A stretch of 32,524 bases of DNA from Syntrophus sp. PtaU1.Bin005 (GTDB taxonomy: Bacteria; Desulfobacterota; Syntrophia; Syntrophales; Syntrophaceae), in assembly GCA_002067745.1 (NCBI GenBank), contig MVRU01000027.1:1-32524 (forward strand), written 5' to 3'. Under the pieces are notes generated by a model. It was not told the origin of the DNA. It saw nothing but the letters and a program-made list of their open reading frames with translations, and did not search any database. The position numbers were made by a program, and so were the translations under genes. Below, in pieces: positions 1-32,524 of this stretch. Each line of letters starts with the position of its first letter. The stretch's first letter is position 1.

Positions 1-21
1 CCAAAGTATAAACACTGCTCT

Positions 22-68
22 GGGTGGTCAAAATTCGATTATCACAGGTGGTCAATTTTCGGTTGTCA
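22..68. repeat. Tandem 23-bp imperfect repeats, possible insertion sequence end
   Basis: Two imperfect direct repeats lie at 22-44 and 46-68, sharing the core GGTGGTCAA-n-TTTCG-n-TT-n-TCA and differing at about four of 23 positions, with a 24-bp period. Read on the minus strand the outer edge begins TGACAACCGAAAATTGACCA. Short terminal direct repeats next to a TG...CA edge are known from IS21-type elements, so this could be the end of such an element whose body lies to the left of the window. No transposase is visible here, so the assignment is an inference. Confidence 0.4.
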
Positions 69-162
69 TTACCAGCCTAATTTATGACTCTGCCTTTGCT
101 GACATCTTTGCCTATTTTCCATTTGGCAGAAATGTGGCAGGATCTTGGTAGTGGGTAATTTT

Positions 163-828
163 TTACCAGCCCCACATCATTCCAGGCCCCCGACCTCGCC
201 CGCCCCATGGACCTCCGCCATGCCAACCGCCAACCTGCAAGGCATGCTCGAACATGGCCAGGTGGTAGCGTGTCTGAATCAAAAGATTGTTGAGAATCCC
301 TGCGGTGTTGCGATCTTCGGCGTTCTTGATCAGCCATTCATAACGTGGGATAAGGTCGCGTTCCATTTTCACACAAAGCTGATAGGCCTCCTCAAGGGTC
401 TTCGTGTCCTTCGCCGCCGGTGGCTTCCCATCCGCAGACAGGCCGTAGGCGGTAAAAAGCCGCTCGATGGTCATCACATGGTCCTGCTCCTGCGGAATGA
501 CCATATGGTAAGGCATGTAGGTGTTGTACTTCTCCGCGTCTGTTGCATACTGATCTAAAGAAAGCCTTTCCAGCGCCAGGATCTCACGCAGCTTTCCGAT
601 CCACTCCGTGCTCTTAGGGACCGGCAGCTTTTGAGGCACATAGGAAGACTCCCCATAACCCATCATCCCACCCCGTCCCATTCCCCAACCACGCCCCATC
701 CTCGGTCCACTGGAATAGTAATCGTCATCGTATCCTGGGCCATAATCGTAGCGAGATTGGGATATTGCCGGTAGAGCCATAAGCAAAACAACAAGAACGA
801 CACCAATAAAAAGTATTTTCCGTTTCAT
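163..828 (-). CDS. Secreted ferritin-like (DUF2202-related) protein
   Basis: This 221-residue protein starts with a clear signal peptide (MKRK then a hydrophobic run to about residue 23). The mature part opens with a Tyr/Asp/Gly-rich stretch (residues 26-60), has a helical core at about 75-200, and ends in a Gly/Trp/Arg-rich tail (200-221). The core has the layout of ferritin-like four-helix proteins of the DUF2202 type: Glu in LALERL (about 87), an E-x2-H pair in QEQDHV (114-117), Glu in KMERDL, and H-x4-E-H near 189-195. These are candidate di-metal ligands, but no reaction can be assigned. The start is supported by a strong AAAGGAGG five bases before the ATG. It lies 42 bp downstream of the SHOCT gene on the same strand and may be cotranscribed. 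The Gly-rich ends are unusual for an enzyme and suggest surface or metal association. Confidence 0.7.
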   Translation of the reverse strand: MKRKILFIGVVLVVLLMALPAISQSRYDYGPGYDDDYYSSGPRMGRGWGMGRGGMMGYGESSYVPQKLPVPKSTEWIGKLREILALERLSLDQYATDAEKYNTYMPYHMVIPQEQDHVMTIERLFTAYGLSADGKPPAAKDTKTLEEAYQLCVKMERDLIPRYEWLIKNAEDRNTAGILNNLLIQTRYHLAMFEHALQVGGWHGGGPWGGRGRGPGMMWGW

Positions 829-870
829 ATTTTCCTCCTTTATTATTGATTTTCCGGTCTTTCATGTTGA

Positions 871-1059
871 CTACTCTGAAAGTTCCCGCTTCATCCGGTC
901 AAAATCTTCCTTGGTCAGTTCACCCTTAGCGTAGCGCTTCTTCAGAATGTCCAAAGGAGTCTCCCTTGACACTCCAGCCCCCCTTTTTAACCTGGCATTC
1001 TGAATCACAAAGTAGACAAGGATGCCTATTACAAGGAGAAAAAAGATCCACGTAAACAT
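871..1059 (-). CDS. Small membrane-anchored SHOCT-domain protein
   Basis: This 62-residue protein has an N-terminal transmembrane helix (about residues 2-20, FTWIFFLLVIGILVYFVI) and a C-terminal SHOCT motif (about 34-62) with the typical pattern LDILKKRYAKGELTKEDFDR. SHOCT domains are short oligomerisation or assembly modules often found at protein C-termini; the function of this stand-alone form is unknown. The ATG has GGAG four bases upstream. Its start lies just beyond the point where the superoxide reductase-like homology of the overlapping upstream fragment ends, so the two appear to have been joined by a rearrangement. It is followed by the ferritin-like gene on the same strand. Confidence 0.75.
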   Translation of the reverse strand: MFTWIFFLLVIGILVYFVIQNARLKRGAGVSRETPLDILKKRYAKGELTKEDFDRMKRELSE

Positions 1060-1249
1060 AACTCCATTGAAGCTCTACCCATTGAAACCAGTGATCCCTC
1101 TCGGTTGGATGTTTGCCCCCGCCGGCAACGATCTTCACTTTATGCTTATTGTCCCCCAGATCTTCAATTGTTATGATCGGAAGATGCTTCTCATTTGTCG
1201 AAGCTTCATTTGAATTTTCCGCCGTGTTGATTTGATCATACAGGCTCAT
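926..1249 (-). pseudogene. Truncated superoxide reductase (neelaredoxin-like) fragment
   Basis: The first 60 or so residues of this 107-residue frame resemble the N-terminal half of class II superoxide reductases: EKHLPII followed by GGGKHPTERDHWFQWVEL, matching the family pattern E-K-H-x-P-x-I and H-P-x-T-x2-H. His22, His47 and His53 correspond to three of the iron-binding histidines. The frame then departs from the family at about position 1070 and runs on as an out-of-frame shadow of the SHOCT gene, so the C-terminal Cys and His iron ligands are missing. A ribosome binding site (GGAGAAGAAAA before the ATG at 1249) is intact, so a product may be made. Without the Cys ligand it should not be an active reductase. 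A functional 107-residue protein cannot be excluded. Confidence 0.6.
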
Positions 1250-1359
1250 TTTTTCTTCTCCACATTTAATCGTCTTATTTTCCCGATATCTTTTTGATCA
1301 TTAATTTTTTTATTTATTCCTGAACAAGATTGGATCTGCATGGATTTCAGATTACAACT

Positions 1360-2310
1360 TTATAATTTCAATCCCTTGATAATCTCTTTCAGCGTTGTTG
1401 CCGAGTGTCTGAGCTGCTGTTGCTCATAATCAGATAAATCTGGGCCAAGAACATTACTGACACCCTTGTGATTAATAATGGATGGCAACCCGAAACACAC
1501 ATCGTTGATCCCATAGTAGTCTTGTACGAGACTAGAGATTGGAAGAATAGAGTTCTCATCACGCAGGATCGCTTCGACGATGCGCACTAAAGCCAGTGCG
1601 ATGGCATAGTAGGTTGCCCCTTTTGCCTCAATAATCCTGTAGGCGGCGTTTTTGACCCCTTCGAAGATTTTGTCCAGTTCACCTATCCCTGCACAAGGTC
1701 TTTTACATAATGAACAATACCGAGAGAAAGGAATACTTCCTACATTGGCATGGCTCCATACGGGCAGTTCCGTGTCGCCATGCTCGCCGATGATGTATGC
1801 ATGGATGTTTCTTGGATCAATGTTGCAATGTTTGCTGATCAAGTAACGGAATCTCGAACTGTCCAGGACTGTCCCTGAACCCATGACCCTTTCCGTCGGG
1901 AAGGCAGTGATCTTGATCGTTGCGTAAGTCAACACATCCATGGGATTCGAAACGATAAGCAGTATAGCGCTGCTATTATGCTTTATAATCTGGGGAATTA
2001 TCTTTTTGAAAATCTCTACATTCCTACCTGCCAGATCCAATCTCGTTTCTCCTGGCGCTTGTCTTGCTCCGGCAGTAATGACAATCACATCGGCCCCAAA
2101 GCAGTCCTCGTATCCTCCGGCATAAACCTGAACCGGTTTTCCAAAACTGACGCCATGATTGAGATCCATACTTTCCCCTATGGCTCGGGTCTTGTTACTG
2201 TCAATAAGGACAATCTCCCGTGACAGGCCACTGATCATCAAGGCAAAGGCAAAGGAACTCCCAACATTACCGGCGCCAACGATAGCTATTTTTGATCTTG
2301 TGATTTGCAT
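1360..2310 (-). CDS. ldh: L-lactate dehydrogenase
   Basis: This 316-residue protein belongs to the NAD-dependent lactate/malate dehydrogenase family and has normal length. It shows the Rossmann motif GAGNVGSS (residues 12-19), an Asp (IVLIDS) for NAD ribose, the mobile loop GARQAPGETRLDL and the active-site motif IGEHGDTELPVWS with the catalytic His. Gln in the loop (GARQ) points to lactate rather than malate as substrate. It would interconvert pyruvate and L-lactate with NADH in the cytosol. A Cys cluster (CSLCKRPC) precedes the last third; related loops occur in some anaerobe enzymes. AAGGA lies about nine bases before the ATG. It stands alone between the superoxide reductase fragment and a transposase remnant, and looks more AT-rich than the flagellar region, which suggests horizontal gain. 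Confidence 0.9.
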   Translation of the reverse strand: MQITRSKIAIVGAGNVGSSFAFALMISGLSREIVLIDSNKTRAIGESMDLNHGVSFGKPVQVYAGGYEDCFGADVIVITAGARQAPGETRLDLAGRNVEIFKKIIPQIIKHNSSAILLIVSNPMDVLTYATIKITAFPTERVMGSGTVLDSSRFRYLISKHCNIDPRNIHAYIIGEHGDTELPVWSHANVGSIPFSRYCSLCKRPCAGIGELDKIFEGVKNAAYRIIEAKGATYYAIALALVRIVEAILRDENSILPISSLVQDYYGINDVCFGLPSIINHKGVSNVLGPDLSDYEQQQLRHSATTLKEIIKGLKL

Positions 2311-2630
2311 ATTTCAAATTCCTTAATGGATTACTCAGAAGGAACTTCATCTCTTCTAGATGTAACGCTCTCAAAGATTCAAACAAGATTGGAAGAGTAG
2401 ATGAAAAAATATGCGACTATTTGTGAAATATTCGGACTATAAGCTGAAGAGACTAAAAAACTTATTTACTTTAACTCAAACAATACTGCAATTCTCTACT
2501 GAATTACTACGGAATTAGTACCAGCAAAAAGCTGCAATGAAAATTGAAGAGAGTTCATATTCATATAGACTGAGATTTTGTCAAATGTTGTGGATAGCGT
2601 CTTTTTCCAGCGTATCCTTCCCAACCAAAA
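2311..2630. other. AT-rich intergenic stretch without a gene
   Basis: No convincing coding frame is seen on either strand. The DNA is visibly more AT-rich than the rest of the window. It probably contains the ldh promoter (reading left) and the flank of the transposase remnant. The segment around 2571-2600 (GAGATTTTGTCAAATGTTGT and following bases) could be the terminal repeat of the lost insertion sequence, because it lies just past the transposase stop codon; the partner repeat is not visible. Confidence 0.4.
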
Positions 2631-2800
2631 TTAAGCCGCTTCTTGCATAATAAGGCCGTCAACAAATCGGATTCCTTCAACGACCTTGCCGATGAGTTGA
2701 TGCCCCATGATCCTCTGCCAGGTTTTTTCCGCTTCTCTTGCCAGTTTGAAAACCATGGTCAACGTTGCCAATCTTGAGCCGCAGCCTTTTGACCCTGTCA
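2631..2800 (-). pseudogene. C-terminal remnant of a mutator/IS256-type transposase
   Basis: The minus strand encodes an open stretch of roughly 55 codons ending at the TAA at 2631. It includes LTMVFKLAREAEKTWQR, then MGHQLIGKVVEGIRFVDG, with no start codon of its own supported by a ribosome binding site. The pattern (MVFKL, AEKxWxxL/I-x-GxxL, V-x-EG-x-x-F-x-DG) is that of the extreme C-terminus of IS256/mutator transposases. The N-terminal catalytic part would have to lie to the right, where hipBA now sits, so the gene is truncated. Family assignment rests on pattern memory and would need a protein search. Confidence 0.5.
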
Positions 2801-2990
2801 CAGGGGTGGATTTTCAAGTGGACATCCGGACTTATGTTTCCTTCATGCCTTTATTTGAGACGTAAATCAACTTGGGTCTTACGGATGATACTCCTTCCAG
2901 CAACTTTCTTGATCTGAGCAAGAAAGGTTGTCTTTTGTATTCCCGTCCGGTAATGATTGGGGGCATGAAACACATGCATCCTTCTTATGA

Positions 2991-3004
2991 TTCCCTATCG
3001 GGAA
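2991..3004. promoter_or_regulatory. Palindrome O1, putative HipB operator
   Basis: TTCCC-TATC-GGGAA is a perfect 5-bp inverted repeat with a 4-base centre. An identical-arm copy lies 50 bp downstream (start to start). It sits just upstream of the -35 element of the likely hipBA promoter. HipB proteins are dimeric HTH repressors that bind short palindromes in their own promoter, so this is a good candidate operator; binding is inferred. Confidence 0.6.
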
Positions 3005-3012
3005 TATATTTC

Positions 3013-3041
3013 TTGACGATTCCTTCCTGAACGATTATTGT
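3013..3041 (+). promoter_or_regulatory. Putative sigma-70 promoter of hipBA
   Basis: TTGACG at 3013-3018 (5 of 6 to consensus) and TATTGT at 3036-3041 (4 of 6) are separated by 17 bp. Transcription would begin near 3047, inside operator O2. The promoter lies between the two palindromes, which is the arrangement expected for autorepression by HipB. Confidence 0.5.
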
Positions 3042-3054
3042 TCCCGAAAGGGAA
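3041..3054. promoter_or_regulatory. Palindrome O2, putative HipB operator
   Basis: TTCCC-GAAA-GGGAA has the same arms and spacing as O1. It overlaps the end of the -10 element and the expected transcription start, so a bound repressor would block RNA polymerase directly. The start-to-start distance of 50 bp from O1 is close to five helical turns, putting both sites on the same DNA face. Confidence 0.6.
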
Positions 3055-3071
3055 TTATGGAGGAAAGAAAT

Positions 3072-3302
3072 GTGAAACACAAAGCAACGACAGTGGCGGA
3101 TATTGGCACAGCTGTCAGAGAAAAACGCAGGGAAGACGATTTGACACTGGCCGATGCAGCAGCTTTATGCGGTGTCGGGTACCGGTTCATGTCCGATTTG
3201 GAAAACGGCAAAGCGACGGCGCAGCTTGGGAAAGTCCTGCAGGTTCTGACGGCGCTGGGGCTCGATGTTTACATCGAAGCAAGGAATTGGCCGAATGAGT
3301 AA
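3072..3302 (+). CDS. hipB: HipB-like HTH antitoxin and autorepressor
   Basis: This short XRE-type helix-turn-helix protein has the pattern IGTAVREKRREDDLTLADAA followed by FMSDLENGKATAQLGKVLQV, typical of HipB. It ends in LGLDVYIEA, like the beta strand and tail of the HipB dimer. I prefer the GTG at 3072 (76 residues): GGAGGAAAG lies eight bases upstream. The in-frame ATG at 3057 would be only about ten bases from the predicted transcription start and would leave that ribosome binding site inside the gene. The family neutralises the HipA kinase and represses its own operon. The gene overlaps hipA by 8 bp, indicating translational coupling. Confidence 0.8.
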   Translation: MKHKATTVADIGTAVREKRREDDLTLADAAALCGVGYRFMSDLENGKATAQLGKVLQVLTALGLDVYIEARNWPNE

Positions 3303-4545
3303 AGTGGTCGGCATGGATAACCCTGGCCTGGATGTCTATCTCTGGGATCAAAAAGTCGGACGGCTCTGGCTGGATGATAAAAGACGCTTTGTGTTTCAAT
3401 ATGACACGGAATGGATACATCAGAAGGGTTCCATTCCCTTGTCGCTGCACCTTCCTTTGAGAGAGGAGACATACCCTGATGACGCCGCCCGCCCTTTTTT
3501 TCCCAATCTCCTGCCGGAGGCTGAAGTCAAACGGGCCATTGCCCAACGCTTGAGAATTTCTGAGAGCAATGACTTTGCCTTGTTGAACGGCATCGGCGGG
3601 GAGTGCGCGGGGGCGGTATCCGTAATGCCCGAGGGAATGGCTCCCGCCATGAAACCCGGCTATCGGGAACTCCATGGAGAAGAACTGCACCGGATGATCA
3701 TCGAGCTTCCCCGAAGACCGCTGCTTGCCGGAATCGAAGGAATGCGACTTTCGCTGGCCGGCGCGCAGAACAAGTTGCCTGTTTCCATGGAAGACTGCCG
3801 CATCTTCATCGCCACGGGAAATGCGCCCAGCAGCCATATCATGAAACCGCCGATCAGGGATCTGGAGGATACGGTTGGGAATGAAGCCTTCTGCATGATG
3901 CTCGCACACAAAATGGGATTGTCGGTTCCGCCGGTTACAATCCGCCGGGGTCTTGATCGGATTTTCATCATCGCGCGCTATGACCGCAGCAAAGACACGG
4001 ATGGCCGCATCGTGCGTCTGCACCAGGAAGACTTCTGCCAGGCCCTGGGATTTCTCCCCGAACAGAAATACGAAAGTGAAGGCGGCCCGTCTTTAAAACA
4101 GTGTTTTACCTTACTGCACGAAAAAAGTATCCGTCCCGCCGCCGATCGAATGGCCCTTTTGCGGTGGACGATCTTCAATGTCCTGATCGGCAATGCCGAC
4201 GCTCATGCTAAGAATCTGGCCATGCTTTTTACGGACCGGGGGCCGCGACTCGCGCCTTTTTACGATCTGATCTGCACGCAGGTCTATCCTGATTTGATGG
4301 ACAAACAGGCCATGAGGATAGGTGGTGAGAACAGACCGTTCTGGATGATGAGGAAACACTGGGAACGATTCAGCGAATCAATCGGGATCAAGCCGAATCT
4401 TGTTTTGAAAACATTAAAGGAAATGTCCGCCGCCGTCCCCGCGGCGGCGCAAACGCTGTCAAGCGAGTTCAATCAAATAGACGGGACGTCCACAGTCATC
4501 GAGAAGATACTGGCTGTCATCGAGAAGAGGGCAGAGTCTGCCTGA
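3295..4545 (+). CDS. hipA: HipA-like serine/threonine kinase toxin
   Basis: This 416-residue protein has the full HipA layout: an N-terminal couple-HipA domain (about 8-110) and a C-terminal kinase domain (about 150-385). Visible motifs are RLSLAGAQNKLPV (151-163, nucleotide loop), HIMKPP (181-186, Lys for ATP), the adenine-region FIIARYDR (224-231), the catalytic loop GNADAHAKN (299-307, Asp302) and the metal-binding Asp324 in APFYDL. Known HipA phosphorylates glutamyl-tRNA synthetase and induces dormancy; related kinases target other tRNA synthetases, so the target here is open. The ATG at 3295 lies inside the end of hipB (8-bp overlap), and I chose it over a longer frame because it keeps the usual N-terminus. 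All catalytic residues appear intact. Confidence 0.88.
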   Translation: MSKVVGMDNPGLDVYLWDQKVGRLWLDDKRRFVFQYDTEWIHQKGSIPLSLHLPLREETYPDDAARPFFPNLLPEAEVKRAIAQRLRISESNDFALLNGIGGECAGAVSVMPEGMAPAMKPGYRELHGEELHRMIIELPRRPLLAGIEGMRLSLAGAQNKLPVSMEDCRIFIATGNAPSSHIMKPPIRDLEDTVGNEAFCMMLAHKMGLSVPPVTIRRGLDRIFIIARYDRSKDTDGRIVRLHQEDFCQALGFLPEQKYESEGGPSLKQCFTLLHEKSIRPAADRMALLRWTIFNVLIGNADAHAKNLAMLFTDRGPRLAPFYDLICTQVYPDLMDKQAMRIGGENRPFWMMRKHWERFSESIGIKPNLVLKTLKEMSAAVPAAAQTLSSEFNQIDGTSTVIEKILAVIEKRAESA

Positions 4546-4587
4546 GGTGTTGAAGGCAGGGCCTTGACCCCTTCCCATCTTACCCCT

Positions 4588-7401
4588 CTACGAAAAGGAG
4601 CGGAGTAATATCTGAAGATTGCTCTTTTTGTTCTTCAATCCAAGCTTCTTCCTGATGTTTTCCCGATGGAAATCAATCGCGCGCTTTTTCGCATCCAGGA
4701 TTTCCGCGATCTCCTTGGTTGTCTTGCCGTCCTTTATCAGAGTGGCGATCTGAATTTCCCTTTTCGTAAGATTCAAATATTTTGAGGTCAACTTCTTGAC
4801 AAAAGGTGATGCTATCTCGTCCAGACGACTTTCCGCTATCTGGACGAACCCCTTCTGGACTTCATCCAACGGCGTCTTTTTGAGCTGTTCCAGATAGGGT
4901 AGAACCTGCTCCCGGATGTTGGTAGTCACTCGTTCCTTGAGTTCCTCTGTATCCTTTTCGATGGTGTTCAGCAGAACGTTCAAGGTCGTATTGACCTCCT
5001 GAAGATTCTGCGCCTTGAGCCTCAACTCTTTCTCCCGTTCCAGCAACGCCTCTTCGGCATATTTTCGTTCCGAATTGTCGAACAAAGATCCCCGGCTCAT
5101 CAGATAACGGCCATTTTCATCCGATACCACTGTTGCGTTGATGAGGACGGGCAATCGGCTGCCATCCTTTCGAATAACGGTGTACGCATGGTCACGCGCC
5201 CAGCCCCGTTTTTTGAAGTCAGAAAATTTCGTCATGAACAGCGCCTTCTCTTCAGCCGGCAGCAGATCGGAAAATTTCATCTTTCCGACCACTTCTTCGC
5301 GGGAATATCCAAGCCAAGAAAGTTCCGTCCTGTTGATGCGGAGATAGGTTCCATCCTCTGCGAGGGAATGGTAGCCGCAGGGTGCATTCTCGTAGAGGTC
5401 GGTGATTTCTTCTGTGTAGTTCTTCAGTTTTTCCTCCACCTTTTTCTTTTCGGTAATATCCTCCGCGATTCCCTCCAGGTAGGCTATCGTGCCGTCTGGG
5501 TTGAGCATCCGCCGGATCGCCATTTTTCCGATCATCATGCTTCCATCCTTGCGAATGTGGGGAATTTCTCCATAAAACCATTCACGTTGCTCCAGTGTGG
5601 AAAGAATCAGTGCCCGGTTTTCGATGGTTGTGTGGAGATCTGTGGCCGTGTTGACAACGGACGAAATCACTTCCTCCGGGGATTCATACCCGAGCATTTC
5701 GGCAAACGCCTTGTTGCACCGAAGAAAGCCGCCTTCAGGAGAGGTCTGAAACATGCCGATCGAAGCGTTCTCGAACAGATTCCGGTACAAGGCTTCACTG
5801 TTCATGAGGGCCCTTTCCACGTTCTTGAGGCGGGTGATGTCCAGAAGAGACACCACGCTTTTGAGGGTTCCCGGTATCATGGCAACCGTCACAGCAACAT
5901 CCCGAAGTGAACCGAATCGGTCAATCACTTTCATTTCATAGTTCTTGGGGGCCGCTTCCGGATTCACCCTTCTCAGGCGATGATATTCCATCAGCTGTTC
6001 AATATCCTCCTGCAGCTTGAAATCCTTCCAGCTTTTCTTTCCTTCCAGCTCATCTCTCGTGTAATGAAACAAGCGCTCAACCTCCTTGTTCGCCAGGGAT
6101 ATGATCGTATCGTCCTCGACGATCAGGGTGGCTGTCCCCGTGTTTTCAAAAATGGTGTGGTATTTATTTTCCGATTCGCACAAAATTTCCTCAACCCGCT
6201 TGCGCTCTGCGATTTCCAAATTCAATTGCCGGTTTCTTTCTTCAAGCTGGGAGGTGCGCTCTTTAACCAACGCCTCCAGGTGGCTGCCGTACTGCTTCAG
6301 CGTCTCCTCGGCAGTTTTGCGCTCGGTAACATCTTCGGCAAACCCCTCGTAATAACGGATTTTCCCCTCCGCGGTGCGAACGGTTCGACCTCGCAGGTGT
6401 ATCCAGCACAGGCTGCCATCCCTCCGGCGCATTTGCGTTTCAACGCTTGCATTGTTCTGCTGATCCAGGAGCGAAACAAATTCCGTGCGGCCTTCAGGGT
6501 CGGCGTAGAGCTGCTTGCCTGCATCGGTCACCCTGCTCATCAATTCCGACGGCGAATCATAGCCGAAGATCCTGGCCATCGCCGGGTTGGCTTCAAGAAA
6601 TCGGCCTTCAGGGGATGTACGGTACATTCCTTCAATGGCGTTTTCAAAAATCCCCCGGTATTTTTCCTCTGCCGCCCTGAGAGAATCCACCAGGGTATTC
6701 CGATCCGCCGCCAGCCGCTTCAGGTTCATATTATTGAAGCTGAGCTGGGAAAACATCCGGGCAAGCTTCATGAGAAACGCCATTTCGGCATCCACGGATT
6801 TTCTGCTGAATCGTGGAGCCGCTTCCAGTGCCGCAAGATACTCTTCTTCAGGAAACCCGTATTTCCTGGCCTGCAACCGGAACAGTTCCTCATCGGGGGG
6901 GGTATCATCGAAGAAGAATTGCCCGGAAATGATGTTGGCCATGTGCCTGCCAGCCACCACGATCGGGGTCGCAATCTCCCACATGTTGTTCTTGCACCTG
7001 TAGAGCCGGTACTTGCCTTCCGGTATGCCGGAGGACAGCTCAATATCACTTTCGATGCAGTTCCTGCAGGTTTCGGGGTGCATCCGATGGAATCTCCGGC
7101 AGATCTCTCCCCATCCCGGGCCGGCCAGCACCCTGCCCTTGAGGTCGACGATCGCCAAGGGGATGCCGGCAAACTTCTGGAAGCTGTCCATCAGGGAATG
7201 AATGCTCGGAACATCGATGACAGAGGAAAGCTCCAAATCGCCCAAAGATCCTTCGAAGCGAAGCATTTCCTTGTCCGGTGAGTCTCCTCTCTGTTCGACG
7301 GGTTTGTCATAGTGACCTCCGGATTCCGATTCCTGAAGGAGTTCAATCATGGTATCCGAATAGTTGACACGCTGTAGTTTGGTTTTGTTCTCGCCTTTCA
7401 T
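4588..7401 (-). CDS. PocR/multi-PAS sensor with LuxR-type HTH (transcription regulator)
   Basis: This is a 937-residue cytosolic one-component regulator. A PocR sensory domain (about 58-230) carries Cys residues in HPETCRNCIESD and YRCKNNMW, which may bind a ligand or metal. Four PAS domains follow, at about 245-370, 415-540, 545-670 and 680-800 (starts such as YRGIFENAIEGMY and YRNLFENASIGMF). After a coiled-coil linker comes a LuxR/GerE helix-turn-helix at about 870-935 (LTKREIQIATLIKDGKTTKE). There is no kinase or receiver domain, so signal and DNA binding are in one chain. I chose the ATG at 7401 because AAAAGGA lies upstream; the longer frame from 7467 has no ribosome binding site. The signal and targets are unknown. 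It stands alone between hipA (convergent) and the ABC exporter operon (same strand, 334 bp away). Confidence 0.85.
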   Translation of the reverse strand: MKGENKTKLQRVNYSDTMIELLQESESGGHYDKPVEQRGDSPDKEMLRFEGSLGDLELSSVIDVPSIHSLMDSFQKFAGIPLAIVDLKGRVLAGPGWGEICRRFHRMHPETCRNCIESDIELSSGIPEGKYRLYRCKNNMWEIATPIVVAGRHMANIISGQFFFDDTPPDEELFRLQARKYGFPEEEYLAALEAAPRFSRKSVDAEMAFLMKLARMFSQLSFNNMNLKRLAADRNTLVDSLRAAEEKYRGIFENAIEGMYRTSPEGRFLEANPAMARIFGYDSPSELMSRVTDAGKQLYADPEGRTEFVSLLDQQNNASVETQMRRRDGSLCWIHLRGRTVRTAEGKIRYYEGFAEDVTERKTAEETLKQYGSHLEALVKERTSQLEERNRQLNLEIAERKRVEEILCESENKYHTIFENTGTATLIVEDDTIISLANKEVERLFHYTRDELEGKKSWKDFKLQEDIEQLMEYHRLRRVNPEAAPKNYEMKVIDRFGSLRDVAVTVAMIPGTLKSVVSLLDITRLKNVERALMNSEALYRNLFENASIGMFQTSPEGGFLRCNKAFAEMLGYESPEEVISSVVNTATDLHTTIENRALILSTLEQREWFYGEIPHIRKDGSMMIGKMAIRRMLNPDGTIAYLEGIAEDITEKKKVEEKLKNYTEEITDLYENAPCGYHSLAEDGTYLRINRTELSWLGYSREEVVGKMKFSDLLPAEEKALFMTKFSDFKKRGWARDHAYTVIRKDGSRLPVLINATVVSDENGRYLMSRGSLFDNSERKYAEEALLEREKELRLKAQNLQEVNTTLNVLLNTIEKDTEELKERVTTNIREQVLPYLEQLKKTPLDEVQKGFVQIAESRLDEIASPFVKKLTSKYLNLTKREIQIATLIKDGKTTKEIAEILDAKKRAIDFHRENIRKKLGLKNKKSNLQILLRSFS

Positions 7402-7735
7402 AACACGGTATCCTTTTACGTATTGCTGAAAAATCGTTCCCTGCCGACGGCAGGGATCAACAATCATGAAGTTAAAAAATCATCCGAATTCTTTCAACAA
7501 AGTCCGAGCACTTCCGCCTGGCGGAACGGCAGACGGCAGCAAGGGAACATGGGCGCATCGCCTTTGTTGATCGTCGCCTTTCCTGGTCAAATCCGCCTGT
7601 GGATGGGCGGACGAAAGCGAGGGTACAACGATTTCTTTCTCTTTTTCAAATCAAAAGTTCATCGAAGGGGTGAACCGTGGAGAGGTCTGAAGTCTGGAAA
7701 GGCGCCGGGATTTCGACGCTCCATCGGCGCCGGTT
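7402..7735. other. Intergenic gap with a GC-rich hairpin after the exporter operon
   Basis: No credible gene is seen. On the minus strand, just past the stop of the second permease, GGCGCCG (7701-7707) and CGGCGCC (7725-7731) form a perfect 7-bp stem with a 17-base loop. It is followed in the minus direction only by TTTCC, so it is at best a weak terminator. Two shorter CCGCC/GGCGG inverted repeats also occur (near 7518 and 7600). The promoter of the PocR/PAS regulator should lie here but I cannot place it. Confidence 0.4.
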
Positions 7736-8857
7736 TCAGTCAAGCCGCTTCCGGAACCGGGCGACGGCGCCGACAAAAACGGCCAGCCCCAGGACCGCCA
7801 TGGCGGCAAATTGAGGCCACAGGATCTCCATCCCCACCCCCTTGAGAAAAATCCCCCGGATGATGACCAGAAAATAGCGTAGCGGATTGAGCAGGGTCAG
7901 CCATTGAACGGCTTCAGGCATGTTGTCGATGGGGAAAACGAAGCCGCTGAGCATGAAAAAGGGGAGGATCACGAAGAACGTCGTCATCATGGCCTGCTGC
8001 TGCGTTCCGGAAATCGTGGAAATGAAGAGTCCGATTCCCAGCGTGCTGAGCAGAAACAGGCAGGCGGCAAGAAGGAGAAGAAGAATGCTGCCCGCCAGGG
8101 GAATCTCGAACCAGAAGACGGCAATGGCCGTGACGATGACCATCTGGGAAAGAGAGATCACGATGTAGGGAATCGTCTTGCCGAGAATCAGTTCAACCGG
8201 TGAAATCGGCGTTACCATCAGCTGCTCAATCGTTCCCGCCTCCTTCTCCTTGATGATGGCCATGGAGGTAAAGAGGAGGGAGATGAGCATGACGACGAAG
8301 GCCACAATGCCGGGAACGTAGAAATTCTGGCTGTCCAGATTGGGGTTGTACCAGGTGCGAACGCGGGCATCGATGCGGCCGTAGTCCATCCGCAGCGGGT
8401 GAAGCTCCCTGATCAGCTGCCGGTTCAGCCGGTCCAGGACGAGCATGGTGTAGGCGATCCGGATGGAGGCCATATTGCTCATGGTTCCGTCCGCCAGGAT
8501 CTGAATCCGGGCGGTCCGCCCTTTCCGGATTTCCGAACTGAAATCGGGGGGGATCTTCACGGCCAGATCGATCTTTCCCTGAAGAAGGAGCTTTTCCAGG
8601 GAGGCATCATTTTCCGGCCGGTAGCGGATTTGAAAGATTCTGTTTCCGCTGAAGGAATCGGTGACTTGGCGGCTTTCCACGGTCTGTGACTGATCCATCA
8701 GGGCCAGCCGGATGTTCCTGATGTCGTAATTGACCACGTATCCGAAAATCAAAAGCTGAATGATGGGGGTAATGATCAGAAGGGGACGGTTACGCTTGTC
8801 ACGGAACAGCTGAATAAATTCTTTCCGGACCAGTTCCCGGATGCGCAGCCAGCTCAT
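7736..8857 (-). CDS. ABC-2 type exporter permease (YbhR-like)
   Basis: This 373-residue membrane protein has the ABC-2 layout: one N-terminal transmembrane helix after a charged RKEFIQLFRDKRNRP segment, a large periplasmic domain (about 45-170), and five further helices from about 178 onward. It includes the conserved KEKEAGTIEQLMVTP loop, which couples to the ATPase. With the adjacent permease it would form the heterodimeric membrane channel of a YbhGFSR-type drug or lipid exporter. Its ATG lies one base past the stop codon of the upstream permease, so the two are translationally linked. The substrate is unknown. Confidence 0.88.
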   Translation of the reverse strand: MSWLRIRELVRKEFIQLFRDKRNRPLLIITPIIQLLIFGYVVNYDIRNIRLALMDQSQTVESRQVTDSFSGNRIFQIRYRPENDASLEKLLLQGKIDLAVKIPPDFSSEIRKGRTARIQILADGTMSNMASIRIAYTMLVLDRLNRQLIRELHPLRMDYGRIDARVRTWYNPNLDSQNFYVPGIVAFVVMLISLLFTSMAIIKEKEAGTIEQLMVTPISPVELILGKTIPYIVISLSQMVIVTAIAVFWFEIPLAGSILLLLLAACLFLLSTLGIGLFISTISGTQQQAMMTTFFVILPFFMLSGFVFPIDNMPEAVQWLTLLNPLRYFLVIIRGIFLKGVGMEILWPQFAAMAVLGLAVFVGAVARFRKRLD

Positions 8858-8858
8858 T

Positions 8859-9992
8859 CTAGATTCCCTCCCGCTTCAGCGCGAAGAAACTCGCAAGGGC
8901 CAAAACCAGGAACATGATCAGCAGAACGAGGAAGGAGAACCACAGCTGGGCAAATCCGAGGTTCTTGAGATAAACGCCGCTTAAAATCCTGATATAGTAG
9001 GTTGCCGGGACGAATTGAGCCAGAAGCTGCAGGGGCCTGGGCATGTTGAGAATCGGAAACACAAAGTTCGACAGCAGCAGGGAGGGCAGGTAGGTAACCA
9101 GCACGGCGACCTGATTGGCGACGAGCTGCGATTTGAGAACGATGGAAATCAGGATCCCGAGGGTGAGGGCAACGGCCAGGTAGAGCGCGGAGGCGAGAAT
9201 CATCAGCCAGAAGCTTGATTTCATGGTCACGCCGAAGAGGAACTGCCCCATGAGGACGGCGATAAGGACGTCGATCATGCCGATTATGAAGTAGGGAATG
9301 GCTTTCCCGGCAAGAAATTCCCCCGTGTTCAGGGGGAGCGACTTGATGGTTTCCAGGGTGCCGTTTTCGTATTCTCTGGCCACAACAAGTGAGGTCAGCA
9401 TGGCGCCGACGATCATGAGGATGACGGCGATGTTTCCGGGGATGATGAAATTCCTGCTCTCCAGGTCTTCGTTGAACCAGACGCGGATCCTCCCCTCAAG
9501 GGGGGGGCGGATCGGTTCTCTCCCCTGGCGGTTGAGAAAGTCGTCCAGGAGCCGGAGATTCTGGTTTTCCAGAAAGGCGTTTATGTAGCCCCTGGCGATA
9601 CTGGCATAATTCGGATCGCTGCCGTCAAGAATGACCTGTAGCGGTGCCTCGCGATCCCTGGCGAGGTTGTTCGAAAAGTCCGGCGGAATCACGATGGCCA
9701 GGAGGGCCTGCCCCTCGTCCAGATAGCTGTCGACCTCCCGGATGCTCCCTGGATGGGCGACGACGTCAAAATAGGAGGAGGAGTCGAGCTTCCGGATCAG
9801 GTCCCGGCTGGCGGGGGTCGCATCGTGATCCACGACGATCGTCCGGATGTGGTTGACATCGAGGCTGAGGGCATAGCCGAACAGGAGGATGAGGAGCAGG
9901 GGAAGGGCAAAGGCCAGGTAAAGGCTGCGGACATCACGGAGGAGGTGATAGAATTCCTTGCGGATGACCGCTTCGACCTTTGCCGGATTCAT
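8859..9992 (-). CDS. ABC-2 type exporter permease (YbhS-like)
   Basis: This 377-residue permease has the same layout as its downstream partner: an N-terminal helix (LAFALPLLLILLFGYALSL), a periplasmic domain (about 45-175) and a C-terminal group of helices with the coupling loop REYENGTLETIKSLP. The ATG at 9992 has GGAGGAG two to three bases further upstream, which decides it over a longer frame beginning at 10193. Together with the two ATPases and the fusion protein it forms one exporter. The two permeases are clearly diverged from each other, so the channel is probably heterodimeric. Confidence 0.88.
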   Translation of the reverse strand: MNPAKVEAVIRKEFYHLLRDVRSLYLAFALPLLLILLFGYALSLDVNHIRTIVVDHDATPASRDLIRKLDSSSYFDVVAHPGSIREVDSYLDEGQALLAIVIPPDFSNNLARDREAPLQVILDGSDPNYASIARGYINAFLENQNLRLLDDFLNRQGREPIRPPLEGRIRVWFNEDLESRNFIIPGNIAVILMIVGAMLTSLVVAREYENGTLETIKSLPLNTGEFLAGKAIPYFIIGMIDVLIAVLMGQFLFGVTMKSSFWLMILASALYLAVALTLGILISIVLKSQLVANQVAVLVTYLPSLLLSNFVFPILNMPRPLQLLAQFVPATYYIRILSGVYLKNLGFAQLWFSFLVLLIMFLVLALASFFALKREGI

Positions 9993-10000
9993 CTCTCCTC

Positions 10001-10186
10001 CTATCCGGCGATTCCGCCGCCCGGGATGGTGAAGAGCCCGCGGCGGTTGATCATGACGGATTGGGCAATGATTCTCCTGACGTTCCGGGACTCGATGCCC
10101 TCCGCCAGACTCATGAAAAAAGGCGGAATGCCGATGGAACCGACGGCCATGAAAAGCGGGACGAAACACGGCCGGAAGGGCTTCAT
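10001..10186 (-). CDS. Small hypothetical protein in the exporter operon
   Basis: I do not recognise this 61-residue protein. It begins MKPFRPCFVPLFMAVGSIGI with a mildly hydrophobic first third, and ends in a Gly-rich IPGGGIAG. AAGAGG lies eight bases before the ATG, and the stop is eight bases before the next permease start, so it fits the operon's tight packing. It has no membrane prediction strong enough to call and no known motif. It could be chance, although its position and ribosome binding site argue for translation. Confidence 0.45.
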   Translation of the reverse strand: MKPFRPCFVPLFMAVGSIGIPPFFMSLAEGIESRNVRRIIAQSVMINRRGLFTIPGGGIAG

Positions 10187-10228
10187 GAGGCAATCCTCTT
10201 CAAACGCTGTTTGCGGAGACGCTGCCCG

Positions 10229-10528
10229 CTATTTCCCGTAGTTCTCCCAGGAAACGAGATGCCAGGGGAAAACCGTAAACGTAAAAAGGCCGGCCTTGAC
10301 GGCCGGATCATTTTCGGCTATGGAGCGGGCCTCCGCTTCCCCGCCCTCCACTTCGAGCAGGGAGGCCCCGCCGCTGCTGTCCAGGAATGGACCCGCCATC
10401 CGGACTTTTCCCTCAAAATAATGCTTCTGGATGTACTCTCCATGGGCCTGGAGAGGCTGGTCGAAGATGTGGCGTCCCGGAATCCAGGCCGGGCCGGGTT
10501 TATAGAGAATCAAAAAGGTCTTTTTCAT
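10229..10528 (-). CDS. YCII-domain protein
   Basis: This 99-residue protein has the YCII ferredoxin-like fold pattern: a first strand KTFLILYKPGPAW, a helix with H-x2-Y at about residues 29-32, the central K-VRMAGPFLD-SSG-ASLLEV segment, and a late NDPAVKAGLFTFTVFPWH. The family contains small enzymes or ligand-binding proteins of mostly unknown function with a conserved His/Asp pair. The ATG at 10528 has GGAGG nine bases upstream and removes a seven-residue extension. It sits inside the ABC exporter operon, between the ATPases and the permeases, which is an odd place for a cytosolic enzyme and suggests a link to the exported substrate. Confidence 0.75.
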   Translation of the reverse strand: MKKTFLILYKPGPAWIPGRHIFDQPLQAHGEYIQKHYFEGKVRMAGPFLDSSGGASLLEVEGGEAEARSIAENDPAVKAGLFTFTVFPWHLVSWENYGK

Positions 10529-10630
10529 GATCGAATTCCTCCGGAACATAGTTTTGTGACGCTTCAGAACCAGGCGCCAGACCGGTTCCAGCCGCCGGCG
10601 TGTAGCAGGTACGGGATCGCCGATTCCTGT

Positions 10631-11395
10631 TTACGGCGTCTGTTCGCCGCGCCCGGCCATCAGTGCCACGAAGGCGTCATCCAGCGTCGCCTCCTTTTTT
10701 CCGGGGCAGGCCGACTGGATGATGTTTTCGGGGCCGTCGGCCGCGACGATCCGCCCCTCGTTCAGCATGACGATCTTTTCGCAGTAACGGGCCTCATCCA
10801 TGTAGTGCGTGGTGATGAAGACCGTGATGCCATCCCCGGCGAGCCGGCGGATAAAATCCCAGAAATGCCGCCTGGTAATGGGATCCACGCCGGCGGTCGG
10901 TTCGTCGAGAAAGAGAATCTCCGGATCGTGCAGCAGGGCGCACCCCAGGGAGAGGCGCTGCCGCCAGCCGGGGGGAAGCGTTCGGGTCAAAACATCGCGG
11001 ACCGCCTGCAGACGGGTCAATTCGAGAACCCAGGCGATTCGCTCCTTCCACCTGCCGGGGGCGACCTTGTAGACGCCGAGATAAAAACGGATGTTCTCAT
11101 AGGGCGTCAGATCCTCGTAAAGGGAAAAGCGCTGGGACATGTAGCCGATTGCCTGCTTTACCGTTTCAGGCTGGGAAATGATGTCGCGGCCGGCTACGTA
11201 GCCCTCTCCCGATGTGGGGGTGAGAATGCCGCAAAGCATGCGGATGGTCGTTGACTTTCCGGAGCCGTTCGGGCCGAGAAAACCGAAAATTTCCCCCCTT
11301 TCGACTTCGAAAGAGATCCGGTCAACCGCTGTAAAGGAGCCGAAGCGCTTTTCCAGGTTTTTTACAACAATGGCCTTATCGTTGGAAGGAGTCAT
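10631..11395 (-). CDS. ABC exporter ATPase, second subunit (YbhF C-half-like)
   Basis: This 254-residue ATPase has Walker A GPNGSGKST (41-49), Walker B FLDEPTAGVDP and the switch His in TTHYMDE. Its signature motif is degenerate (LPPGWRQRLSLG instead of LSGGQ), as in the second half of fused YbhF-type ATPases. Here the two halves are separate genes. The ATG at 11395 has GGAG about nine bases upstream and overlaps the end of the upstream ATPase gene by 20 bp. With its partner it would power the ABC-2 permeases encoded downstream. Confidence 0.88.
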   Translation of the reverse strand: MTPSNDKAIVVKNLEKRFGSFTAVDRISFEVERGEIFGFLGPNGSGKSTTIRMLCGILTPTSGEGYVAGRDIISQPETVKQAIGYMSQRFSLYEDLTPYENIRFYLGVYKVAPGRWKERIAWVLELTRLQAVRDVLTRTLPPGWRQRLSLGCALLHDPEILFLDEPTAGVDPITRRHFWDFIRRLAGDGITVFITTHYMDEARYCEKIVMLNEGRIVAADGPENIIQSACPGKKEATLDDAFVALMAGRGEQTP

Positions 11396-12140
11396 TCCGG
11401 AGCTCCTCATCCACTTCCTGTATCCGGGAAATCACTGCCTCTTCCAGGCTGGGAAAGCCGTATCGCATGGCTTGCGGCGAGGCGGTCTCCAGGATCAGCG
11501 CCTGGTGCATGATGGCAACCTGGTCGCACTGCTCGCCTTCATCCAGGTAGGCTGTCGAGGTCAGAATGGTCATCCCGTCGTTCTGCATGACCCTCAGCAT
11601 GTCCCAGAATTCCCGGCGGGAAACGGGGTCGACGCCGTTGGTCGGCTCGTCGAGAATCAGCACTTTCGGTTCGTGAACCAGAACGGAGGCCAGGCCCAGT
11701 TTCTGCTTCATTCCTCCCGAAAGCTGGCCCGCCGGACGGTGGGCGAAGGGCAGCAGATGGGAAAAGCCCAGGTAGCGCTCTCTTCTCAACTTCGCCTCCG
11801 TTCCCCTGATCCCGTAAATATCCATGAAAAACTTGAGATTCTCATCAACGGTCAGATCCTGATAGAGTCCGAACCGCTGGGGCATGTAACCGATGCGGTC
11901 CCGGACCTGCCGCCGGTGGGTCGAAACATCCAGGCCGTCGATGGTGATGGTTCCGGCGGAGGGCTGGATCATGGTGGCGATCATCCGCAGCAGGGAGGTC
12001 TTTCCCGCCCCGTCCGATCCCACCAGGCCGAACATGGAACCCGCGGCCACCGAAAGGGAGGCCTCCGAAACCGCGGTCACGGCGCCGAACCGCAGAGAGA
12101 CCTTTTCAACTCGGATGATCGGGTTATCGGAGCCAGGCAT
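11376..12140 (-). CDS. ABC exporter ATPase, first subunit (YbhF N-half-like)
   Basis: This 254-residue ATPase has Walker A GSDGAGKTS, a canonical signature LSGGMKQKLGLA and Walker B ILDEPTNGVDP. The switch position reads TSTAYLDE, where His is replaced by Ala, so this site may be the less active one; the partner ATPase has the opposite pattern (degenerate signature, His present). This complementary degeneration is what a heterodimeric ATPase with one good composite site would show. The gene overlaps the stop of the membrane fusion protein gene by 17 bp. Confidence 0.87.
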   Translation of the reverse strand: MPGSDNPIIRVEKVSLRFGAVTAVSEASLSVAAGSMFGLVGSDGAGKTSLLRMIATMIQPSAGTITIDGLDVSTHRRQVRDRIGYMPQRFGLYQDLTVDENLKFFMDIYGIRGTEAKLRRERYLGFSHLLPFAHRPAGQLSGGMKQKLGLASVLVHEPKVLILDEPTNGVDPVSRREFWDMLRVMQNDGMTILTSTAYLDEGEQCDQVAIMHQALILETASPQAMRYGFPSLEEAVISRIQEVDEELRNDSFQR

Positions 12141-13137
12141 CAGCAGGCATCCCCGCCTTGAGTACGAAATCGGGGTTCGGGAGGGCGACCTTTACGAGAT
12201 AAACCAGTTTGACCCGCTCCTTGAATGTCTGGATGATCTTCGGGGTAAACTCTCCTTCCGGGGAGATGTAGGAGACCTTGCCCTTGAAGATGCGGTCCGG
12301 AAAGGTGTCCACCTTGACATCGACGGCTTGCCCCGGCCGGACCTTTCCGATCTCCGTCTCGCTGACGAAGATCTTCAGATCGACGGTGGCAAGATTGGAC
12401 AGGGTCAGGACTTCCCTTCCGGGAGAGACGACTTCCCCCGGCTCGACATTCCGGCTCAGCAGGATTCCATCGAAAGGGGCCCTCAGGGTCGTGTAGGCCC
12501 TCTGGATGTTCACTTCCTCGAGGGCCGCCCGGGCCGCCTCCGCCTGTGAACGGGCGGCCTGGAGCTCCATCCGGGTGGCTTCGATCTTCTGCATTTCACT
12601 GCGGGCCTTTCCAAGCACGGCCTCGCCTTCCCTCAGGGCGGCCCGGGCGTTGTCATAGCGAAGCCTTACGGCATCCCGCTCCTTTTCCGAAACCACCCCC
12701 CGCGAAAAGAGCTGAGCATACCGTGCATTGTTCCTGGCCGCATCGGTCAGCGTGTATTTCAGGTTATCCACCTGGGCCGACGCTTTCGCAACGTCCTCGG
12801 GCAGCGATGTTCTGTACAGATTGAGGAGAACTTCCAATTGCTTCACGCTGTTTTCGGACCGGTCCACGGCGGCCCTGGCCTGATCGCGGCGGGCGTTCCA
12901 TTCCGCCGTATCGAGTTCCGCCAGCACCTGGTCCGCCCGGACGGCTTCTCCTTCCCGGATGTGTACGGCGGCAACCCGGCCAGCGGTCTGAAAGGCGAGC
13001 TGGGCGTCCGTACTTTCAATCGTTCCGGAATAGTAGGCTTCCCGCCGGCTGTTCTGCCGCTGCCCGAAATAGACAAGCAGGCTGGCGGCAACCACGACGA
13101 CGATGAGGATCATTGGAATGAGGCGTTTCTTCAGCAT
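12124..13137 (-). CDS. HlyD-family membrane fusion protein (YbhG-like)
   Basis: This 337-residue protein has an N-terminal anchor (MLKKRLIPMILIVVVVAAS), a first half lipoyl/barrel segment (GRVAAVHIREGEAV), a long coiled-coil hairpin (about 75-190) and the second half lipoyl motif with YTTLRAPFDGILLSRNVEPG, then a beta-barrel domain. It would link the inner-membrane ABC exporter to an outer-membrane channel; no TolC-like gene is present in the window. The ATG at 13137 has only a weak GAGG, but it overlaps the stop codon of a 17-codon leader ORF with a strong ribosome binding site, suggesting coupled translation. It is the first gene of the exporter operon. Confidence 0.87.
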   Translation of the reverse strand: MLKKRLIPMILIVVVVAASLLVYFGQRQNSRREAYYSGTIESTDAQLAFQTAGRVAAVHIREGEAVRADQVLAELDTAEWNARRDQARAAVDRSENSVKQLEVLLNLYRTSLPEDVAKASAQVDNLKYTLTDAARNNARYAQLFSRGVVSEKERDAVRLRYDNARAALREGEAVLGKARSEMQKIEATRMELQAARSQAEAARAALEEVNIQRAYTTLRAPFDGILLSRNVEPGEVVSPGREVLTLSNLATVDLKIFVSETEIGKVRPGQAVDVKVDTFPDRIFKGKVSYISPEGEFTPKIIQTFKERVKLVYLVKVALPNPDFVLKAGMPADAWLR

Positions 13138-13184
13138 GGAACCTCTGGGGATTCTTCCGGCAGACAGGGGGATTGATCGTTCAT
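13131..13184 (-). CDS. Putative 17-codon leader ORF of the exporter operon
   Basis: An ATG at 13184, preceded by CGAGGAG, opens a 17-codon frame (MNDQSPCLPEESPEVPC) whose TGA at 13133-13131 overlaps the fusion protein start (the two share the 7 bases 13131-13137). Its ribosome binding site is better than that of the fusion protein gene. It could set expression by translational coupling or attenuation; it may also be only a spacer. There is no direct evidence of translation. Confidence 0.4.
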   Translation of the reverse strand: MNDQSPCLPEESPEVPC

Positions 13185-13208
13185 AAATTCTCCTCGAGAA
13201 TGGGCGTT

Positions 13209-13237
13209 TATATAGCACGTCTTGAAAAGAACGTCCA
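13209..13237 (-). promoter_or_regulatory. Putative promoter of the ABC exporter operon
   Basis: On the minus strand TGGACG (13237-13232) and TATATA (13214-13209) are spaced by 17 bp, and the -10 is preceded by TGC, an extended -10 element. Transcription would start near 13202, about 18 bases before the leader ORF. Confidence 0.4.
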
Positions 13238-13565
13238 TGTTATCCTCTCGCTGTTAATCCCCTCTGTGTCAGTCAATTGACATCGGGACTCCGGTGCCTG
13301 TGAGATTCCAGGCCCGCAGGAAGCGGAAAAGCGTTTTTTCTCCTGCCGGCATCTCCGGCCTGCCGGGGAGAGAATCTTCCCGGAGCGTCAATGGAATGGC
13401 TTCATGGCGGAACATGCGGGGCCGAGGTCCTGGAGGATTTCCGCGGTTCCGTCGGTTCGTCCGAGGGCTCGTCGAGGTTGGTTCCCGGCGGCCGCCAAGC
13501 CCGCCGCGGGGGATTCGCCGAGCCATCCTGCAGCGGCTGAAGGCGGTTGCCGGGACAGGTGAAGC
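13238..13565. other. Intergenic region between divergent exporter and flagellar blocks
   Basis: About 330 bases with no gene I can support. Long frames exist on both strands but their translations are rich in Arg, Pro and Gly with no fold-like pattern and no ribosome binding site. The far right end carries the sigma-54-like promoter of the next operon. Confidence 0.5.
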
Positions 13566-13581
13566 TGGTATAGCCATTGCT
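13566..13581 (+). promoter_or_regulatory. Sigma-54 (-24/-12) promoter before the SPOR/TPR-kinase-regulator operon
   Basis: TGGTATAGCCATTGCT fits the consensus TGG-Y-A-Y-R-N4-TTGCW over its full length, with GG and GC separated by exactly 10 bp. Transcription should start near 13592, leaving a leader of about 110 bases before the SPOR/TPR gene. An enhancer-binding protein would be required, possibly the regulator encoded in the same operon. Confidence 0.65.
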
Positions 13582-13701
13582 TTGATCCTGTGAGGTTCTT
13601 CAATGCGTTGAATGATGGGGGAAATCTGTGATCTGCAGTGCAGCGGTTCCGAAAGCATCCGCAGAAGCGGCCATATCGTGCTCTCCGGCTGGGGTTGATG
13701 A

Positions 13702-16209
13702 ATGATGACTTTGCCATGGAGGAACTCCGACAGGATGCTCCGGATTGCCATTCTCTTCTTCTGGGTCTTGAGTCTCACCGCCTGGGGGCAGGGCGTCTGC
13801 CGGGCGGAAACGGAACATCAGAACAGCCGGGTCAGGCAGGTTTCGTCCTATCAGAAGATGGAGAGCGCCGTTCAGGAAAGGGACAGGCTGAAGTCGAAAG
13901 GCATCGAGGCCTATTTCAAGGAAGTCGAAATCCCTGGAAAGGGGACCTGGTACCGGGTCTTCGCCGAAGAAAAACGGCCGCAAAACCGGATGTCCCCGCC
14001 GGCAAAGGAAAAAAAGCGACCGCAGAAGGCTGTGAAGCCGGCTCACAGCGCGTCAAGCGCAACGGCCGGGGGGACTGTTGTCCCCATCACGGATCAGAGG
14101 GCGGGTGAAAGCGCCCGGGTAGCCAAAGGTGCCGGTTCCGGAATGAAGCAGGCCATCTTCAGCAGCAGACTCCTGCCGTCGGAAAACGGCAGAAAACCGG
14201 AAACGCCGGCGGGTTCCAAGGGGGGCGACGCTCCGGCTTCGATCCCGGCCGGGCAGAGCCCTGTCTGCTCCGAATATGAGGCGGCGAAGACGGAATTCGA
14301 CGCCCACCGGTATCAGCAGGCAGCGGGCATGCTGAACGCTCTCCTTTCGAGTCAGAAAAGCGACGCCGCCCTGTACGAGAGCAGCCTGCGGCTTCTCGCC
14401 GATTGCCTCTATTTTCTCGGTGAAAAGGAGAGCGGGAAGTACGGATCGCAGACCATTGAGTCCTACAGGAATATTCTCTGCCATTACCCGGACCCTCGCA
14501 GCGGAAATGATGTGGCGAATTTCCGGCTGGCGGACATCCTGGAACGGACGGGGAGTTACGAAGAGGCCTACGAGGCCTATTCGAATGTCCTATCGAAATA
14601 TCCCGATTCTCCTTACGGGCAGGAAGCGCTCTTTCGGATGGGGAAGATCCTCTATCAGACAAAACGCTACGCCCATGCCATTGATAAGCTGAAGAAATAT
14701 TTATCGTTATCTCCCGATGGGTCCTATGCGTTCCAGGCGTCTTTTCTCCTGGGTTATTGCCTGCGGCAGACGAATCAAAGGCCGGAGGGGGATGCCTGGT
14801 ATCGGAATGCGCTGAACAAGTGGAGTTCCTTTGATGGGCTGACCACCGATATCCTGCATGATCTGGGGCTCTACCGGTTTTCTCAGGGGGATTACACGGG
14901 TTCGGCAAACCTGTTTCTTCTGTGCTTCAACCTCCAGCCGGACGGTGATCTGAGAAAGAACGCCTTGTACAACTTGGGGAGATCCCACTATTTCGGCGGC
15001 CGCTTTTCGACGGCATTGAAAGTGTTCAGCCTGCTTCTGGAGTCCTATCCGAATACCCTGGAGGCGAATGAAGGCATCCTTTTCATGGCGAATATCGGCG
15101 TCATGGATCCGAAGGCGGAGTTCAACGCCTGCATGGCGGGACGGGATTACTTCAAAAATCCCATAGAAACCTACGATTGGATGCGGACAAAATATCCCGG
15201 GGGCTATCGGGAGGAGTGGCTTTTGTATCAAAAAGGGTACGCCTTGTGTAAGTCCGGCCGCTTCAAGGAGTCCCTCGAACTGTACTGCAGGCTTCTCGAT
15301 GCCTTTCCCCATGGACGTCTGCATCAGGAGAGCAGGGCCTATCTTGTTCTGAATGCAACCCACCTGATCGAGGAAGCCCGGGCAGGGGGGGATTTTCTCG
15401 CCGTTGCGGACCTTTATTACCGGGTACGCAACAAGGTGCCCCTGTCCGCCGAGTCGACGGCAATGTTCTTCAGGATTGGAGACAGCCTGTGGAAAACAGG
15501 GCTGAAAGCCGACGCCGTGGCCCTTTTGGACCGCCTGAAGCAAAAGAACAATCAGGCGATGGAGACATCCGTTTCGGATCTCATCATGTTGGAGTCCGAC
15601 CGCAGCCAGGGGGAAATGACCGATGAAAAATGGAAAGCCCTGCTGGCGGAGCTTGCAAGGAATGGCGGTGACGCGGCAGATGCGGCGAGGCGGAATCTGG
15701 CGGATTATTTCTACGGGAAAGGCCGGTACGATAGGGTGATCCCCCTGTATGAAGAACTGATCAAGGCAAAGGGCCGTGCTGATTTTCTTCCGATCTCCAG
15801 AAATTATGCCCATGCCTTGAGACATCAAGGACTCTGCTCTTCGGCCGTCAGCCGGTATCGGGAAATTCTGGACGCGTGCCGCGAGGATCCACAGAAATGC
15901 GACCAGGGGTTTGTTGCCGATGTCTGCGCGGGTATGGGGGATTGTTATTATGAAACCGGCGATTATCAGAACGGTCTGGCCATGTATTCACAGGCCTTTC
16001 CGGGGATCAGGCACAGGGAATCCTCGATGTGGGCCCTCTTTCGGATGGGGCAGAGCTACCATAAACTGAATGATGGGGCCATGGCGGGAAAAAGCTTTGC
16101 CCAGCTGAAGGAGCAAAGCGGCGATGCCTTCTGGCCGAAAGTCGTGGATTACTGGGTTGCCGACCAGGCGTGGTCCAGGAGCAATCGCGATTATCTAGAG
16201 AAGAATTGA
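13702..16209 (+). CDS. Exported SPOR-domain and TPR-repeat protein upstream of flagellar two-component genes
   Basis: This 835-residue protein has a signal peptide (MLRIAILFFWVLSLTAWGQG, about residues 12-34), a SPOR-like segment at about 44-90 (VRQVSSYQKMESAVQERDRL...GKGTWYRVFAEE), a low-complexity linker, and roughly a dozen TPR or Sel1-like repeats from about 190 to 825 (for example RLADILERTGSYEEAYEAYS and NLADYFYGKGRYDRVIPLYE). SPOR domains bind denuded septal peptidoglycan, and TPR arrays scaffold protein complexes. The protein is likely periplasmic. It is followed 18 bp later by the flagellar histidine kinase, so a role in flagellar placement or basal-body assembly is inferred. The start may instead be the ATG at 13735; both leave the signal peptide intact. 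Confidence 0.8.
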   Translation: MMTLPWRNSDRMLRIAILFFWVLSLTAWGQGVCRAETEHQNSRVRQVSSYQKMESAVQERDRLKSKGIEAYFKEVEIPGKGTWYRVFAEEKRPQNRMSPPAKEKKRPQKAVKPAHSASSATAGGTVVPITDQRAGESARVAKGAGSGMKQAIFSSRLLPSENGRKPETPAGSKGGDAPASIPAGQSPVCSEYEAAKTEFDAHRYQQAAGMLNALLSSQKSDAALYESSLRLLADCLYFLGEKESGKYGSQTIESYRNILCHYPDPRSGNDVANFRLADILERTGSYEEAYEAYSNVLSKYPDSPYGQEALFRMGKILYQTKRYAHAIDKLKKYLSLSPDGSYAFQASFLLGYCLRQTNQRPEGDAWYRNALNKWSSFDGLTTDILHDLGLYRFSQGDYTGSANLFLLCFNLQPDGDLRKNALYNLGRSHYFGGRFSTALKVFSLLLESYPNTLEANEGILFMANIGVMDPKAEFNACMAGRDYFKNPIETYDWMRTKYPGGYREEWLLYQKGYALCKSGRFKESLELYCRLLDAFPHGRLHQESRAYLVLNATHLIEEARAGGDFLAVADLYYRVRNKVPLSAESTAMFFRIGDSLWKTGLKADAVALLDRLKQKNNQAMETSVSDLIMLESDRSQGEMTDEKWKALLAELARNGGDAADAARRNLADYFYGKGRYDRVIPLYEELIKAKGRADFLPISRNYAHALRHQGLCSSAVSRYREILDACREDPQKCDQGFVADVCAGMGDCYYETGDYQNGLAMYSQAFPGIRHRESSMWALFRMGQSYHKLNDGAMAGKSFAQLKEQSGDAFWPKVVDYWVADQAWSRSNRDYLEKN

Positions 16210-16227
16210 ACGTGCGGGAGTTGGGTC

Positions 16228-17508
16228 ATGAACGATATTTCTTCCCTTCAGAAATCCTTTGAAGGGTTCAATCAGGCGACTCTGCATATCCAGCAGGCCT
16301 TTGCGCGTCTGGAGAAGAAGTTTGAAAGCCTGAACCGTGAATTGGAGGCAAAAAATGAGGAACTGCTGAGAACGCTTTCCGAGAAGGAGGAGATGAAGGG
16401 TTATCTGCAGAATATCCTGGAAAGTTTAACCAACGGCGTCCTTGTGACCAATCTGGACGATGAAATCCAGGTGCTGAACGCCGCTTCGGAAACTTTTCTG
16501 GGAAACTCCCAGGAGAGCGTTTTTGGGAAACATCTTCGTGTCCTCTTCGAGGATCTTCCTTCGAACGAATGGATGGATATTTTTCTGAACAAATCCCACC
16601 CGAAGGGAAGAAGCGCCCGCATGAGCTTCAAAGACCGCCTTCTTGAAGTAACGGGATCGCCGATCAAATCGGGCGGGCGGAAAATGGGAACCGTTTTTAT
16701 CCTTCGCGACATCACCCGCATTGAAAAACTGGAAAGCATGGCCAAACGGTCCGAAAAATTTGCAGCCCTGGGTGAAATGGCGGCCAATATCGCCCATGAA
16801 ATTCGAAACCCCCTGGGAAGCATCGAATTGTACGCCTCGCTTTTATTGAAGGAATTAAAGGGGGACAGGGAAAAGGATCGTATTTCAAGGATTATCTCGT
16901 CCGTTAAAAAGATGGACAACAAAATATCCAATCTTCTTCTCTTCACAAAAAACCGCAATTTGATTTTGCAGCAGATTTCTCTTCACCTTTTTTTGAAGGA
17001 GCTTCTTGGATTTTGCGAGCCCATGATCGACCGGGAAAACGTCTTGGTCAAAACGGCCTTTTCAGAAGATGAACCCTGGATTGAAGGGGATGTTGAAATG
17101 CTGAAACAGGCGTTTTTCAACCTGATCCTCAATGCGCTGCAGTCTCTGGATCAACGGGGGGGGATCCTCTGCTTTCAAACCTGCTACCCGGACCCCGGCC
17201 AGGAGCAGGAGGCGGATGAGCCCTTTATCGAAATCACGATCGTCGATTCCGGAACCGGCATCGCCGGGGAGGCGCTGCCCAGGATCTTTGATCCCTTCTT
17301 TACGACCAGGGAAGAGGGATCGGGGCTGGGACTGGCCATCGTCCACACCATCATCGAAATGCATCGGGGATACATCCATGTGGAAAGCGCCGAAGGGAAG
17401 GGAACGACGGTGCACATTCTCCTGCCCCTGACGGACCGGGGAATGCGCTCCAGGGGTCCGGGGGGTGAAGCGGCGGCGGCCTCCGTCACGAAGGGGATGG
17501 ACTCTTAG
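16228..17508 (+). CDS. Soluble PAS histidine kinase (FlrB/FleS-like)
   Basis: This 426-residue kinase has an N-terminal coiled coil (about 10-60), a PAS domain (about 60-165), a HisKA domain with AHEIRNPLG (His190 as phosphoacceptor), and an HATPase domain with N box LILNALQSL, G1 DSGTGIAG, and the F and G2 boxes FFTTREEGSGLGLAIV. There is no transmembrane segment, so it senses an internal cue, as FlrB and FleS do for the state of the flagellar basal body. It lies between a TPR protein and a sigma-54 response regulator, and its partner is most likely the latter. GGGAG lies upstream of the ATG. Confidence 0.88.
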   Translation: MNDISSLQKSFEGFNQATLHIQQAFARLEKKFESLNRELEAKNEELLRTLSEKEEMKGYLQNILESLTNGVLVTNLDDEIQVLNAASETFLGNSQESVFGKHLRVLFEDLPSNEWMDIFLNKSHPKGRSARMSFKDRLLEVTGSPIKSGGRKMGTVFILRDITRIEKLESMAKRSEKFAALGEMAANIAHEIRNPLGSIELYASLLLKELKGDREKDRISRIISSVKKMDNKISNLLLFTKNRNLILQQISLHLFLKELLGFCEPMIDRENVLVKTAFSEDEPWIEGDVEMLKQAFFNLILNALQSLDQRGGILCFQTCYPDPGQEQEADEPFIEITIVDSGTGIAGEALPRIFDPFFTTREEGSGLGLAIVHTIIEMHRGYIHVESAEGKGTTVHILLPLTDRGMRSRGPGGEAAAASVTKGMDS

Positions 17509-17529
17509 AACGATCCGGATGGGAAAAGA

Positions 17530-18933
17530 ATGAAAGAAACGCACATACTGGTTGTTGATGACGACACCTCCATGAGAATGGCTCTCTGCGAAACCCTGGA
17601 AAGCTGCGGATACCTTGCCGAGGCTGCGGCCAACGGCATCGAAGCCCTGGATAAGTTCAGGGCCGGTGCCTTCGAAGCGGTCATTACGGATATGAGAATG
17701 CCCGGAATGAGCGGCATGGACGTCTTGAAAAGCATCAAAAAGATCTCTCCGGAAAGCCCTGTGATCCTCATCACCGCTTATGGAACCGTTAACACCGCGG
17801 TGGAGGCGATGAAGGAAGGGGCCTCCGATTTCATCATGAAGCCCTTTTCCCTTGAGGACATCGAGTTCGTCGTCAAGAACGTCCTGGCCACCCAGGGCGG
17901 AAAGGACGAAAAGGGAGGCCGGGCGGAACGAAAAATCCCGGCTGCCGACCGGGAGATCGTCACACAGGACGGCAGAATGCTGGGCATCTTTGAATTCCTC
18001 AAGACGGTGGCCAAGAGCAAATCCAGCGTCCTGATCCAGGGGGAGAGCGGAACGGGAAAAGAGCTGTTCGCCCGGTTCCTCTACCGCCACAGCGATCGGA
18101 AGCACATGCCCTTTGTGGCGGTCAATTGCGCCGCCATTCCCGAAAATCTCCTGGAAAGTGAAATGTTCGGCTATGAAAAAGGGGCGTTCACCGGGGCGAT
18201 GCAGCGGAAAATCGGAAAGTTCGAGCTGGCGAACGGGGGGACGCTGCTTCTTGATGAGGTGACCGAAATGAGCCCGCACCTGCAGGCGAAACTGCTGCGG
18301 GTCATCCAGGAGAAGGAAATCGACCGGGTGGGTGGAAAGATGCCCTTTCCCATTGACGTGCGGATCATCGCCACGACCAATGCAGACATCCGGAAAGCCG
18401 TTGAAGACAGGGCGTTTCGGGATGACCTGTATTATCGGCTCAATGTCATCCCGCTGAAAATTCCGCCCTTGCGGGAAAGGAGGGGCGACATTGAATGCCT
18501 TGGCCGTCATTTCCTGGAGAAATACGCCAATCTGAACGGAAGGCCCTTGCCGGTGCTGGACGACAGCACGTTGAAGCGCCTGAACGCCTACGACTGGCCG
18601 GGCAATGTCCGGGAACTGGAAAATGTCATTGAACGGGCGGTGCTGGTCTGCCAGGGGGATGCGGTATTGCCGGAGCATCTTTATCTGGAGGATGTCGGGT
18701 CCGATGACCCGCCCGGGGAAAAAATGTCCCGTTTCCGGGAAGAGATTGCCGATGGAATTCCTGAAATCGACTTTTCCAGGGACATGACGATCTGGGAGAT
18801 GGAAAAGGAACTCATTTTCAACACGCTGGACAAGGTGAAGGGCAACAAAACAAAGGCGGCGGAAATATTGGGCATCAGTGTCAGGACCATGAGAAACAAA
18901 CTCCAGGAATATTCGTTAAAGGGTTCGGAGTAG
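17530..18933 (+). CDS. Sigma-54-dependent flagellar response regulator (FlrC/FleR-like)
   Basis: This 467-residue protein has three domains. The receiver (1-120) has acidic residues Asp10-12, phosphoacceptor Asp54 and Lys104. The AAA+ domain (about 145-380) has Walker A GESGTGKE (171-178), the sigma-54-contact loop GAFTGA (218-223) and Walker B LLLDEV. The C-terminal Fis-type HTH ends NKTKAAEILGISVRTMRNKL. It should activate sigma-54 promoters when phosphorylated by the upstream kinase. The best candidate target is the promoter 28 bases past its stop codon, in front of flgB. No other sigma-54 activator is in the window. Confidence 0.9.
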   Translation: MKETHILVVDDDTSMRMALCETLESCGYLAEAAANGIEALDKFRAGAFEAVITDMRMPGMSGMDVLKSIKKISPESPVILITAYGTVNTAVEAMKEGASDFIMKPFSLEDIEFVVKNVLATQGGKDEKGGRAERKIPAADREIVTQDGRMLGIFEFLKTVAKSKSSVLIQGESGTGKELFARFLYRHSDRKHMPFVAVNCAAIPENLLESEMFGYEKGAFTGAMQRKIGKFELANGGTLLLDEVTEMSPHLQAKLLRVIQEKEIDRVGGKMPFPIDVRIIATTNADIRKAVEDRAFRDDLYYRLNVIPLKIPPLRERRGDIECLGRHFLEKYANLNGRPLPVLDDSTLKRLNAYDWPGNVRELENVIERAVLVCQGDAVLPEHLYLEDVGSDDPPGEKMSRFREEIADGIPEIDFSRDMTIWEMEKELIFNTLDKVKGNKTKAAEILGISVRTMRNKLQEYSLKGSE

Positions 18934-18939
18934 CGTTAA

Positions 18940-18959
18940 CCTGGAACCTTTTCTCCAGG
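18940..18959 (+). other. Small hairpin between the regulator and the flgB promoter
   Basis: CCTGGA (18940-18945) and TCCAGG (18954-18959) are perfect 6-bp arms with an 8-base loop. It lies directly before the sigma-54 promoter. With no T-run it is not a standard terminator; it could be a protein site or a weak barrier to read-through. Confidence 0.35.
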
Positions 18960-18960
18960 A

Positions 18961-18976
18961 TGGTACATGCCTTGCT
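18961..18976 (+). promoter_or_regulatory. Sigma-54 (-24/-12) promoter before flgB
   Basis: TGGTACATGCCTTGCT matches TGGYAYR-N4-TTGCW, with GG to GC spacing of exactly 10 bp. The start site should be near 18987, about 19 bases before the flgB ATG. It would serve the whole flgB to motE-like block, for which no other promoter is apparent. Confidence 0.7.
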
Positions 18977-19005
18977 TGAATCGTCTCTGAACAGAGGGGG
19001 AAAGG

Positions 19006-19392
19006 ATGGATTTTTTATTCAACAAGACCTTCGGGATGTTGTCCGGGATGCTTGGATATCGTTCTTCAAGAAACAAAGTGGTTATGTCCAACATCGCCAA
19101 TATGGATTCTCCTGATTACAGGCCGAAGGATTACGTCTTCAAGAGCACCCTGGACAAGGCCCTGGCCGATGTGAACAGCCTGGCCCTCGCGAAGACGGAT
19201 AAAAAACATCTGCCTGCCCTTCAGGACGAGATTTCGGACAAGGATTTCAAGGTCGTGGAAACGGGAGACAAGGTGAAGATGGATGACGAAATGACCTCTC
19301 TGGCCGAAAACCACCTGATGTACAACCTGACCGTTGAAATGCTGGCGCGCAAGTTCAAGGGGTTGAGCACCGTATTGAAGGAGACGAAATAA
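19006..19392 (+). CDS. flgB: Flagellar basal-body rod protein FlgB
   Basis: This 128-residue protein has the rod protein N-terminal motif (VVMSNIANMDSPDYRPKDYVF) and a helical C-terminus (AENHLMYNLTVEMLARKFKG) that pairs with it in the coiled-coil rod core. Length is normal for FlgB. It forms the proximal rod with FlgC, FlgF and FliE and is exported by the flagellar type III system, so there is no signal peptide. GGGGGAAAGG precedes the ATG. It is the first gene of the basal-body block and is only one base from flgC. Confidence 0.92.
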   Translation: MDFLFNKTFGMLSGMLGYRSSRNKVVMSNIANMDSPDYRPKDYVFKSTLDKALADVNSLALAKTDKKHLPALQDEISDKDFKVVETGDKVKMDDEMTSLAENHLMYNLTVEMLARKFKGLSTVLKETK

Positions 19393-19393
19393 A

Positions 19394-19825
19394 ATGGATT
19401 TTCTGACGTCGTTTCGCATCTGCAGTTCCGGGTTTGCCGCTCAAAGGTCAAAAATGGATGTCATAGCGAGCAATCTGGCCAATGTCTCTACAACCAGCAC
19501 GCCCGAGGGAGGGCCGTACAGGCGCAAGATCGCCGTGTTCTCTTCGGAAAATGTGAACAAAAAATTCAGCTTCGGAGATAAGTTGAGGGACGCCGTGCAG
19601 GAGGTCTCCCTGAAGGAGGTAATCCAGGACCGGGCGGACGCGAAAAAGGTCTACAATCCATCCCACCCGGATGCCGATGAACAGGGCAATGTGGAGATGC
19701 CCAACGTCAATGTCGTAACGGAAATGACGGACATGATCACGGCAAGCAGGGCTTACGAGGCCTGCGTTACAGCCTTTGACGCAACCAAGAACATGGCCCT
19801 TAAAACACTGGACATCGGGAAATAA
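19394..19825 (+). CDS. flgC: Flagellar basal-body rod protein FlgC
   Basis: This 143-residue rod protein has the N-terminal motif SKMDVIASNLANVSTTSTPE, a middle GPYRRKIAVFSS segment and the conserved C-terminal helix NVVTEMTDMITASRAYEACV typical of FlgC. It builds the proximal rod with FlgB. The start is one base past the flgB stop, so the two are likely translated together. Confidence 0.93.
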   Translation: MDFLTSFRICSSGFAAQRSKMDVIASNLANVSTTSTPEGGPYRRKIAVFSSENVNKKFSFGDKLRDAVQEVSLKEVIQDRADAKKVYNPSHPDADEQGNVEMPNVNVVTEMTDMITASRAYEACVTAFDATKNMALKTLDIGK

Positions 19826-19930
19826 CGCCATGCGGGATGAACCCTTTTCCCGGAGACCGCGTCGACGGCCGTTCGATCTGTAGCCGGAGGCGAAGGGAAG
19901 AAAGGCAGCCTGAGTTGAAGAGGTGAAGAA

Positions 19931-20236
19931 ATGAACGACTTATCGGTCCAGGGCAAGCTGATGCCGCCGTCCGCTCTTTCGGAGAAGAAGACCGGGGGAG
20001 AAGGGAATGAAGGAGCGTCTTCGTTTGGCGATGTCCTCCGCAATACCATACATGACATCAATAAGCTTCAGCATGACGCTGATGCGGCGATATCCAAGGT
20101 GCAGGTGCATGATACGGGCAGCATTCATGAGGCGATGATCGCCCTGGAGAAAGCGAGCATATCCTTCCAGACCATGATGCAGGTCAGAAACAAAATCATA
20201 GATGCCTACCAGGAAGTCATGAGGATGCAGGTATGA
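19931..20236 (+). CDS. fliE: Flagellar hook-basal body protein FliE
   Basis: This 101-residue protein shows FliE features: FGDVLRNTIHDINKLQHDAD, then IHEAMIALEKASISFQTMMQ and RNKIIDAYQEVMRMQV at the C-terminus. FliE links the MS ring (FliF) to the rod. GAAGAGGTGAAGAA lies before the ATG. The 105-base gap after flgC holds no gene. It is followed by fliF as expected. Confidence 0.92.
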   Translation: MNDLSVQGKLMPPSALSEKKTGGEGNEGASSFGDVLRNTIHDINKLQHDADAAISKVQVHDTGSIHEAMIALEKASISFQTMMQVRNKIIDAYQEVMRMQV

Positions 20237-20280
20237 GTGTTTTTCTGCTTCGGCACATGAAAGGGTAAGTTGTTATCGGC

Positions 20281-21810
20281 ATGCAACCTCTTCTGGGTTT
20301 CTTTGAGAAGTTCCGGCAGAGCTTCACGGAGCTGGCGCCGGCAAGGAGATGGTCCATACTCATTGCGGCTGGAATCACGCTCACCGCTTTAGCGGCGATG
20401 GTGTACCTGGCGAACCGCACCGAATATAAAGTCCTGTTTTCCCATTTGTCCGGTGAAGACGCATCCGCCATTGTAACAAAACTCAAGGAGAAAAAGCTTC
20501 CCTACGAAGTGACCTCGTCGGGAGATACGATCCTGGTTCCTCAAGAGAGGGTTTCAGAGCTTCGCCTGGAGCTGGCCGGGTCGGGTCTGCCGCAGGGCGG
20601 CGGGGTAGGCTTCGAGATCTTCGACCAGAAAAACCTGGGAGTTACGGAATTCGAGCAGCAGATGAATTATCGGCGCGCCCTCCAGGGCGAGTTGGCGAGA
20701 ACCATCAAGGGATTGGAGGAAATAGAATCCTGTCGGGTCCATATTGCCCTGCCGAAAGAGTCGCTTTTTGTCAGTGAAGAGAAAAAGGCGACCGCTTCCG
20801 TCACCCTCAAGATGAAGCCGGGCCGCTCACTCGGTGCCTCGCAGATCGATGGAATCGTTCATCTGGTGGCGAGCAGTGTGGAGGGCTTGAATGCGGAAGA
20901 CGTCATTATTGTGGATAATAAAGGCAGCATCTTATCCAAGCTGAAAGGAGAGGCGGGGATTTCCGGCCTGTCCGGTTCACAGATTGAATTTCAGCGCAAT
21001 CTTGAAAAGGACACGGCCGCCAGAATTCAATCCCTCCTGGAAAATGTCGTCGGGCGGGGCAAGGCCGTAGTTCGAGTGTCCGCTGACCTTGATTTCCGCG
21101 TGGCTGAAAAGACGGAAGAATCCTATGATCCGGAATCTCCGGTTGTACGGAGCACCCAGAAGCAGTCCGAGAAAACGGCCAATTCCGGGGCGGCCAATTC
21201 GAGCGCGGGGCAGGAGAGGCTGGATGAGATCATCAATTATGAAATCAACAAAACCGTCACCAAAACGGTCATGCCCGTTGGCGAGATCAGGAAGCTCTCC
21301 ATCGCCGTTCTGGTTGACGGTGTCTACACCAAGGATAAGGAAGGCGCCGAGAGTTATCAGCCCAGGGACAAAAAGGAGATCGAATCCATCGAGAGCCTCG
21401 TTCGAACCTCCGCAGGGTTCAACGCCGCCCGGGGCGATCAGGTCGCCGTCACCAATATGCCGTTCAAAAAGCTGGATTCGGAAGAAGGCGACAGCGGTGG
21501 CTCCTGGCTTGGAGACGGCCTGGTTCAACACTCCTCGCTGATCAAATATCTGCTTCTTCTGATCGCCGTGATTCTTGCCTTCTTCTTTGTCATCCGTCCC
21601 CTCATCCGGGGGCTGGCCGGACAGACTTCCCAGAGGGCCGTCGAAAACCAGGCGCTTCCGGCGGACGTCATTGAATTGAATGGAAGCCCCCCCTCCCTGG
21701 ATCTGGTGTCTGCCCATGAGAAGGAACTGAGCGAAGTGGAATGGACGAGAAGACTGGCCGTGGAAGATTCCAAGGCTTTTGCGGAACTGCTGCGGAACTG
21801 GCTGAAATGA
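20281..21810 (+). CDS. fliF: Flagellar MS-ring protein FliF
   Basis: This 509-residue protein has an N-terminal transmembrane helix (about 24-44), YscJ/FliF ring domains (GSGLPQGGGVGFEIFD, MNYRRALQGELARTIKGLEE), a Ser/Gly/Ala-rich middle, a second transmembrane helix (about 420-442, LIKYLLLLIAVILAFFFVIR) and a short C-terminus ending ELLRNWLK, which binds FliG. It is at the shorter end for the family. It forms the inner-membrane base of the flagellum and houses the export gate. The ribosome binding site (AAGGG) is rather far from the ATG at 20281; no better start is seen. Confidence 0.93.
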   Translation: MQPLLGFFEKFRQSFTELAPARRWSILIAAGITLTALAAMVYLANRTEYKVLFSHLSGEDASAIVTKLKEKKLPYEVTSSGDTILVPQERVSELRLELAGSGLPQGGGVGFEIFDQKNLGVTEFEQQMNYRRALQGELARTIKGLEEIESCRVHIALPKESLFVSEEKKATASVTLKMKPGRSLGASQIDGIVHLVASSVEGLNAEDVIIVDNKGSILSKLKGEAGISGLSGSQIEFQRNLEKDTAARIQSLLENVVGRGKAVVRVSADLDFRVAEKTEESYDPESPVVRSTQKQSEKTANSGAANSSAGQERLDEIINYEINKTVTKTVMPVGEIRKLSIAVLVDGVYTKDKEGAESYQPRDKKEIESIESLVRTSAGFNAARGDQVAVTNMPFKKLDSEEGDSGGSWLGDGLVQHSSLIKYLLLLIAVILAFFFVIRPLIRGLAGQTSQRAVENQALPADVIELNGSPPSLDLVSAHEKELSEVEWTRRLAVEDSKAFAELLRNWLK

Positions 21811-21880
21811 AACGCGGGGAATCCATTCAAGAAAAGAGGACGAGAGGGCTCCGTGGAACGGGAGATCAGGGTGGTGACAA

Positions 21881-22885
21881 ATGGGAAGCATAACGAATGA
21901 AGAAAAGGCTGCCATTCTGGTTTTATCATTGGAGGAAGAATACGCTTCCGAAGTGATGAAGCATTTAAAGCCCTCGGAAATAAAACGTCTCGGAAAGTTC
22001 ATGAGCCGGGTCAGCACCATCTCATCGGATACCATCTCTTCCATTTCCAAGGAATTCTGTTCCCTTGCGAAGGAAAAGGGGAGGCTCATCTCCGTGAGGG
22101 ACGACTTCACCAGGAACATCGTCATGAAGGCGGTCGGGGAAGCTGAAGCCGAGAATATCCTCAGTGAAGTGTCCAGCGTCCGCTGCGATGACAATCCGAT
22201 CACGGAAAAGCTCCGGGACGTAGACCCCAAGGTCCTGATGGATTTTACACGATCGGAGCACCCCCAGACCATTGCGCTGATCCTTGCCCATTTAAAGCCT
22301 GAAAAGGCGGCGCAGATTCTGGAAAATTTTACGCCGGAAATGCAGTTTGAAATCACCCGCCGAATGGCCACGCTGAAAAGCGTCCCCCAGGAGTATATCG
22401 ATGAAATTGCGCAAACCCTGGAAAAGGAGATTGTTTCAGGGGCGACGACCAGCCAGGATATCGGTGGGGTCCGTGTGATGGCCGACATCCTGAACAAGAT
22501 GAACCGGGCCAGTGAAAATTCCATTCTGACGGCCCTGGAAGATACGGATCCGGAACTGGCTGCCGGCATCCGAAACCTGATGCTTACCTTTGACGATATT
22601 CTTCAGCTCGATGATCGCGGATTGCAGGAGATTCTGAGAGAAATCAGCAGCGAGGATATCGGCAAGGCCTTGAAGCTCGTTGATGAGGGGTTAAGGGAAA
22701 AGGTGTTCCGCAACATGTCGAAGAGAGGGGCGGAGATGCTTAAGGAGGAGCTTGAGATCATGCCTCCCATCAAGGTCTCGGAGGCGGAGGTGAGCCAGCG
22801 GGCGATTATTGAAATCGCGAAGAAGATGGAAGCAGAAGGCCGTATCGTCCTCTCAAGGGGCGATGTGCAGGATGAGTATGTATAG
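21881..22885 (+). CDS. fliG: Flagellar motor switch protein FliG
   Basis: This 334-residue protein has the three FliG domains: an N-terminal FliF-binding part (EEKAAILVLSLEEEYASEVM), a middle domain with the EHPQ motif (TRSEHPQTIALILAHLKPEK) and a C-terminal torque domain (FDDILQLDDRGLQEILREIS) whose charged residues meet the stator. Length is normal. It overlaps the start of fliH. It sits on the cytoplasmic face of the MS ring and switches rotation with FliM and FliN, which are not in the window. Confidence 0.94.
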   Translation: MGSITNEEKAAILVLSLEEEYASEVMKHLKPSEIKRLGKFMSRVSTISSDTISSISKEFCSLAKEKGRLISVRDDFTRNIVMKAVGEAEAENILSEVSSVRCDDNPITEKLRDVDPKVLMDFTRSEHPQTIALILAHLKPEKAAQILENFTPEMQFEITRRMATLKSVPQEYIDEIAQTLEKEIVSGATTSQDIGGVRVMADILNKMNRASENSILTALEDTDPELAAGIRNLMLTFDDILQLDDRGLQEILREISSEDIGKALKLVDEGLREKVFRNMSKRGAEMLKEELEIMPPIKVSEAEVSQRAIIEIAKKMEAEGRIVLSRGDVQDEYV

Positions 22886-23573
22886 GCAGACGAGGATCAT
22901 CAAGTCGCAGGACGTTTCTTATGTTTCCCAACCGACCGGCGGTGCGATGGATTTTATGCCACTGAGTGTAACGGGGAGGGATCCGGGGGAAGAGAAGAGG
23001 GGCTCCCCCGAGGAGACAAGGAAACGGGAAATAGAGACCATCCTTCAGCAGGCGAAGCAGCAGATGGACGAGGTCCGGAAGAGCGCCTACGAGCAGGGAT
23101 ATGCCGCCGCCATTTCGGAGGCGTCCGAGGCTCAAAAAAAGGAGATGCTGAGGGTGGAAAACACCCTGCAGGCCCTTGCAAAAGAGCTCGGAACCTTCAA
23201 GGAAAAAAGCCTTGAAACCGCGGAAAGGCAGGTGCTGGATCTGTGCTTTTCAATTGCCGAGATGGTTGTGCACAAGGAGATATCCACCGACCAGAGCGTA
23301 ATCCTCAACGTCTTAAGAGCGGCCTTTCGCAATATCGTCGAGAGGGAAAACATCAAGGTCAGGCTGAATCCAAGCGATTTCCAATATATGGTGCAAATAA
23401 AAAACGATTTCATAAACAGTATGGATGGCTTCAGGAATGTCTTCTTTGAAGAGGATGGAGCCATTGCACGGGGCGGGGCGATGATCGAAACCACTTCGGG
23501 GGACGTCGACGCCCGCATCAGCGAACAGCTCAACGAAATAAAGTCCGGGCTTCTGAATCTGCAGGCCCCGTGA
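22872..23573 (+). CDS. fliH: Flagellar export regulator FliH
   Basis: This protein of about 233 residues has a Glu/Gln-rich coiled coil (about 45-120, EIETILQQAKQQMDEVRKSA, AYEQGYAAAISEA) and a C-terminal domain (LDLCFSIAEMVVHKEISTDQ ... VRLNPSDFQYM ... GGAMIETTSGDVDARI) shared with V-type ATPase subunit E. It holds the FliI ATPase and guides it to the export gate. The start is uncertain among the clustered ATGs at 22863, 22872 and 22878; I chose 22872 because AAGGGG lies 11 bases upstream. All overlap the end of fliG. Confidence 0.85.
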   Translation: MSMYRQTRIIKSQDVSYVSQPTGGAMDFMPLSVTGRDPGEEKRGSPEETRKREIETILQQAKQQMDEVRKSAYEQGYAAAISEASEAQKKEMLRVENTLQALAKELGTFKEKSLETAERQVLDLCFSIAEMVVHKEISTDQSVILNVLRAAFRNIVERENIKVRLNPSDFQYMVQIKNDFINSMDGFRNVFFEEDGAIARGGAMIETTSGDVDARISEQLNEIKSGLLNLQAP

Positions 23574-23605
23574 CCATGCCCCCGTTCCCGTTGAGTACCT
23601 GAACC

Positions 23606-24958
23606 ATGCATCTTGAATCGACACAACGGACGCCCCGGAATCCCTGCCTGGATTTTTCCAGGTACAGGCGTGCTCTCGGCAGAATTTCGCCGATCAAAGT
23701 ATATGGCAAGGTGAGTGAAATTGTCGGCCTGGTTGTCGAGGGCAACGGCCCGGCGGCTTCCATCGGAGAGCTCTGCGCCCTCCTGCCCCCTGGACAGAAA
23801 CCGGTTATTGCCGAAGTCGTGGGGTTTAAAAAGGGCAAGGTGATCCTGATGCCGTTGGAAAACATCCAGGGGCTGGGGCCGGGATGCAACATCAAGTCCC
23901 TGGGCAGGAAGGCGGCAGTGAAAGTCGGAGAAAGCCTTCTGGGACGGGTGATCGACGGATCGGGAAGCCCGATCGACAACAAGGGTCCGATTGAGGCGGA
24001 AGAGGAGTATCCTCTGTATGCCGAACCCATCAACCCCCTCGTGCGGGGAAGAATCTCCGATCCCATCGATTTCGGCGTAAAGGTTCTCAATGGGATGTTC
24101 AGCTGCGGCAAGGGGCAGCGGATGGGGATTTTCGCCGGGTCAGGCGTCGGTAAAAGCGTCCTGATGGGGATGATCGCCCGTAATACCAATGCGGACATCA
24201 ACGTGATCGGCCTGATCGGCGAGAGGGGCAGGGAGGTCCGCGAGTTTCTCGAAAAGAACCTGGGGAAGGAGGGACTGGCCCGCTCCGTTGTTGTGGTGGC
24301 TGCATCGGATATGCACCCGCTCATCCGCATGCGGGCGGCTTATGTGGCAACGACCATATCGGAATACTTCCGGGACCAGGGCCGCAATGTCCTGCTGATG
24401 GTGGATTCCTTGACGCGGTTCGCCATGGCCCAGCGTGAAATAGGCCTGTCCGTAGGGGAGCCGCCCACCACGAAGGGGTATACCCCCTCCGTTTTCAGCC
24501 TCCTGCCCAAGCTCCTGGAGCGGGCGGGAAAGGTGGAAGACCGGGGAAGCATCACGGGGTTATACACGATCCTGGTCGAAGGAGATGACTTCAATGAGCC
24601 CATTTCCGACACGGCAAGGTCCATTCTGGACGGGCACATCTATCTCTCCCGGGATCTGGCCAGCAGAAACCATTACCCCTGCGTTGATGTTCTCAACAGC
24701 GTCAGCCGCGTGATGATCGACATCGTCACTGAAAAGCACAAGAAAGCGGCGAATCAGATCTTGAACATCCTGGCGACCTATAAAAAGGCTGAGGAACTGA
24801 TCAACATCGGCGCCTATGTTCATGGAAGCAATGCGGAGATCGATTACGCCATCCGCATGATCAATCCGGTCAATGCTTTCCTGAGGCAGGATATTCATGA
24901 GCGGTTTGATTTTGAAGAAACCACCGGGATGATGGAGAACCTCTTCGCGGCGGAATAG
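23606..24958 (+). CDS. fliI: Flagellum-specific ATPase FliI
   Basis: This 450-residue protein is an F1-beta-like ATPase with Walker A GSGVGKS (178-184), GERGREVREF and Walker B LLMVDSLTRFAMAQREI, and the family motif GEPPTTKGYTPSVFSLLPKL. It powers unfolding and release of substrates at the flagellar type III export gate with FliH and FliJ. Length is normal. The ATG at 23606 has no obvious ribosome binding site, so coupling to fliH (stop 32 bases upstream) is likely. Confidence 0.95.
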   Translation: MHLESTQRTPRNPCLDFSRYRRALGRISPIKVYGKVSEIVGLVVEGNGPAASIGELCALLPPGQKPVIAEVVGFKKGKVILMPLENIQGLGPGCNIKSLGRKAAVKVGESLLGRVIDGSGSPIDNKGPIEAEEEYPLYAEPINPLVRGRISDPIDFGVKVLNGMFSCGKGQRMGIFAGSGVGKSVLMGMIARNTNADINVIGLIGERGREVREFLEKNLGKEGLARSVVVVAASDMHPLIRMRAAYVATTISEYFRDQGRNVLLMVDSLTRFAMAQREIGLSVGEPPTTKGYTPSVFSLLPKLLERAGKVEDRGSITGLYTILVEGDDFNEPISDTARSILDGHIYLSRDLASRNHYPCVDVLNSVSRVMIDIVTEKHKKAANQILNILATYKKAEELINIGAYVHGSNAEIDYAIRMINPVNAFLRQDIHERFDFEETTGMMENLFAAE

Positions 24959-24965
24959 GGGTGTC

Positions 24966-25406
24966 ATGTTTAAATTCCCATTGCAGACGGTTCTGGAATA
25001 CCGGACGATTCTTGAAGAGAGGATGCTGATTCGCTTTTCTGAAGCGGTTCGCCGGATGGAAAAGGAGCAAAAACGTCTCGATGCGCTGGTTCAGAAAAGG
25101 GCAGACCTCGTCGGCACGCTGAAGGGCCTGCAGGAAAGCAGGACATCCGTGGAAAAAATCGCCATTCTGTTCAGGGGGATCGAAACGTTGCACGAAGAGG
25201 AAAAAGGGCAGAGGGGGATCCTTTCCGAGGCATCGGTCGAAGTCGAGGCAAAGCGCCAAGACCTTCTGGAGGCCGTCAAGAAGAGAAAAATGCTTGAAAC
25301 GCTGAGAGAAAAAAATCTGGAAGATTATGAGCGTTCCTTAGCGGACCTTGATCGCAAGGTCATGGATGAAATGGGAATTCTCCGGTTTGATGGAGCCGAG
25401 TCATGA
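24966..25406 (+). CDS. fliJ: Flagellar export protein FliJ
   Basis: This 146-residue protein is almost wholly coiled coil with many Lys, Glu and Arg residues, starting MFKFPLQTVLEYR as is typical for FliJ. FliJ is the stalk-like export chaperone that couples FliI to FlhA. AGGGG lies five bases before the ATG, and the stop overlaps the start of the next gene by four bases (ATGA). Sequence alone would be weak evidence, but the position after fliI makes it firm. Confidence 0.87.
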   Translation: MFKFPLQTVLEYRTILEERMLIRFSEAVRRMEKEQKRLDALVQKRADLVGTLKGLQESRTSVEKIAILFRGIETLHEEEKGQRGILSEASVEVEAKRQDLLEAVKKRKMLETLREKNLEDYERSLADLDRKVMDEMGILRFDGAES

Positions 25407-26002
25407 AAAAGGCCTTCTATATTCTTCAAGCCTTCATCCTTTTGGTTTTTCTTGTCAAGATTGCCACCGTCTGCGGCCTGGTGACGTTCATGGAGCTTCC
25501 GCACGGATCTGTGCTTTCTGAACGGAGCGCACTGGCGGAGCCAATGCGCCAGGGATCGTCGGAAGCGGCCGTCAGGGATGTCGTGGATGACGAACTGGCC
25601 CCGTCGAGAACTCTGTATACGGCTTTACAGGGCCGGCAAAGGGACCTGGACGGAAAGGAAAGCGCCCTCAAGGCCGAAGAGGCGAAGCTGCTGTCGTTGA
25701 AGAAAGAAATTGCTGAAAAAATAGACGTTCTGCTCAATCTTGAACAGAAGCTCAATTCCACCATTACGGCCAACAAGGAAGCAGAGGCCAAGCGGTACAA
25801 GGACTTGGCCAGAGTGTATGAGGCGACCCCTCCGGCGAAGGCGGGGGCCATGCTCGAAAAGCTGGACCTCAAAACGGCGGCTGGGATCACCATGCACATG
25901 AAGCGTGACAAAGCCGGTGTCATCTGGGGTTTCCTGAATCCGCAGAGGGGGGTGGAGATTACCAGGGAAATCACCATGGCCACGCAGAAGGCTCCGGAAT
26001 GA
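25403..26002 (+). CDS. MotE-like flagellar protein (MgtE N-domain family)
   Basis: This 199-residue protein has an N-terminal transmembrane helix (about 5-29, YILQAFILLVFLVKIATVCG), a long coiled coil (about 75-130) and a C-terminal segment (KDLARVYEATPPAKAGAMLE ... MHMKRDKAGVIWGFLNPQRG) that fits the MgtE N-terminal fold of MotE-type proteins. MotE is a periplasmic chaperone for the stator or motor in some bacteria. It overlaps fliJ by ATGA and is the last gene of the block. The usual continuation (fliK, flgD, flgE, fliM and so on) is not found in this window. Confidence 0.75.
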   Translation: MKKAFYILQAFILLVFLVKIATVCGLVTFMELPHGSVLSERSALAEPMRQGSSEAAVRDVVDDELAPSRTLYTALQGRQRDLDGKESALKAEEAKLLSLKKEIAEKIDVLLNLEQKLNSTITANKEAEAKRYKDLARVYEATPPAKAGAMLEKLDLKTAAGITMHMKRDKAGVIWGFLNPQRGVEITREITMATQKAPE

Positions 26003-26236
26003 CCCTTGCGGAAATTGTCGTACAACCGCCCCGGCCGCGTCAGGGGGCGCTACCATCCAACCGGGAAGCCTCGGACCGCCTCTCCTGGTCCGAGCCCCTA
26101 TCCAAAAGGCCCATGCCCCTCCCCGCGTCTCTTCTTGAATCAATCCCTGGAAACCCCTCGATCCGCCTGTGAAATCGGAAAATCTGTTCAAATCCGTCGA
26201 ACGCTTCTGATGCTGGAAGGAGATTTTCGGCCGGCC
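26003..26236. other. Gap after the flagellar block with no gene
   Basis: About 230 bases without a supported gene. Frames on both strands lack ribosome binding sites and are Arg/Pro/Ser-rich. It contains the hairpin at 26070-26094 and leads to the alr promoter. Confidence 0.5.
26070..26094 (+). terminator. Perfect 8-bp hairpin after the flagellar operon
   Basis: CTCGGACC (26070-26077) and GGTCCGAG (26087-26094) are perfectly complementary, with a 9-base loop. It lies 68 bases past the motE-like stop. It has no T-run after it (CCCCTA follows), so it is either an imperfect terminator or a 3' RNA-stabilising structure. Confidence 0.4.
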
Positions 26237-26264
26237 TTGACATTCGGGGGAGGTTTGATATCAT
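26237..26264 (+). promoter_or_regulatory. Sigma-70 promoter of alr
   Basis: TTGACA (perfect -35, 26237-26242) and TATCAT (5 of 6, 26259-26264) are 16 bp apart. Transcription would start near 26271, about 42 bases before the alr ATG. This separates alr and ddl from the sigma-54-driven flagellar block. Confidence 0.65.
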
Positions 26265-26312
26265 CAGGCCGTTTTTACCCAATCTGAAAAAGTATTCTAC
26301 TTCGCGGAATTT

Positions 26313-28283
26313 ATGTCTTTTGCTGGCGATTTGTCATATCGGAGCTGGGTCGAAGTGGACCTGGACAGCTTTACACGGAACTGGTCGGAACTGCGGCGGC
26401 TTGTCGGGCCTTCGGTCAAGATCCTTCAGGTGGTCAAGGCGGATGCTTACGGCCATGGCGCCATCGAGATCTCCCATACGGCGCTGAAGAACGGAGCCGC
26501 CTGCCTCGGTGTGGCCAATGCCGACGAAGGCGTACAGCTCCGGGTCAGCGGGATTACCGCCCCGATCATCATTTTGAGCCCGTCCACGAAGGGGGAGATC
26601 CGCGAGATCATCAAATACGGATTGACCCCGTCTCTGTCGGATCTTATGTTTGCCGGGGAATTCCAGCGCCACCTTGAAGAGGCGGGCGTGACGGCGCCCG
26701 TTCATATCGAGATCGACACGGGAATGGGCCGGGGCGGCATCCTCTGGAACGAAGCCCCCGCCCTGATCAGGAAAATTCTCGCGTTCCCGAATATCGTGGT
26801 TGAGGGCCTCTTTTCCCATTTTGCCTCCAGCGAGATCTGCGTCAATTTCAACGAACAGCAGGGGACGCTTTTCCTCGCGCTGGTCGAGAAGCTGTCCGCG
26901 GAGGGGATTTCGATCCCGATCAAGCATATGGCCAACAGCGGTGCGATTCTCAATTACCCGCGGTTTTTTCTGGATATGGTGCGTCCCGGCCTTATGTCCT
27001 ACGGGATTCATCCGGCGACCCAAACGGAGGGGAAAGCCGACCTCTGTCCCGTCATGAGCTTCAAGACCCGGGTGATTCTCCTCAAGGAATTTCCCAAAGG
27101 GGCGGGGATCGGCTATAACCGGACCTACATAACGGATCGCCCGTCCCGGATTGCCACCCTTCCCGTAGGGTATGGCGACGGATACGGAATCATCCTGTCC
27201 AATCAGGGCGAGGTGCTGATTCGGGGGAAGCGTGTGCCTGTCGTCGGAAGGGTTTCCATGGACATGGTCACCATCGATGTGAGCTCTCTTCCCGATTGCC
27301 GGATCGGCGATGAAGCGGTTCTCATGGGGCGGCAGGGCGGTGAGGAAATTTCCGCCAACGACATCGCTTCGCGAATCGGGACCATCAGTTACGATATTCT
27401 CTGTACTCTGGGCAAGCGGGCCCCCCGGATTTTTGTGCAGCAGGGCCGAGCCGAAGCCGTCGAACCGCGGCTGCGAAGGATCTTCATCCCCCAGGAAGAG
27501 CGGTCCCTGGCGAGGATCGACGGGATGATCCGCCAGTGCTTCCAGGTCAGGGCGCGAAGCGAAGAACTGGGTGACGCCATTTTTTACGAAATGTTTGAGG
27601 CGCTCTTCGGAAAAAATGACCGGCCGTTGGAGCTGCGGACGAATTTTCGCTATGATATCACCTTATCCGAACCCGGGGGTGAACAGGCCGGGGAAACGGG
27701 GCCGGCAGCCGACGGGTTCCGCGTGACGACCCATATCGAATATACCAAGGTCTTCCGGAATCCCGTCTTTCTCATCGGCTGCGCTCTGGATAACGGTCAG
27801 CTCTCCGCTTTTTTTGATGATCCGCTCTGTGAATATCGATGGCTGCTTCAGGATGGCGGCTCCGGAGACGCGGATAAGGATTTCAGGGTGAACCGGGTGC
27901 GGATCGACGAGGAGGACATTCCGGTCATCCGAAGGGAGAGCACAAACCGCGGCTATGAAGTCTGGTGCGGCGGCGAGCATCTCAAGGAAAGGCTCGGTCA
28001 GCAGGTCAGAGTGGAACTGGAGGTTGTCACCCGCTCATCACGGGGCTGCAGGTTCTTCCCCGTCTATCTTGTTTACCCCACGCGCGGCCTGGAGATTAAC
28101 TTCCGCTATGAAGGGACGCCCGTTTCCACCGTCCAGGAAATCTGCTTTTTCGCCGGAAAGCACCCCTATCCCGAAATTATCCGGGATCCTGGACGTTGCG
28201 TTTCGCTGCGAATTCGTGATGGTGAATGGATCTTCCCCAACAGCGGGGTGACCTTTCTCTGGGACTATGATCCATCGAAGTAG
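26313..28283 (+). CDS. alr: Alanine racemase with an unrecognised C-terminal domain
   Basis: This 656-residue protein is far longer than the usual 360-390 of alanine racemase. Residues about 8-375 form a complete enzyme: PLP Lys42 in VVKADAYGHG, HIEIDTGMGRGG, the M-A-N-S-G motif, Tyr268 in GIGYNRTY as second base, and GRVSMDMVTIDVS. It interconverts L- and D-alanine for peptidoglycan. After a linker (about 380-400) comes a second region of about 250 residues that I cannot assign. It is rich in predicted beta strands (for example VTTHIEYTKVFRNPVFLIGC and RVELEVVTRSSRGCRFFPVY) with no transmembrane segment or recognised catalytic motif. The frame is open and uninterrupted, so the fusion looks real. 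The gene stands 101 bp before the ligase that uses its product. Confidence 0.88.
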   Translation: MSFAGDLSYRSWVEVDLDSFTRNWSELRRLVGPSVKILQVVKADAYGHGAIEISHTALKNGAACLGVANADEGVQLRVSGITAPIIILSPSTKGEIREIIKYGLTPSLSDLMFAGEFQRHLEEAGVTAPVHIEIDTGMGRGGILWNEAPALIRKILAFPNIVVEGLFSHFASSEICVNFNEQQGTLFLALVEKLSAEGISIPIKHMANSGAILNYPRFFLDMVRPGLMSYGIHPATQTEGKADLCPVMSFKTRVILLKEFPKGAGIGYNRTYITDRPSRIATLPVGYGDGYGIILSNQGEVLIRGKRVPVVGRVSMDMVTIDVSSLPDCRIGDEAVLMGRQGGEEISANDIASRIGTISYDILCTLGKRAPRIFVQQGRAEAVEPRLRRIFIPQEERSLARIDGMIRQCFQVRARSEELGDAIFYEMFEALFGKNDRPLELRTNFRYDITLSEPGGEQAGETGPAADGFRVTTHIEYTKVFRNPVFLIGCALDNGQLSAFFDDPLCEYRWLLQDGGSGDADKDFRVNRVRIDEEDIPVIRRESTNRGYEVWCGGEHLKERLGQQVRVELEVVTRSSRGCRFFPVYLVYPTRGLEINFRYEGTPVSTVQEICFFAGKHPYPEIIRDPGRCVSLRIRDGEWIFPNSGVTFLWDYDPSK

Positions 28284-28402
28284 GCTGAACACGCATCAAC
28301 AGGGTTCCGGTTCAGGCAGGAAGAACGCTTCAGCGCGGAAGGGCGGATCAGTTTGAACAGCACGGCACCAAGAATATCTCCGGAATGAAGAGAGGCGCTT
28401 AC

Positions 28403-29398
28403 ATGGAAAAGAAAACGGTGGGGTTGTTTTTCGGCGGGTTGAGCAACGAGGCTGACATATCCGTCATCTCGGCAAAAAATATCATCAAGGCCTTTGATTA
28501 CAGCAAATACAACCTGGTTCTGGTTTACTGGCACAAAAACAACAAATTCTACGTGCTGGAAGACGCCGAGGAAGCAGGTCATCCTTCGGAAGAGCAGGAA
28601 ATAACCATGGGCGATTTTTCAAGGCTCTTTGATGTCGCCCTGCCGATCACCCATGGCAAATACGGGGAAGACGGGGCATTGCAGGGGCTCTTTGAAATCC
28701 AGAAGGTGCCCTATTGTGGATGCCGGGTTTTGAGCTCGAGCTTATGCATGGACAAGGCTGTCTTTAAAACGTTTCTGATCGGCCATGGTATTAGCCAGGT
28801 CCCTTTCGACTTTATGGATCTGCGGGGCAGGAAAAAGAGCGATGTCGATCAGTGGGTGGAAAAAATCAAGGGCAGTTTTGAATTGCCGGTTTATATCAAG
28901 CCGTCCAATTCCGGTTCGTCCGTTGGAATTACGAAAGTAACCGATTTTAACGAGTTGAAAAAAGCCGTCAGGGAGGCCGCCCGGCACGACGATAAAATCC
29001 TGGCCGAGCAGGGGCTTGTAAATCCGAGGGAAATTGAAGTGGCCGTGCTGGGCAATGATGAATTGATCATTTCCGAGCCGGGAGAGCTTTTCCTGGGCGG
29101 GGCCTTCTATGATTTCGATGAAAAATACAAGAAAAACAGAACCCGGGTCGCCATTCCGGCCGATCTTGAGGCTGGCGCCAGGGATGAAATCAAAAGCACA
29201 ACGGAGAAGGTTTACCATCTGTGCGACTGCAAAGGCTTTGCCCGCGTAGATTACCTCCTGTGCGACGGCAGGATTTATCTGAACGAGATCAATACGCTGC
29301 CCGGTTTCACCGATATTTCCATGTTTCCGATGCTGATGAAACGTTCGGGCATCAGCTATAAAAACCTGATATCCAGAATTCTGAAGTTGGCGCTCTGA
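28403..29398 (+). CDS. ddl: D-alanine--D-alanine ligase
   Basis: This 331-residue ATP-grasp ligase joins two D-alanines for peptidoglycan. It shows the N-terminal GLFFGGLSNEADISVISA, HGKYGEDGALQGLFE, the ATP-binding YIKPSNSGSSVGITKV, and the metal site EINTLPGFTDISMFP. The omega-loop has Tyr in GGAFYDFDEKY, as in D-Ala-D-Ala ligases, whereas vancomycin-type D-Ala-D-Lac ligases have His there. The usual Ser-x-Glu-His motif reads SNEAD, a small deviation at the first binding site. The ATG at 28403 has AGAGG six bases upstream, better than the in-frame ATG at 28385. It follows the racemase fusion, forming a D-alanine supply pair. Confidence 0.92.
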   Translation: MEKKTVGLFFGGLSNEADISVISAKNIIKAFDYSKYNLVLVYWHKNNKFYVLEDAEEAGHPSEEQEITMGDFSRLFDVALPITHGKYGEDGALQGLFEIQKVPYCGCRVLSSSLCMDKAVFKTFLIGHGISQVPFDFMDLRGRKKSDVDQWVEKIKGSFELPVYIKPSNSGSSVGITKVTDFNELKKAVREAARHDDKILAEQGLVNPREIEVAVLGNDELIISEPGELFLGGAFYDFDEKYKKNRTRVAIPADLEAGARDEIKSTTEKVYHLCDCKGFARVDYLLCDGRIYLNEINTLPGFTDISMFPMLMKRSGISYKNLISRILKLAL

Positions 29399-29527
29399 TC
29401 ATTGTTCCGTGGAAGAAAAATTGCGCTTTGACACCGGGAACGCATCGCATGTTGCTTCCGGATATGACTTCAGAATCTTTTCTGTCAAGGGACCGGATAA
29501 AAGAAGCGAAATCTCTTCATCGACATA

Positions 29528-29555
29528 TTGACAATTTGAAATTTATGCTTATAAT
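29528..29555 (+). promoter_or_regulatory. Consensus sigma-70 promoter before the HExxH gene
   Basis: TTGACA (29528-29533) and TATAAT (29550-29555) are both perfect and are 16 bp apart. The start site should be near 29562, about 36 bases before the gene. This is the strongest housekeeping promoter seen in the window. Confidence 0.75.
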
Positions 29556-29597
29556 TTGACGGAATTTATATGTTGCATCAGGGAGTTAAGGGATATC

Positions 29598-30131
29598 ATG
29601 AGGGACCGGTTTTTCAATCCGTCGCAGATGTCTCTGGCGAAAGCCGCTTTTGACCACGCGGAACAGCTCGTGGCGAATTACTACCGGTTCGGGCGCCGGG
29701 CATTTCAGGCGTACCGCTATGATATCCGGACCTTGGCCGAGCTGGAAACCCATGAGATTCAGGATGGGGCCTTTGCCCACCTCTGTCGGTATCGCTATGA
29801 AAAGAAGAGGTTTCCGGATGTCTCGCGAAGTTTTCACTTTTATCGCGTCTGCCTTCAGGACAACCGGATCCTGGATGCCGTCGAACGGGCAAACTCCTTT
29901 ATCAAGTTCGCGCCCCTGATGCTGTATATTGCGGCGCACGAACTGGTTCATGTCATCCGCTTCGATGAAGGCCTTTTTGATTTCGAGGCGCCCCAGGAAG
30001 AAAAGATCCGGGAGGAGGAAATCGTCCATTCCATCACCCGACAGATCATGCAGCCGGTTGTGCATCATGATCTCGGCCTCGTCCTTGATTGTTTCAGCAG
30101 CCAGTACCAGATTGGAGATTTATACAATTAA
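29598..30131 (+). CDS. Hypothetical HExxH (metallopeptidase-like) protein
   Basis: I do not recognise a named family for this 177-residue soluble protein. A helix near residues 122-130 reads AAHELVHVIRF, a classical HExxH zinc motif, followed by a Glu-rich EEKIREEEIVHS about 25 residues later that could supply the third ligand. This is the layout of small zincin metallopeptidases. The first half is rich in aromatic and basic residues. The ATG at 29598 has AAGGG seven bases upstream; an earlier TTG lies next to the predicted promoter and is unlikely. It is followed 25 bases later by a FmdB-type gene and probably shares its transcript. Confidence 0.65.
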   Translation: MRDRFFNPSQMSLAKAAFDHAEQLVANYYRFGRRAFQAYRYDIRTLAELETHEIQDGAFAHLCRYRYEKKRFPDVSRSFHFYRVCLQDNRILDAVERANSFIKFAPLMLYIAAHELVHVIRFDEGLFDFEAPQEEKIREEEIVHSITRQIMQPVVHHDLGLVLDCFSSQYQIGDLYN

Positions 30132-30156
30132 GTTATAATACATGGAGGTTTAGGGT

Positions 30157-30453
30157 ATGCCGATTTATGAGTACAAATGCCGGAAATGCGGGAGAGAATT
30201 TGAAGTCTTTCAGAAAATCACCGAAGCGCCGGTACAGCAGTGCCAATACTGCCAGGGAAGTGTGGAAAAAATGATTTCCCTTTCTTCCTTTCACCTGACC
30301 GGCTCGGGATGGTATGTAACGGATTACGGCGGAAAGAAGTCTTGTGCTCTGGAATCCAGGCAGAAAGAGTCGACCGGCAGCTCGTCCAGTGACACAGCGA
30401 CCTGCAGCGGCGGCGATTCATCCTGCTGCGCCGGCTGCAAAGCCGCCGAATAG
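30157..30453 (+). CDS. FmdB-family zinc ribbon protein
   Basis: This 98-residue protein begins MPIYEYKCRKCGREFEVFQK with a second CQYC pair, giving the four-Cys zinc ribbon of the FmdB family (putative regulators, first noted near formamidase genes). A Ser/Thr/Asp-rich tail ends in an extra Cys cluster (DSSCCAGCKAAE), which many family members carry. GGAGG lies nine bases before the ATG. A strong terminator lies 42 bases after the stop. Confidence 0.85.
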   Translation: MPIYEYKCRKCGREFEVFQKITEAPVQQCQYCQGSVEKMISLSSFHLTGSGWYVTDYGGKKSCALESRQKESTGSSSSDTATCSGGDSSCCAGCKAAE

Positions 30454-30487
30454 AAGGCCGCGCGAGAAATCTTCGCGTCTCCAAGTG

Positions 30488-30528
30488 AAAAAAAAGCATC
30501 TAATCCTGAGAGATTAGATGCTTTTTTT
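30488..30528. terminator. Bidirectional rho-independent terminator
   Basis: Arms GCATCTAATC (30496-30505) and GATTAGATGC (30512-30521) are a perfect 10-bp stem with a 6-base loop. Eight A residues precede it and seven T residues follow, so it works on both strands. It ends the fmdB-type transcript on the plus strand and the PEP-CTERM transcript on the minus strand. Confidence 0.93.
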
Positions 30529-30580
30529 GTGGATTGACCGGCTCGATCGAAAAGCCTCCAATTCGAGGCATGTACACTGT

Positions 30581-31318
30581 TTAGCGGGTCATTTTCCTCT
30601 TCAGGATTGCGAGACCTGCGAGACCGGGTCCGAAAAGAAGGAGCGCGCCGGGAAGAGGCACAGGTGCCGCCGTTTCCGTGATCGTCAGCTCCACGCCTGC
30701 CACGGAACCCCAGTTTTGACCTCGGGACTCAACGACATAAAGGCTCACAACATCGTCTTTATCGACCGCCAGGTCATTGAGGGCCTGGCCGGCTACCAGG
30801 GCATCCAGGAACGTCAGGGCATTCGCTTCGCCATTGTGGCTTGCATGGCTGATCGTTCCTGTCGCAAGAAGGGTGCTGCCGAGGTAGAGGGAAAAGTCGT
30901 TGCTCCTGGACACGCCCGCGTGGTCATACCAGATGCACCCGGAAAGGCTGATGGTCCCTGCTTCGGGTGCGGTCCATGTGAGGATGGACTCACCGTATGT
31001 TCCACCATTGGAGCTGTCCCAACTGTGCGTGTAGATGTTGTTGTCCGTCCCCTGCCACCACGCAGGCAGGAAATTGCCCCAGGAATTTCCCATGGCAAAG
31101 AAATCCATTCCAGCCGTCATGGGGCTTCCCGTGCCCACCTGATGCTGAAGAAGTTCGGAACCTTTCCATACCGCCCAGGTTCCATTGGGGTTGTCGATTT
31201 TGCTCCAATCGGTTGCCAGATCATAGGTTGTGGCGCACAGAGCGATCGACGGCGCCAGAAGTAAGGTCAGGAGCAAAACAAGTGCAAAGAATTTTCGTAA
31301 ACCAAGCCGTCTCATCAT
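30581..31318 (-). CDS. Secreted PEP-CTERM-type protein
   Basis: This 245-residue protein has a signal peptide (RKFFALVLLLTLLLAPSIALC) and a C-terminal sorting signal: VPLPGALLLFGPGLAGLAIL followed by the basic KRKMTR. This is the VPLP variant of the PEP-CTERM tripartite signal read by exosortase. The mature part is Trp/Gly/Ser-rich with a beta-sandwich look (TWTAPEAGTISLSGCIWYDH), similar to many extracellular PEP-CTERM proteins. GGGAGG precedes the double ATG. No exosortase is in the window. It lies downstream of selD on the same strand, with 139 bp between them. Confidence 0.8.
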   Translation of the reverse strand: MMRRLGLRKFFALVLLLTLLLAPSIALCATTYDLATDWSKIDNPNGTWAVWKGSELLQHQVGTGSPMTAGMDFFAMGNSWGNFLPAWWQGTDNNIYTHSWDSSNGGTYGESILTWTAPEAGTISLSGCIWYDHAGVSRSNDFSLYLGSTLLATGTISHASHNGEANALTFLDALVAGQALNDLAVDKDDVVSLYVVESRGQNWGSVAGVELTITETAAPVPLPGALLLFGPGLAGLAILKRKMTR

Positions 31319-31444
31319 TCATCCTCCCTGTTTTTTGACTTCAAAAATGATGACGAACTACACACCCATATCGCGAATTAATCAATACCTGAAAAACCGT
31401 ATTTTGGGGTGCGGATTTGGCTTACAGGGAGACCCGATTGGCTG

Positions 31445-31459
31445 AGGAGGGTTCCTCCT
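31445..31459 (-). other. Small hairpin at the end of selD
   Basis: AGGAGG (31445-31450) and CCTCCT (31454-31459) pair perfectly around three bases and overlap the selD stop codon. No T-run follows, so termination is doubtful; one arm also resembles a ribosome binding sequence on the minus strand. Confidence 0.3.
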
Positions 31460-32510
31460 ATTCAACGATGATCCGGCCGGCTGGGGCGGACAAGACCTCG
31501 CCGACGATGGCCGCTTCGGCCAGGCCGGCGGCGTGCAGACGGGCGAGACAGGCTTCCGCCTGGTCGGCAGACAGCGCGAAGAACAATCCGCCTGAGGTCT
31601 GCGGATCGAAGAGAATGTCGGATCTCCATTCCGGACAGGCTGGACTCAGATCCATCAGGGGCATCCGGAAATCTCGATTCCGGTAAAGGCCTTCGGGAAG
31701 GATGCCCATTTCGGCCAGTTCCCGGATTTCGGGGAAGAAGGGAACCCGGTCGGAAAAAATCCGGATGCCGATGTCCTGCCCCTCGATCATTTCCGCGAGG
31801 TGGCCGAGGAGTCCGAAGCCGGTGATATCCGTGCAGGCGTGGACGGCCGGGGTTGCCTGGATGATTTCTGCGGCCTTTTTGTTCAGCGCCGCCATGGAGG
31901 CGATGGATCCGGCAATCAGGGCTTTCGAGGCGATTCCGGCTTTTATGGCCGTACCGGCGATCCCGGTCCCAAGGGGTTTGGTGAGGATGAGGCGGTCTCC
32001 GGGGCGGGAGCCGGTATTGAGCAGGACCTTATCCGGATGGACGGTTCCCGTTACGGAAAGGCCGTATTTGAGCTCCTTGTCCTCCACGCTGTGGCCGCCC
32101 ACCAGCACGACCCCCGCTTCCCGCATCTTGTCCAGACCGCCGAGGAGGATCTGGCGGAGGATGGAGATGTCCATGGTTCTGATCGGGAAGCAGACGATAT
32201 TCATGGCGGTCAGCGGCAGGCCGCCCATGGCGTACACGTCGCTCAGGGAGTTGGACACGGCAACCTGGCCGAAGGTGTAGGGATCATCCACGATGGGCGT
32301 GAAGAAATCCAGGGTCTGAATGAGGGCCAGGTCATCCCGTAATTTGTATACACCGGCATCTTCACCGTGCTCCATTCCCACAATCAGGTTGGGATCAGAG
32401 ATCAGGGGAAGATCGCACAACGCTTCACTCAGGTCTCCCGGACCTAATTTGCAGGCTCAACCGGCTCCCGAGACGGTTGTGGTCAGTCGGGGCTTCTTGG
32501 GATCCTCCAT
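31458..32510 (-). CDS. selD: Selenophosphate synthetase with selenocysteine (Sec18)
   Basis: This 350-residue protein makes selenophosphate from selenide and ATP, the selenium donor for selenocysteine. The frame from 32420 onward encodes the bulk of SelD (GMEHGEDAGVYKL, DVYAMGGLPLTAMNIVCFPI, VGGHSVEDKELKYGLSVTG, DITGFGLLGHLAEM). Upstream, an in-frame TGA at 32459-32457 is followed by the family active-site context: TTTVSGAG-U-ACKLGPGDLS, where the Sec or Cys and Lys21 are catalytic. The frame then reaches an ATG at 32510 with GGAG upstream. I therefore read the TGA as selenocysteine, not a stop; many SelD proteins are selenoproteins. A gene finder ignoring this would truncate the protein by 30 residues and lose its active site. 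Confidence 0.9.
32429..32447 (-). promoter_or_regulatory. Bacterial SECIS-like hairpin after the selD UGA
   Basis: On the minus strand TTAGGTC and GACCTGA pair over 7 bp (one G-U) around the loop CGGGA. The stem begins nine bases after the UGA and the loop lies 17-21 bases after it, within the range known for bacterial SECIS elements. A G is present in the first two loop positions, as SelB binding requires. Confidence 0.7.
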
Positions 32511-32524
32511 GAACCATATCTCCA

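Follow-up and report, generated by a model that had tools for sequence, protein, structure and literature searches.

The gene alr-ext of the Syntrophales bacterium Syntrophus sp. PtaU1.Bin005 encodes a genuine variant, found throughout its lineage, of a familiar essential enzyme: an alanine racemase (Alr) with a C-terminal extension of about 280 residues, which was gained once at the base of the Syntrophales and has been kept by practically every descendant. Alr is an essential, well-studied antibiotic target and is usually seen as a simple homodimer with two domains in about 370 residues. In the window, that is, the whole stretch of 32,524 nucleotides that was analysed, alr-ext occupies positions 26313..28283 (+) and, as the sole alanine racemase of this bacterium, is presumably essential. 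We favour, with a probability of roughly 0.45, a non-catalytic role of the extension in the assembly of this sole racemase or in docking.

Architecture, distribution and origin of the extended racemase

The gene is an uninterrupted open reading frame with an ATG start that encodes 656 amino acids. Residues 15-234 form the PLP barrel domain Ala_racemase_N (26355..27014, +; Pfam PF01168, E 2.8e-64) and residues 247-373 the Ala_racemase_C domain (27051..27431, +; PF00842, E 1.2e-46), while the TIGR00492 alr model covers residues 11-375 with 346 bits against a cut-off of 168. As both Pfam racemase domains are present and the TIGR00492 equivalog cut-off is exceeded, the protein belongs to the Alr family; the full model of alr-ext superimposes on solved Alr structures with Z 36-44 (best Z 44 over 380 residues at 2.1 Å). 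An earlier note on this DNA had placed the end of the racemase at about residue 375 and had described a frame continuing for about 280 residues of beta-rich sequence. All of this held: the Pfam domains end at residue 373 and TIGR00492 at 375, a single frame runs on to residue 656 with no stop codon between the intact racemase (residues 10-375) and the extension, and the latter is predicted to comprise a helix pair and, behind it, an all-beta domain. Since alr-ext is the only Alr of the genome, racemase activity on alanine is likely.

Within the extension, a conserved linker (residues 376-395; 27438..27497, +; consensus EPRLRRIFIPxEExS and on), modelled with low confidence, leads to a two-helix segment seen in the structure models (residues 396-432; 27498..27608, +) and a beta-saddle-like domain (residues 442-652; 27636..28268, +), the latter suggested by the model and by Foldseek and VIA matches. 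Three motifs stand out among 47 sequences: CEYRW in the saddle domain (residues 506-510; 27828..27842, +), in which C, E, Y and R are invariant; YPTRG (residues 588-592; 28074..28088, +), with invariant Y, P, R and G and T in at least 90%; and the C-terminal WxFPxSG (residues 639-645; 28227..28247, +), with an invariant G and the other positions at 90% or more. Residues C490, C506, E507, R509 and R591 are invariant in the extension, and C409 and C552 are nearly so. By sequence, residues 376-656 had no match in Pfam, NCBIfam or the PDB, and no consistent match was obtained when the alignment of 47 extension members was compared to PDB, Pfam, PADLOC and PHROGs; Pfam matches of single members were at chance level, the best being M64_N with E 0.0065 in one of the 47. 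Neither a confident match to a known domain commonly fused to Alr nor a stop codon near residue 380, the two outcomes that the earlier note had named as speaking against its reading, was thus found, and the in-frame extension recurs in relatives.

In a first set of relatives, 58 of 60 genomes carried the extension. It lies in frame behind the racemase in other genomes of the order, at 43-79% identity, the mean identity to the window sequence being 57% for the extension and 67% for the racemase; the loci include those of Syntrophus sp. PtaB.Bin001, one Syntrophaceae bacterium and one Syntrophales bacterium. With a profile of 47 homologues, the extension was detected in 139 of 155 Syntrophales genomes, and in all 53 genera (53/53); among the good-quality genomes of the class, 90 of 92 had it. 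It is essentially single-copy per genome in the order, some profile matches being split, those few on broken contigs. A single PF00842 match was found in the window's own genome and in 57 of the 60 relatives, and none of the 60 had two; the Syntrophales therefore have no Alr besides the fused gene. The fusion, which lies outside the standard Alr architecture as had been noted, is therefore not peculiar to the window but fixed in the sole Alr of the order.

No credible match to the extension was obtained outside the order when the profile was run against 297 and 395 genomes of the phylum (overlapping samples), and it was absent from phages, plasmids and viral contigs. The Alr frames listed outside the order mostly measure 370-490 residues, compared to about 650-680 in the Syntrophales. 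Several candidates were rejected as chance: weak single-sequence matches in the phylum over extension residues 155-265, which lie within the biotin synthase BioB and disappeared with the profile, and three other weak profile matches outside the order, to a 100-residue open reading frame, a hybrid histidine kinase and a glycosyltransferase. A 729-residue Alr frame in genome G295 turned out to be no fusion but a normal Alr preceded by a long open frame. A contig scan with exact peptide patterns, a method of low sensitivity, returned only five loci, all of the same kind, and the extension may also occur in other phyla. Its specificity to the order is hence shown within the phylum, which the profile searches covered. 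In the open-access literature, we found no description of Alr extensions or fusions, or of the Alr of Syntrophales or Syntrophus.

A tree built from 24 fused and 30 unfused racemase domains recovers the fused racemases as monophyletic with a support of 100/100, on a long stem (0.9 changes per column). This tree is most simply read as a single fusion that preceded the radiation of the order. The dN/dS ratio is 0.09-0.15 for the extension and 0.10-0.15 for the racemase part (six computable pairs); the extension is under strong purifying selection, like the racemase. The extension is real and no sequencing artefact, because it occurs in frame in other genomes of the order and its dN/dS is similar to that of the racemase part.

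A changed charge in the active site

The residues K42, Y268, R140, H169, R224, M316, D317 and Y360, which correspond to the PLP lysine, the catalytic tyrosine, Arg136, His166, Arg219, Met312-Asp313 and Tyr354, are invariant in 54 fused sequences. The PLP lysine K42 (26436..26438, +; Lys39 of G. stearothermophilus Alr) and the catalytic Y268 (27114..27116, +; Tyr265) are conserved in all 54 fused and all 30 outgroup sequences. Two active-site positions, by contrast, are fixed differences of the fused clade. E133 (26709..26711, +), at the position of Lys129, is Glu in 54/54 fused sequences and Lys in 30/30 unfused Alr of the Desulfobacterota; lysine is common but not obligatory at this position in Alr, and the glutamate was not used to exclude membership. 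S315 (27255..27257, +), at the position of Cys311 and equivalent to Ser309 of S. pneumoniae Alr beside Arg136, is Ser in 54/54 fused sequences and Cys in 30/30 of the outgroup.

Lys129 of Alr, usually in carbamylated form, positions Arg136, the residue that binds the carboxylate of the substrate; an alternative is Asn with chloride, accompanied by Thr at a covarying position (PMC3146814). Where Lys129 is replaced, as in B. anthracis-type Alr and the Lyr/Bar racemases, another group must hold Arg136 (PMC3146814, PMC3485190, PMC3245724). Judging from the sequence, Glu at position 129 would provide a negative charge without CO2. In the reading favoured here, E133 would act as a built-in negative charge in place of the CO2-derived carbamate and hold R140, the Arg136 equivalent that binds the substrate carboxylate.

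Fold, neighbourhood and possible role of the extension

In its model, the extension is disordered at the start and then forms two helices and an all-beta domain, for which pLDDT is mostly 82-96. In the full-length model, the linker reached a pLDDT of only about 29-46, and at a pTM of only 0.57 the placement of the extension is not fixed by the model. A Foldseek search with the predicted structure, a check that the earlier note had proposed, returned the N-terminal beta domain of M1 aminopeptidases as top match with E 4e-5 and a probability of 1.00, but with TM-scores of 0.32-0.36 and without support from sequence. VIA gave Z 11.5 for 3kd4 (BDI_1141), 11.1 for yeast OST1, 10.9 for lpg2210 and 9-10 for M1 enzymes, in alignments of about 150-170 residues at a large rmsd of 3.2-3.8 Å. 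None of the 47 members had a Pfam match to PF17900 (Peptidase_M1_N) or DUF3857 (PF12969); in hhalign comparisons, the probabilities were 1.6% for PF17900 against a 15-member alignment and 0.2% for DUF3857 against an alignment of only four sequences, so that homology to either family is unsupported by profile-profile comparison. Because the TM-scores are low and profile-profile support is lacking, the predicted M1N-saddle-like fold is best taken as a resemblance and not as membership. The earlier description of the domain as unassignable stands at the level of sequence (Pfam, NCBIfam and PDB), whereas the predicted fold shows some likeness to known domains. A PF17900 match occurred in 0 of 31 related genomes, and therefore a resident peptidase is not an obvious source of the saddle-like domain.

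As the earlier note had observed, ddl adjoins alr-ext: the next gene downstream, outside the fusion, encodes a canonical-type D-alanine--D-alanine ligase (28385..29398, +; PF07478, E 3e-64) that scores above the cut-offs of NCBIfam NF002528 and TIGR01205. In many relatives, alr-ext lies directly downstream of a CHASE2-adenylate cyclase in an array that continues with Ddl paralogue A, an outer-membrane protein, Ddl paralogue B, MlaE, MlaF and MlaD. This array, seen at L059 (2763-13001), L048, L062, L064 and other loci, joins a cyclase, D-Ala metabolism and lipid transport. Two Ddl paralogues are present in most relatives, 67-78% conserved within each. The first (L059 7128-8183, L048 7268-8320, L034 6923-7972) carries the motif DPNSSSG and may, to judge from this, have an altered activity; the second carries EPNTxPG and the ddl of the window EINTLPG. 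The window's subclade has neither the cyclase orthologue nor the Ddl paralogues at the locus but a canonical ddl, 28-31% identical to the two paralogues, and keeps the extension; the genomes G017 and G023 also retain it while missing the cyclase orthologue. None of the neighbours of alr-ext looks like an obligate partner, and the adjacency of ddl is weak evidence for the role of the extension because the adjacent ddl varies between lineages while the extension stays.

Further downstream in the window, positions 29556-30131 (+) encode a 191-residue protein with a zinc-peptidase-like HELVH motif and no Pfam or NCBIfam match, which is 51-59% conserved in other Syntrophales and is followed by a small Cys-rich, zinc-ribbon-like protein. 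An exported-looking protein of about 245 residues (30581-31318, -) has the C-terminal end VPLPGALLLFGPGLAGLAILKRKMTR, which resembles a sorting signal of the PEP-CTERM type. A selD-like gene (31458-32522, -) contains an in-frame TGA in GAG-TGA-ACK, the listed open reading frame beginning after it; this TGA probably encodes selenocysteine, which is common in SelD proteins.

The extension may, as the earlier note suggested, regulate, localise or extend D-alanine metabolism, and what it does has to be weighed among several readings. That it is a dispensable neutral appendage, or the frame a product of misassembly or readthrough, would fit the absence of a match in any family database searched; however, this is refuted by the conservation data, with the extension in 90 of the class's 92 good-quality genomes, a dN/dS of about 0.1 and no stop at the junction, and is hardly credible. 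A second enzyme domain, making the protein bifunctional and in principle like MurF-Alr, might be expected from some 280 residues with many invariant polar positions. Yet no catalytic family was recognised and the nearest folds are the saddle-type N-terminal domains of M1 peptidases and that of OST1, which are accessory and not catalytic, and we regard this as quite improbable. The pathway logic and the Ddl-family gene found at the locus in the window and in most relatives examined would suit a docking platform for the D-Ala-D-Ala ligase or another peptidoglycan enzyme, by which D-alanine is channelled from Alr to Ddl. Such a platform is nevertheless unlikely: a specific Ddl interface should have changed along with the Ddl, which differs by lineage between the paralogues and the distant canonical enzyme, and no Ddl match was seen near alr-ext at L032, L035 and L045.

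The main rival to assembly or docking, to which we give a modest chance, is a sensory or allosteric domain for a small ligand, a metal or a redox signal, for example via the conserved cysteines, by which racemase activity would be adjusted to an energy-poor, strictly anaerobic lifestyle. C490 and C506 are found in 54/54 fused sequences, C409 in 52/54 and C552 in 51/54, conserved charged and aromatic residues cluster in the extension, and the cyclase directly precedes alr-ext in many relatives. Against this, no known sensor domain was recognised by sequence or among the top fold matches shown, and the window's subclade, G017 and G023 all have the extension but no cyclase orthologue.

That the extension is retained where the ancestral neighbours are gone speaks for either a universal partner or a role within the racemase itself. 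As an assembly or docking domain, the extension might pack on the Alr homodimer, or bind a partner common to all Syntrophales via the conserved saddle surface, and thereby set the quaternary state, the stability or the active-site access of the racemase. In solved Alr, both monomers contribute to the active-site entryway, with contacts between the N-terminal and C-terminal tails of opposing monomers (PMC3146814). Docking on the homodimer is attractive because of this entryway and because the linker is conserved yet of low confidence in a monomer model, which is what a segment docking on a second chain would show. The conserved polar and cysteine residues could equally form a ligand, metal or active site. 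We further consider it possible, if somewhat doubtful, that the protein represents a distinct form of Alr, in which a carbamate-free active site with a permanent Glu is coupled to a saddle domain that binds a ligand or a universal partner and controls the enzyme; if true, an essential enzyme that is targeted by antibiotics would have been rewired across a whole lineage.

Comparison with known racemases and saddle domains

The order-wide, single-origin architecture and the changed active-site charge show that Alr was remodelled once and kept throughout a major syntrophic lineage; the extension defines an unnamed domain family, and alr-ext predicts a CO2-independent racemase. With Alr (PLP fold type III, TIGR00492), the protein shares the catalytic residues tested, including the PLP lysine and the catalytic tyrosine, whereas its clade differs by the C-terminal extension of about 280 residues, Glu for Lys129 and Ser for Cys311. 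Similar to MurF-Alr (NF008897) and the VanT membrane serine racemases (NF033131/NF033132), the models of which give high scores over the racemase region, alr-ext has the racemase within a larger chain. However, in these proteins the partner is N-terminal to the racemase (model positions 460-821 of 822 and 339-693 of 697, respectively), while the racemase of alr-ext starts at about residue 10 and the extension is C-terminal and matches neither partner. The predicted beta-saddle-like fold resembles that of the N-terminal domain of M1 aminopeptidases (PF17900), OST1 and BDI_1141 (3kd4), but, unlike in M1 aminopeptidases, no metallopeptidase domain follows the saddle and the protein ends after it. 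Finally, Lys129 is replaced in the Asn129 Alr (B. anthracis type, with chloride for the carbamate) and in the Lyr/Bar racemases, as it is in the alr-ext clade, which instead has a Glu fixed across the order and a Ser at the covarying position.
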